DNA from: Rhodocollybia butyracea
Taxonomy: Eukaryota; Basidiomycota; Agaricomycetes; Agaricales; Omphalotaceae
Assembly: GCA_015501585.1 (NCBI GenBank)
Contig: JADNRY010000003.1
Coordinates: 62,001 to 126,000, forward strand
Reading direction: 5' to 3'
Length of the DNA: 64,000 nucleotides
The notes below the pieces were generated by a model. It worked only from the letters and a program-made list of their open reading frames with translations. It searched no databases and was not told where the DNA came from. Below, in pieces: positions 1 through 64,000 of this stretch. The first letter of the stretch is position 1, and the number at the start of each line of letters is the position of its first letter. The position numbers were made by a program, and so were the translations under genes.

Positions 1-47
1 GCGCCTTCGATGACTGAAGAAACGCGTCTGACACCGTTGGAGCCCCC

Positions 48-1028
48 TCAACTTTCAAGCTTCCCAGAACTTCTCCAACGCTCCCAGAGTAATCCAACAC
101 CTACCGGTGTACTAGGGTCGCCTCGGATATCCCTCTCATCCAACAGCTGCCACTCCCTGCCAAAGGCGAGGAAATGAGCAAAGAGGGAGTTGAAATGAGG
201 TTCCGCGCGGAGATGTAGTATCTGGTGGAAATGTGCGTGGTATATGTGCGCAAATATTCGCAGAAATTGGCGGTATACGTGCTTGACGGTTACAGGGAAA
301 GATTCTTTATGAAACTCTTGACCTGCGTACTGTCAATCTCTTTAAAATAAATCACAAGCAAAAAAACTGACCCGATTTGGTAGGGAACACATTTTCGTCA
401 TCTATAAGATTCTGAACGCTGGACATGACCGAATCGATATACGTCGGTGCAGAAAGAGAGACCTGTTTTCGCTCAGGTGTTGTCCAGAGATAGTTCAAAC
501 TGAGAAAGGGTCATTTTATGTTTCCGCGAGAGAATGAGACCTAGTACTGACTTTGGGCCAGCAGACATGGTTGGACACGAATGTTGAGTACAGCACTCAG
601 TAATGCAGCCATAAAATTCATTCAAATTGGTGTAAAAGTCGTAAACTAGTTTAACGAGGTCAGCCCAAGCTCATGCAAAAGCATTCAAAACACGCACTGT
701 TGACAGCAACCCATTCCATATCGTTGACATATCTGCAGGCGAGGAAGGTACCGGAATAGGTTAAGCAATATAGCTCGGAGCAGAGAAAACCCTGGATATT
801 ACTTTGGTAGCATCACGATGGTTTTGAAATTTCCGTTAACTAGTGCGGCGTCTGCGAACGGACTGCAAAGATATAACGGTTTCGCGTTGGGACCATCGGC
901 ATCTGTCATAGAATTCTTCCTGGACAACGACCCAGTCGGAGTAGGAGATCGTTTTTGCCTACGACTTTTGTCGTTACATTAGTACTGATATTATCTGAGT
1001 AGGTTCATACTTACCCAAAGAACGACAT
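48..1028 (-). CDS. mob2: MOB kinase activator Mob2, tandem copy A
   Basis: Mob2 proteins bind and activate NDR/LATS-type kinases (Cbk1/Orb6) in the morphogenesis network of fungi. Splicing by eye gives a complete protein starting MSFFGQKRSPTPT. It runs through LYLCSPF, then GNFKTIVMLPK, MEWVAVN, FYTNLNEFYG and SAGPNLNYLW, then IDDENVFPTKSG, and ends with FAHIYHAHFHQILHLRAEPH and a TGA at 48-50. The LCSPF/FKTIV/AGPN..YLW pattern matches fungal Mob2 rather than Mob1. Exon 1 is only about 14 coding bases, followed by a 56-base intron with a TACTAAT branch point. No frameshift or internal stop is seen. The next gene upstream is a second, diverged copy in the same orientation, so this is a tandem duplicate. 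Confidence 0.85.
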
Positions 1029-1326
1029 TTCGCAGACAAAGAACCTCTAAAACCGAAAAACGCAGTCTCTAAAAGAGAATGACCGTTGCGAGGTAACCTT
1101 AGCCGAGGGAGATGGTGAAAACGGTTAGAAGTTTTAGAACAGTACAGTACTAGGACAACCGACGCGTAGATTGTTCGGGTATTCGGTCCGTTCTGTTGCC
1201 TGGTTATCTAGCTTCTAGATTTACTACAGCCTGAAATTTATTCTACTAGTTATACAATGAAGCAGCGAAACAATCCAAATGTACCAGACACTGTAGACGA
1301 GAATAACGATGGTATAGGGGTATATA
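1029..1326. other. Spacer between the two mob2 copies
   Basis: About 300 bases hold no recognisable coding exon. The stretch must contain the promoter of copy A and the 3' end of copy B. I see no repeat or other element that would explain the duplication. Confidence 0.5.
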
Positions 1327-2425
1327 TTAACCTTCTAGAATCCCCATGTCTCTCCATTTTTCCCATAATGCGCCTATGCCAACGGGAGCAGACGACGAAC
1401 CCCTGATGTCCTTCATTTCCAGTAGCTCATACTCACGCCCAAACGCAAGAAAATGAGCAAAGAGGCTGTTGAAATGGGGTTCGGAACGGAGGTGTAAGAT
1501 TTGGTGATAATGGGCATGGTACAAATGAGCAAATACTCTGAGAAGCTGTCGATACACGTGTTTGACAGTGGCAGGGAACGAAGGGGCAAAATCCTGCCCT
1601 GAAAAGTGAAAAGGTTGCCATGCGATGAGCTAACATCTTGAGACCGACATGATTTACACACCTGATTTGGTGGGGAAAACGCTCTCGTCGTCCAGAAGAG
1701 TCTGGATCCAGCTCATCACATAATCTACATAGGTAGCAGCGCTGAAATTCCGTTCAGATATCATTCAAGGACCGTAACAATTGACGATTATCATTCACCT
1801 GAGGTTGACGCTTTTCCGATCTTGGTTGATCCAAGTATAATTCAATCTAGAAGGAAGGAGGGAAGGAGACTGAGAGACTATGAAGCCAACGAGGCAGTAG
1901 ACTCACGATGACCCAGCCGACATGGTCGGACATGATTGTTGAGTACAGCATTCCGCCAGGACCCCGTAAAATTCATTAAGATTGGTGTAGAAATCGTAGA
2001 CTAATAATGGCCAGTTAATGTACCGTTTCAATATCTGTAGCGTACAACTCACTATTGACAGCAACCCATTCCATTATATCGACATACCTAAGTTCACAAG
2101 AGTTTAGAGAAAGCATAATCGTTGTTTACATGTAGCTTTTTACTTTGGCAGCATGACAATCGTCTTGAAGTTTCCCTTTACCAAGGCAGCTTCCACGAAT
2201 GGACTGCAGAGATAGAGGGGTTTAGTTTGAGGCGAAGCAACAGGCGATGAGGGGACAGAATTGTTGTTATAATTTGATTCTGTCGGGGAGAAAGTTGCTG
2301 AGGTGGGTGTAGGTGAACGTTTTGTTGACCTGGGAGCTCTTGACATTGAGCGACTGGAGTAGGCCATTAGCAATGAAGAATGAAGTTGATGCATGTACGA
2401 ACCCAATAGAATTGAAGAAGGACAT
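1327..2425 (-). CDS. mob2: MOB kinase activator Mob2, tandem copy B
   Basis: This paralogue of the neighbouring gene starts MSFFNSIG, close to the MSFLN start of yeast Mob2, and splices into STKRSPTPT. It continues with LYLCSPFVEAALVKGNFKTI, MEWVAVN, FYTNLNEFYGVLAECC, SAGSSLNYTW, LLDDESVFPTKSG and LRVFAHLYHAHYHQILHL, and ends at a TAA at 1327-1329. The Mob fold is complete. It differs from copy A at family-typical positions: AGSS replaces AGPN and TW replaces LW. It also has an extra Ser/Asn-rich N-terminal stretch and one more intron. Both copies look functional, so they may have divided roles. Its promoter lies just left of the mobile element. Confidence 0.86.
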
Positions 2426-2552
2426 TTTGGAATGAGTTCAACGAAGACCAGCAAGTCAATGTTGTAAAAGAGGCCAGCTGCCTGGACGTTGAAACTGAGA
2501 AAATGTTCGGATCACCCGGACAAACAGTGGCGCAAGAAGCGCTTATCTCGAC

Positions 2553-2617
2553 CAATCCTGACACGCTCACCAAAACACAAGTCATGCAAGCAATCCTGAC
2601 GCGCTCACCAAAACACA
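2553..2617. repeat. Direct repeat, 27 bases, period 38
   Basis: The 27-base stretch beginning CAATCCTGAC occurs at 2553-2579 and again at 2591-2617 with one mismatch. It ends about 14 bases before the inferred left terminal repeat of the mobile element. Confidence 0.8.
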
Positions 2618-2630
2618 CCAGGAATATGAA

Positions 2631-2656
2631 GGTCCTCACCGGACAATATTATTGGG
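2631..2656 (+). repeat. Left terminal inverted repeat
   Basis: It pairs with the reverse complement of 14271-14297 with one gap and a few mismatches. The shared core is GGTC.TC.CCGG.CAA followed by an AT-rich stretch and TTGGG. Confidence 0.6.
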
Positions 2657-2701
2657 CCTTTCGGCGCTGATTTTTAACTCGGGTTCATTTTCGGGATCAC
2701 A

Positions 2702-2729
2702 TTCGGCGATTCCGGCCTGATTTCGGTCT
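2702..2729 (+). repeat. Left subterminal inverted repeat
   Basis: This 28-base block matches the reverse complement of 14110-14137 at 26 of 28 positions. It starts TTCGGCGATTCCGGC and is followed by GAACTCGGAG and ATTCAGATTCAGATTCG (2741-2757), which also recur inverted near the right end (14146-14162). Confidence 0.8.
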
Positions 2730-2904
2730 TGAACTCGGAGATTCAGATTCAGATTCGTTTTTATTTTCAGTTTTAATTTTCAGTTTTGTTTTCGGTCTCA
2801 GTCCAGTTTCTCACTTTGGTATTTACAATCAAGTTTGGGAGATTGATTGAGCGCTTAACAGGCGCTAAATAAATCTACTTCTTAATCACATCGTATCACG
2901 ATCA

Positions 2905-4781
2905 ATGGAGGCGGCGCAAACAATCTACGATAAGTTCGAAAATATCAAGCAAGAAGTCAATCGGACTTTGTTAACCCAGCGCGGTAACCCAGCAGCTATT
3001 CGACAGCAAAAGCGGGCATGCCTTGCTCTTTATAGACAAGTTAATGAGGTATATTACATTTTCCGAACAACATTGATATATATATTGAGTCTGTACAATA
3101 GTACCAAGTGCAGCTAGGTGGAAATTACAACGAATATATGGATTCTCTGAATCGCATGATCTCTACTCTTCAACAAGTTGGATCTGCTGCTTTAGATCTA
3201 CCAGATGCTCCTCCCCCTGACTTGGGACAAACCACTCCTCATACTGATGCAGCTGGTACAAGACAACCTGGGCGCCCTAGAATACATGTGGACCCAGACA
3301 CTCTTCAGACAATGACATCTGGCTCCAGAGTGACTCATGAAACTGTTGGAAGAATTTTCCAGTGCAGCAGCCGTACAATACGCCGCCGCTTGATCGAATA
3401 TGGCCTCTCTTCATCTGGTCCCCCTGTATATGAGGTACAACAGGAGCCAGATGGCACTTTAACTCAGGTATACTATCCAGGATCTTCTAGTGATCTGTCT
3501 CTCCTTTCCGATGATGAGTTGGATACTCTATTAATCGATCTCAAGCATCGGTTTCCTTCTTTTGGAAGAAGGATGATAGATGGATACCTTATGCAGATGG
3601 GACAGCGTGTTCCTCGAAGTCGCATTGAATCCTCCTACACACGTCTATTTGGCCCATCAAACCGTACATTTGCTCAGCGACGCATTCCTCGCGGTGTTTA
3701 TAACGTACCTGGTCCAAATTGGTTATGGCATCACGACGGTCAACATGGCAGGTTTCTGTAATAATTTTTCATGCTCACAGCTGAGGTATACTTGTAGGTC
3801 TCATTCGCTGGCGGATTATCTTCCATGGCTTTATTGATGGATGCTCTCGATTTGTTGTTGGTGTCCGTGCCAATAACAACAACTTATCATGGACAGTTTT
3901 GGAATTGTTTGAAGATGCTGCATCAGTTCATGGTTATCCCTGTAGAGTACGAGGTGATCATGGAACTGAAAATGTTCTGGTCGCCAGTCGAATGAATGAA
4001 GTTCGAGGACGTGGATCCTATATTTCAGGACGGTGCGTTTTTTTGACCTCTATTCCATGATAGCCTATTCTACAACTCTTTATGTACAGGTCTGTTCACA
4101 ATATCCGCATTGAACGTCTCTGGGTGGACTTGACTTCAGGTTTTGGGAAAAAGTGGAAACTATTCTTTCGCTTGCTTGAAGTCCACCACGGACTTAATGT
4201 TGAAAATGAAATCCACATTTGGCTTCTTCACTTTCTCTTTCTTCCTCGCATCAATGCCGATGTGGACATATGGGTGTCTACATGGAACCATCATGTTATT
4301 TCCTCCAGCACTCACTCTTACCAGTCCCCCATTGATATGTATCGCCAGGGAATGATGGAACAAGGATTTCGAGGGGTTTTTGCATCTGTCGCTTCAGCTA
4401 CTGAGGAAGAAAATGATAACGAAGAACATCATGCAGAATATGGTAATTAATCATCTTTTCTTCATTCATTTATTCTCATTTTTTGCAGGGATCGACTGGG
4501 ATGAATTGGATCGTGCAAATATACGCAATCATCATCATGAGCATAACCAGGCTGATATAGGACGCGAGTCGACAAATGTTTTTGATATAGGAACACCTGA
4601 GGATTTGTCGCATGTTGAGGTACCTCTTACTTCATGCCCTTTGACTGCCGAAGGTGTGCAAATGCTCACCAGCCATCTTGAACAACTTGCTTTTTATTCA
4701 CTTCATGATGAAATTTCTTTGGTCAACCTATGGAACGCTGCCTCTAATTACTTACGGTCACAATCGACTTTAGATAGTTGA
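2905..4781 (+). CDS. Integrase-like (rve-type) DDE transposase
   Basis: Five exons (2905-3048, 3114-3747, 3798-4032, 4090-4442, 4489-4781) give about 552 residues. A GRPR stretch and a helix-turn-helix-like segment (THETVGRIFQCSSRTIRRRL) precede the catalytic core. The core has the acidic triad in HHDGQHG (about residue 256), RVRGDHGTEN (57 residues later) and RIERLW (D-x32-E). This spacing and the IERLW context are of the retroviral-integrase/IS3 type, not the KDZ type. The C-terminal part has LHFLFLPRIN and WNHHVIS, which I recall from a widespread fungal and animal integrase-core family. Intron 2 seems to use a GC donor at 3748. The frame is open throughout, so the gene may be active. It is the presumed mobility enzyme of the element. 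Confidence 0.82.
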
Positions 4782-4908
4782 CATATTAGATAGCCTTACA
4801 GGGTGTATAAATTCTAGCTTCAACTTGGCCTTCATCATCGAACATAAACATAAACTGGTATGTTATTGGTAGCATCATCACTAATTCAGCAAGTACATAC
4901 AAGTAAAG

Positions 4909-5240
4909 CAGGCATCAGTAAAGCAGGCATTGGTAAAGCATAAAGCAGGCGTCAGTAAACCAGGCATTGGTAAAGCAGGCATCAATAAAAAAGGCATTAG
5001 TAAAGCCGGTTGGCGTAGCAGGAGTCAGTAAACGTGAGTCAGTAAAGCAGGAGTCGGTAAAGCAGGAGTTGGTAAAGCAGGAGTCGGTAAAGCAGGAGTC
5101 GGTAAAGCAGGAGTCGGTAAAGCAGGAGTCAATAAAGCAGGCGTAGCAGGAGTCAGTACAGTAAGCATTGATAAAGTAGACGTCGGTATGGTAGGCATCA
5201 ATATAATAGGCATCGATACAGTGGGCATTGAGGTAGGCAT
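4909..5240. repeat. Minisatellite with a 15-base unit
   Basis: Variants of AGTAAAGCAGGCATC / GGTAAAGCAGGAGTC are repeated about 20 times. The cleanest block is at 5040-5135. Five units would keep any frame open, which explains the Ala-Leu-Pro-Thr antisense reading, but I do not believe it is coding. It lies between the convergent 3' ends of the transposase and HECT-like genes. Confidence 0.9.
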
Positions 5241-5338
5241 CAATGGAGTAGATGATACAGTTATTCTATAATAGATGGCGCATGAAAAAATCAGTTGTAC
5301 ACTAAAAAGCTTCAGAGACGTACAAGTTTGAGTTATAA

Positions 5339-8300
5339 TCACAATGAATTAAAAGTTGCAGTCTGTGTCAAAACATTGGACATCCACGTATCAAACGGAG
5401 TTTCAATCGACAAATCTGGACTTGTCCCTTGCAGAAGCTGCGTAAGGTGAGGGTTGTGGTGGCGAACATCCACCTTGGTAAAGCAGGAATGGAAGTGAAT
5501 TTCCAAATCCCCCGTCGTCACAAAGGCCACCTACTATATATTAAAAACAAATCAACTGGGAATGAACCGGCTCACCTTGTAGAGAGTCCGCATCTTAGGC
5601 GATGGTAAGTATTTCGATCCGGATATGGCGACTGCAAAGTGTTCGCGATTCGTGTTACTTTTATCAAGAAAACGCAACAAAGCTCTCATAAACGCGTTTT
5701 CGACCGATGCATAGCCAACCCCAGCAGAGTCGACACTATCAAAAGTACCAGCCATCTGTTCGAATGAGGTGATGAGCCGCCTAGGCCAAACCTCCTGGAT
5801 ATATGATGTCGTATCAATGTCGTTGAGCAGGAAGAGATCAGCAAGAGCCAAGGGGGTACCAGGACCGGAATTATCCGATGAGTATAATGTCATATTAAAG
5901 CCTTCACGGAGAGCAATTAGACCTGGATGATCTTCAAGAAGAGCCTCTTGAGGACCGAAGATAGCACGCTGAATGAGATTGTTGCCAAATCCCATTGTAT
6001 CAGTCAGACCAGATATATCTTCGGGCTTTGAACACTGATTAGAAACAAGTTACGATATGAAATATATAACTCACCAGCATGCTCCCATCATAACCAAATA
6101 CCACCAGGTTAAAAGGATCCTGGCCAATTGTAATATTCAAATTACCATTTTCCGCACGTGAAGGAGGCCAAGTTGCCAGGCGTAAAGATAACACTGGCGC
6201 TACATTGCACCGGAAATCCACCGCAGTAGCATCAGTTCGAGAACCCGATAACAGTAGATGCAATAGGAACGGGGAAAATCGTAGGAACTCCATGTCCCAC
6301 AGTAATGAGATCTGGAGAAAGAGCCCCACTGTCCGAAGGAAATTCTGACGACCATCGTTCATTCTCCCATACTGCTGAGAAGGTATCCGAAGGGTATAAA
6401 ACCCGTCATCCTCTAAGCATGTAAGATCGCCACACGGAATAATAATTTTATCCTCAATTTCTTGGAATAGAGCGCGCCATACTCCTCGACCGGTCGGGCG
6501 ATTATCAAAGTCGGCACTGCTGGACATTCCACTATAGAAAAAACCATCAGTAAATACGTGGTGATCATATGAGTGATACATACATCCTAATCTGCCGATG
6601 AGCTGATGGTACAACTAGATGTTCGGCGTCAAAGTTGGATATAAAAACATCATCGGGAAGAGTAGGAGTAGGAGCACCGTTCGCCATTGCACCAATCAAA
6701 CTCCAGAAAGCTGCTGCCAAAGCTTTGATATCTGAACCTTCCAAGCGTAGATCACCGGCTCCGTCTAAAGGAATAAAAGACTGAAGCGCAATGTGTACAG
6801 CATCGTGAACTGGAGTCTCCACGAATGAGCGGGCAGCTCGTACGGTCCATTGTTCATAATCTTGATATGAACGGCATGGAGGAGAAGGAGCCCGGGACTG
6901 AGACCGATTATCCAGCAGCGGAAATGAAGTGGAAGTAGAAGAACGTTGAGTTGTAGCACGAGTTGTAAGGCGTAAAGGTAGTATTTCTTCTACGGGGGGG
7001 AGCGGTGAGCCAGAGCTTGATCTGGATCGATAACGGCGCAACCGAGACTGCAGTTGGGATCGAGAGCGCGATCGAGAGCGAACAGGAATATAGTCCGAAT
7101 CCGAGTCCTCATCTAAATTGAGAGAAGGCGGCTCGTGGCCTAGGCTGGGCTGGGCCGGTAGCTCTGGAGAGAGATCAAGAGGAAATCGATGAGGTCTTGC
7201 GTCAGACTCCACCTAATAAACTGTAAATTGATTTTGTTCTATATTGATGATCGCAAACTTACAACTGGGCATAAGATGTTGCAAGATACCGAAAGGACTT
7301 CAGTTTCCTCATTGTCGAAATCGTTTTGCTCTGCTGAGCGCCACAGATGCGCGCCTAAGCAACAGTGCATGCTGATAGACCCGTTCAATGGTCCTCCGAT
7401 GATATGCATAACCGGGGCTAAGGAAATGATTAGTGAGACACCTTGAGCAATAAAAAAAGCCTACCAATGAACACGAGATGGGGCGTTGGCGCATCGGGAT
7501 CTTCAACTAGAGCTGAGCTTGAATATTTGGACGCCCAGTCCTCGAGTTTCCCGAATGTGACTTCTTGGGGACTTAAAAAGTGATAGAGAACTGGTGGCAG
7601 CTGCGAGTTACTCCGTGAGACTTGTTTACATTCGAGGAATGTCCAGAGACCAGTAATAGCACCGTTGTGAGGCTTTCCCCGCATATCGAGCAATGACAAA
7701 CCAGAAGATTCCAGATGTTGCTGGAGACGCATATTCAGTGTCGGAGCAACACGATCAGACTTTTTCTTGGTTCCCTGTAGCGAAAAGCAAAGCCCAAGTG
7801 CACTGGCCTGATGTACCATGGCCTTTTGCACATGAGATGGAGGTGCGCGTAGTGGAAATGGGACTTGTCGATCTGGAATTATCATTGTAGCTGGCTAGAG
7901 AAAAAAGATGGTGAGAAAGTGTCGATAAAGTAAAGCGCAATTAAATTCTCTTACAGGTTCGGTATGAAGTATAAAAATAAAATTATAGGACTTGTATCCC
8001 ACTGCTTTTGAGCTACGACCTGTACTACGAGGCTTTGATGAATATGCCACTGGAGCAAAAAAGCTAACTGAAGAGCTTGGGCCCAATGAGGATGCACGTT
8101 GCGATCCAGAAGATGATGCTGCAAGCTGAGTGGTAATCTGAATATTGCCTCGAGTAGAAGCGTACGAGCTAGACGAAGGATTTGTCAAAGAACCTAGTGG
8201 CGATGGTGGAACACCAGGAGTGGGCCGACGGATTTCGCGTGCCTGCTGATGGTCTTGGCGTTCGCGTCCTGCTATACGTCGTCTCTGAGAGGGTGAATTG

Positions 8301-8526
8301 ATGGGTAGTGGCATGTTGAGCTCATCGGGTGGGACCCAAGGCATAACGGTTTGTGAGGAGTGGTGAATAGGTGCAGGTACCATCGGACGAGTTGTGGTAT
8401 GAGTCAGATAGACAAGACTACAATTAACACACAAAGATACAGTTGGGTTCGGATTAGTATCGAGCTAGATAGTTTTTTTTTCAGCGGCGAGTCGAACTTG
8501 AAACAAGCCAATACTTACTGTAACAT
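5339..8526 (-). CDS. HECT-like E3 ubiquitin ligase carried by the element
   Basis: Spliced from about eight exons. A Ser/Pro-rich N-terminus and a middle section (FIAPVMHIIGGPLNG) lead to an Arg/Ser-rich linker. A HECT-type lobe follows, with GVWRALFQEIEDKI and then NFLRTVGLFLQISLLWDMEF and FSPFLLHLLLSG. The C-lobe has FLDKSNTNREHFAVAISGS and FHSCFTKVDV, which aligns with the catalytic HTCFN-hydrophobic motif of HECT ligases. The stop is TGA at 5339-5341. The protein would take ubiquitin on the Cys and pass it to a target; no substrate can be read from sequence. The start is uncertain: a strong intron (GTAAGT, TACTAATC branch) puts the first ATG at 8526, or translation begins near 8381-8434. 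It sits between transposase and dioxygenase, in opposite orientation. Confidence 0.68.
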
Positions 8527-10839
8527 AATAGGTCGTCGCTGGACTCGGGCAATACCTCATCGGTAAGGTTCTAGGTGGAGGCGATGAATGGGCAGCGAAG
8601 GAATGAGTGCAAAAGCAAGTGTTATCCTGCCAGTAAAGTTAGCATTAGTAGGTGCGATGAAGCAAAAAAACGTACTGAGAGTTCGAAATACTCAGTACAC
8701 ATTGTACACTGAGTACACTTTGTAGAAGGGACCATTGATCTAAAACACGATAACAAGAAGAACGAAAAAAAGAGTACAAGAGCGTGATGATTATCAAGTT
8801 CAAATTTGAGAACACAAACAGACCAGCCGAAAAAAATTATGTGCGGAGAACAAAGGCAATAATTAGCGTTAAAGAGCAACTAGCAAGCTTTCGAGGTGAC
8901 GAACAAGAGCAAAGAGAGTAAAGGAAGCAACGTAAAAAACGTCAAAAATGGGTTTGACAGCTCTGTGGCACACGCCACTTTACGGACATGTGATTTAGTG
9001 CGCAGAGTCGAAGCGCAATGTACAGAACCTAATAAGCTATGGGGCAGTAAATATAAGTGAAGATAATAGCAGATTTCACAAATAACATACCAATAACGCG
9101 TCAACGCGTCGAGTTACATAGTCACATGTCCGGGCATGCAGCGTGTAATAATGTGCTGATGGATGAGGGAATGAATGTATGTATGTTGATTTGCGGTATA
9201 TCAACTTGCCGCTGGTAGATGGGTGAATAACCACTGTTTATTGATACGTGGTGGGTGCCTGTGTATGTCCTGAAATTAATAGGTAAGTGGAAGCAATCGA
9301 GGAAGCAAACAGACTTGGATTTACCTTGGGATTTACCAGCTGAGGAACGTCTAACACTGCCATACAAGATTGACCAATCAACCAGACGCAGATAGTACAG
9401 TTCAGTCTCGAAAGACTTTGCCGCGGCCCCATTGCTGGGGTTTCACTTTGTCGTGGTCGAAAGTAAGAAAAGATACACGGAATTTGTTCCGTTATGCAGG
9501 TCACGTGACGACTAATACGGGCGCTCCGCTACTTCCGCTGCTCTTACCTTCAAGCACAACCAACATTCCCTCTACCGTGTAGCTTATCATTTCTGAAAAG
9601 CGCTAGGCCTGGGCATACAACAGAGGAAGTAATTGAGCTGAACTAGCCATTTCTGGGATGTAAAATGTGAGTTATGTCTTCTCTTCGTTCTTTTTGTATG
9701 TTTGATTAACAACTCGTATTCTAGCCTCCGATATTCTAATTCGTCCTCTGCTTCCAATTGTTGATTCAATGGCCCCCCCTACCTTCACCCCGGGACACAC
9801 AAATTTACGGTGCTACTGCCTCCATCGCAACCACCACCTCGAGTACTCCCATTCCCCGTAAATCTCGATTCTTGCCTTGCGAATTTGCGCAGAAATCCCA
9901 GACCAAGGTCCTTACTCTCAAACTGCGGCATTCTCTCGGTCGACGCCGCTATTCTGATTTCGAAGCTTTCCATATGGTGTTTTGTCGCCGTGCGCGCAGA
10001 AGTGCCGAACTTATCCGGATTTGACTATATCACTTATTTGACTCGTGTTTGCACGCGATGGAGTGGGCGTGTGCGTCGTGTGTACCTGCGAGCTCATGCA
10101 GGTCGTGTCTGCGGGAATGTGAGCCCTCGCGATCTGTTCTATCAAGATAGAGATAGATCATGTCCCTCGGCCTCTGCTTTCAGCATTTTATCTTACAATG
10201 GAGAGTACCGTAATTACTATTACCAAAGATTTATTTACGGTCAGCTTCCATGTTCTCCCAACTAACTACGCATTGATGATATCGTAAACAATCACTATCT
10301 TACCGCCGCTACTCTCTTTTGAGGGAACATTCCTTCCCGCTTAGCCGAGGTGAGCCTCTTGCGGTGCATGTGAAAAGCTTATACAAAGATTGAGCTCTAG
10401 GTTGCGGTCCATGACCACCATAGACGGAACTCTCAGCACTTTATTCCAACAGCTCCACATGTCTGTTCCTTGTAGGTCAGATGCACTGATGTCTTATGTG
10501 AGTTCTGTCGACTTTTTCATATGCATGTTCCGTTGATTCAACAGCTTTCCGACGGCTTTCCGACCCACCCCCGTTCACAACGGGAATCCTCAGTACCTAT
10601 TCCAACGGTTCTCTTTTCTAAAGTGTTCACATTCAGCACCTAGTAATGGTGCTGTTCTGTGCATTTAAAGGGGCTCTGTTGATATATTTGGATGAGTAAA
10701 TTAGCATGAGTTTTCTTGCGCCAGTAGAAGTGCCGCTTATCACTACAGTGATGTTAACAAGTTTCCAGTCTGGTAGATTTTAATAGATGTTCTAAAAAAA
10801 AATTTCATAACTACACATTGTCTCCAACGCCCATCATCG
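8527..10839. other. 2.3 kb interior of the element without a recognised gene
   Basis: Many short open frames occur on both strands, but none carries a domain I recognise or splices into a convincing protein. The stretch should contain the divergent promoters of the HECT-like and dioxygenase genes. A Pro-rich open frame begins at the ATG near 9769, but it stops after about 30 codons unless a very short intron is invoked. Confidence 0.45.
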
Positions 10840-13800
10840 ATGGATGTCTTGACTCTACTTTCAGGCCGTCTGGCCATGCTAGCCAGACATTGGAAGGAAA
10901 AGCTTGTTACAGCTCAGGGAGATGCTTTCAAGGTGTATGAATGCACTGTTGATATTGAGAAGAGTATTGAGCAGGAGAATCTGGTGAGTGGACTAAGTTC
11001 ATTTGAGCTGCAGGTACATGACCTTACAGGAGTAAAGTGGACAGATATTGCAGCCTGGTTGGGACAATGTCTGAAGGCTCCACCTAGTGTTTACAAGCAT
11101 CCAGACAGAGCGGTCATGCTAGAAACTTTCTTGGATATCATCTCATCCCAATCTCAAGAGAATATTCAAGATTACATTGACTGTTATGAGTTATTATTGG
11201 TATGTTATGTTTAAAGATGCATACCCTGCCTTATTCTTCAAAGAATCAACGGCAAAAAAATATCATGTTCACAAAAAATGAAACCGATTTTGACTCAGAC
11301 TTGACTGAGTATGATTATGGTGAGAGTGAGGGGGAGGAGATGAACCATATTGACTTGAGGGGAGAAGAGGAGTGTCCTAGTGAGGAGGAATCAAAGAGAC
11401 GTGCAGGACAAAAGACAGATGAGATGGAGAGACAGAAGGGTAGAGTCAACAAAGATGGAGAATTGTTTCAAAGATACTGTACACTGGCCAGTAATTGGAA
11501 AGAAAAACTTGACATCTTGGAGGTGGGTTTTTGTTCACTCTATTTGATAAATCTCAATATTATTTAGTCAGGCGTGTTATCAAAATTCATCAAAGGCTAT
11601 ACCTTTGATGAATTTAAAAAGCCTATTGTTGAGGCTATATGCTCAATGAAAAGTGAGCTAGCTATATCCGAGAGTCACTCTGCAGAATTTCATGAGGCGG
11701 TCAAGGTTAGATTTGAACATCTGAAATTGATTGCAATTTGATATTGGTGTAGGAGACTGGCCTGATGCGTTTGATTGAGACAATATGTGATCCCACCTTT
11801 CTCATACAGCATCGAGATACCCACAACTCTAAAGTGGAGCAGATATACAGAATTGCAGATCAGCTGGGGAGACTTGCTCAGCAGTGGATCCCTCCTGAGA
11901 TTGTGGCAAGCTGGGCCAATAATGAAGAAGGATTTCACTCCAATAAAGTATCATTGTTTTTATTGCTTAGTATAAAGTCTATTTCTGACATTTCTATTAG
12001 ACTACTGGTCCTGAAATTACAAAAAAAGGGCCGGCTTTTCTGAAGCTTTTTGATAAATACCCAGCTTTGATCCCTGGAGAGGAACATCATGACTATATAT
12101 TTTTTCTGACTAGTTTTGAATCTTTCTGCAGCAACTATAAGAGATGGCTTGGGCCTTGGATGGATCATTTAGGCTATAATGTAAGTGCACTCTTATATGT
12201 CATTTAATGTTGTTGACTTTGATGTAGCTTTCATGGTTGAACACTGTGGGTAATCTGAAAAAGCTATATGACAGTGTTTTAAGAACTCTGTCCACTTGGT
12301 GCATACATGATAAAAACGGTGTACGGCCCATTGATACCAAAAATTTCAAGGTTGAACGCTGGCGTACCATCCTCAAAATGACACACCAAATTCGTCAGTT
12401 ATCACAAAAAGCAGACAAATTTTCTTCGAAGCTGGCTCATTGTTCCAGGTGTGCACATTTGTCTGCTGATAAACGATGTGTACAGTATCGCTATTTTCCA
12501 CGTATTTGGCATGATCTTCTAAAAAAAAGATCGGGTTCAAAAAATTATGATGTTGCATAAAGAACTTCGAGGTGCTGGGATCTGTATGGTGCCTGTATCT
12601 GAGCAAATGATACCAAAACTTGATAAAGATGTATGTTTTTTTCTGGCCAATATTTGCTAGACTTATCAGATTGGATAGGGAAATGGGCCTCAAAAGCCTG
12701 TGTATCATCCAGGCTCAGTGGGAGAGTCCAAGTGCAAGCTAGTGCCACTAGAACCTGACCCGGGAATCCGAAAAGGCTGTGGACATCAGCTGATTCTGAT
12801 TGTTGATGAACCAGAGGACAAGAATGATTCTACTAGGTTTGTGGTTGACTGGAAAAATCTCAAGGTAAATTGAAGTAATCTACTGAGAGACTGGGCTAAC
12901 TGAAATGTCAGAACATTGTGGATTTTGTTTGGTGGGACCCATTTGATGATGACATTCTGGCAATTATGCAAGAGAATGTGGTTGAAAGTACTGGAGTTAA
13001 ACCAATCAAAAGAGGTGGCCAATTCCGCCACTATAGCGGGCATGATTTGTCTGGTATTGGAGCCGCTTAGCCAGCGGTGGGAGAAAAGGTGATACACTGA
13101 CAGCATATGCTGGTCTAGAGGGAGGAACTGACAAGGGTATCAATATTCTCTTCCGGCAAGCACAGGTATGAATATTTTTAACAGATAGTACTCTGTATTT
13201 ACTATCATTTCCAGACATCTGCAATCATGCAAGCTGTTGCAAAGCATGCTCATCCAGAACTGGTGAAGCTTCTTGAGAAGGTGTCTGCTAATTGTGATCG
13301 TCTGGGCATGAGCGGGGCAAACTTGTACAACGCAACAAGCTATATCGCCCCAATTCACAGGGACCGTGATGCCAGTCGTGGTCTTTGTGCACAGTTTCTG
13401 TTAAAGGCCAATTCAAAATATTATGAGTTTGGATTCTGCAATATTGAGTTTCAATACTATATACGGACATCCACAAATTGTTTATGGCAAGTATCCAGCT
13501 TTGATGGACCTTTTCTGTACAACTCATCATAAATTTAGGTCGTTCAACAGTTCTGATCTGCATGGCACTATGCTTCCATCTGAAAAGACTGTTCAAAGAC
13601 TCAACAGTCATGCTTACCGAAGTAGCACTCACAGTGGAAACCAAAATCAGCAGAGCAGGGGCAGTGGCGGTAATAGGGGGGGCAGGGGCAGAGGGCAACA
13701 CCCAGTGAAATGTAGTTCTGGGACTGGGCCTGGGATCAGAAGAAGTGCCCGAATAGCTGAACAAGATAATGCCCCGGGACCAACTGTAAGCAATGGGGCC

Positions 13801-13899
13801 CATGTCACTACACCGAATCGAAATTACAAGCGCGCTCAACAAAATGCCCAGGTCAGAAACCAGTACCAGTTACGAAGCACTTATTGGCGCGGACAATAA
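10840..13899 (+). pseudogene. TET/JBP-like 2OG-Fe(II) dioxygenase with two frameshifts
   Basis: About ten exons. An N-terminal region of unknown function includes an acidic stretch (DSDLTEYDYGESEGEE). It leads to a C-terminal double-stranded beta-helix region with YIAPIHRDRD (HxD iron ligands) and CLWSFNSSDLHGTMLP (distal His). An Arg 12 residues after that His could bind 2-oxoglutarate. A basic Gly/Arg-rich tail ends at a TAA at 13897-13899. This pattern fits the TET/JBP-type oxygenases known from basidiomycete transposons, which oxidise methylated bases. A GC..AG intron (13487-13538) joins CLW to SFNSS. Two single-base frame breaks are visible: an A8 run at 12521-12528 and a break near 13055-13065 just before GRKGDTLTAYAGL. 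Either the copy is decaying or the assembly has homopolymer errors. Confidence 0.62.
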
Positions 13900-13956
13900 A
13901 TAACACACCGCATTTTAACGCTAATTGATATGCATCTGTAAGTTGCACGCTTCCTG

Positions 13957-13973
13957 GCGCTTAAATAGGCGCT
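13957..13973. repeat. GCGCTTAA..AGGCGCT copy, right side
   Basis: This imperfect palindrome occurs here, 58 bases after the dioxygenase stop, and in nearly the same form and orientation at 2851-2866, 39 bases before the transposase start. The match is 15 of 17 with one gap. Confidence 0.6.
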
Positions 13974-14030
13974 TTCCGGCAGCGCTTCCCCGATTTGGCC
14001 ATGGTAGTGTAAAAATGGTTGAGACCAAAA

Positions 14031-14240
14031 TCACGCCGGGACGGCTGAATTCGAATCTCAAAGCAGTGTTGAATTGAAGTCTGAAAATGAAACCAGAGTT
14101 CCGAATCTGAGACCGAATTCACGCCGGAATCGCCGAAACTGTACCCGAATCTGAATCTGAATTCAACTCTGAAAATGAAACTAGAACTCCGAGTTCGAGT
14201 CCGAGATCACGCCGGAGTGGCCGAAAATGAGTCCGAAATT
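14031..14240. repeat. Right subterminal array, 88-base unit
   Basis: The motif TCACGCCGG begins at 14031, 14119 and 14207, exactly 88 bases apart. A second shared block, CTGAAAATGAAAC, recurs at the same phase in the first two units. The units are degenerate between these motifs. Inverted single copies of the same motifs lie at the left end (2690-2760). Confidence 0.8.
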
Positions 14241-14270
14241 GGAACGAAAGTTGAATTCCTCATGGAAAAC

Positions 14271-14297
14271 CCCAATTATTTTTGCCCGGCGACGACC
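14271..14297 (-). repeat. Right terminal inverted repeat
   Basis: Read on the minus strand it begins GGTCGTCGCCGGGCAA and ends AATTGGG, matching 2631-2656 at about 21 of 27 positions. Confidence 0.6.
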
Positions 14298-15487
14298 GGT
14301 ATACCAGGAAGAGGCTCACAAACTCAGGATGCACCTTATTCTACGCAGTGACCAGTTGATCCTCTACTCATTGCGCATGTGGGTACTCGTCTTGAAACTA
14401 GTGGGCCGACGGTAATGAGTTGCTTATGTAAATTGACCTATTGCAGTTGTTTTCGCCCTCTCTGAGAGGTAACACCTAGCTAGGACAGAAACTTCCTTTT
14501 CCCTTCCCGAAAACTTTATCCGCCCAATTGCAAGTTGCCCTGTAATCAAACTATAATGTTGGGCTTCGAGTCGTTCCCCTCCCGCTCCTATGTCCATCCT
14601 TCTTTGCATGAATTTCAATCTCGATTCACCTAAGTACAATGCCATTTACGTCGCGTCAAGAACTTTCGTCACCATCGCACTCCCACTCGTCTTCTATATG
14701 GCTCTGTGGCTCCTGGCATATTTCGCGCACAGGAAATGCTCATTCACAGCTGAACAATCTCTGGCACATCTTTCCCAGTGCTGGAGATTGTTATGGCCCC
14801 TTCAAAACACCCGAACATATTCTCTTGCCAAGATGGCTATCCCATCACCATTCGCAACAACTTTCGAGCTCTCTCCACAGACCTTCGTCCACATATTCAC
14901 TCAACAGCGGCAACGCGATGCATACTTCTTCCGTGTTGGCGCTACCGGTTGTGTGGGATCTGACGACTCGCATACATGAGAAACTGTTCATGATCCAGCA
15001 AGATCCTAAATAGTAAAAGGCCACAGCGCGGTTACGCCTGGACGGGTAGTTTTTCCCTGTTGCCCTTCCGCTTTTCTGTTGGGGTCTAATACGTGCTGTA
15101 CTTACATACCTCCCTGTAAGCACCAAGCTAGCCTCGGCTCTTGCTATGTCCTAGCCCTGCAATCTATGTACCTTTTTTCGGGAGTCGACTCGCTATACTT
15201 ATGGGACCGCATTCGGTTCTAAAACTGGACCTAATAACGATCGGTCCTTCAGACAAACCTGAAGGGTCTCACAACAATTTGTTTGGTCGAAAATGGCTAA
15301 ATCTAGGCAGTGTTCAACGGTTTCTGTGTTGAGATTTTGTTTCCAACAAGATCGCCCCTATGGCTTTAATCCCTCATAAGTATCCGCTATCGCGTCCCGC
15401 CATACACTCAGTCTTATCGGAAACTGACAGTTCTGGGACATAAATACAACAACTATCGCTTAGTCTTTATCTAGTTCCCCGCTGGAT
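14298..15487. other. Stretch between element and K+ transporter, no clear gene
   Basis: Open frames at 14590-15013 overlap in two plus-strand phases but show no domain I recognise. They could be the remnant of a gene or the long leader of the transporter. The last 100 bases must hold the transporter promoter. Confidence 0.4.
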
Positions 15488-18400
15488 ATGTCGCACCCAT
15501 CGCTTCTCGAGATGTCTGCTCATAAACGAACTGCGGTTCACGTTAGGGGTATAGCTTTGGCAGTTCTAAGCTTCCAAAGTCTCGGTACGTTCCTTCGAGT
15601 CGATAACAAGCATATAATACTGATTTTGTAACTGGCTCCAGGTATCATATACTCCGATATCGGTTTGTCGTTTCATTCAAGCTCTTTCTTTGACTCTAAC
15701 CGGTTTCTGCCAGGTACCTCGCCCTTGTATGTACTCAACGGTATGTCGTTTGACAAAGATTTTCTTTGGACCTAATCGTCTGTTTTTCTTCTTAGGTATA
15801 TGGCCCGCCTCTGGTCCTCCTCCATCAAAAGAAGATGTTATTGGGGGTATAAGCGCCATCGTATGGAGTCTGACATTGCTCCCTCTGATCAAATATGTAT
15901 GACTTGAATACGTCTTACGATTTCTCAAAAATCTTATCCAATGCCATAGGTTATCATCTCTCTGTTCTTTGGGACAAGCGAAGGTGCATATCGTTTTTTG
16001 ACGAACATTCTAAATCCTAACAAAATGTCTATGGCAGGGGAAGGAGGAACATTTGCTCTTTATCAAGGTTTATATCGCCCAGAAGACCCAGACACCGACG
16101 CGGATAGAACCCTTACGGGAGACAGCGTTCAAAGATCGACATGGAGTACAAGTCCCCGGGTCAAAAAGGTCCTTCAAACGCCTCTACTAATTTGGGTGAG
16201 CCCACTATGTTCAAAGCCTCGCTACTACTAAATTATCGCGCGCTCATCTGCTCAGTGTTTATTTGGCACCGCGTTTGTCGTTCCCATTGCCAGGGTCATG
16301 ACCTTCACTGACACTTTCTATCAGCTTGACCATGGCGGACGGGGTGTTCACACCTGCCGTTTCTGTGACTTCTGCCGTTGGTGGTATCGCGATCGCAAAG
16401 GCTTCTGTTGAGGACAAAATTGTGCCTATATCGATAGTAAGTGATCTTAAAGCAGTAGATCATCCTTGATACTGCTTCTCAGGCTCTTTTGGTCGTGCTT
16501 TTTCTGGGTCAGCAGTTTGGTACTGGTAAACTGGCTTTCACATTTGCGCCAGGTTAGTGCTAGTCCATCGTACTTAAGTATAACACCCCTGCTGACCGCC
16601 GATAACAGCTGCGTTCATCTGGTTCCTCCTTCTAATCGGGACCGGAATATACAATATTTCTACCTTTCCTGGTATTTTCCGTGCCCTAGATCCATCTCGT
16701 GCTGTACTGCTTTTCGTACGGACTGGGGATTACAACTATCTCGCCGGTATCCTCCTAGCTATAACAGGGTGTGAAGCAGTGTTTGCCAACCTTGGGCAGT
16801 TCAATGCAGCTTCTATTCGTGTAAGTCACCTATATACAGTCACCGGTCACACTCGCTAATGTGTACATGGTATTTAGATATCTTTCTGCTGCTTCGTATA
16901 CCCCGCCCTCGTTCTAGCGTACTTGGGTCAAGGGGCCCGTCTCATTGTTGATGGAGACACTGTCATTCAAAATGTGTTTTACAAGTCCATACCAGGTCCT
17001 CAAAATGGAGTAGTGTTCTGGTAAGAGCATCATTCTTTGGTTGATCATCCGGATTTGAATTCAATGATATCCAGGTTGATGTTCGTGTTCGCGATATTGG
17101 CCACCGTACGTCCTTTAGTACGTCTGAACATGATTCAGCCAACTAAAGATGGGCTTCTTTCCCCTTAGACAATTGCATCTCAGGCAATGATTACTGCTAC
17201 GTTCAGCCTTTTCCAACAAGTGATTAATATGAAGAGCTTCCCTCGCCTACGCATGCACTACACATCTGAAACAATTCAAGGACAGGTCTACATACCAGCT
17301 GTGAACTGGACGTTGATGATAGTCACTATCATCATAGTCGCAGTGTTCTCCAACCTCGCTAATCTTACCAACGCCTACGGGTTCGCGGTTGCTACCGTCA
17401 TGTTTTCGACCAGCGTTTTACTCGCCGTACAGATGCGCTACGTCAAACGCTGGCCTCTGATCATCAGCATAGGATATTTCTTGGTATTCGGCTTCTTTGA
17501 TGGGCTTTTCTGGGGTGCCTCGTTGAAAAAAGTACCCAAAGGGGCTTGGGTTCCATTGATGATTGGTGTTATCCTGTAAGCTGGTTGAACTTTTACTCTA
17601 GCACGTTCTAAGCGCTTTCAAGGATGGCGGTCATGGTATTTTGGACCTGGGCCAAAGTAGACGTTCAACACCCCCGTTGCAAAGAGTTAAAGTCTGATAT
17701 CTTCAACAGGGCCTGGAAGACACCTTCGATGGAGCTAATCGCCAAAATCTCCGGCGTTTCATCTGGCAGGAAGACAAGATTAACTTCCACAAAGATAACG
17801 GTGGCAATGAAGAAATCATCGAGGAAGATCACCAGCCTGAAGTAACATATTACTACGTTCCTACGCAGAGATTCTCGACCAAACAGGAAGAAGCTCTAGC
17901 CATTGAAAAGCGGGAACTCATCAGAATCCCGACGATGGCTATCTTCCACAAATTCACTGTCGGTCGGGGTGTACCGCATACATTCATCAGTAACTTTAGT
18001 TCTATATTCGAATTCCGCCTACTGAGATCATTCTACAGGCTTCATTCGCCAATGGCCTGCTTTGCCACAGGTTATGGTAAGTTTTTAATAACTACTAGCC
18101 CAGAAAGTGAATTGAACATGCTGCTTGAGGTATTTCTTTCCGTGTCTATGCTGCCGATTGCTCGTATCGCCCCAGAGGAGAGGTACACGGTAATGAAAAC
18201 AAGATCTCTTAACGGTGCTGTCTTTTTCGAATTGATGCAGGATGCCCTTCTAACCTCAATCACCGCTCCAGGCTGCTACGCAGTAACATATAATATTGGC
18301 TTTCGAGATCATTTCGATATCAAAGCAAGTTCTTGTCCGGCCCATGACGAAACATACTAATTCTGTGTATCATAGATCGACGAACTTGTCGAAGCCCTAT

Positions 18401-18697
18401 CCAATCTCGAGATGCAATACGACCCAAATAACTGCACTCAGAATATCAACTACATCAAAGCAGTTTCGGCTACTGCGACACACGTCGTTCCGCATTACCA
18501 CGTCATTAGCAAGAAGGTAAACGCAGGATATTTTTCTTTCATGGTCAACTGGGTCCGCAAGTACTTGATTGAAGATATATACAACCGATTAGGTGGGCGG
18601 AATTTGAAAGTGCATCTTTCTTTCTCGTTATAATCGATAATCTATAGCTACTATGTTCCCGGAAACAGCTAACTGGTTGACGTCCGCTGACGAGTAA
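15488..18697 (+). CDS. HAK/KUP-type high-affinity potassium transporter
   Basis: The protein imports K+ across the plasma membrane, probably with protons. Spliced by eye it starts MSHPSLLEMSAHKRT and enters the KUP signature ALAVLSFQSLGIIYSDIGTS. It continues through GGISAIVWSLTLLPLIKY, GEGGTFALYQGL, LTMADGVFTPAVSV, GCEAVFANLGQF and SQAMITATFSLFQQ, and the late membrane segments near VPLMIGVIL. The cytosolic tail has RIPTMAIFHKFTVGRGVPHT and RYTVMKTRSLNGCYAVTYNI and ends ETANWLTSADE with a TAA at 18695-18697. About twelve hydrophobic helices are present. One intron (18325-18375) uses a GC donor. No frame break remains once introns are placed, for example at 17655-17710, where the unspliced reading looks shifted. 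Confidence 0.9.
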
Positions 18698-20104
18698 GCG
18701 ATTTGTCGCATCTGGCAGGATTTTTCTGTTGACCAATCTTACAGAATTATTCACATTGGGATTAACGCTACGATCTAGAGCTGAATGTAGATTTGTACAA
18801 AGTCTGGTTTTCTATATTTCAGTCGCTCTTGCTTTACTTTTTTTTTTTTTTCGGATTTCGGGTGTAACATTGAGATATATAAAGTATTTAAGTCTTGTTG
18901 CTATTCTGATGTCGGTCTATCTTCTCTCAAGTTGGGAGTCGAGCTCGCTGCCTGTGCTCTGGTATGGACCGGCTATTGTACCACTTTCGGCCGCGCAATA
19001 CTTTTATTAGTGGAGTCCGGCCGTGCGCCCCCCATGGCACCATGATATCACAATCCGACGACACCACTTCTTAATTAGTCTATGTTTCGCTCTACTTAAT
19101 TCCAGGTACCAAGCGGTTACTTGCAATTGTGTCTTTCTCCTTTGGATGAGGCTTCCACAAGCTCCAGTTCCCATTCAGCGGAGAACCTTGCAGAGTGCAC
19201 ATCACCCACTTTTATTTTACTGAGTCTGCTTCTGTGGAGGCTGTATGCTCGTGACATAAGCTCAGTGCGCCAGTTTATCATCAGCGATGACTGCATTTTG
19301 GAGCAAGGCAGTAGAGCTAATATAGAGTCCTCATTTAGTAGCGTGTGGAGCCAGAGCTGAGCTACTTAAGTACGTGACATCAGTGAAGTTTCGGGGCCCC
19401 CACTTGAACTTGAACACTTAAACCTCCAACCAGTATCTCCTACAACTACTGAAAGTGAAAATGACCCTGCAGTGAGTACAATGCCAACGTTTCGACACCA
19501 ATTGACACTATATTTTCCAGCATCGAAGGCCACAAAATTACTAGTGAGTGATCAGAATCAAATAAACGATACCTGGTCGTGAGGGGTCCGATCTCATTTC
19601 ACTCTGTCAGGTCACAAGAGACATACCGTTATTCCTCGGTACGCTAAACGAAGAATGTGTGTGGGCTTACTCATGAATCGTTAACACAGTGTTCTCTACG
19701 TGACATTTGTGAATCACAAACCTCGATTTTCTACGCGCTCAAAGCGCCGCGGAATGCATGTTAACTGAAACGGAAATGCCGAATGTAATACATACCACTG
19801 TACTGTAATTATGAATGTTTAAACACCCTTGGATTACGCGGGGTCAAGTTCGTGAAACTGGTTAAGTGAACTACCAGGAGGTGATTGGGTCATAGTGCCA
19901 ATCAGTATCCTTCGTGCTGGCCCTTCACTGCAAAATTTAAAAGAGCATTAAATGTAAAGGTCCCCGATTCTGAGCTCTATCATCTTTTGAGTTGAAATTT
20001 GTTGAAGGATGGGAAAAACAACGAGCGCCTTCTTTTACCTAGATTGGCGTGCTTGCTACCCCCTGACTTAAGAGTGGTATCGTATTATACAGTAGGTAAA
20101 ACTG
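18698..20104. other. 1.4 kb intergenic stretch
   Basis: It contains a T run near 18837-18851 and no recognisable domain. A tiny spliced frame can be drawn from the ATG near 19460 (MTLHIEGHKITSHKRHT...), about 35 residues, but I cannot support it as a gene. It separates two convergent genes. Confidence 0.4.
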
Positions 20105-21979
20105 CTACAGCCGGAGTCTAGTACCTTTCAGAAACCAAGCGGATGCGCATACTGTGTAGCTATACCCGCATAAGATAAGCATTGCCAAAAAATCGGAGGT
20201 ATACATTGTTGGGATCGCCAGATTGATTAAGCCAGTTGCGACGTTAGCCTGAATAGGACGTTCGTTCATGTGAAGCATAGCAAAAAGGAGAACGACATAC
20301 TAAGAGAAATACTGCCAAACCATTCTTATTTATTGCATTCAGAAGTGGGTGTGGTATTGCACCGGCAGTTGGAAGTGGTTGATTGGTTTTTCTTCTTTTT
20401 GAAAACGAGGGACCAGGAAAGAAGGCCATTTCCAAGAGTAGATACGCAAGAATAAAGGTGACGTTGTATGCACATACCCAAAGAATATATGAAAGGTTGA
20501 CCTGCGAAACTAATGTTAGAGCTAGAGTGCTAAGAAGGATATATGGTCTACCATTCTTCTAGAAACTCCATTTCCGCCATCTAGCTTCAAGAGACTACAT
20601 AATCCCATCAACGCCCACCAGAGGACAGCATATCCGGATAGCTCCGTCGCAGTCTTGTCGTTCTGTCGTACACTGTAACGCTCAGCTAGTTCTCTATCGT
20701 TGAGAGTATGTGTTTTCAAAGATCGTTGGATACGACGAAAGTAGGACGGAGAAGGAGGCAGGAGGAGTAATCCAGTAGTGAGTCCGAGTAAGTGGATAGA
20801 AAAATAGCCTACAAATGATTAATACTAGTGATAAACTCGTGACGAGACCCACCTAGTAATGAGATGATCCCCTCTTTGTTGGCACTTATGAGGTTCACTC
20901 GAGGGGCGTTGAGGACATAATCAGACAGACCGAACTTTGAGAGAAGAAGTTGCTGGACTGGATACAAGATTTCATAAGAATGAACAGGGCCAGACCACTG
21001 GGATTACCCACACACAGCGACTACGACGCCTACGGCGGTCACTGAGACGTAAATCATGACCGGATGGAGAAGTAATTCCATCACTGGAACAAGAGCAAGC
21101 GTAATGAAAAAGTTCCAATGAGCTCCGTACTCTGATACATGTTCCTGCAGGATATAGTAAGTATGCAGGACAACGTTTTGAGAAATAGAAGATCACAGGA
21201 TATTCCGTTCCTTTGACTAAAAGCACACGGACGAGCCCTAAAAGTATGACAGGTAACGACCTGCGCATTGCCCGTAGGATCTTTGGGAGTACCGGGCTAG
21301 CAAGATGGGAGGGCGTTTTGATCAAAGGAAGTGCAGAGGCGATTCCTTGCGAGAAGACGAAGGAACCGACACCCATATCCATCTAATTCAACGATCAGCA
21401 AATAATATCAGGTATAATCCAAGTGGCTTACCAGAGAGACGCCGAAACTTTCGCATTTAACTAAGGATCGTGGAAAGATAGGAAAGTCGACAGCTAGAAT
21501 TGCCAAGCAGGTCATAAGGAGCATGTGTGCTCTGTACGTCGTTAACGATGATAATGGTTCAATTCTAGGAGCTATGGGAATGTTTGTGATGGTGAAGGTG
21601 TGCTTGGACTTTTTAGGTTCGACGGTAAGGGGCTACCAGTTTCATTTCTTGGAAAGAGTAACAAGAGACACCCCGGAGCGGATATAAGGACCGAGAGGGT
21701 AACGGGCCAGTTTGCAAACGTAGTCATTGAAAGCAATAAGGGAAACACCAAGAGCAGCCAAGAGATGAGCAGGCCAGCCGAAGAGAGAGATCTAATTCTA
21801 GTTTGAGCACAGTAGACAAGGAATACGGATGCCTGCAGTGGTTAGTTAGACGCGTTTTGCACAAATCTCAGTCTACGAACCAATGCAACTAGGGACATTA
21901 AATTGATATGGGTCACCGTTGATCCAGTCATTCCAGAGACAAATGCCTCTTTTTCCGATTTGTACGCGTTTTCACCCAT
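20105..21979 (-). CDS. GWT1: GPI-anchored wall transfer protein Gwt1 (inositol acyltransferase, PIG-W)
   Basis: Gwt1 adds an acyl chain to the inositol of glucosaminyl-phosphatidylinositol in the ER membrane, an early step of GPI-anchor synthesis. The start is [19 protein letters not shown] at 21977-21979, matching the KEDFVTGLNGGS start of the yeast protein. Family blocks follow: [58 protein letters not shown] and [16 protein letters not shown]. The C-terminal part has the conserved [20 protein letters not shown] before a TAG at 20105-20107. Many hydrophobic helices fit a polytopic membrane protein. About nine short introns. It is divergent to the mitochondrial ribosomal protein gene, starts 136 bases apart. 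Confidence 0.92.
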
Positions 21980-22115
21980 TGTAGGTGTTAGCCTGGCCAG
22001 CCGCTCGTGGTCTAAGTTTGCGAAGAGAAGAACTAGGCGCGTCTGAACACGTGCGAGATCTTGAGCGTCTATTCCTCTTCACTTCACTCTTCTGTTGTAG
22101 CTTGGTCGTAGGACG
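21980..22115. promoter_or_regulatory. Shared divergent promoter of GWT1 and bL28m
   Basis: Only 136 bases separate the two start codons, so both promoters must lie here or overlap the flanking leaders. No motif is recognised with confidence. Confidence 0.5.
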
Positions 22116-22712
22116 ATGTTTTGGACATTACCCGTAGCTGTCAAAGCACAAGTCCCATCTCAGCCATTCAAAAGAGCCCAGCTAGGTCTTTTCCAGGGAA
22201 AGACCAAACAGTACGGTAACAACGTACCCCATTCAAAGCATAAAACACGGAGAACATGGCTTCCCAACATCCAGCGAAAACGTTTCTTTTCCGAAGCACT
22301 GAATGAAAATATACGGACAAAGGTGACGACGCGTGCTTTAAAGACTATAAAGAAGGTGCGTGCGAGAAAGGATTTTTTTATATAGAAAATGGTTAATGTT
22401 TTCCGAATACAGCACAAGGGCATAGATAATTATGTACTCAATACGTCGAGTGCAACACTTGGATGGGAGGGAATGCGTATACGTCTCATGGTGAAAGAGG
22501 GCTTGAAGAATCCACGTAGTCCAGAGGGATCGCCCAAGGAGGATGCTTCTGCGCGTATAGCCAGACGATTGGAAGAGCAGAAGATACAGGCTGCAACTAA
22601 AGCCAGAGAGGCAGAGATAACGCGAGTACTCCGTAATAGGCCACCCACCTTGGACACTGCTCGTGAGGCCACAAAACAGGCACTTGAAGCACTGGGCCCT
22701 TCGGCGAGGTAA
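22116..22712 (+). CDS. Mitochondrial large-subunit ribosomal protein bL28m
   Basis: A bL28 family member (MRPL24 in yeast) of the mitochondrial 54S subunit. Exon 1 encodes a short presequence-like start, then GLFQGKTKQYGNNVPHSKHK, TRRTWLPNIQRKRFFSEALN and LKTIKK. A 57-base intron (GTGCGT...CAG) leads to HKGIDNYVLNTSSATLG, the second half of the L28 core. A charged C-terminal extension with an Arg/Glu-rich helix ends at a TAA at 22710-22712. Total about 180 residues, longer than bacterial L28 because of the tail, as is usual for fungal mitochondrial versions. Confidence 0.9.
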
Positions 22713-23226
22713 GCTCACTATTATTGTTTCTTTCCTTTTTGTGATGATTTACGTGTGGTATCAGTCCTAAAAGCGTAATAGAATATCTCAGCCAACAGAG
22801 GGAGCAACACAGGAAATTATTGGGCGAACGTTTTTATAATATTAACTTTGCATGAATGTCATCTCTGCGAGAAACCTTCCTGTGAAATTTACAGTTCAAC
22901 TGTATGTATTTCTGAGTCTTGCTGCAGCTCACTTGGTATCCAAGTGTCTCGTTCATCGCATCTCAAGCAACTCAATGATACAGAGCCTGGGCGTCTAACG
23001 GACCAATTCGGGCTGTCTTTGAAGCAATGCCATGTCTTCGGAGTCTCGGAGTCGGAGCAGTGCCATCTATGATCTGCCAACCGTAATGCCTCATGTACCA
23101 CACGAGGCCAGTTTAGAATACAAGGCATTTACCTTCTTCTCTATCATCCTGCTACTTTCATTTACAAAGTAGTAGCAACAAGCCGCCATTACTTAAAGGC
23201 ACGGTGTTATGATAATGACTTCTACA
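22713..23226. other. Intergenic stretch before the DUF6699 gene
   Basis: About 510 bases with only short open frames on both strands. No domain, RNA gene or repeat is recognised. Confidence 0.4.
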
Positions 23227-24809
23227 ATGACTTGGTATTCTCCCTACGGTGAGCTGGTCTGGGAGCGTGAAATTTTGGCTGATGATCTTAATCATGTCCC
23301 ATTCATGCTTTATTAGCTTCTCCAGATGGCCGATTAAGGCCATTGATATTAGAACCCGTTATCCCACAAGAAGAGGGTAAGTTGCAAATCGGGTAATATT
23401 GAATTTTTCCCCTAATTTTATATCATAGAAATCCGCAGTAGTAGCCGTGGATCTGCTCGCTCAAGGTCTCGTTCTCCAGCCGCCTCGCCGCTTTCTGCGC
23501 CTGTAGTACCGAATGTTAATGCGGCACTCCATTCTCCTCGGCTGACCGTTGATAATGGTAAACCTCGCGTTTTCATACCTAAATTTTGTTTACTAATACC
23601 AACCATCTTCTAGTTCGACGCCTTAGTGGGAGTGTATCCCCTCGTGCACGTTCGCCGTTTTTATCGCCACCTATGACTCCTGTAATTCCCAACGAAGACC
23701 TTCAGAGTGGAGGATATCAACCACCGTACATGTCCATGCCATCCCGATCGCAATCTGGTACTCCAGAGATTTTTATACCCCCTCTAGAGGTTGATCCTCC
23801 TCTCCCCGTTCTTCCGGATCCAGTGCCGATCCAAGAGCAGTCTCAGGCGCCTCTTCCATGGGGACATCCTTATAACTCAGTATCCTACCCTCAATTCTCT
23901 TATTATCCGCCTCAGCCTTACGGGTACTATCACCATACTCCTTATGTGGTGCCACCCGATTTGTGGCCTCCACCAATGCTCAGCACGCCGTATAATACTC
24001 CTCAGTTCCCTGTTCCTTATGGTCCGTATACGACGCCGTTTAATATGTCTACGGCGCATAATACACCTTTTCTAAATACCCCAATGGTTAATGTGGCACC
24101 CCCTACCCCTTGGGTTCCTACAACGCCCTGGATGGCTGGATCTCCTGCTGTTCGTATAAACCCCCGCCTTTCCCCCTCCGGTTTACGATGGGATCTGCTT
24201 CACCATCCAGACCAGTCTCGTTATATTAATGATTTTGGTGCTCTGAAAGCTCCCAAATTCTCTGATGACGCGATAACCATGGCGCCACCAAGCAGTGGTT
24301 TCCGCGTAAAGGTTTCAAAAATCGAGATCAGGTCTTCTTCACACCAGGTGCTTAATTACTGGTTGGACATCTGGGGGCCTATTCCGTTACCGAAACACAA
24401 ACTGGTGGATGTTCTATTGGCGATCTACAATTATTTTTCTCAGGTAAGACCTTTTGTTCGTTCCCTGATTTGGGTTCTTATTTGGGGCGTACTGCAGCCA
24501 CTTACGACGGAGGAGATGAAGCTGTTGCTCGATACTCCGCAAAATGTTGGACATGCTCGTAGAGCGAAAGAGGCGCGCGCAAGGGACAGCTGGGCATTAG
24601 AGTGTGTGGTTCTGAGGGAGGAGGGATATCGGAGAATAGACGTGATCGGGGCTCATAGAGGATTTGGTGGGATTTCTGTGGATAAAGTTACGCCTGTGGG
24701 GCTAGCTGAATCTTTCGAAGAGAATCCAGAGTCGGAGCAAGAGGTCGAAGTAGAATTGATGATGGGGCTTTCTCAGATTCCAAATGCCGCAAATGAAAAT
24801 TATCCATAG
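23227..24809 (+). CDS. DUF6699 family protein with Pro/Tyr-rich N-terminal half
   Basis: The gene begins MTWYSPY at 23227; three short exons (then DGRLRPLILEPVIPQEE and IRSSSRGSARSRSRS) precede the long exon. The first half is low-complexity, rich in Pro, Tyr and Ser (YPQFSYYPPQPYGYYHHTPY). The second half fits DUF6699, a domain of unknown function common in mushrooms: LRWDLLHHPDQSRYI, then LPKHKLVDVLLAIYNYFSQ, an intron at 24445-24499, PLTTEEMKLLL and SWALECVVLREEGYRRIDVI. The C-terminal tail is acidic. Function unknown; the N-terminus suggests an intrinsically disordered protein. Confidence 0.8.
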
Positions 24810-25829
24810 CGCAGGTACACGGCAGGGCCCGCTACCTCTTGACGCAACTCAAAATATATCTGTCTGGCGATTGATGTAGTTGATCCATTCCATCTAGTAA
24901 GCACAATATCTGCCAAGAATGGTCCAGGGACCAGCAATCCCTAAAAAATAGCAAGATAAGCAAAATCCGTATATATCAGCTCAATGACTTCTGAGTGCAA
25001 GATAGCAAAAAGTTTCAAAAAAGAGTTATTGGGCGAGCCAAATCAAGCTTAAGTGGAGCTGAGGACGAAGTGGCAACGGATTGGGTATGCCATGATACGT
25101 CAGGCTATTAGCTTGAACAGCTACAGTTCAACATTCAACGTCCGGCTGTAACCATAATCATAATCAGCATGAGGAATATCCATGCTTGCAGCTAGTGCAT
25201 AGTCTATGGACGCGGCTCAGAAGGTCGCACTGTCACCTTTAGCTAAGAGAAAACTTTAGCTAAGAGAAAACTTTAGCTAAGAGAAAACTTTGGACACGAG
25301 ATCTAACGAGATCCTCCCATACTTGAGGCAGAAAGTGTCACACCAAGCACCAAGGCGAGCAAGGAAGGAGGAAGAGACACATGGATAGTAGATATTACTG
25401 GCGGAACTCAAGCCTATAACGGCTTGCATGAGAGCGATTGAAGTGGGACAAACTTCTGATTAGTCACGACTCACCTCCTGTCACTTCGGCCTCGCAGATT
25501 TAGATTTTCAGGCATAGCGAATCGATTAACGTTCGAGCTTCGGAGGCAAAGTAGTGCGGATCGCGTTAAGCTACAATTCGATGGACGACTGGTTCATAAT
25601 CATAGATAAGATAGTAGATAAGATAGCAATTTGAACAAGATCTCAGCGGGCCGGCTGTTCTAAGTAGAATTTGTCAGGCGTTCAGGCGTTGCTTTTCCTC
25701 CTCAACCATTACTCTGTACTCTCTGGATTATAACGCGCCATCGTTGCGTGTTACTTTCCATATAATCCTGCGAATTAATCTGCAAATCTACCGCGCTATC
25801 TAGATTTTGCACACTACATATGTTCAAGC
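24810..25829. other. 1 kb intergenic stretch with a short tandem repeat
   Basis: No gene is seen. It holds the 17-base tandem repeat at 25238-25288 and a small AGATAAGATAGT doublet near 25603-25627. The promoter of the NT-C2 gene must lie at its right end. Confidence 0.5.
25238..25288. repeat. Three perfect 17-base tandem units
   Basis: TTTAGCTAAGAGAAAAC is repeated three times without a mismatch at 25238-25254, 25255-25271 and 25272-25288. Confidence 0.95.
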
Positions 25830-27594
25830 ATGCACACTCCGACAACAACGACGAATGGACGTGGTCCCGGAGACCGACATCGTTCTTCAGCACATCCACA
25901 TATCAGTAATAAACACACTCACGGTGATCCTCCCTCCCACGGTCTACGAGCCCAACTGCAGAATCTCTTGCCACGTCATGCCCTCTTCCATGCCCATGTC
26001 CAGATTCACCAAATTTCTAGCGTTCCACTGGTTCACGGTGAATTTGCTGCGCGGTGGAAATTCAAAAATGTTCAGTCCCAAACTGGCTTGTTGAAGCGTG
26101 TCGCAGGTAAACGCAGGGGGAGCCAGAAAGATGAGAAGGGGAAGAGCGAGGCAGATAGTCTAGGCAGCGCAGATGCCCCAGTGGATCACTCGTCGTCTGG
26201 AAATTCAACAACTGAAGAACAGAACCCTAAAATTCCATCTGTGGTAGTCTCTGGTTACCCTTCCCCTGTGTCTACTCATTTCCAAACATCATATCCGAAT
26301 CTGTTACCCCCAGATTTTTCACGAACAAACTCATCAGCGGTCTCATCATCATCCGCTTCTAATTCACAATCAGTCCCTTCTGTGTATCTTGCGCCGAGTC
26401 TAAATATGACATCTACCGACAGCGCATCTAACAGCTCTTCTGCTATGCCCAGTCCTTCTGTGGAGAACTATTCTACATCGCGTGGTATCACCCCTTTCTA
26501 CAAGCTCAAGGACCATGCTGTGGTTTGGGATCATGGTCTCGATGTCATCATTAAGATGGATGTCGATCGTGAGACGTCCGAGCTTCTTCCCAACGAGTTC
26601 AAACTCGTTATCATGCAGCGGGTTATCTCCGGTGACCCCGATGCGCCAAAGAACCCTCGTCTGGGTGCGCTGTATCTGAATCTTAGCGAATATGCCGGTG
26701 TGGGTAAAGAAGTGACGAGGAGGTATCTGTTGAGCGATAGCAAGATGAACGCCACAATCAAGGTATGATATCTCTTGGTCAAAAATGCGACGTCTGATAT
26801 AATATCTTGTGTAGCTCACTATCTTGCTTGAGCACGTCGGTGGAGATACAAATTACATCGCTCCTCTCCTTCCCAAGGGAGAAATCCTCAACGGGGTGAC
26901 TGATCTTCTTGAAGACGATGTCCACCTAACTCGTCCCCGTGACCTTGATCTTTGGGGTCCTTATCACAACCAACAGGAGATGGAAATGGATCTTCTCGGA
27001 GGAACAAGTATTCCTGAACTCCAAAGCGCCGCTGCTGGCAAGAACAGGTCGAAATCTCGAACCAGAGCTCGGTCGCGTATCAGGCATGGTCGTATGCCCA
27101 GCAATGGCAAAAATTCGATGATGACTGCAACAGACCTTGATAGTGACGCCGATTTCCACGTCGACGATGAAGAGGACTCTGATCTGGAGGAGCCAAGATA
27201 CGAAGTCCCGTTTGACGTCTCCCGTCTTCCGCTCGCTTATGGGCCCAAGACTACTGAAATGTTGATTGAAGCGATCTTTAATCCTGTTCGAGTAACCAAC
27301 CATGACTCGAGGGGTAATCCTTTCACATACTACATGTCTCCTGAGGAGGTGATGAAAGAAGAACTGGTCCACCTTGAACGACGGAAACAGAGGGATAGAG
27401 CTACGAGTCAACATGCACCTTCATTGTATAGTGTGGATGATAACAGCAGTGGCCATGCAGGATCGCATGAGAATGATGCTCAGAGCAGGGGAAGGACGGG
27501 AGGATCGGGTGTTAGAGGATGGTGGTCGAGGAAGAAATTTACTCCATCTACGCCCACGGGGTCAAGACCTGCGACTCCTGTTGCTGTACGTTAG
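25830..27594 (+). CDS. NT-C2 domain protein (EEIG1/EHBP1 N-terminal type)
   Basis: The N-terminal C2-like domain of this family is thought to bind membranes or anchor proteins to them. After a His-rich start, HGEFAARWKFKNVQS begins the domain. A Ser-rich loop of about 140 residues interrupts it. It resumes with GITPFYKLKDHAVVWDHGLD, FKLVIMQRVISGDPD, LGALYLNLSEYAGVG and RRYLLSDSKMNATIK. One 53-base intron near 26764 leads to LTILLEHVGGDTNYIAPLLP. The rest is disordered and charged, with an acidic patch and a Ser/Arg-rich end. The stop is TAG at 27592-27594. The start ATG at 25830 is the first in frame; an additional upstream exon cannot be excluded. Confidence 0.8.
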
Positions 27595-28440
27595 CTCTTT
27601 TCGTCGACTATTTTTATGTTTTTATCTTATTCATGTGCATGCCTTCCTTTGCTGGATACACCTCTGACTGTATATTCTGCTTTTGTACTTCATCTTACGA
27701 CTGCTCATGTCTATGTTTAAATATTTTGATTAATCTTCGCGACAGCCTATTCATATCCTATAACTTGCTTTGTTCGATACTTCCATTATATATATATACT
27801 TAGTTTACAGTGTACACATTTATAATCTCGATGCTGCATACCCTGAAGAAAAAATTCATTGGCGTATTTCGCGCTAGAATTTAGTGTCTTATTCAAGTTA
27901 CACTTGTAGTTAAGTAACGCCTGGTGGCAAAGTGGCTGTAGTGGCCCGAACCTGGGAATGTGAGGTGGTTTATGTCAGCGACTAACACCACCTGTGCGCT
28001 ATTTCAAGGCTGCCTCCTCCAGAAAACTTTGGTGTCTATCGCCTTCCGCTTCTTAAGAAGTGGATCAGGCTTAGAGTAATGTACACTTGTCAGGTCAGGA
28101 AAGCAATTTCGCAGCTTGCAGTGTCCACCGAGTTAGTCTTAGTAGATCAAGGCATGTCTGCAGCCGTGCGGTGTGTGCGCGCCCCTCACAAACCTGTTCT
28201 TTTTCTTTGTAATTTTTTTTCGACTTTTTCAAAAGGAAAGTGTTGGTGGTTATCTTTATCTTCACGACATTTTTAGCAACAATTTTTTTTCCCTTGAGGT
28301 ACTGAGTGAGTACTGATTGCTCTATAGCTATCACTTCGAGCTTCATACGTACGAAGCATTTAGGAAAATCAAATGTGCAATATTTCGAAAAATATAGAAT
28401 GTATATTCATGGGCAACATATACGTAGGTACGTAGAACGT
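27595..28440. other. Intergenic stretch between two convergent genes
   Basis: About 850 AT-rich bases, presumably the 3' ends of the NT-C2 gene and RPS20. No open frame with a recognisable domain. Confidence 0.45.
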
Positions 28441-28985
28441 TCAAGCAGAAATCGTAACTTCGACCTCAACACCAGGCTCGAGGGAAATCGAAGTCTATCA
28501 CCAAACATGTGAATAAAGCCAACGAGAGAAATATCCACTAGGCAACTCACAATCTGCTTGACAATCTCACTGGAAGAGTGGAGGTCAATGAGACGTTTGT
28601 GAACCTTGAGTTCGTAACGATCCCAGGTCTTGGAACCCTCACCACAAGGCTGAACGAAGATACAATTACTAAATCGCCACGAAGTTAGTAAAAAAAAGGC
28701 GCCGTACAGTTTTACGGGTGGTAATCTTGAGAACCTTGGTGGGGAGACGAACGGGTCCCTTCACACGGAGTTGTTTGTCCTTGGCCCTGTTGATAAGGTC
28801 GGTCGAGACTGGCGGCAACGATGGTAAGTTGACAAATTCTCCGATACAAAGTGATTCAACGCACATTTTTCGAGATTCTTGACATTGCTGCTGGTGAGGG
28901 TAATCCTGATCTTGTGGATTTTAGCTCCAGGTACTGGGGCGCCGGTAGCGTCGTATTCCTTTTCTCCTTTGGCGACGTAACTCAT
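28441..28985 (-). CDS. RPS20: 40S ribosomal protein uS10 (RPS20)
   Basis: A component of the cytosolic small ribosomal subunit head. Exons give [20 protein letters not shown], then [82 protein letters not shown] and finally [15 protein letters not shown] with a TGA at 28441-28443. All are near-invariant uS10 blocks. Three or four short introns. The short spacer to the divergent MLP1-like gene (239 bases) must hold a strong ribosomal-protein promoter. Confidence 0.96.
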
Positions 28986-29224
28986 TTTTGAAAGAAGAAT
29001 GTCAATGAGTCAGAAGGTGACTGCAGGAGATTATCGACAACAGAAGAGTGCAAAACGATTGAAACTCACCCAAAGTTCTTTTGAAGTTGTGGAAGAAAAA
29101 CCTTTTGAGGATTCGCCGCCGTTGAGGTTTGAAGCTTTCTCACCATCACATGTCAGATCCCACAGTACAATGGCTAAACTTGTTCTTTTGAGTCTCACCA
29201 CGAGTTCTCCATAGTTTCTCCACT
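28986..29224. promoter_or_regulatory. Divergent promoter region RPS20 / MLP1
   Basis: 239 bases between two start codons on opposite strands. It contains CT-rich tracts when read toward RPS20. No specific factor site is claimed. Confidence 0.45.
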
Positions 29225-32200
29225 ATGGTCGGGACTCGTAGAAAAAGCAAACTTGCTGCCAACACAGAGGACGATGATGGCGACACCACCGCACAGAACC
29301 CCCAGTCTTTGAACGTGCCGATTCCTGAAGACTTTGACATTGAAGCTCTTTCTAGTCTTGTGCCCGACTTAGACGTCCATTTTCCTTCTCCTGATACTCT
29401 CCTGAGTATCTATCAACTCTTGCTAGAGCAATCAGGAGCTCTTGATGCTACGCAGCGAGAAGTCGACGAATTGCGCGCAGAAGCAGAGAAGAAGGATGTT
29501 GAACTCGACCAGGCTCTCCAGGATCGCGAACAATCTTCGAAGGATACAGAGCAACAGTTGGAGAGAATACAGGATGAGATGACACAGGTAAAACGGGAAA
29601 GAGACCAACTCCGTGCGTTATTTTGCCCTTTGACAGACAATTGCTGACATTCTATTGTTTCAGTGGCGTCTCAAAGCGAGCTACAGACACGCATCACAAC
29701 TCTTTCCACATCGCAGAATTCGTCTTCGAACGAAGTAACAGAGCTTAAGCATCGTCTCGAAGATGTTGAACGGGAAAAACGGGACCTTATCAGTGTAATA
29801 AGCCGTCTCAAACAGGACGGGTCCGAGCGTGAAGGTAAAATTCTTTTATTATACATACAACGTGCTAATTATCTGTAGACGAAATCAGCACCTTGCGCTC
29901 CAGTCTCAAGGAGGCCCGCCAAGAGCACCAAACATTGGAAGGCCATCTCCGAGAAATCCGCTCCACTGAGACATCGACAAAGGTGTGTCATTCGTTTTTT
30001 ATATATATACAATTCTGTGCTTACACTCTTTTATCAGTTCAAACTTGAATCTCTTACTCAACAATTAAGTTTGGCTCAGTCTGAAGTTGCAAGGGTCAAT
30101 ACCGAACTAACGACAAAATCTGAAGAATATGGCGTCTATCGTCGTTCGAAGCAAGCGGAACTGGTCGCTCTTCAGGCCAGTTTGAGCGACATGACACAGA
30201 ACCATAGCTCGTCACAAGCAACCCTGAGGGCTTTACAATCATCCTACTCGTCGCAGACACACCAGTTGAGCCAGGCGCTCACAAAGGTCCAGGACCTTAC
30301 TGGGCAGCTTGTGGAACAAGAAGCTACCTACTCCAACGAAGCCAACTCTTTGAAACGACTCATCGAGATGCTTGAGGAACGCGAGAGACAGGCAAAGAAC
30401 ATCGTCGACACCCTTGAACGGGAGTGGGATGGAATAGGTGAAAAGGCAGACGCTCGTGAGACCATTCTTAAATCTCAGATTGAGCAGGAGAAGAAGGGAC
30501 GCGATGAGGCAGAGGGCAAGGTCGCACGATTGGAGAAGGTGTTGGAGAGGATGGAACGAGGAGAACTGCCTATCCCAAGCCGTGTTGGGACACCTTCGCG
30601 AAGAGTCTCTGGAGCTTTCGATGAGGTCCATGATGGTATGATGATCATCAGTCCCACTATCGCAATGGCTAGCAAGGTGCAAAAGTCGGGCAAAAGCTTC
30701 ACCGAAGTCTACACAGACTACGTTAGACTTCAAGATGATTACGAAAAGAAGGTCCTCGAATGTAGTCGCATGGAGGAAGCATTGTTGGATGTGTCGAATA
30801 AAATCCAGGAACGGGTACGTGAACTATATAATATTTGACCCGGCATCTAATGGACAGTCCCTTCTAGGCTCCTCTTCTTGCTCAACAACGGCAAGAATAC
30901 GAACGAATCCAAGCAGAAGCTTCTCATCTCGCTTCCGAACTATCTCAGGCCATCACTGACCGTGACGCACAATTCACCACTGCTCAGGAGAATGCTCAGA
31001 AATTCGCCCAGGCATCTCGCGAAAATGATCTCCTTCAGCAACAGCTGGATGATCTAGGTCTTCAGGTCCGAACGCTTCTGAAGGAGGTTGGTCGTCGCAA
31101 TAACCCCAACCTTCCTTCAGATGAAGAACTCGAAACAATTGCCCCGGCAGAAGATGTTCAGCAACTCATCACTAACGACCTCGTCCTTTTCCGTTCAATT
31201 GATGGGTTACAAGAACAGAATCAGAAACTTCTCGGACTCGCTCGTATGTCTGGTCAGAGCATGGAGGAACTTGAAAAGAAGATCAAAGATGATATGGACA
31301 GAGAACATGCTGCGGCTATTAGGGAGGCCCATGAAGTGATGATGGACTTGAGTGCCGAAGTTGCTAGACAGAAGGAAAACCACGACGAACTCATTCGAGG
31401 GTTTGTGAAGGAGAGAGAAGCGTTGAAGACTATGCTCGCCCGTGCGAACCAGTCCGGATCTCAAACCCGCCTTCTCACTGATGGATCTGGCATTGATAGT
31501 GCTGGCATGTCGTCCAGTGTTGTTCAAGAACTTGCCGAAATTCAAAATCAATTCGATACCTACCGAACGGAAATGAACATCGATTCGGGTCGATTGAGGG
31601 AGGAGCACATCACCGCTCAGAGGGAAATTGGTCAACTGCAAGCCTCGCTGGCTAAAGCCAATGCCAAAAACGAGAACCAAGCTGGTACGTTGTGAATATA
31701 GTGTTTCGCAGTCAACTAACCCGCTTCTCAGAGCGTCAGCGCATGCTTCAAGAACAAATCAATCTCCAGAACCAGGAGCTTAACGATCTTACGAAACGCA
31801 ACCAACAAGTATTCGACCAGTGGACTCGGGTTGATGTTGAGTGCAACCGTGTTACAGAGGACCTGCGTGTTGCCACGGCGAAGCTTGAGCAACTCCGCAG
31901 TGAATGCGCTAACCTTCGTGCAGAGAAAAACATATGGGAGGTATGTTTATTCCGTTATTCTTGTTACAATCAGATCCCTCATTGTTATTTAGAGTGTCCA
32001 AAGCCGTCTAGTCGAAGAGAACAAGAGTTTGACAATGGAGCGCTCTCACCTCTCCGACCTAATGAGCAATGTTCAGAAGATGCACAATGAGCTCGAGCGC
32101 TCGGGTGAGAATGAACGTCGCCGTCTGGAAAGTCAACTCCAGCTTCTCCAGAACCAATCGTAAGTATTTCAATCCCGTTTCATCAGAGCTTGGGCAAACA

Positions 32201-35200
32201 TATCTTTGTTTAGGCAAGATTTAAGGAATCAAGTCACTCAAGAACGTGAAACTATCCGAAACCTCTCGCTACAGAAAGATGTCGAGGTCCGAGATTTGCA
32301 AAACCGTTTGGAGAAATCCGTATGCTTGGCTTTTCTTTTTCATCATTCAAAAATGTCTGATGTATTACAGGTGCAAGAGTTGTCACAAACTCGTGAAACC
32401 TTGGTCATCGCTGAAACTAGCAAAGTACACCTCGAGGACCGCGTCGGTGATCTTACGAAACATATCAAAGGGAATGAGGAGAAACTCGCTGTATATGAAC
32501 GCCGTGGCGGTACACGCACTACAGTGGAACGTACGAACATGAGCGACGAGCAGCAGTTGGAGAGTGAGGTAGCGGAGCTGCGGTGAGTTCGCCCTTTCTT
32601 CTGCCATCTGTTCAAAGACTCAATATTGACATGTGATCCAGCTCTTCCCTCAAAGTCGCCGAATTCGACCTCACTCAGGCCAAAGCCCGTGTTCAACAAT
32701 TCCAAAGCATCAGCGATGCCAACGAGACTGCCCTGCGCGAATTCCAAACAACACATGACGAATACAAAGCTTCTACTGATGCTCAAATTGCAAGACTCGA
32801 GGTAAGTTGTTCAGCATTGTTGGTCTATCCTTGCATATTAACCACCTACGTTAGTCTGATCGTCAGGCTCTCGAAGAAAAACTGCAGGCTATCCAGTCAG
32901 AGCTCACCGAGTTAAACACGCAACACCACGATCTGCAAAAACAGTACGAGGAAGAGCGGATTGCTTGGGCGAATGACAAGAAGACCCTCGAAGACACGAT
33001 TGTAGACCTCAGTACGTCTGAAAAGGTATCTGAAAATGATAGGACCGTCCGTGAGAGTGAAGTTAAACAACAGGAGCAACGGGCCAAGGTAATCAACCAT
33101 TAACACACACTGAAAACGTATGGTTGATCGCATCCGATTTCTAGGCTGCTGAAGAACGTTACTCCAATGAACTCATTGCTCATGCCGAGTCGATCAAGAC
33201 ACTCGAGAGCCTCAAGAAGCAGCTTACGTCTGTGCAAGCCACTGTCAGGGACTTCCAGACATCCGCCGAAACCGCAACAGCGAAGCTCACTAGTTCGGAG
33301 AAGAGTTGGCACCAACAGAAACAGACACTAGACAACGAAGTCAAGGAGCTGCAAAAACGGTGGGTACCATTATAATTCCGTTGTATATGACTTTAATCGC
33401 CTTCAAGGTCCAACGACCTCGTAGAACAGAATAATGTCCTTCATAAACACCTCGAGTCAGTTAGTTCTCAGGCAGCACAGATCCGACAAGCAGCGGAGTC
33501 GACAACCTCCATAGTGGCTCATGACTCCGATGAAAACGCTAATGCGGATACTAAACTTTCTGAGTTGCGCTCCGTGGTCGCCTATCTACGCAAGGAAAAG
33601 GAAATCGTCGATCTTCAACTTGAGCTCAGCAAGCAAGAGAATATCCGGCTCAGATCTCAGATTGACCACCTCCAGCACACCCTCACTGAGACGAGGCGGA
33701 CATTGTCTGAGGTTTGTTTTCCAACGGTTGATTGCTGAAATAACCTCACATATATCGGATTTTAGGAGCGCGAGAAAGCTGTCGAATCCGTGGCATCGAG
33801 TGCAAAACACGAAGAGCTGATGGAGCGAATTAATCAGCTGAACATACTCAGGGAGAGTAACGCTACGTTGCGCGCCGACTGTGAGGCTCACGCGAAACGC
33901 GCAAAGGAACTGGAGACGAAGCTGCAGATCCTTGGAAAGCAGTTAGAACCAGCTAAGGAGGAAGCTCGGATTGCTAATGCTGAGCTGCAGGCTCGCGACA
34001 CTCAAATCAAGCGACTTGAAGAAGAGAACCGTAGATGGCAAGACCGCAATCAGCACTTATTGACCAAGGTTGAATATACCCCTTTTTCGTTGCGTGTGTT
34101 CTGACTCTCTTCTAGTATGATCGCATCGATCCTTCCGAAATGCAGGTGCTCAAAGATGAAATTGAGCGTCTCAAGGCGGAGAGATCCACGTTGGAGCAAA
34201 CCAATAAAGAACGAGAAGAGGAAGCTACTCAACACAAGTCCCGTGTAAGTATTTGTCAAGCCTCTTCAAAATAATTGCGCTCAACTTGTAACCAGATGGA
34301 GGCTGTGGAGAAACACCTCGCTAATTACAAGGAAACGTACTCCAAAAACATGAATAGCTTCAAAGCCAAACTGGGTGAGCTCAACACAGCGAAATCGAAG
34401 CTTACGGCCGAGAAGAAGGAGCTTGAAGACAAGATCGCTGACTTGGAAGGGCGAACACGCAGCTTGCAGGCCGTCAGTGACTCATTACAAGCTGAAAAGG
34501 CATCTACAGAATCGACTGTGGCTCCGCCAGAGGGCACTACTGTTACTGAAATGGTGTGTTTTGCTAATAGGCTATCTCAACCACTGATTATCATTCAAGG
34601 CTTCTTTGCGTGCCGAACGTGATCAACTTTTGGCTGAAAAAGCCGCCTGGTTAGCTTCCATTCCTCCATCTATAAGTACTTCTGAAGTTCCTGCGTCTTG
34701 GGCGACGGAAAAGGCGGCTTTGACTGCGGCACGAGAACAGGCTGAGGCCCAACTAAAGGTAAACAGTTTCAATCATCCCTGTTTGCATGACGTTTTAATC
34801 CTTCCTAGATTGCAAACGAAAAGGCGGAGACAGCTTCTGGTACTGCTAAGAACAATAAATCTGCTTTCGTATGTTTGCATTTCATCTTTTTGATCCAGAG
34901 TTAATAGTTTTCGTAGGACAAGATCTCTTTAAGGCTACAAGCCATCACCAAAGCCCGTGAGGATGATGCACAAAAGGCCATCGCCGCTCAAGAAGCTGCT
35001 GTGTCTGCTGCAGTCGAAAAAGTCAAAAGCGAGCTACAAACGTCGTCTCTCGAAGAATCTTCCACTGATTTGGCGAAGAAGCACCAAGAGGAGCTTAAAG
35101 CGTTAGAGGAGCGTCTTTCAGCCAAACATCGAGACGAACTCAAGAGCGCTGTCGAGAACGCCGTGTCTAGCGCTCAGAAAGCCGTTACTCCTTCTGGTTC

Positions 35201-35870
35201 AGATGTTAATGTTCAGGCGGCGGTCGCAACAGCAATTGTTGCTCATGACAAAGATCGAGAGGCAAAGATGGCGGAGGAGATATCCGCTGCCGTCGAAAGA
35301 GGAAGGATGGAAGCTGCGTCCAAGATGAAGCTCAAAGACTCGCAGGTCATTAGGTTTCAGACAAAATTGAAGGAATATGAGGCTCAAGTTCAAACATGGA
35401 TACAAGCCGGCATTCTTCCGAAGGATACTAAAATATCCCCACTTCCCAACAAAGTTCCTCCGCCTCCTAGTCCGTCCATGTCCACAATTAGCTCACCTTC
35501 AGTTGCGTCTACTTCCCCTACAAATCCCACTACCAATACCACACTCCCTCGAAAGCCCTCGCTCAGTAACGCTGTTGCTTCTACGTCGTCATCTGCTCCT
35601 GCCCCTGTGGTGCCAACTCCTGTAACTGGTCGTGGACGAGGTGTAGTCCGTGGTGTGCGGGGTGCTGTGAGAGGAGCCGTGACTGGTGCTGGCGTTGTAA
35701 GGGGTATTCAACCGAAACAACCCGCTCAGCCTACCCAATCTGCTGGAATAGCAATTCAAGGCGCTGCTAAGCGACCTGCTCCCGAATCCTCCGTGGATGA
35801 TTCCCTGGCAAAGCGATTGAAACCAGCTACTGGGGGTCCCGTTCCGCTTAGGCGACCACCACCACCTTAA
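29225..35870 (+). CDS. Nuclear-basket coiled-coil protein (TPR/MLP1/MLP2 family)
   Basis: MLP/TPR proteins form the nuclear basket of the nuclear pore and act in mRNA export surveillance and chromatin tethering. More than twenty exons give roughly 1,800-1,900 residues. The start is MVGTRRKSKLAANTEDDD. Almost the whole length is heptad coiled coil rich in Glu, Gln, Lys and Leu. The middle has the block LRSVVAYLRKEKEIVDLQLE ... RLRSQIDHLQHTL (33561-33690), diagnostic of the family. The tail is disordered with Ser/Pro runs, then a GRGRG/VRGVRGAVRGAV repeat and AKRLKP, which may serve as nuclear localisation signal. The stop is TAA at 35868-35870. No broken frames after splicing. Confidence 0.88.
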
Positions 35871-36393
35871 CACTCCAGGTAGTGTCATTCCTTCCTTCTC
35901 TGTTAGTCTACATTCTACTTTGGCACTGCTGTATTGTTATGTATTATCTCATCATCTGTATCAATGTAACAGAAAACAAAGCTACCTATCTATAGTTACT
36001 ATAAACTGACAGAGACTGATAGATGCTAAAGGTAATTTGCAATCCAGAAAAAGCTATGTCGGATGATCTCTGGATGGCTAGTTGAATTTGTAATAGAAGC
36101 TACACTCACAGAAATTACAAAGAGAAGCTCAAGTCTCATCCACCAGAGTAAGCATGTGTACTGGCCAAGTCTTGCAACTTGCAAGTCCGGCTTGCTGAAT
36201 GCAGCTATATTGTCCCCTACCTGCATGTAACTTGCTGCCTTGCTTCCTGCTATTGGACAACATAAGCTGTGCACGAGGTTCTGCCAGGGCCGAAATGACA
36301 GTGATTCCCACACTTTTTGTCACATGTGGTTGTGGCCTTTCATGCATTTTTCTTTCTTTCCTTCCTTCCTTCCCAATTTCTTTCAAGGCTGGC
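35871..36393. other. Intergenic stretch with CT-rich leader
   Basis: No gene is seen in about 520 bases. The last 40 bases before the next ATG are almost pure pyrimidine (TTTCTTTCTTTCCTTCC and similar), a common feature just upstream of fungal starts. Confidence 0.55.
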
Positions 36394-38643
36394 ATGCCTT
36401 TCTCTGATTCCTCAGACCTTTCTGACATAGGTGCCTTCTATGATGAGCTTGATGCAGGTTCAGAATATGAGGACAAGCCGGCTACAAAATCATCCTCTCG
36501 CAAGCAGGCCAATGCTGATGAGTACAGACTTCAAAAATCACTGAAGCCCCCAAGAGCAACTACTTACACTGCTCGTGCATTGTATGGTCCGTCTGTTTGT
36601 TTGCACAGCTTTGCTTTTAGATCTTATGCGGCCTGTTAGACCAGATCCACAATTCAGACATTGACCTTTCACCGGAGTATCAGAGAGGTAAGGAATTCGC
36701 CTCTTTTTGCCCTAAACCCAAGAGATAGAATGTAGTGGAATATTCCAGATGTTGTTTGGACCAAAGAAAAACAAACAAATCTTATTGATTCAATCTACCG
36801 CAACTTTTACATACCTCCAATTATTTTTGGTAAGTGGGGTTTTTCAAACTGTTTTAACCAGGAACCCATCAGACTTTCGTGTATTTAGCTGTTTCATTGG
36901 ATGTCGATGGTTCGGAACACCGCACTTGCATTGATGGGAAACAACGGTTAACCAGTATTCAACTGTAAGTATCTTTTGGTGTGGCTGGTTTATGTCTTAG
37001 TAAATGTTCACGACGTTTCTTATTTCCGATATTGTGTTGAACTCTATTTTAATTAATCTTTTTATAGGTTTATGGATGGTTTGGTAAATTATTTTCTCTT
37101 TGAAGATTCTTTACTGTTCTAATACCCTCTTGTCAGATTCCCCGTCAGTTTCACTGGCTCAATTGAAGTCCTTTGTCACTAACTGGTTTTGGTTTTACAT
37201 AGATCGAGACCCGTATGAAACTTTCCTCCAATTGCTGAAATGAACCTAACCTTTCTTTGCCAGTATAACAGGTCAAAAATACTGGTACAAAAATGAATCT
37301 GGCTCTCATGATTCCAGGAAGCAAATACTTCCCGATAAGCTGAGAACGATGTTTTGCAATAAGCAGATTGTCTGTGTCGAGTACTCGGATTTGACTGACC
37401 TTGATGAAAGAGATATATTCAAGGTTCGTTATTTTTGGAAACTTCGTCACAGTCACTGACAGCATGTTGTAGAGAGTCCAGCAAGGCATGGCCTTAACAC
37501 CTTCTGAAAAACTGGGTGCCCTTACCACTCCTCGGACCGCGTTCATTCGCGAGCTGCTTCACTCCTTTGTCACTCCAACGACTCTCGGCGCGATTCCGTG
37601 GGATACAGCACGCGGGTCTGACTTCCGTTGTATTTCCCAAGCTGTGTATTGCATGGAAAAGTGGTCTGCTGACGGCCCTGATGAAGTGAGAAGTCAAGGA
37701 ACTTTATCACAGGTGGAAAAATGGCTAGAAGGTAGGCACCAAACTCTCTATTCAGAGCTTTATCTGTGCTGATACTAGTTTCAGGGGCCCAACCAATGAC
37801 TGCTGATTTCAAAGAACAAGTTCGGACTACTTACAGTATTTTCGCGAAACTGGTCACTGTTTCAAAATATTCAGCGCCATTTACTGAATACAAAAAGGTT
37901 GCTACTCTGTTTTCATGTTCTTGTCTTGCTCACATCATATCTGACAGGTTGCTCCCGCTGAAATGATATTCATTGCACTATTGATATTTGTTCATGGGGT
38001 CTCTCCAGAATCTGACTTGCAGTACAGTCGACGCGAGCTCAGTGGGTTGATATCCAAGATGCGACGTCATGTCCGTACCATTCATACGGATGTTCGCCTG
38101 AACACTCGTGTCGGAAAGGACCTCGTAGACTTCATCAAGCAGATAAAGGAGAAGGAGCTAGAGCCTGAGCCAGCACCCAAGGCTTCCAAGGGCAAAAGGA
38201 AGCGACCGAATGTGGAAGAAGCGGTACAGAGCTCGGCCGCGAAGCAGACTAACCGACGAAAAGTTTTAGATGCCACTACACCTACGGACTCAGCTTCTGC
38301 ACCACCAGGAGTCGTTCAGCAAAGAACGATGCCTTCCTTTGACCTTCCTGACCCTGCGACATCGTCTCTGCCACCGAAAAATAAGAAGTATGTTTCTTTA
38401 GCGAACGGCTCAGCTTCCTCTCCTCATCTGCCTGCACATCCTCCGTCAAACGGTTCGCCGCTCAAGGGCAAGACCACCGCTGAAGTCTTTCGTTCGCATA
38501 TTCCTCTTTCGCCCACGTCCTCTGGTTCTCATTCTGCAGATCGCGATGCTGAGGCTAAGGGTCCTTCGAACAGGTCCGTGGCGTTACACCAGGATAATGA
38601 TGTTCATATGTCGAATGGTGCTGGTGCAGATAGTTGGCATTGA
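36394..38643 (+). CDS. Fungal DUF262 (GmrSD N-terminal type) protein
   Basis: DUF262 is a ParB/sulfiredoxin-like domain known from bacterial modification-dependent restriction enzymes (GmrSD); fungal members are uncharacterised. About ten exons. After an acidic start (MPFSDSSDLSDIGAFYDELD) the domain shows DIDLSPEYQRDVVWTKEKQT, NLIDSIYRNFYIPPIIFAV, CIDGKQRLTSIQLFMDG and DLDERDIFKRVQQGMALTPS. DGKQR corresponds to the DGQQR motif of bacterial relatives. A helical region follows, then a basic, disordered tail with GKRKRP. No HNH/DUF1524 nuclease motif is seen in the tail, unlike full GmrSD. The stop is TGA at 38641-38643. Confidence 0.82.
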
Positions 38644-38967
38644 GCCCCTCTAGATCCAGGGTTCAGCCTTTGGAGTCTGGAGTCTAGTGGTGTTTGTTTA
38701 TGAACACTTACAACGTCGGAGTGAAGGTTTTCTTCACGCATTTTCGCATTTTTTGGCGGTAAATTTTGCAGCGATAACTTGCAACATTTCATGTAGTACT
38801 TGCGCAGAGTGCTGGTTCTGGTTTAGGAGTATAATTTATGATCTCCATACTTTAGATGACATGTATCCAGCGCCTAATCCTTGAACCTAATCGAAATCTT
38901 TGCCATGCCGCGGGAATAAAATTGTTTTCTCATGCCCAACGTTCAACTAACGTTTACTTTTGAACCT

Positions 38968-40122
38968 ATGCTCCGTCTACTTTTCATGACTGTTCTACTT
39001 GGAGCATCTTCATTTGGATGCGGAATGCTCCCCTTGTCATTTGTCTTCTCAAGTTGAGGAGTTCACTTGCAATTCCCTTGATTATTATCCTGATATCAAG
39101 CCTAACTTCAGAGAGTCATCTTGTGCGACTGACGACGCTGGGCTCTGGGCTTTTACTTGGAACGGCGCTAGGTGTTATTATTCCAGAGTGCGTAGTCCAT
39201 CTCTATTGTGCATAACCTCGCGCATAACACATGTACAGAGGAATCGAGGCTTTGGCAGACGCTCATCCAACATCTGAAATATCTCCTTCTCGTGTGGCTC
39301 TTGCTCTTCTGTGTGGCTTCATAATCATGCTCGTGATAGAACAAGTGTTTGCACCACATTCTCATTCATCCACCCCAAGTTCAATAGCCCTGTCGAATGC
39401 CAAACCATCTCCTTCTTCTGAACTTGAATTCGATGCTGAGCTGGGTGAATTGGAGGGAGAACATGGAATGCCACGTGCTGGCCCTGTTGGCGCGCCAATG
39501 GATTCTACGCACGCAGAACCTTCAGCCGAGATGCAAGCAATGCCTCTCACCCTTGGTCTAGTCATTCATAGCCTTGCTGATGGCTTTGCTCTCGGGGTTT
39601 CCTCCTTCCCAACTTCGAATGAATACAAAGATTCTTCTGGTCTTTCTGTGATTGTATTCTTTGCAGTTGTCATACACAAATGCGAGTGCTTCTCTCTGCG
39701 GGATTTTCTTAGCTGACCCTTGACTTCCAGTACCTACATCTCTAGCTTTTACTTCCTCGTTACTGGCTACGGCTCTCTCTCGCCCCAATGCAGGAAGCAT
39801 CTGATTGTGTTTAGCCTGGCCACACCTACTGCGGCCATACTCACATATCTTGCTCTGAATTTCTTTGGTGGGAGTCAACATCCCGATTGGCCAGGAATGG
39901 CTTTGTTGTTATCGGTGGGTCACCAGTTCAGCAATCATTGTAATCACTTTGTTGACATGTCTTCAATAGGGTGGAACCTTTCTCAATGTTGCAGCTTTAG
40001 TCTCCCATCGTTCAGACGCCAATTCCTCTGGCGAAATCAGTGATAAGGCACGGTTACTCTTGACAATACTTGGAATAATAGCTCCTTTCACTTTAAGCTC
40101 GCTCTTTGGACATGGTCATTAG
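38968..40122 (+). CDS. ZIP-family metal transporter, ATX2/ZIP9 type, with a frame anomaly
   Basis: ATX2/ZIP9 proteins move manganese or zinc at Golgi or plasma membranes. The start MLRLLFMTVLLGASSFGCGM and LPLSFVFSKSHLVRLTTLGS, GLLLGTALGVIIPEGIEALA are typical. HSLADGFALGVSSF and SGLSVIVFFAVVIHK form the metal-binding helices. After HK the best family match is PTSLAFTSSLLATALSRP, reached by a GC donor at 39682, but that frame stops soon after. A canonical GT donor 10 bases on keeps the frame open into CRKHLIVFSLATPTAAILTY but replaces the conserved segment. Either one C is missing at 39783-39786 or the helix has changed. The end is GIIAPFTLSSLFGHGH with a TAG at 40120-40122. Confidence 0.82.
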
Positions 40123-40991
40123 CTTTGGAGTATGAAGCTCTGAAAAGGTCAATGTCGTTTCACTTTGAGTGGCGAGGACTGTTTTATGCCTACATCTGAG
40201 GGTTTTTTCATGTATTATAGCTACCAATAATAAGATCGTGGAATTATAAGACTAGTGCAGTTCCTAGTAAGTTATTTATCCATTGTTCTTATAAAATAAT
40301 GCCCCCAATCTTCAGTGTTTAATTGAAACTTCGCATCATTGTATTCAGTTGGCAGTTACAGGACCTACAGCTGGGTACTAATTATATAACTCGAGCCTCC
40401 CCCGTCGCAAAATCAATTCTTGTGCAAAGCCCTAATAGTGAGCGGCTCAATCCTTGTCCGAAGAAAAAAAGGAACTTGCCGGTCCATACTACGCCAGCCA
40501 CGTAGAGACGGTACTAGACTACCTCGGAGGTCATTGAACGCAGGGATGACGGTAGCAAGGCCAGGTACATAAGTACAAGACTCTAGCTGCTACACTTCCT
40601 ATCTAGTACCCAAAGGAGCACGTTAAGACTTTCTTTGATCGAACCAACTGCACTTCCGCAATCCTTCAAGTTGGTTTAATTTGCCAGTTCGGGTGACTTG
40701 GGTATTGAACCCAATCGCCGATTTTGACCTCGCGACTCCTCCACTGCTGAGCATTTCAACGTAGGCTTTCCTCAACGTGTGAGTATAGGCTCTAAAGACT
40801 TATTCTCGGTTGTTAAGACCATTGTACGTACAGATAGCCCTTCAACTTTTCTCTCGCGGCCCAATTTTAGCCCTTGATAGCCACACATGCTTGGGGTTGA
40901 AGTACTCTTGTACCAGATAACTGGCAAATATGATCTTAAACTTGATAAAGTTCAGAAATTACAATAACTATGTATACATAATGCAACAATT
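40123..40991. other. Intergenic stretch between convergent genes
   Basis: About 870 bases; no coding exon or RNA gene recognised. A T-arm-like hairpin occurs near 40690-40715 but no full tRNA. Confidence 0.45.
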
Positions 40992-42872
40992 TTACTTAGT
41001 GCTTAACTCCTGTCCTTTGTTCTTGAACTTTTGCAATTCTACTCTCCAAGGCTCCCAATCTTCACCGTACTTTTTCAATAACCTTGCTAGATCCTCCCTT
41101 TGTTCTTTCTGAGATGTCAACGTGTCAGCGAACCGTTTATGACATTGCTAGAGCAAAACTCACAATGTTCCACGGCTCTTCACCTCCGTAAATATCTGTG
41201 AATAGCTCACTCAACTCACAACGACTCTGGGTCTCCGCATGTTTGAAGGCCTTTAGGACATCGGCTTTGAGACGCGACTTCAGCTCCTCTTCAGCTTCCG
41301 CATTCCACCATCCACGACTTTCCATGTACAATCGGAACCGGACCAGGGGATTGTCAATACGTTTGCGATCGTCAACTTCAGACCGCGCTCTATACGCAAA
41401 AGAGTCGTCGGAGGTAGAATGGTGGCCCACTCTAATGACAAAAGTTGGCTCGCTGAATAGAGGTGACCGACAGACTTACCGGTATGACATGCATTCCACA
41501 AGCACTGCTCGTCCTTGATCCAGGCTTCTCGCGCGCGCTTCTCTGACAGCGGTAAGGACTGCGAGAACATCATTACCGTCAACACGAATCTACCAGAAAA
41601 CAGTCAAAACGTGACACTCAGGACGGCGAAAGTCTTACCGTGTCTATTCCATAGCCTGGACCACGACTCGCAATTCCATCGCCATAGTACTGCTCCGAGC
41701 TAGGGGTGCTGATTGCGAACCCGTTGTTCCGAGCGATGAACACAACTGGCGAGGGTATGGTTGAAGCTAATAATAATCCTGCGTGAAAGTCTGAAAAGGA
41801 TCAGGACTGTGCTGGATTATATATAATCTGCATACACACCACCCTCGGAGGCCGCCCCTTCACCGAAAAAGCACGCAGCAACAGAATTTGACCTGTCTGG
41901 AGTCCGACGGAGCGCATAGGCTACACCAGCGGCTTGGGGTATTTGTGTAGCGAGAGGAGATGATATCGTGTGAAAGTGGTGTTTCGGGGAGCCGAAATGC
42001 TACAAATAAGGAATAAGGGAGCGCCAATTATACGGAGTTGTGATACTTACTACAGGCATCTGTCTGCCCTTACCAGAAGTATCTTCATGATTGCCAAAGC
42101 ATTGGGCCATGACATTGTCAAGACCAAACCCTCGCCATAACAACACACCCATTTCCCGGTACTGGCCTATATGAAACCTTTTTGAATATCATTCTAGATG
42201 AGGCTGAGGAAGTGGCGCAAACCTAAGACTCTATGGCAGTATTAGATCAGGACCTGAAAGAAATTGGTATTCTCACTCATCGTTGTCCTCAAGAGCAGCC
42301 GCTGAACCAACAATTGTTGCTTCTTCACCATACTTGGAGGAGTTAGGACAGGAACAGGTGTAGCGAGAAACGCGAGCTTACAGCAGTCATCTAGACACAT
42401 AATCAATAAGCGCGTTCATAATATCGAAAGACCAAAACGTACGTAGAATGATATCTTCCCTTGGCGTTGTACATTATAGAGAATGTTGTCCAAGTTGGGG
42501 AGTAGCTGCATATTTTCGTATCTAAGCAGTACTAGTGAGATCCTACATGCAAACGGCAAAGATCCGAGCATACAGTTTCCTAGCAAAAGCCTCGTCGATC
42601 TACGGAGGAAGATACACATGAGTAAGACTCTTTCATAGATCCAACTTGCGAGTCACCTCTGGCAGATCAGCGCCCTCTATTGGTACGCCAGTTCCATCCA
42701 GTAAGCGAAAAGCTGGTATTTGCTCGTTACTCCCAGTCACAGAATTGAAGAAATGAGGTTGCGAAACGATGGGTGATTGTGAATTGGGCAAACGCCCGAG
42801 TGCGCGGGTTGCAAAGGATGCTCTCGGGTGAAGGAACGGAGTCCTGAGAGACCGACTGGCGCGTCGAAACAT
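40992..42872 (-). CDS. BCKDHA: 2-oxoisovalerate dehydrogenase E1 subunit alpha, mitochondrial
   Basis: The E1 alpha subunit of the branched-chain 2-oxo acid dehydrogenase complex decarboxylates the keto acids of Val, Leu and Ile with thiamine diphosphate in the mitochondrial matrix. An Arg/Ser-rich presequence ([20 protein letters not shown]) precedes [20 protein letters not shown]. Then come [54 protein letters not shown], the TPP motif region [33 protein letters not shown] and the regulatory loop [12 protein letters not shown]. The end is [12 protein letters not shown] with a TAA at 40992-40994. About ten introns. Intact. Confidence 0.95.
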
Positions 42873-43292
42873 GATGAGAGGAAGTAAGGTGTGTTCGGAT
42901 CTTGTCAGGCGCTCAAAAGCGAAATGACGAAAGGTGGCGCTAGTTTACTTTGTTCATTTCAGTGACATCTATGGACGGCCATCTGTCGAAGCTTTTTGCT
43001 GGAAACTTATTGCAAAATTGTGTCCAACAGATATGGTCTGGACTCAGGTGGGAAGCAAAGGAATTCAGAAATTTGCGCCCAATCAAGTTACTTATCAATT
43101 ATCTTTAATTATAACTTATAAAAGTATCCCACAAATACCATCAGACAACGACATCCCTGCAAAGTTTCACGGTCGCTGTCGCCGAGAAAATAAGGGCTTA
43201 GTACTCGTCTTCCATCTTCTCCTTCTCCTACGGCTAGTCCGTGTCCTTGCCCAGGTCTTTGTATGGTTTAGCTCTTTCTTTCCTTTACACCA
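42873..43292. promoter_or_regulatory. Divergent spacer BCKDHA / membrane protein
   Basis: 420 bases between opposite start codons. The right third is a pyrimidine-rich leader (CTTCCATCTTCTCCTTCTCC). No further motif is claimed. Confidence 0.45.
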
Positions 43293-45220
43293 ATGTTCCT
43301 TCCTTTTTTGTTGCTTGCCATCCTTTTTTACGGGCCGCAGGTTGTCCTTTCCACAATCAAGCTCGGCATCTCACAGGTCTCTCAGTGCGAGCCAGTTTTC
43401 GTATCTTTTCAAGGACACCTCAATTCTTCGTTCGAGGATACTCCGCTGACTCTGGAGATACTTCCTTTCAATTCGACTCCCACTTTGATCCCTCTTCCTA
43501 CCAATGCAGTAAATTCTTCTGGGGTCAATGTCACTTTTCTCCCTCTACCCGCCAATACCGAGTTTCTTGCGTCGTTGATCGCCCCTAACGGCCTCAGCTT
43601 GTCTTTTGTATCCGACATATTTTCTGTCGGTGCTGGCCCTTCCTCGACGTGTTTACCACCCGCAGCTAGCGCTTCCTCATTCGAGATACAAAACCCGGGC
43701 AACATTACGCAGTGCGAAAATTTTACCATCAGTTACTCGGAGAGTACCCCACCACGAGTAGAGTTGTTCAATCCTAGATTGCTCTCGTTCCCTTTGAAAC
43801 TTGTATCGCATACGAACACTACAGCGACGTACAACATGTTCGCTATCCGTCAGACCCAAGTGATGATGAATATTATCTCTACTGACGGCGGGCGGAATCA
43901 GACTAGTCCTCTACTGACTGGTGAGTGTATCACATAGTCTCGACGCTCCCACTCTGACCAGAGTTGATACTAGTACAAGGCGACGCCTTTAGTCCTACTA
44001 GCTGCTTCCCCAAGTTGAACACCACCACCCAGAGCATGGCATCCAAAACTCAAACACCTTCTCCTTCGAAAGTTTCAAAGTCAGTTCATCTTCACTGTAT
44101 GTACCCACTTGTGCTCAAACCATTCTTAGAGGTACCATCATTGGTTTGAGTGTTGGGTTAGGTGTGATTGGCTGTTTTTTTAATGTGTTGTCCTTATCAT
44201 CGCATCTCAGGACTGGCGTTCTTACTTGCAATACCCATGGTGTGGTTTGTCATTCGAGAACGTAGACGACGGAGTCAAATCGCCAGTGTTAATTTCGACG
44301 CCAGTCGCATGGAAAAACCATCTCCCTCCTACGTGATCCCCACATTCAACCTCAGTGAGAAGAATGCTCCTCCCCCTCCGTTCTTTGGATACCCCGGCTA
44401 TTCAGAAGGGAAAAACATTGTGAATCCATCTTATGTTCGGGATTCTTATGTTCGGGATCCTTCGTATGTGTCGGAAAAATACTCCCCGACCGTCAGCGAT
44501 TATCCACGGACGTCCATTTCCTGGGAATATATTCGCAGGAATTCCGCAGACTCTCGGACCAGAAAGGTTCCCAATATTGATCCTGAACTGGTCGATAACC
44601 TCAGGACCAGCGTCAATACAACTAACATGCTGTCTTCGAGCAATATCGAAAAGATGCTTGACATGGCCGGACGGAGGAGAGCATCTGAGGATGCCTTTGG
44701 CCTCCACTCCCCTCGTAGCGTGATCTCAACTGACAGCTATGGATTTGTTCCACCGTCAATCAATTCGTTACCAGCTCTTGCACCGGCTATTCCTCGTCGT
44801 CTGTCTCGTCATCTTTCCTTCGGACAGCGCATATCGCCCGATGTTCCACGTAACCTGTCTTTCGCCGACTCCACATTCATCGTAGATCGCTCAATGCCAC
44901 TATCGGAGTCCCCCGAATCCATGGGCTCGCGCTTGCAACGCCCTGACTCTGGAGCTATCACTACTTCCTCTACAGGAGCGATGGAAGAGTTTACAGTAGT
45001 TCAACCTCAAAAGGCGGTATTGCTAGAAGCTCCACCCAACCCAATACAGCGTAGCATCAGTCCAAGGACCGTTTCGAGGGAAGATTCACTGGCAAAGCTT
45101 GTAGGAGCCGTTCCGGGAGGTTCGCGACGTACCGGAAGCCTTGGCAGTCGTTTTAGCATGGATAGTTTGGTCGCCGGAGGGTCTAATGGCCAGCGATCAT
45201 TAGAGAACAGATACTTTTAA
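43293..45220 (+). CDS. Single-pass membrane protein with secreted Asn-glycosylated ectodomain
   Basis: Not assigned to a named family. MFLPFLLLAILFYGPQVVLS is a clear signal peptide. The ectodomain of about 210 residues has many N-x-S/T sites (NSS, NVT, NIT, NFT, NTT) and Cys pairs; it resembles ectodomains seen in many mushroom cell-surface proteins. A Ser/Thr-rich stalk leads to the membrane helix LSVGLGLAFLLAIPMVWFVI, a basic stop-transfer (RERRRRSQ) and a Ser/Pro-rich cytosolic tail of about 320 residues with tandem YVRD and SYVSEK motifs. Three introns fall between 43920 and 44215. The stop is TAA at 45218-45220. It may be a wall or surface sensor, which is inference. Confidence 0.78.
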
Positions 45221-45611
45221 GGTGATAACGCTGTGTATTTTTAGCGGTGGTTTGCCAGAATTGCTTTTAGGCCACTTTCCCTACTTCATTTTACATGATA
45301 CGGTATATACCTTTGTTTGTATTTTTCATGTCGGGAAACATACAAGTCCAGGAATGTTGGCGTGAATCCAGTCTGATAAACGTTAAGTGTCTCATGCTTC
45401 GTCTTGCGGATGAGGCTTGGCTTTTTACCTCAACGTTGTTTTCGAGCAACGACCGATTACGGAATGAGGAGGGAAATAGTCTAGAATAGTCCAAGGCCTA
45501 TTCCCGATACTTGAGCATATAGCGAACTTGAGCACAAAATTTAGACCGATAGACCGCGAACGATTGACTATCCCTCACCATTTCGTTGCAGTCTTGCGCG
45601 TATCAATTTCC
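45221..45611. other. Intergenic stretch, convergent 3' ends
   Basis: About 390 bases. Short open frames on both strands are shadows without domains. Confidence 0.45.
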
Positions 45612-45955
45612 CTACTCTTCTCGAGGCAGCTTGGCTCCTTCCTGTCTAGCCTTCCTCCTTCCTCCCATCATCAGCGAGACGTAATCTGCTCCTCCAAGGA
45701 CATGTTCGCTTTCTTTATGCCCGCCGGAAACGGGCTTATTCTTCCCCTTCGAATCTTTTACTGCTGCCTTCTTTTTGGACGCCTGAAGTTGTTCAGTTTG
45801 TTGTTTCTGAGCTGGTTGGGACGAAGCGTTTGAGCTACTTTTGATTTTCTTAGACTGGTAGGTACATGAAATAACACAAAAATGAGATTTCTAAAGAGAT
45901 GGGATAGAAATTGCACATTTACCACTCGTTTGTGAACTTTGGCACTGCGACCCAT
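45612..45955 (-). CDS. Small basic conserved protein (MGRSAKVHKRV)
   Basis: Two exons. The first encodes MGRSAKVHKRV. A 62-base intron leads to SKKIKSSSNASSQPAQKQQ, a Lys-rich middle and the conserved C-terminal block ALGGADYVSLMMGGRRKA-like (here VLGGADYVSLMMGGRRKARQ), ending at a TAG at 45612-45614. About 94 residues, strongly basic. I recall the N-terminal MGRSAK.HKR and C-terminal GGADYVSLMMGGR blocks from uncharacterised basidiomycete proteins; a nucleolar role would be a guess. Confidence 0.72.
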
Positions 45956-46185
45956 ATGGTGTTAATGGTGGTAAAAATGCAAGAGATTACAAAAGCGCAT
46001 CATTAAAAACGTAACAAGAAAACGTTCATTGATTCATCTAGAAAGTATGAAAAAAATGCGAGGTAAAATACAAGTCGTGAACGTATGCAACAACACTGGA
46101 CATAAAGACTTTTAAAAACTAAACTACTTTAAGCGGGAATGAACGAACGACGGTAGGATCAGCGACACGATCAGTGATAAGAGAT

Positions 46186-47928
46186 TTAGAGCAAGCCATC
46201 CTCCCCATCGCTATACGCCGAACTGCTTCCAGGTGAAAGTAATTCAGTATATCTGGCGATCTTCAGTCTCTGCGAAGGAGGAATCGCGCGTTTGTCATCC
46301 AAACCGTGAGGAGAACCACCGTGTAGAACACCAACACGTTTCATAGCCAGAAGCTAAGGAAAAACATATAAATACACAATGGATTGAGAAGTGAATAAGA
46401 ACGTACGTTGTGAGCGGCATTGGAGTGATCATACACGCCTCCGAAGAAACCAGTTGTAGCGTCTTTGCCAATATAGTTGCGAATGAAATGTGCACCACCC
46501 GGGTGTTCCTCAATAAAGTTTGAAACGTCATGAATGAATCCCGAAATAAGAATCAGGGGTCTCTTTTCCGCTTGGCTTGTGACTACGGCGATAATGAGAA
46601 ACTTGAACATCTAGGAACAAGGCATGGACACTCACAGCTTTCCCAAGAGATGACAGGCAGGTCATTGCTGTCACTGGGCCACGTAAGCTGCTCCTGTGCT
46701 CGGCGAAGCTTCTTCAATTCCATCGTAAGCTGTCCCTTGCGAACTTCATTATCGGGGAAGACCTAGGGACGATGATGTTAACACAAGCATCAAACACATA
46801 TGAACCTCTTACCTTAAGATGCGAAGCCAAGCCGAACTTGGACATGACCCAGATAGTCCATTTGGTAGGATCATACTGGTACCACCTGATAGCATTCCTA
46901 TAGTCCATGGGGAACTGAAATATTACCCGGGTCAATAACAATTCAAAAAACGAGTGAACAAGATGTATACCTGGTGATGGAAGTTGTGATAGCCTTCACC
47001 GATAGTTACGAATGCAGTGACCATGTGGTCCCGAGGAGTGTGCTTGTCGTCAAAGGGAGTCTCTCCAAGCCAATGCGCGAGCGAGTTGACACAGAAAGTG
47101 GACTAAAAGACGCGTAAAAATCACAGCTGAGAAGGAAAACAAAAAAAAACGTACGTGATGAACAAAGACTAGTCGAATGACTCCTGCATAGATAAATCCA
47201 CCCTTGGCATCACCCCATGCGAGATACGCAACCATCGTTGGGAAAATAAAGGCCATGATCAGGATGAGCGAAATGTAATGCTTGTGCTGCCATCTCACAA
47301 CCGGGTTATGCCTCAAGTCGCTAACATCGGCGACACCCGGCTTGCGACGAGGCTTGACTAACATCCAGCCAATATGAGCGAACATAAAGCCTTTGTGAGC
47401 GTTATATGGGTCAAGCTCTGTGTCTGTGTAGCGGTGGTGAGCACGGTGACCTCTGGACCACCATTTGATAGACCCTTGGACGGAACCAGCACCCAAAATG
47501 GCGAGAAGGTATTGGAGAGGAAGGGACGCGTTGTAAGCACGATGAGCCCACAGACGATGATAACCCGCTGTGATACCTATATAGATAATTCAGGTTATAG
47601 CCCAGATGGAAAAACAATGATACGTACCCAGTCCAGTCATAAAGTAGTACACTACAGCCCAAATAGCAGTTTGCCATTGCAACTTGATATAGAACGCGCC
47701 GACGACACCAACAAAAGGCGGAATAGTCAGAACCAAGAACGAAATCCAGTTCAGTTCGTTCAAAATATTCGACCATTGGATTGGAGGTAAGGCCTTTTGC
47801 GTTTTGAGAGTGTATGCGACGTAATTGTCGACGTCGGGAATTGGCGCATCCGTCGCCTCTGGCGTCTTCGTCGTGGCGGGTTCCGAAATGCGAACGCTGT
47901 TTTTGACAACGTCGGACATTGTAGGCAA
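46186..47928 (-). CDS. OLE1: Acyl-CoA delta-9 desaturase with C-terminal cytochrome b5 domain
   Basis: It introduces the first double bond into stearoyl- and palmitoyl-CoA at the ER membrane. The start is [14 protein letters not shown]. Paired hydrophobic helices surround the three His boxes: HRLWAH, HRAHH and HNFHH, with the supporting [20 protein letters not shown] and [19 protein letters not shown]. The C-terminal cytochrome b5-like domain has [13 protein letters not shown] (heme His) and [19 protein letters not shown] (second His). The end is [13 protein letters not shown] with a TAA at 46186-46188. About seven introns. The fusion is the standard fungal arrangement, so no separate electron donor is needed. 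Confidence 0.96.
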
Positions 47929-48706
47929 TCTGTGAGGGAGAAAAGAAAGGGACGGGAATAAAATTGCTCACTCTGGGCCTATATAATACTCACAACCAAT
48001 TTTTTGGGGCGGTCCGGGATTTCCGCTTTTACATGAGATTCGGCAAACCTTGGGGAACGCTTCCTCACGTTTAACTGCTCAACTTTACTGGCTAAACTTT
48101 TGCTCTGGCAAGTACGGGTATAAGTTTTCGAGCGTGGATATGCTAAATTTCTAGAGGACGTTCGATGTACGCTGAAAAGTCAGAAAACCTCTTCGTCGAC
48201 AATTGGGGAAAAGTCCACTCCAACGAATTTGAGTCGTGGGAAATGGGGTGCGGCAAAGCTGACACAGGATTTAGCTAGGCAACGGCTAGGCAGCTCGAGC
48301 TCTAGGTAGTTAAGAAAGAAAAGGCGTTCACTAATAAAAGATACTCGGAGGACTCAGAGTGTCTTCTTGAGACAATCTGAATTCACTTATATAAGCCTGC
48401 AACTTAAGCACTTCAGTTAGTGTCCCTCACTCAGTATTCAGAGGTATTCAACCCTTTTATTATCTGGGGACTTCTCACAAGTAGGGTTCTCTCGTTCAAG
48501 CCAAATCCGACGAGAGAGGACCCAAGCTTTGAAGTGGAGGTATGTCTGTGGCCCCACAGGGTCATGATCGGAGAAGTTTGCCGCTCTCAGACAGAACTGG
48601 TGAACCGCCCCTGTTATTACCTGGCAAAGCTGCAAAAGCAGTTGTTCAAAGGCTACTACGGGCACTCAACTATCGCCAAACAGTAATACTATCAGACGAG
48701 TAATCC
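47929..48706. other. Upstream region of OLE1 with an LTR-like stretch
   Basis: No gene. The first 250 bases should hold the OLE1 promoter. From about 48300 the sequence has a TATATAAG box (48390 region), a short R/U5-like stretch, and ends near 48682 in ACAG followed by a TATCAGA motif that resembles a primer-binding site. This could be a degenerate solo LTR; I cannot define its borders. Confidence 0.35.
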
Positions 48707-49228
48707 TTAATCATCGTCCTTCTTCGGAGGTGGCCCGCACGGTTGGAGCATTCTCTAAGTAGCGTGAGTCTCGGCTAGTATCCCCCACAATGTTCTCACA
48801 TACCTCTGTCATTTCAAACTTGACTCGTGCGGTGGCCTCACCATCCGCAATAGCAAGGAAAGACGTCAATGTTGAGTGCCCTACAATAGAAGACAAAGTG
48901 TCACGGTGCTGGTGCGTTAGCCAATCACTATCTGGAGGATCAGTACTTTGTACAAGACAAAGAACACACGACTTGCTATTTAGTCAGATCAGCATGACCT
49001 GCACGGCGACACAAAATGAGATTCCGAAGATACCGTATGCGATTTTTTACTTACCAGTTCCTGTATAACGAGCATGTACTGGACGCGAGTGAATTATTGA
49101 GATCTAAGAAGAATACAAACGGTACTAACAGTGCTCTAGTTGAGTGTTGGCAGTATACCGTAGTTCTGACGACTAGAACAAAGATAGTGAGTGCATATAA
49201 AGACCAAGAAGTTTGGAAGTTTTACCAT
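48707..49228 (-). CDS. SF3B5: Splicing factor 3b subunit 5 (SF3b10), five introns
   Basis: A small subunit of the SF3b complex of the U2 snRNP. Six exons encode about 86 residues: M | SSELRYTANTQLEH | LHARYTGTG | HADLTKY | DWLTHQHRDTLSSIVGHSTL then TSFLAIADGEATARVKFEMT | ERMLQPCGPPPKKDDD. This aligns end to end with the human protein (RYTIHSQLEHLQSKYIGTGH, QHRDSY, MLQPCGPP). The first intron follows the ATG directly, and intron 4 (48928-48976) uses a GC donor. The stop is TAA at 48707-48709. It is divergent to SMC6, 137 bases between starts. Because every exon is short, no long open frame marks it. Confidence 0.9.
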
Positions 49229-49365
49229 GGTCAAAGGTCAAGCAAAACGGCGCTTATGCCCAGGCACGTGGGGAGGATGGCTCATGACCTATGTTTCAAT
49301 TTGTACACGCACGTGGTGCTCACGCCTCTACTCAATCTTTTCTTTTCCCCACTATCACAGCAGCA
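49229..49365. promoter_or_regulatory. Divergent promoter SF3B5 / SMC6
   Basis: 137 bases between the two ATG codons. A CT-rich tract (CTTTTCTTTTCCCC) lies 17-30 bases before the SMC6 start. Confidence 0.5.
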
Positions 49366-52300
49366 ATGGCCAAGCGTCGGGTAAACCGCGACGACGATGA
49401 AGACGTACAGGACGCGTCTCCTGTCTCTAAGCGTGCTCGCAATGAAGATACCAGTGACGTCGAGCAGAACACTCGCTCTCAGCCTTCTGCGCGCAACAAA
49501 GGCAAGGCACGCGCTCATGAAAGAGATTCATCCGACGACGAAGACCAAGATATGGAAGAACCCACTGATAACATTGATGATGAAGATTTTGAAGAACAGT
49601 ATCACGAGACGGTGGACAAGGCTGTTAAAGCGAAGAGACAGATTTCTGGTGTAAGTTTGTATTTAACGCCATCTTTTGCACATCGTTTACTCCATGCTGA
49701 ATAGGGAGTTGCTGAGCACGGTATCATTGAGAGCATCGAGATGCATCATTTCATGTGCCACCGATTCTTGTCCTTCGCATTTGGCCCCCAAATCAACTTT
49801 ATTATTGGTTAGCCTTATGGTCTTTTTGTTCCCACTCAATCTCTTAGCTAAATAAACGCGTAGGACACAATGGAAGTATGCCTAAATTTTTAATTTACGC
49901 CTCCCTGGACATTCATACTGAGTTTATTGACTAGGTGGCAAAAGTGCTGTCTTGTCCGCTATCACTGTCGCACTCGGAGGCAAAAGTAATTCTACCGGAC
50001 GTGGAAGTGGACTGAAGTCGTTTATCCGCGAAGGCGAATCGTAAGCACTAGCTGCCATCGGAACAAACTTGCTCTGACTGTCTTGTTTCTCAGAGCTGCC
50101 GAAGTCACCATCGCTCTCAAGAATCAAGGCGAAGAAGCGTTCAAGCCTCAGGAGTACGGGAAGTCTATCTTCATCACCCGTCGCTTCACCAAGGAAGGGA
50201 ACTCGACTTGGAAGATCAGGGGAGCCAAGCACAAGAATGTCCTTAGCACTAAGAGGGAAGAGCTTTCTGCAATCTGTGACCATATGAACATCCAGGTCGA
50301 CAATCCGATGAACGTTCTCACCCAAGGTATGTTGGCTCATCATCACTTTAGTCCTGAAGCTCATTTAGTGGTATACATAGATGCTGCCAGGCAATTCTTG
50401 AGCGCGTCGGCTCCGGCTGATAAATACAAGGTATGGTTTAAAGTGCCCCCACTCATTCCCTGCTGATGTTTCATTTGATTGGTCCAGTTCTTCCTTCGTG
50501 GAACTCAGCTGTCCCAGCTCGCCACAGAGTACGAGACCTGCCTCGAAAACATCACCAACACTACCCATATTCTTAAGAACAAAAAGGATGCTATTCCTGA
50601 TCTCAGGCAGGCCTACCGCGAAGCCACCGCAAAATATCAAGAGGCAGCTCAGGCCTTGAAGCAGAAGGAAAGGGCTAGAGAGTTGAAGACCGAGTTGGCT
50701 TGGGCGCATGTCAGGGTGATTGAAAAGGATCTACAGAAGGAGATGGAGGCGGTGGAGGCCGCGAAAAGGCACTTGACGAAAATTGAAGAGAGTCTCAGTA
50801 CCGCCAAGGTTGGTAGTGCACAGTTCTTGTGTGATATGTCTACTAAGCCATGTCGCTTTAGGACGATCTCGAAAAGGCCGGACAGGAAGTACAGAAGCAC
50901 GAAGATGACATGAACGCTCTAGGAGAGATTGACGATCTCTTGGAACGCAGAAATGCTCTTAAGGAACAAATGAAAGCGAACCGGACCCAGCTCGCGGCAC
51001 ACACTGTCGGTGCCTTACAATCTTATGTTTTCATTTGACTGACCCTTTTTTCCAGTCTAACATCAAAGAAATGAGCATCCAGACCACATCGTTGAACAAC
51101 TCAATCCAAGAGATTGACCGCAATATTGCTGCTGAAATGGCGCGAATGGCTCAGGACACGCAGGAAAAACGTGATACCCACAAGCGTAAGGTGGCTGAAG
51201 CCGAAGCAAACGTCGCTGCACAGGAGGAGATCATTCAACAGAACTCGGCAAGTAAACTCGAGAACCAGCGTCGCATCGATAGTTTAAAAAAGGAGGGCGA
51301 AGAGAAGGAGGCAGAAATGAAAGAATTACGAGAGAAAATTGTCGCTGTCGATAACGCTATCTCTCAATTACAACGTTCCGAGAACAACAAGTATGCTGCA
51401 TACGGACCTGGGATGGCTCAAGTAGTTGGCAGGATACAGCAGATGAAGTGGTATGGTGACGTTCCGTTAGGACCACTCGGCACACATGTCAAAGTTAAGG
51501 ACCCGGATGCCTGGGCTGACTTGCTCGCTCAGATGCTGCGTCCGCAATTGACATCGTTTGCTATTACCGACCCGCGAGACCGAGAACCGCTGAAGAAGTT
51601 ACTCGACCAAGCTAACTCGTAAGCGTCCACTCTTTTTTTGTGAAATGTCTTTGTTGACAAATTACAGGAAAAATAACACGCACATCATCATTTACGAGAA
51701 GGACAATTTCGATTTTAGTCAAGGCGAACCGGCTCCAGATGTCTTGACCGTTATGAGGGCCATAGAGGTTAGAAGCATCGTCGATTCCAACATAGCTTAT
51801 CTGACCATCCGATAGATTGATAACCCTCTCGTCACTCGTCTCCTCGTCAACAGTGCTCACATCGAGGCTGTGGTGCTTGCGCACACGCGTCAAGAAGCTG
51901 AGCAAGTGTTGCGTCGAACTCGTGGTGGCTTCGCTTGGACGCGAGATCTCTTTATCGTGAAACGATTCCCGTTAGCTGTCTTCTTCCATCTTGACTACTC
52001 GATCGTTAACATCAACTTTCAGTGAGGGTGGTGGATCTACAAACCCCATGTCCAAACCAGAGCGAAGTCAAATGCTGCGGAATGAAGACACTGCTACTCG
52101 TCAAAGGTTTGTGCATCAACTTCCAGGTTTCGCCTCCATTTCCCATCTGATTTTTTAGATATCTCAATCATGAGCGAGTTCAGTTGGATGCGCAGCACGA
52201 GCCTCTACGTAATGAAGTGCAGCGCCTGAGAAACGCATTCGACACTGCGTCCCAAGAAAAGACTCGGCTCATCGTAAGGAGTTTCAGAATCAACTAGTAT

Positions 52301-53886
52301 TTCACGATTGACATGCTTTTCATAGCAATCGGACCGTCGAGACAACTCGAACCTCTCTCGCGCGAAAACAGCCTTGCAAGTTTTGTACCAAGAGGCCAAT
52401 GAGGACACGCCCGTCAACGTTCAGGGACTGCAAGATGCTAAAACCGTGATTACTTTGTTTCCATTCTTTTTGTGGACGACGCTGATGTCAAAACAGGAAG
52501 CTGAACAGGAGAGGGCAGAATACGCGAGGCAGTTTGAGGATGTTGTGCGGCAGAAAGAACAACTTTCTCAGGCAAATAGCGCAATCGTTCACCAAGAGAG
52601 TGAGCTCCGAGCACAAATCAGCAGCTTCAATGAGAGAGCCAAAGAGATACAGGTTAGTTGTACTCCCCATCGTTGGTAGTTGTATGATAAGCTGTTCTCA
52701 TTGCAGGACCGAGTCACTGAGGCAGCCCAAGCCCGTATGACCGCTCAACAAGGCGTTAGACACTACGAGAAGAAAGCGGAAGAAGCTCAAGCATCGATCA
52801 AGCAAGCCGAAGTTAATGTGGATGGTACTACTGAGAAATACGAGGTATACTTGATATTTTAAACCTCAGCATTTTCTGACGATAGATTTTGTTAGGAATG
52901 GGTCGCGGGGGCCTCTCAATTCGGCGAACGTGTTGAAACAAACCGAAAACCGGAAGATGTTCAAAGACAAATGGACAATGTTAAGCATGCCTTGCAAGAG
53001 CGTGAGAGGAAGTACGGCTTTCTTTTCGTCTTTTTGTGCTCAGGGCCTTACCACTTGTTCTCTAGACAAGGAGCCAGCGTCGATGATATCGTTAAAGAGG
53101 TCAACACAACGAAAGAGAAATACGAAAGGGCACAGAAGGATTACAAGTCGATGCTTCAGTTGAACAAGGTATGGTCATTTTTATTTCGGGTTCTTTTTCA
53201 TTTACTCATGCAAAATATTTATCCTATAGATCTTGAAGCAGTCTCTGTACAACCGACTCAACAGGTGGCAAGAGTTCCGACGCCACATCGCTCTCCGTTG
53301 CAAAATGGTCTTTCGTTACAATCTTGCCCAGAGAGGATATTTTGGAAACATCATGTTTGATCATTCGAACCAAACGCTGTCGCTTAAGGTACGTTCACTC
53401 TACTATCTATGGCTTGTTGCTGATATTTGTGTTACAGGTGCAAACAGATGATCAAGTAGGCACGCAGGATGGATCCAAAGAGAAAGACCCTCGCTCTCTC
53501 AGTGGAGGGGAAAAGTCGTTCTCCACCATTTGTCTCTTGCTTTCGCTTTGGGAGTCTATTGGTTGTCCGTTGAGATGCCTGGGTATGTTGAGATCAGTGT
53601 TATCACGCAAGTTTTCTGATTTTTACCTGGTTTAGATGAATTTGATGTCTTCATGGATGCTGTCAATCGGCGAATTAGTATGAAGATGATGGTTGGTGAT
53701 TTTGTTTGTTTTTTTACTGGTGCTAACAGCTCTCTTTCACAGATTGACACTGCGAATCAGTCCGACAAGAAGCAGTACATCCTTATCACGCCTCAGGACA
53801 TGACCAATATCAAGATTGGGCCCTCTACTCGTGTTCATCGTATGACTGATCCTGAACGAGGACAGGGTATCCTTGCTATGAACTAG
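49366..53886 (+). CDS. SMC6: Structural maintenance of chromosomes protein 6
   Basis: SMC6 pairs with SMC5 in the SMC5/6 complex for DNA repair and recombination. The start MAKRRVNRDDDEDV and an acidic N-terminal tail precede IIESIEMHHFMCH. The Walker A GHNGSGKSAVLS is assembled across three exons, including a 12-base microexon at 49864-49875. STGRGSGLKSFIREG and DNPMNVLTQDAARQFLSAS are SMC6 signatures. Long coiled coils flank the hinge around YGPGMAQVVGRIQQMKWYGD and MLRPQLTSFAITDP (51390-51620). The C-terminal head has LSGGEKSFSTICLLLSLWES and LDEFDVFMDAVNRR (signature, Walker B, D-loop). The end is RMTDPERGQGILAMN with a TAG at 53884-53886. About twenty introns, roughly 1,150 residues. Complete. 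Confidence 0.95.
49864..49875 (+). other. 12-base microexon within the SMC6 Walker A motif
   Basis: Flanked by a 56-base intron (49808-49863, GTTAGC..TAG) and a 59-base intron (49876-49934, GTATGC..TAG), it supplies the HNG residues and part of both flanking codons of GHNGSGK. Without it the nucleotide-binding loop is lost. Confidence 0.85.
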
Positions 53887-54841
53887 AGAGGCGACGGGAT
53901 TGATTATAGTTATGTTTCTATTATTTTCGAGAAAATAAACCTATACTCTTCTAGTTATACAAATCAAGGGCGAAAGTCTTGTCTTTTCTAGTATTTTACT
54001 TACTTATCTACATCCTCTTTGAAGGCGATTGCGCAACGGGCTAGGTCCTTCTATGTCCTCTACTCTCCGCCTCGACGAGGGCTCCAGGCTTTCAGTCTCA
54101 CTACCCGATCATGGTTCACTGGAGAAATCTTATCCTTTAGGCTTATCTTGATACAAGCGGCTAACACTCAGTCATCTCCACCTTTTCGTGGATATACAAC
54201 TCGTCATAGGCAACACCATGTCGCTCAGGATAAAAGAAGTAAAAACGTACGGGGGGCTTGGGAGTAAGGATAAAGATGGTTTTAGACAGCGAGTGGAAGT
54301 CTGTGCAAAGGAGCAGACAAGCACTTACTTCCTTAATATAAAGCTAACAGAACAAGGCAGTATGAAACAGTTCCAATCACTCTTCGAAGTCTGCTGGGAT
54401 GAGACATTCAAACAACTGCTGGATAAGACAGGATAAGACCTATGGTTTTGTCGTTCGTGTCTGCTTGTTGACAATAAACTTTGCATCACACCTTTGCGAA
54501 GAGCTCTTGAGGCTTACGAGAAGTTTGTATCAGTTCGAACGATCTCTCGAGAATTCTGGTGTGCGAGATTAACTTGTCGCACATATCATAGCCTTAACTC
54601 ATGCTTAATTCACCACTCACCAGATCCACCAGTCATTGGCAAATAACGCTTTCTCGATACCGCTCCTCTCTTCATTTGGACCCTTGAACTCCATGGATAC
54701 CGACCAAAGCTCGATTAAAAGCAAACCAAGTATCTGGCAGGATTGGTGGTTGAAAGAATGCCTTGAATGGATGCGAAGAAATACAAGCGCTCTGGGAGCA
54801 ACGATGTCCAAAACCGCTTAATATGACATATGTATTTTACA
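53887..54841. other. Spacer between SMC6 and eIF3i with unrecognised open frames
   Basis: Plus-strand frames at 54188-54436 (MSLRIKEVKTYGGLGSKDKD ... LFEVCWDETFKQLLDK) and 54636-54821 look mildly protein-like, but I recognise no family. They could be exons of a small orphan gene; support is weak. Confidence 0.3.
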
Positions 54842-56153
54842 TCAGTCTTCTATCTGCAAGTCACCGTAGGGCTGTGATTTGAAGTAGGAATCATCGAAAT
54901 TATGTACGCGTACAAACCCATCTTCTCCACCAGATGCGTAAGAAAGGCCTTTTGGATGTACTGCGATGCTAAAATCGATATGAGCAGTTTTCGATTGGAC
55001 ACAACGAGTAAAAACTCACGTATTGATAGGTCCAAAATGACCCTTGACACGTCCAACTTCTTCCTCAAATACCTTGTGCCAGAATCTCGTCTCAAATTTA
55101 CCTTGGCGAAGTGATGTAGTGGTGACACTCATGGCTTCCTGACCTCCCCCTAAAAGGACATATGGCTTATTTGGGGAGAGGGCGGCACTATTTAGCGGAG
55201 TCTCTGTCGTAAATGTTTTTATAACGTCGAGGGTTTTGGTATCGTGTATCTACGAAATGAGGGTAAGCGTATATTATCATCGATAAAATGAAACCTACCC
55301 TAGCTGACTTGTCCTTGCTGCTAGTTATGCAGTATGTTCGATCCTCGCTCATTTGAAGATCTGTCACAACGTCTCCATGCGCACGCTCATTGCTGTGTAC
55401 CTCTTCGCCAGTTTTGAGGTTGAACAGGGCAACCTTACCCGACTCATGACCAGTAAAGATGACGCCTGGTTGTGCAGTAAATGCACAGACGGTGGCTTTG
55501 GACCCAACAGGGTTGAACATGTGTGCTGGTTCTTTTGATTCTGTGCATAGATGGCTGAGATGAGAAGAAAAAAGTTATAGATGAACGTACGTTTGTTTCC
55601 ATCTCCAGCCCGATTGATGTTGAACACCCGGATTGCACATTGGTAGCCCATTCGCTGCTCAGTTATACACACTACCTGCTTGTCGTCTTCACTGAACGCT
55701 ACTCGTTTTACGGCGGTCGGAAACTCCCAAGTGTATAGACACTTTCCGGTCGCAACATTCCACAGACGAAGCTCGTTATCTGCTGCGCCAGATATCATGA
55801 ATCTTGATTCCGCTACAAGTCGGTGACATAAGTTTTTTTGTAGCAGAAAAAACCAAAGACCACTCACAATCGACATCAACCGTCCATACTGTCCCGTTGT
55901 GTCCATCGTATGTTCCCAGCCGTTCACCGTTATGTGTATACCATACGTTTATGACGTGGTCTTTTGAGCATGAAAATAAAAGGTCTCCATCGCGGTTGTA
56001 TTTGATTTGAGTCAGAGAGCGTTCGTGACCTTTTTACTGTGAGTTAAGTCATCGCAGGCATATCGAGAGGTGAATAGAAACCTTGTAGTAATATAGGCCG
56101 CTGGAAAATTAGTTAGAAGGGTCAAGTTGGTATAAATCAAGTTTTTATACCAT
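54842..56153 (-). CDS. TIF34: Translation initiation factor eIF3 subunit i (WD40)
   Basis: A seven-bladed WD40 scaffold of the eIF3 complex on the 40S subunit. The reading is M | RPILLQ | [20 protein letters not shown], then [20 protein letters not shown] and [92 protein letters not shown] and [20 protein letters not shown] follow. The end is GDLQIED with a TGA at 54842-54844. These blocks match eIF3i/TIF34 throughout. The first intron directly follows the ATG (56100-56150), as in SF3B5. It is divergent to the next gene. Confidence 0.94.
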
Positions 56154-56312
56154 TTTTTACTGTCCAGGATGAGATCTAAGGAGAAGAATGAATGAAGGCG
56201 CCACGTGCTTCAGATTCTTTTAATTTCTGGCGAACTCAGTGCCCACTATTGCATTTCTTCCTTGCTTCCTTCTTCCTAGACTGTATTTAACGCGCACAAG
56301 GCGCACTACTCC
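56154..56312. promoter_or_regulatory. Divergent promoter eIF3i / KHE-related gene
   Basis: 159 bases between opposite starts, with a CACGTG-like core (GCCACGTGCTTC near 56199). This E-box-type palindrome is visible, but its use is inference. Confidence 0.45.
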
Positions 56313-57482
56313 ATGGCGTCCCTCAAGAACGTGCGTTCAGTCCAGCGAATCATTTCATTTCCTATTACTCGTCCACGAAAATCATCGAATTTTCAAAGCA
56401 TTCCTGGTAGCTCCAGCAGTAAACCGCTCACTTATTATAAATTTCAAGTACATCTACCTAAATCTACCAACTCTGAAGTGGAAGGAGCACATCAGTCGAG
56501 ATGGCAGCCAAAAGGGGGATGGATACATTGGACGCAAACTAAAGCTGCAAGCACCTGGGCAAGCTTTGGAAGTGCTGAAAACGCCTCGAAGGGTAACTGG
56601 AAGGTGCAATAGGCCACATATACATATTATCTCTCTTTAATACCAACTTTCGTGCAGTTCAAAGTCTTTCAAACAGGAGAACGGCTTGTGGACCGACTAG
56701 ATTATGAAGAGTTGGCGCTCAAAGGAGTGGATCCTTCAATGGGGCCTACTATACGCAATCCAGACATCAGAGGCAAGGGGTCTGACGAGAATGATGAGAA
56801 ACAAAAAGTTTTAGTATGTGACTTTCACGAAGTTGGATTGCACTAACCAGAATTTAGATACCTCTATTATACCCACCCTCAATACATAGCGCAGAATCAT
56901 CCTTAGCACATCTCCGACAACTGGTGCAGTCAAGGGAACCGAGACATAAGAAAGGTTTCTGGATGTGGATGATCATAGCCCCATTCACAGCTCCGTTCAT
57001 GATTATACGTTCGTCCCCATGAATTTATTCTCCTCCTAATCGTTGCCAACGCGTGTATACAGCTATCATACCTAACCTTCCGTTCTTCTTCTGTGTATGG
57101 CGTTCATGGTCACATTATCAAGGCAAGATTCCCCATCGTTCTTCTGGTGTTTTTGTTCCAACGATATTACCTTGTAGCTTATAGATCTTCACAGTATCTT
57201 TCAGCCCTCATCAAACATGGGCACGTGGTGGCTTCTCCCAGTGCAGAACTTGATGCTTTGTACCTGAAGTTTGGTCTGAAAACCCTACCTTTACCGACTA
57301 CACAATCGCCTCCAAACGAAGAGTCGGAACCTCAATCTGCAACAGGGGATGCAGAAATGCTGCTCACTCGAGAAGCTGTTCCATCAATCTTGTCTACATT
57401 CTCGCTAGAAGACGGTGCCGCCTCGGATTTATACCGCGCAATTGAACAGGCTCGAGTTCGTACTAATAGAGCTCCAGAGTAG
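56313..57482 (+). CDS. Mitochondrial K+/H+ exchange-related protein
   Basis: It belongs to the Mit_KHE1 family (YDL183C-like), linked to K+/H+ exchange of the mitochondrial inner membrane. A basic Ser-rich N-terminus (MASLKNVRSVQRIISFPITR) fits a presequence. Exons follow with FQTGERLVDRLDYEELALKG, IPLLYPPS, LVQSREPRHKKGFWMWMIIA, PFTAPFMIIRAIIPNLPFFF-like membrane helices and VWRSWSHYQA. The last exon has AYRSSQYLSALIKHGHVVAS PSAELDALYLKFG-type ending blocks and stops at a TAG at 57480-57482. Five or six introns. Complete. Confidence 0.85.
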
Positions 57483-58195
57483 CATCAGTGCTGGAACGCG
57501 ATCTACGACCTGGACCTCTAATCTATCTACAATATATCTTTCACTACGAACGGTTCAGACTGGTACCTTCTATTGATCTAATGCAAAAGCTAGGTACTGG
57601 GCTCAAAATTTGACAGCAATGATGCAAGGACTCATTGTTCGCAGTAAGCTGGCTGTTCATACTTCCATCGCAACTCATGGCATTAACGATGACCCTCATG
57701 CATGAGCAGGATATCAAGTTCTGTTTGGCCTTTACTCGACATACGGTTGATGCATGAACAACCTCGCTACGATCTGGAAAACAATCAATAACAGTCTCAT
57801 ACCTTAGAAAATTTGTTTGATACTCGCTTCTTGACGTTGAAAGTCTGAATCTTCTTGGAAAGTCTCCAGGCGATCTGGGTTGATGTGCTTTTTATCCTGA
57901 TGAACTGTTCTACTTTTGCGGCCAATCCGCTGGCGTTTGTTGACCTCTTGAACTTGCTATTGATGTGGTATACCTGTCATTTCCTCGGCAGGATACAATA
58001 CCGGACGGCGGCCAAAACACCGCTCCGTGAATAGCTAGTGAGCTAGTTCATGGCATTGCGGACGCGTCCTTGAAGTTGCTAGACCTAGTAGTGTTCCCTC
58101 TATTAAAAAAAGTTTATACGAAAGCATGTCATATTGGATGATAGAGAAATCTGATACAATCGATCGTTAATGCATTCAACAACTAACTTAGTCGT
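57483..58195. other. Intergenic stretch between convergent genes
   Basis: About 710 bases; no coding exon, repeat or RNA gene recognised. Confidence 0.45.
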
Positions 58196-58751
58196 CTAAT
58201 ATCCAACGCCTATAAGATAATCGGCCAGACCCTCAACGACGGTTGTTGTTTCGCCTGCTTGAATAGGGGCAGTGTAGACGCAAACCAGTATGGCTTGTTT
58301 AGTCTTGACCACCACCACGCCATCGGCCTACGGGAAACCGAAATCGAAAAAATGTTTGAGCTCAAACGTACAAATCGATAGAGCAAAAAGACGTACGGCT
58401 TTCTTTAGATATATACTCCTCTCGTTTGCCTGTAGTGTGAAGTATTTCATGCCAGCGATCTTTAAGCCAGATGCTTGTGTGGCTGCGGGGTTTGAATGAG
58501 CTTTGGTAATTGCCTGCTGTTCCTCTGCGCTAAGCTGGAAAGTTGGTAGAATTGGTAAGGCGTCGAGTAGCGAGAGTTGAAGAATACCAACTGTGAAGCC
58601 CGCAGATGAAGCCCATACACCGCCAGCAGCGCCAAGAATAGCAGCCTTCGAGACCTTTCCACTCCCGACGAGATTGGTGTCAACGTACGCTAATAATTAA
58701 GTTAAAAGATTTTCATGTACAATTAAACCTGAGCATACCTTGCCAGGACAT
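58196..58751 (-). CDS. Profilin
   Basis: Profilin binds actin monomers and poly-proline proteins. The reading is MSWQ | [33 protein letters not shown] | [35 protein letters not shown] | [40 protein letters not shown] and VGY, with a TAG at 58196-58198. Length about 126 residues, the usual size. Three introns. All typical profilin blocks are present (MSWQ.YVD, GVWA.S.GF, YI.L..ER.IY-like). Confidence 0.95.
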
Positions 58752-59044
58752 GGCTCAAGTAGTGTGTTTTGAGCAACAAAGAGATGAAAGTGAAGATGAG
58801 TGAGCCAGGCAGTCCAAATTACTTAATTAGGAGTCTGCCCGGAGATTGCCGCGATAAACGCAGAAAGACGACCAGCGCCCGCATAATATAAAATTAAAGC
58901 ATACAGTGATGTCTATGATACAAATGTACTTGATACAACAAGCAAACGAGATATCTATTCACCATTACCAGCGCTGAAAGCTCCTTGAAAAGACCACAGA
59001 GTCAGAATCAAAGGCTTGTGTGCGTATCAGCAAAAACACCATAA
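58752..59044. other. Intergenic stretch upstream of profilin
   Basis: About 290 bases holding the profilin promoter and the 3' end of the F-box gene. No other feature seen. Confidence 0.45.
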
Positions 59045-61069
59045 TTATTCGTCATCGTCAAAATCGCTCCCCGTTTCCTCGTCCGTGAATGCATACTCTT
59101 CTGGATCGGATTCGTCGGCGTTGATCATCTCTGATTGAACTATCACCTTGGTCCAACCATCAATCACCAGGCTTTCAGCTTTCCTTGTCGTCATTCCATA
59201 CTCATCCAACTGCGGTTCAAATCTTCTCAGGACTGAGGAAGGACTCTCCTCAGACAATTTCTCCCAAGGTTCAGACCGTGTATCCCATCCTTTGCGCCAA
59301 TGTTCGATTACATCTGCTGGAGTCCGAACGTAACAACAACCAGTCGCGATAAGCGTCTGCAACACTAGATCCTTCTCCTCCATCTCTTTCGTGTACTTTA
59401 CAATGTAAATAGACTTTTGGTGTGAAGGGATTAGATCGGGGCTCAAAGTTTGGATGAGAGGAGGGTAAGAGTCTGAAGACATGGGTAAATTATCGAGTTC
59501 ATCCCGGACATTGCATTCTCTAGACCTGATAATCTGTTTCACCTGTCGTCCACCTAGACGTATAATTTTGAATACTTCGAGTTTCGGAAGCAACGGACAT
59601 TGTGGATGGCTGGGGTTGTTCGAGGGGATGCGCCGAGTGCTCGTTCCATCAGAAAGGTAATCCAGTTCGTCCCCTGTCTCGACGTCATATTCGGCAAAGA
59701 CACGCCAGGCTGGGGTAAATTCCAGATGAGAATCACCCATGCAGACTCGTTGGAAATCGACCTCAAGTTCCTTGAGTTTGGGAAGACAAACTAGCAGCGA
59801 TCGTAACGTCGAAAGTTTACAATCGAGTGCGGACAGTGTCAGTGACGTTAATGTGAGGAGGAACGGGAGGAGAGGAGGGGCGAGTTTATCCGCGGTAGAA
59901 ATGGTCGTAATCGAGGGGATAGACAGCCCTGAACCATGGGAGAGCCGAACCGAGGAGCTTTCAATGATGCTCATGCCGGCACCAATGCATTTTTCCAGAA
60001 ATTCGCTGTAGTCAGTCTCCTCCTCTGATGAGAGCTCCAAAACGAGTTTCTGGACATTGGGGAGATGGATACGCTCCAGTATTCTGGTAAGGTATGGTGC
60101 ATCCATGTCCGTCAAGCTCAGATGCTCCAATTTTTCCAAAGTTACTCTGTCAGAGGGCAGGTCAGACCGCCACAGATCGTCACCCTGCCATGCAAATGTG
60201 GTCTGCAAACCGTCTTCGTCCCATCGATCCTTCGGACCAGAGTAGTGAAGGATAAGCTTCCGCAGCTGAGGAGATAAACGAAGCATCCTGTCCCAGTACT
60301 CGTATGGCGGCCGGATTTTATTTGGATGCAAAGCGAGTTCCAAAGTGTCTAATCCTTGGAGGTAAGGGCTGAATGCCCAAGGAAGGTTGACACCAATAAG
60401 ACTGAGATGTTTGAGTCTAGGAATATCATTGGCAAAAACGATGACCGGTTCGCGGAATGTTGCCTCTATAAGGTCATCAACATTGCTGAAGTCCTCGAAA
60501 TGATATAGCTGTAGTGTTTCCAGATTGGGTGCTCGGCCACAGTTGAAACCTAGAGCATCACGAGCTACCTTTTTACAAGTATTGTCCCGGACACGTAGAT
60601 AGAATGAACGCCATCTAACGGTCACTGGGACCAATAAGTTGAATATTTCTTCCAGTTCCCCCTTGGAGATACAGTCGTTATGACTTTGTTGTTTGAACGG
60701 AACAGTCGCGATGACGATATCAAGAAAATACCCCGAGCAATACTCTGGTGAGTGAATTGATCTGGGCGTACATCGTTCCAGGAACATACGACCTCGCTCA
60801 AGATGAGACGCGCGATCGAAAAAGAGTGTAGACCATATCGAAGGTGTGTTGAGAGCAATTTCGCGCCATTTATGACAGATATGGGAGACCAGGATGGGGA
60901 AATTAGGCGCATAACTGTAATTGTTGGACTTGCAAGAGGACTCGAAGACGAACGGCGTGTCATCTAAACTGTGTCGAAGCTTTCCAAGCTCTGAAAAGGT
61001 GCCCAGCTCGAATATTATCGTCACAATTTCACTGGGGAAAACGTCAAAGCGTAAAGACGGCCAGGCCAT
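59045..61069 (-). CDS. Large F-box / leucine-rich protein, single exon
   Basis: 674 residues without introns. The N-terminus has an F-box-like region (FDVFPSEIVTIIFELGTFSE, then FPILVSHICHKWREIALNTP and SIWSTLFFD), the pattern typical of mushroom F-box proteins that bring targets to SCF ligases. Irregular leucine-rich segments follow (APNLETLQLYHFEDF, IPRLKHLSLIGVNLPW, LPNVQKLVLELSS, LPKLKELEVDF). The C-terminal tail is acidic (EEYAFTDEETGSDFDDDE). The stop is TAA at 59045-59047. This family is expanded in agaricomycetes, so the target is unknown. Confidence 0.85.
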   Translation of the reverse strand: MAWPSLRFDVFPSEIVTIIFELGTFSELGKLRHSLDDTPFVFESSCKSNNYSYAPNFPILVSHICHKWREIALNTPSIWSTLFFDRASHLERGRMFLERCTPRSIHSPEYCSGYFLDIVIATVPFKQQSHNDCISKGELEEIFNLLVPVTVRWRSFYLRVRDNTCKKVARDALGFNCGRAPNLETLQLYHFEDFSNVDDLIEATFREPVIVFANDIPRLKHLSLIGVNLPWAFSPYLQGLDTLELALHPNKIRPPYEYWDRMLRLSPQLRKLILHYSGPKDRWDEDGLQTTFAWQGDDLWRSDLPSDRVTLEKLEHLSLTDMDAPYLTRILERIHLPNVQKLVLELSSEEETDYSEFLEKCIGAGMSIIESSSVRLSHGSGLSIPSITTISTADKLAPPLLPFLLTLTSLTLSALDCKLSTLRSLLVCLPKLKELEVDFQRVCMGDSHLEFTPAWRVFAEYDVETGDELDYLSDGTSTRRIPSNNPSHPQCPLLPKLEVFKIIRLGGRQVKQIIRSRECNVRDELDNLPMSSDSYPPLIQTLSPDLIPSHQKSIYIVKYTKEMEEKDLVLQTLIATGCCYVRTPADVIEHWRKGWDTRSEPWEKLSEESPSSVLRRFEPQLDEYGMTTRKAESLVIDGWTKVIVQSEMINADESDPEEYAFTDEETGSDFDDDE

Positions 61070-62563
61070 GGTGGAAGTAAGAGAACAAGAGGTTCATGGA
61101 AGCGAAAGTCTAATGCATTTATTTAATAAGAAAGAAGTTGGTCGAGAGAAAGGTTATCGAATCAGAATCGTTGGCGCTCGTGCTCGGTTCAATTACCTAA
61201 AGGGAAGATCGCAATCCTTCCTCAGCGCTTCGACTTTGGAGTCTCTCTGAGCAGTATATAGCATACATCCTGGACTATTCATGTCGTGAAGCTTGCTGAT
61301 GGTAGTATGCATGTACTTCCCTTCTTTGAATCTACAGACATTTCTGTCCCACGAGCCAAAAGGCCAACTTAAAATTCAAGTTCCCCGGCCACTGGGTTCA
61401 CGATGAACTTGTAAGCATTAAAGTATAGTGAGTAACAAGGAAGTGAAGACAGTGGAAGTGAAGGAGATCAACGTGAAGGAGGTGAGGAGGACAAAAAACC
61501 AGTGGTATCGAACTCAAGGGTCATTTCTCCAATGCTCTTTTGTTTCCCAAAGATCCCAGAGGATAAAGACCTTTGAAGATGTTGAGGAGTGGTCCTCCAT
61601 GATGATCCATCCTGCCTTCCGCTTCCTCCAGCAAACTCGTTCATTTAAATCCACCCCCAACTCTTCCACTCAGCCTAAATCGTTTACAAAAGATAAAGCA
61701 AAACAGTGTGCTCAGTGTCCTTTGAAGAGGTTGTGTTTGAGTGCCTGGAAACTAATGAGACCCCTTACGGCCATACCTTGGAGAGGACCAAAAGAGTCAG
61801 TGGATGATCTCGGGCTAGTGGAAAATTTTCACCCCAGCGAGTGCGACGAGCTGGACGATGTGGTCGCCTTTGACCGCGACGCCGGGAGTCTACCAGCGGA
61901 GCGCTCTATTCTCGAAGGTAACCTCTGATATGTACCTAGTGCCATTAGCGACTCTGAACGAGTTGTGGAGCACTGGATAATGGAAGAGGATTAGTCCGAA
62001 GCAATAAATGCGCCCAATCGACCAGTGAGCGATGCTCTCTCATCTAGTGTCAGAATTAACAGTATTAGACGCTCCTTAGCCTTGGTTTCTTCAAACCCTC
62101 ATTTCTTTCCAGTGTCACCTCCCTGCGCCTAGAGATTTTGAGGTAAATTTATCGCTAGCACAGTACGTTCAACACCTGCCTCCAGCAACGCCTTTTGAGC
62201 TGACACATCGATCGTCCATCAGCCTGTCGGTACACGCAGCAGAAACCCATAAGAATAGTCTTTAACAAGCCAACGTTGTCTACTGTAGCCTCTCATCTGT
62301 GAGCTCTGTCCAACGCGGCGAGGATTTCCAAGAAAAAGGCATTTAGCGAAGCAAGCGCTCATGCATCATGGCTTGCCTCGATAAGCGCCAATTCAAACGA
62401 TTTGAACTTGACGACTTACTTCCAGGAATTTCTCACTGCTTTGGACGATACCCAAGAATGGGTACCGGTTACAAGCTAAAAGGAAAGGCTTTAAATTTAT
62501 TTGCAAAACTAAAGCCCAATGACGAAGTACGCGACATGATTGCACGCCGATTCTTCAGCTAAC
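61070..62563. other. 1.5 kb stretch with unrecognised open frames
   Basis: A frame at 61428-61928 (no ATG at its start; FEDVEEWSSMMIHPAFRFLQ, a CAQCPLKRLC Cys cluster) and an ATG-started 64-codon frame at 62368-62562 (MACLDKRQFKRFELDDLLPG) are seen. I recognise neither. The second may be an upstream frame in the leader of the next gene. Confidence 0.35.
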
Positions 62564-64000
62564 ATGTTAAATAAGTCAAATAATAGTGGTCCGGATATCA
62601 CCTCACGACTATCGTCGTCCAGCTCAAGATCTTCGTCTCCATCAAAAGCGCCGTCTCCAACGAAGATAACAGCTTCTGGAGCTCCACCGAGAGGCCCTCG
62701 AGCTCCAGGACAAGCACGATCTGATCCTGACAGTAATCCGACACAGCTCGCCGAATCTTTGAATGAGCTAAGCCTGAACGAACAGCTTGCTCCTACGCAC
62801 GCAGATCCTTCGTACGGACGCGTTCACGAGCGCTTTCACAATGAAGAACACTCTGCACCTCAGAACCGGCACACAAACCCGACACTTGGTTCAACAGGCC
62901 CATTCATAGGTGGATTTGCTCAACATGTACCTCCACAATATGGATCCCCACAAGGGACTAATCCTGGTCCACTTCCTCGCCCTCCTGCTATGCAATTCCC
63001 TGCTGCAGTTGTAGATCAATCACTTGCGATGCAATATGCTCACCAACCTCCACCTTTACAACAGTATCTAATTCCACACGGAGGTCAAGCAGACTATGGA
63101 ATACCTCCTTCGAGGCCTTATTCTGCTCCTGCGCCTCCAGGATATCCACATCCTAACTCATCACCGTATCCATCACCAAGGCCATCTCCTGCTTATACTC
63201 CCGGTCCAGCCTATCCCACCCAACAATACCCCGGTCCAATATCTCCTTCTATCTCTACGCCCAACTACTTTCCTGCTCCCCAGCCGCCTCCTCCCTCACG
63301 CGGGGGGAGGCCACTTCCTAACCCTGGTGCTGCTTCATATGCTCCAAGCTCTACGCGACCTGTAGTCAACACCCAGTTCAGTAGTCCTAGTGCCGGTCCC
63401 ACGAAACAGAGTAAACCAGGCAGACTTCGCGCTTCATCTACGCCTCCTACGCCTGTTGCTGGAGTCAGCGGAGTCAGCGGGCAGATTCAATGTAACGGTA
63501 TCACCAAGGCTGGAAAACGATGCACAAGGCTGGTCAAAGGTGGTCCAGCACTGGCCAATGTATGGGGAACAGGGTCTTCTACTACTGAAAACGTAGAGCG
63601 ATTCTGCTTTCAACATGCCAAAGAGCTTCTTGGCCCAAGTGGATTCTATGCTCGAAAGCAGCATCGCGATGGACAGCAAAGCTCGGGTATACAAGAGTGG
63701 ATCGACTTTGCTGGTGAATGATATGGTTTTTTCACCGTCTTTCTATTGACCGTTCCTTGCAGATTACATACCACCTTACCTGCATCCGGACACTCAGGTT
63801 GCGCTTCGAGTGGAAATGGAAAAGCCTCGAAGTCAAAGCGACGTCGAAGGGTTCATCTACACATTTGAGATTAGAAGTTAGATCTCTGCTTTTCCGCTCT
63901 ATCTTAGACTAACGAGCTGTACAGATCCAAAAGATCCCTCTCCGCCTGTTATATCGCTTAAAGTGGGACGGGCAGTGAATGTCGTAAAGAGGATGAACCA
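62564..64000 (+). CDS. T5orf172 (DUF1766, GIY-YIG-like) protein, cut by the window end
   Basis: The first ATG in frame is at 62564 (MLNKSNNSGPDITSRLS). A long Pro/Ser/Tyr-rich disordered region precedes a Cys/His cluster (CNGITKAGKRCTR ... RFCFQHAKELLG) and then the T5orf172 start: EWIDFAGDYIPPYLHPDTQV, ALRVEMEKPRSQSDVEGFIY and LKVGRAVNVVKRMNQ. Introns lie at 63716-63763 and about 63871-63922. In this family the GIY-YIG-type domain begins with the Y..E and KVGR blocks; nuclease activity of the fungal proteins is not established. The rest of the domain lies outside the window. Confidence 0.82.

Follow-up and report, generated by a model that had tools for sequence, protein, structure and literature searches.

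A TET-like oxidase gene and a fast-evolving companion gene in an IS3EU-like transposon of the mushroom Rhodocollybia butyracea

Fungal transposons that carry TET/JBP genes were reportedly described at an earlier date by Iyer et al. (2014). The closest systems now in print are the TET/JBP-carrying IS3EU transposons of Pucciniales (rusts) and Tuber indicum (Kojima, 2025; PMC12730594). According to the relevant sections of that paper, the function of TET in transposons, for which an anti-methylation role is proposed, lacks experimental validation; the TET carriers named there for Agaricomycotina are Kyakuja, Zisupton, EnSpm, Plavaka and Helitron2, with no TET-bearing IS3EU among them. The same sections describe PE-type TETs as having an HxE motif and define AG-type TETs by Asp337. 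In the portion of PMC10045372 dealing with these groups, GingerRoot is placed with IS3EU, for which TA..TA termini and a target-site duplication of 'usually 6 bp' are given.

The element described here lies on contig C605 of the 95.6 Mb genome of Rhodocollybia butyracea, in a stretch of 64,000 nucleotides (the window) to which all positions refer. The original prediction placed three large genes between imperfect terminal and subterminal inverted repeats at 2631–14297. The genes, all of them multi-exon, and the repeats are confirmed and the element itself stands, with its true ends 6 bp further out, at 2625 and 14303. These ends were set by alignment of the window with the copies on contigs C494 and C852; copy boundaries, duplications and a matching element-free site on contig C310 delimit an element of 11,679 bp (2625..14303) with termini TATGAAGG..CCGGTATA. 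Copy comparison identifies 7 bp target-site duplications on the left (2618..2624) and on the right (14304..14310). The left terminal inverted repeat (2625..2658, forward strand) is imperfect and matches its partner at the right end (14269..14303, reverse strand) in 24 of 35 aligned columns, while the left subterminal arm (2673..2756, forward strand; 84 nt) is 71% complementary to the right arm (14083..14166, reverse strand). A minisatellite with a 15-bp unit, the length of which varies among copies, occupies 4904..5240 between the 3' ends of genes 1 and 2. A 7-bp duplication surrounds all four inspected elements of the window type, here termed family 1 (the window copy, those on C494 and C852, and a 4.8-kb relative on C566); the right end of the element has six matches in the genome, among them C1043 and C312, which lie outside the inspected four. 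The repeats are common to the ends of related copies within this genome, and TA..TA termini, as in IS3EU, are present in family 1 and in a second family described below. One protein of the element has a public record, BDP27DRAFT_1311116 (R. butyracea).

Gene 1 (2905..4781, forward strand; exons 2905–3048, 3102–3747, 3798–4032, 4090–4442 and 4489–4781) is predicted to encode a DDE transposase of the rve/PF24764 type, with 556 residues in five exons, and is open in the window copy. The intron preceding the third exon is read as GC–AG. The rve/IS3-like DDE core proposed for the mobility enzyme was borne out: the protein matches PF24764 (Integrase core domain) at 6.8e-61 and rve at 1.8e-6, the latter under the rve cut-off, and the motifs HHDGQ, RGDHGTEN and RIERLW are present, in which D, D and E were located by eye, with 32 residues separating the last two. 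A KDZ or hAT identity was rejected, since the transposase belongs with PF24764 and gave no match to a KDZ model; genes 2 and 3 gave no Pfam transposase match. Searching the genome with the transposase returned 104 matching stretches on 45 contigs. The sequence marks the element as a probable DNA transposon of the cut-and-paste kind and of IS3EU/GingerRoot type. Given that the duplication is 7 bp in family 1 and 6 bp in the family 2 copy on C943, as compared with the length usual for IS3EU in the corresponding section of PMC10045372, the element is filed as IS3EU-like and not as a plain member. The TA..TA inverted ends are most likely where the rve-like enzyme cuts, and 7-bp sites are most likely its insertion targets.

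The element has been recently mobile, near-identical copies being found at different sites: the window and C494 copies differ by six substitutions over 11,675 aligned bases, and the C494 and C852 copies by 31 over 6,990. The C852 copy is without the segment corresponding to 5527–10145 and retains the 3' part of gene 2; one base is common at the join, no inverted repeat was seen there, and the copy is therefore read as a deletion derivative. An ancestor of C852 from which gene 2 was absent was rejected because of the retained 3' part. The joined flanks of the window insertion match C310 across all 593 bases (97%), and this site, which is without the element, departs from them exactly at the junction, where the alignment has a gap of 10 columns and a few bases next to it differ. 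It is probably the other allele of the window insertion site; the junction difference could be an excision scar or an older small indel. None of the three family 1 copies with coding genes is open in all three. The transposase and gene 2 are open and the oxidase frame is broken in the window; in C494 the oxidase is open (875 codons) and the transposase and gene 2 are broken; in C852 the transposase has a stop from a C-to-T change at CpG, gene 2 is nearly gone and the oxidase has a late stop. All six single-base indels between the window and C494 copies outside the minisatellite fall inside one-letter runs, so that assembly error is possible for some of them, and draft-assembly errors in such runs may explain part of the broken frames.

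A second family is represented on C943 by an element of 11,115 bp, bounded by TATGGAGG..CCGGTATA and flanked by a 6-bp duplication, in which the gene trio, its order and its orientations are as in family 1. Contigs C794 and C844 also carry family 2 and have their right flank in common with C943; as no duplication is recognisable at C794 and the left end at C844 is incomplete, these copies may be duplicated or misassembled. The trio was thus found in five copies of two families within one species, and its predicted co-occurrence holds within this genome, where it recurs between related ends. It could be argued that the three genes inserted separately and are neighbours by accident, since the genome is repeat-rich and a uniform null for co-location ignores the clustering of transposons, but the trio occurs in the same order in both families, whose ends are shared and whose left flanks differ, and the element-free site lacks the whole unit. 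Chance neighbourhood is therefore extremely improbable and was rejected.

Beyond the two families, 17 further oxidase-like loci were found among 88 rows, five of them weak (26–29% identity). Seven of the 17 lie at most 15 kb from an rve locus, where the uniform null, with its disregard of clustering, predicts 0.22; this count used 48 of the 104 rve rows, which merge to 47 loci. On C716 and C111 the oxidase and transposase have an identical spacing, 3,208 bp between match starts, pointing to a putative third family, in which the oxidase gene lies upstream of that for the transposase. Other rve loci (C467, C628 and C1371) gave no match to gene 2 or the oxidase in the 9.5 kb fetched for each. An alpha-kinase companion like that of the rust IS3EU elements was rejected: of the 14 PF02816 rows, spread over 11 contigs of the genome, just one has an rve match closer than 15 kb (C712, at about 11 kb), and the contigs carrying the two families have none.

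Gene 3 (10840..13899, forward strand; ten exons at 10840–11199, 11244–11522, 11568–11705, 11753–11947, 12001–12180, 12228–12630, 12679–12864, 12912–13165, 13215–13486 and 13539–13899) is a candidate TET-like 2OG-Fe(II) dioxygenase gene, with a broken frame in the window and 875 open residues in C494. Its earlier description as TET/JBP-like is supported by the fold of a modelled relative and not by any sequence profile. For the model of this relative (P0004, mean pLDDT 67.6), the first 16 entries shown by VIA, which realigned only the 954 chains ranked by Foldseek, are TET2, CMD1, CcTET and NgTET; Foldseek itself gave a best E of 0.089, with none at or below 0.001 and with CcTET among the structural matches. 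Searches of Pfam, NCBIfam and the PDB with the oxidase or its relatives returned no sequence-profile match above chance, and a sequence profile of the oxidase family found no PDB chain, not even CcTET. The missing profile match is not disqualifying, because the distant types treated in PMC12730594 are, in the sections describing them, also recognised by structure. Of 22 aligned homologues, 21 have an HxD motif (P0028 is without that stretch), in place of the HxE of PE-type TETs, and all 22 have the second His of the iron site. A by-eye count in the sequence alignment alone places no Asp 11 residues after the first His, the equivalent of the AG-type Asp337. The homologues number 31, of which 30 are from other mushrooms (23 from Lentinula raphanica, five from L. 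edodes and one each from Mycena and Marasmius).

The three genes differ markedly in their divergence between the families. The oxidase gene aligns as a single full-length block, introns included, at 79–80% DNA identity (82% in exons versus 74% in introns), with three short upstream stretches also alignable, at 72–90%. Only the core of the transposase gene aligns (64–66% DNA identity), and for gene 2 no DNA alignment of the coding part was obtained between families. The oxidase has a dS of 0.64 and a dN of 0.12 (dN/dS about 0.19 over 864 codons), compared with a saturated pS of 0.78, a dN of 0.38 and 44–69% amino-acid identity by exon piece for the transposase, and a saturated pS of 0.81 and a dN of 0.84 for gene 2. 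By these estimates gene 2 changes fastest of the three and the oxidase gene is under purifying selection. Since the oxidase has a dS of this size when the other genes are saturated, it was most likely passed between the families after their split.

A footprint at CpG sites was sought in singletons between copies, after removal of columns lying four positions or fewer from a gap. In family 1, 15 of 22 singleton C-to-T changes are at CpG, which makes up 0.173 of C sites (P 1.8e-7); in family 2 the count is 53 of 63, with CpG at 0.156 of C sites (P 3.6e-33), giving 68 of 85 for both families. Across the three family 2 contigs, two singletons fall in the common 2.6-kb right flank versus 85 in the 11.1-kb element. 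The simplest reading of this footprint would be CpG methylation directed at these elements. DNA_methylase matches occur on four contigs of the genome (C551, C483, C1260 and C1055), and the match on C1260 has a BAH match close to it. Methylated CpG would be expected to leave just such a concentration of C-to-T changes as its scar, so that the substrate of the oxidase is likely to be on the element itself, and the footprint lends indirect support to the escape from silencing put forward in the original prediction; it would also imply that the elements are methylated and that protection by the oxidase is incomplete. The TET-like dioxygenase most likely oxidises 5-methylcytosine at CpG of the element, and removal or conversion of this base would permit expression of the element genes and oppose silencing by the host. 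The enzyme probably counters the methylation that silences the element. Alternatively, the oxidase could be a hitchhiker, or act elsewhere (on 6mA, thymine or RNA, or by a CMD1-like C5-glyceryl chemistry), with no part in escape from 5mC silencing; the low dN/dS, the transfer of the oxidase between families as a unit and the CpG footprint argue against this, and we regard it as unlikely.

Gene 2 (5339..8383, reverse strand; exons 8383–7991, 7894–7465, 7417–7263, 7212–6584, 6531–6075, 6034–5576 and 5530–5339) has an open frame of at least 904 residues in seven exons; the public model of the C494 gene (P0032) has extra N-terminal exons further upstream. Its relative in family 2 has the same place and orientation, with 32% identity over 380 aligned residues. 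Searching the genome with the annotated protein P0033 located gene 2 on C943, C794, C844, C605 and C494 only, and among the matches listed by the homologue searches for gene 2, one of them confined to 7,996 scored candidates, were only this genome's annotations P0032 and P0033. The HECT assignment originally given to gene 2 is weak and unproven, and the accompanying claim on host protein turnover is unsupported. In family 2, PF00632 (HECT) matches the end containing HTCF with an E of 0.061 (13.4 bits against a cut-off of 23.9), with 0.06 for the end part alone and 0.16 for P0033; the Pfam search of family 1 gave no PF00632 match, and the sole match of its C-terminal part, Sec-ASP3, has an E equal to the 0.061 of HECT in family 2. 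These values, all below the cut-off for HECT, favour a reading in which the transposon is the same and gene 2 is not a ubiquitin ligase but an unrelated fast-evolving accessory protein, for instance one that binds DNA or assists transposition and has a Cys-rich motif at its N-terminus. So does the absence of HECT chains among the PDB matches of the gene 2 proteins, as does an AF2 model with a pLDDT of 34.6 and no usable fold. Against it, the HECT match covers the catalytic part with its HTCF motif, and a profile comparison with two host HECT domains places the N-terminal part in register with them (E 0.037; one of 60 column shuffles scores higher), although a small profile HMM of these two domains scores both gene 2 proteins inside the shuffle range (43 and 125 of 500 shuffles reach or exceed them). 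The Cys near the C-terminus, in the context HSCF in family 1 and HTCF in family 2, would be the catalytic one. As HECT was named from family 1 prior to family 2, a library-wide correction is overly strict, though the motif is common by descent. An unrelated accessory protein is thus quite possible, and we lean somewhat towards a HECT-like protein. Gene 2 may act on a host protein or factor, possibly by ubiquitination, with a HECT-type ligase as the best guess.

We consider it likely that the whole is best explained as an IS3EU/GingerRoot-type transposon with a TET-like oxidase opposing silencing and gene 2 as a second accessory protein. A more elaborate scheme, which we find doubtful, would have the element attack on two fronts, the oxidase erasing methylation from its own DNA and a fast-evolving HECT-type ligase degrading a host silencing factor, with the oxidase as a module traded between families under the pressure of CpG methylation. 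An oxidase, selection on it, its transfer between families and the expected methylation scar are all found within one mushroom, with near-identical copies and an element-free site, and together they make the anti-silencing hypothesis directly testable. Retention of an unusually fast-evolving companion in the transposon unit points to another host target.

The combination, which the original prediction took to be undescribed, is only partly new, as TET/JBP in IS3EU was published in December 2025 (PMC12730594, in the sections on these elements). The words 'HECT' and 'ubiquitin' are absent from the article text of PMC12730594, as distinct from its supplement, and 'HECT' from the relevant passages of PMC12062965. 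An IS3EU-like TET carrier in Agaricomycetes, a fast-evolving companion such as gene 2 and a CpG scar on a TET carrier were not found among the open-licence PubMed Central papers that the searches listed. The KDZ (Kyakuja) transposons of mushrooms that carry TET, together with CcTET, are alike in being mushroom DNA transposons with a TET-fold passenger, but have another kind of transposase in place of PF24764. GingerRoot and IS481EU share the rve-type DDE transposase; unlike the present element, they are not mentioned with TET-like cargo in the sections of PMC10045372 on these groups, and IS481EU duplications are about 4, 15 or 25 bp, unlike the 7 or 6 bp here. From the IS3EU elements of rusts, as presented in the corresponding sections of PMC12730594, the present ones differ in duplication length (6 bp, against 7 bp in family 1 and 6 bp in the one family 2 copy), in gene order (the oxidase lies between transposase and alpha-kinase in rusts, whereas here gene 2 lies between transposase and oxidase) and in host, an Agaricomycete in place of rusts and a truffle. 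According to the same sections, the rust and Tuber elements likewise combine an IS3EU-type transposase and a TET/JBP-type oxidase in one unit, have terminal inverted repeats of more than 30 bp with TA..TA ends, and carry oxidase genes that move between transposon families.

The transposase-oxidase association apparently extends to a third element family in the R. butyracea genome, represented by two gene pairs on contigs C716 (343717-347580) and C111 (11427-15221). In each pair, an oxidase-like gene lies upstream of an rve gene in the same orientation, and the spacing between the two genes is identical on both contigs. Part of the C716 oxidase is covered by L060.

The family-1 copies differ internally. 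A minisatellite with a 15-bp unit (window 4904-5240), flanked by the 3' ends of the transposase and HECT-like genes, varies in length among the three copies when these are compared, and the copy on C852 carries an extra ∼412 bp, inserted at a position equivalent to window ∼10696 with a short TAAATTA repeat on either side. For two introns in the window (3748-3797 and 13487-13538), GC-AG borders are the best reading. At the element-free site on C310 (1024-1607), which is probably the other allele, a 10-column gap and altered bases fall exactly at the insertion point and may represent an excision scar.

The 4.8-kb relative on C566 (L012 707-5530) has both ends and a 7-bp duplication; it gave no match to any of the three element proteins, and its interior is similar to other repeats of the same genome. 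In family 2, an inverted duplicate of an inner part of the element (L013 1628-4340, on C844) directly adjoins the left end of the element, and a second, inverted oxidase match is located at C844:12727-15777.

Among the C-to-T changes at CpG in both families, the C is preceded by T in 33 of 68 cases, against a background of 0.31-0.32. A TCG hypermutation pattern has been described in rust-group fungi (PMC12730594).
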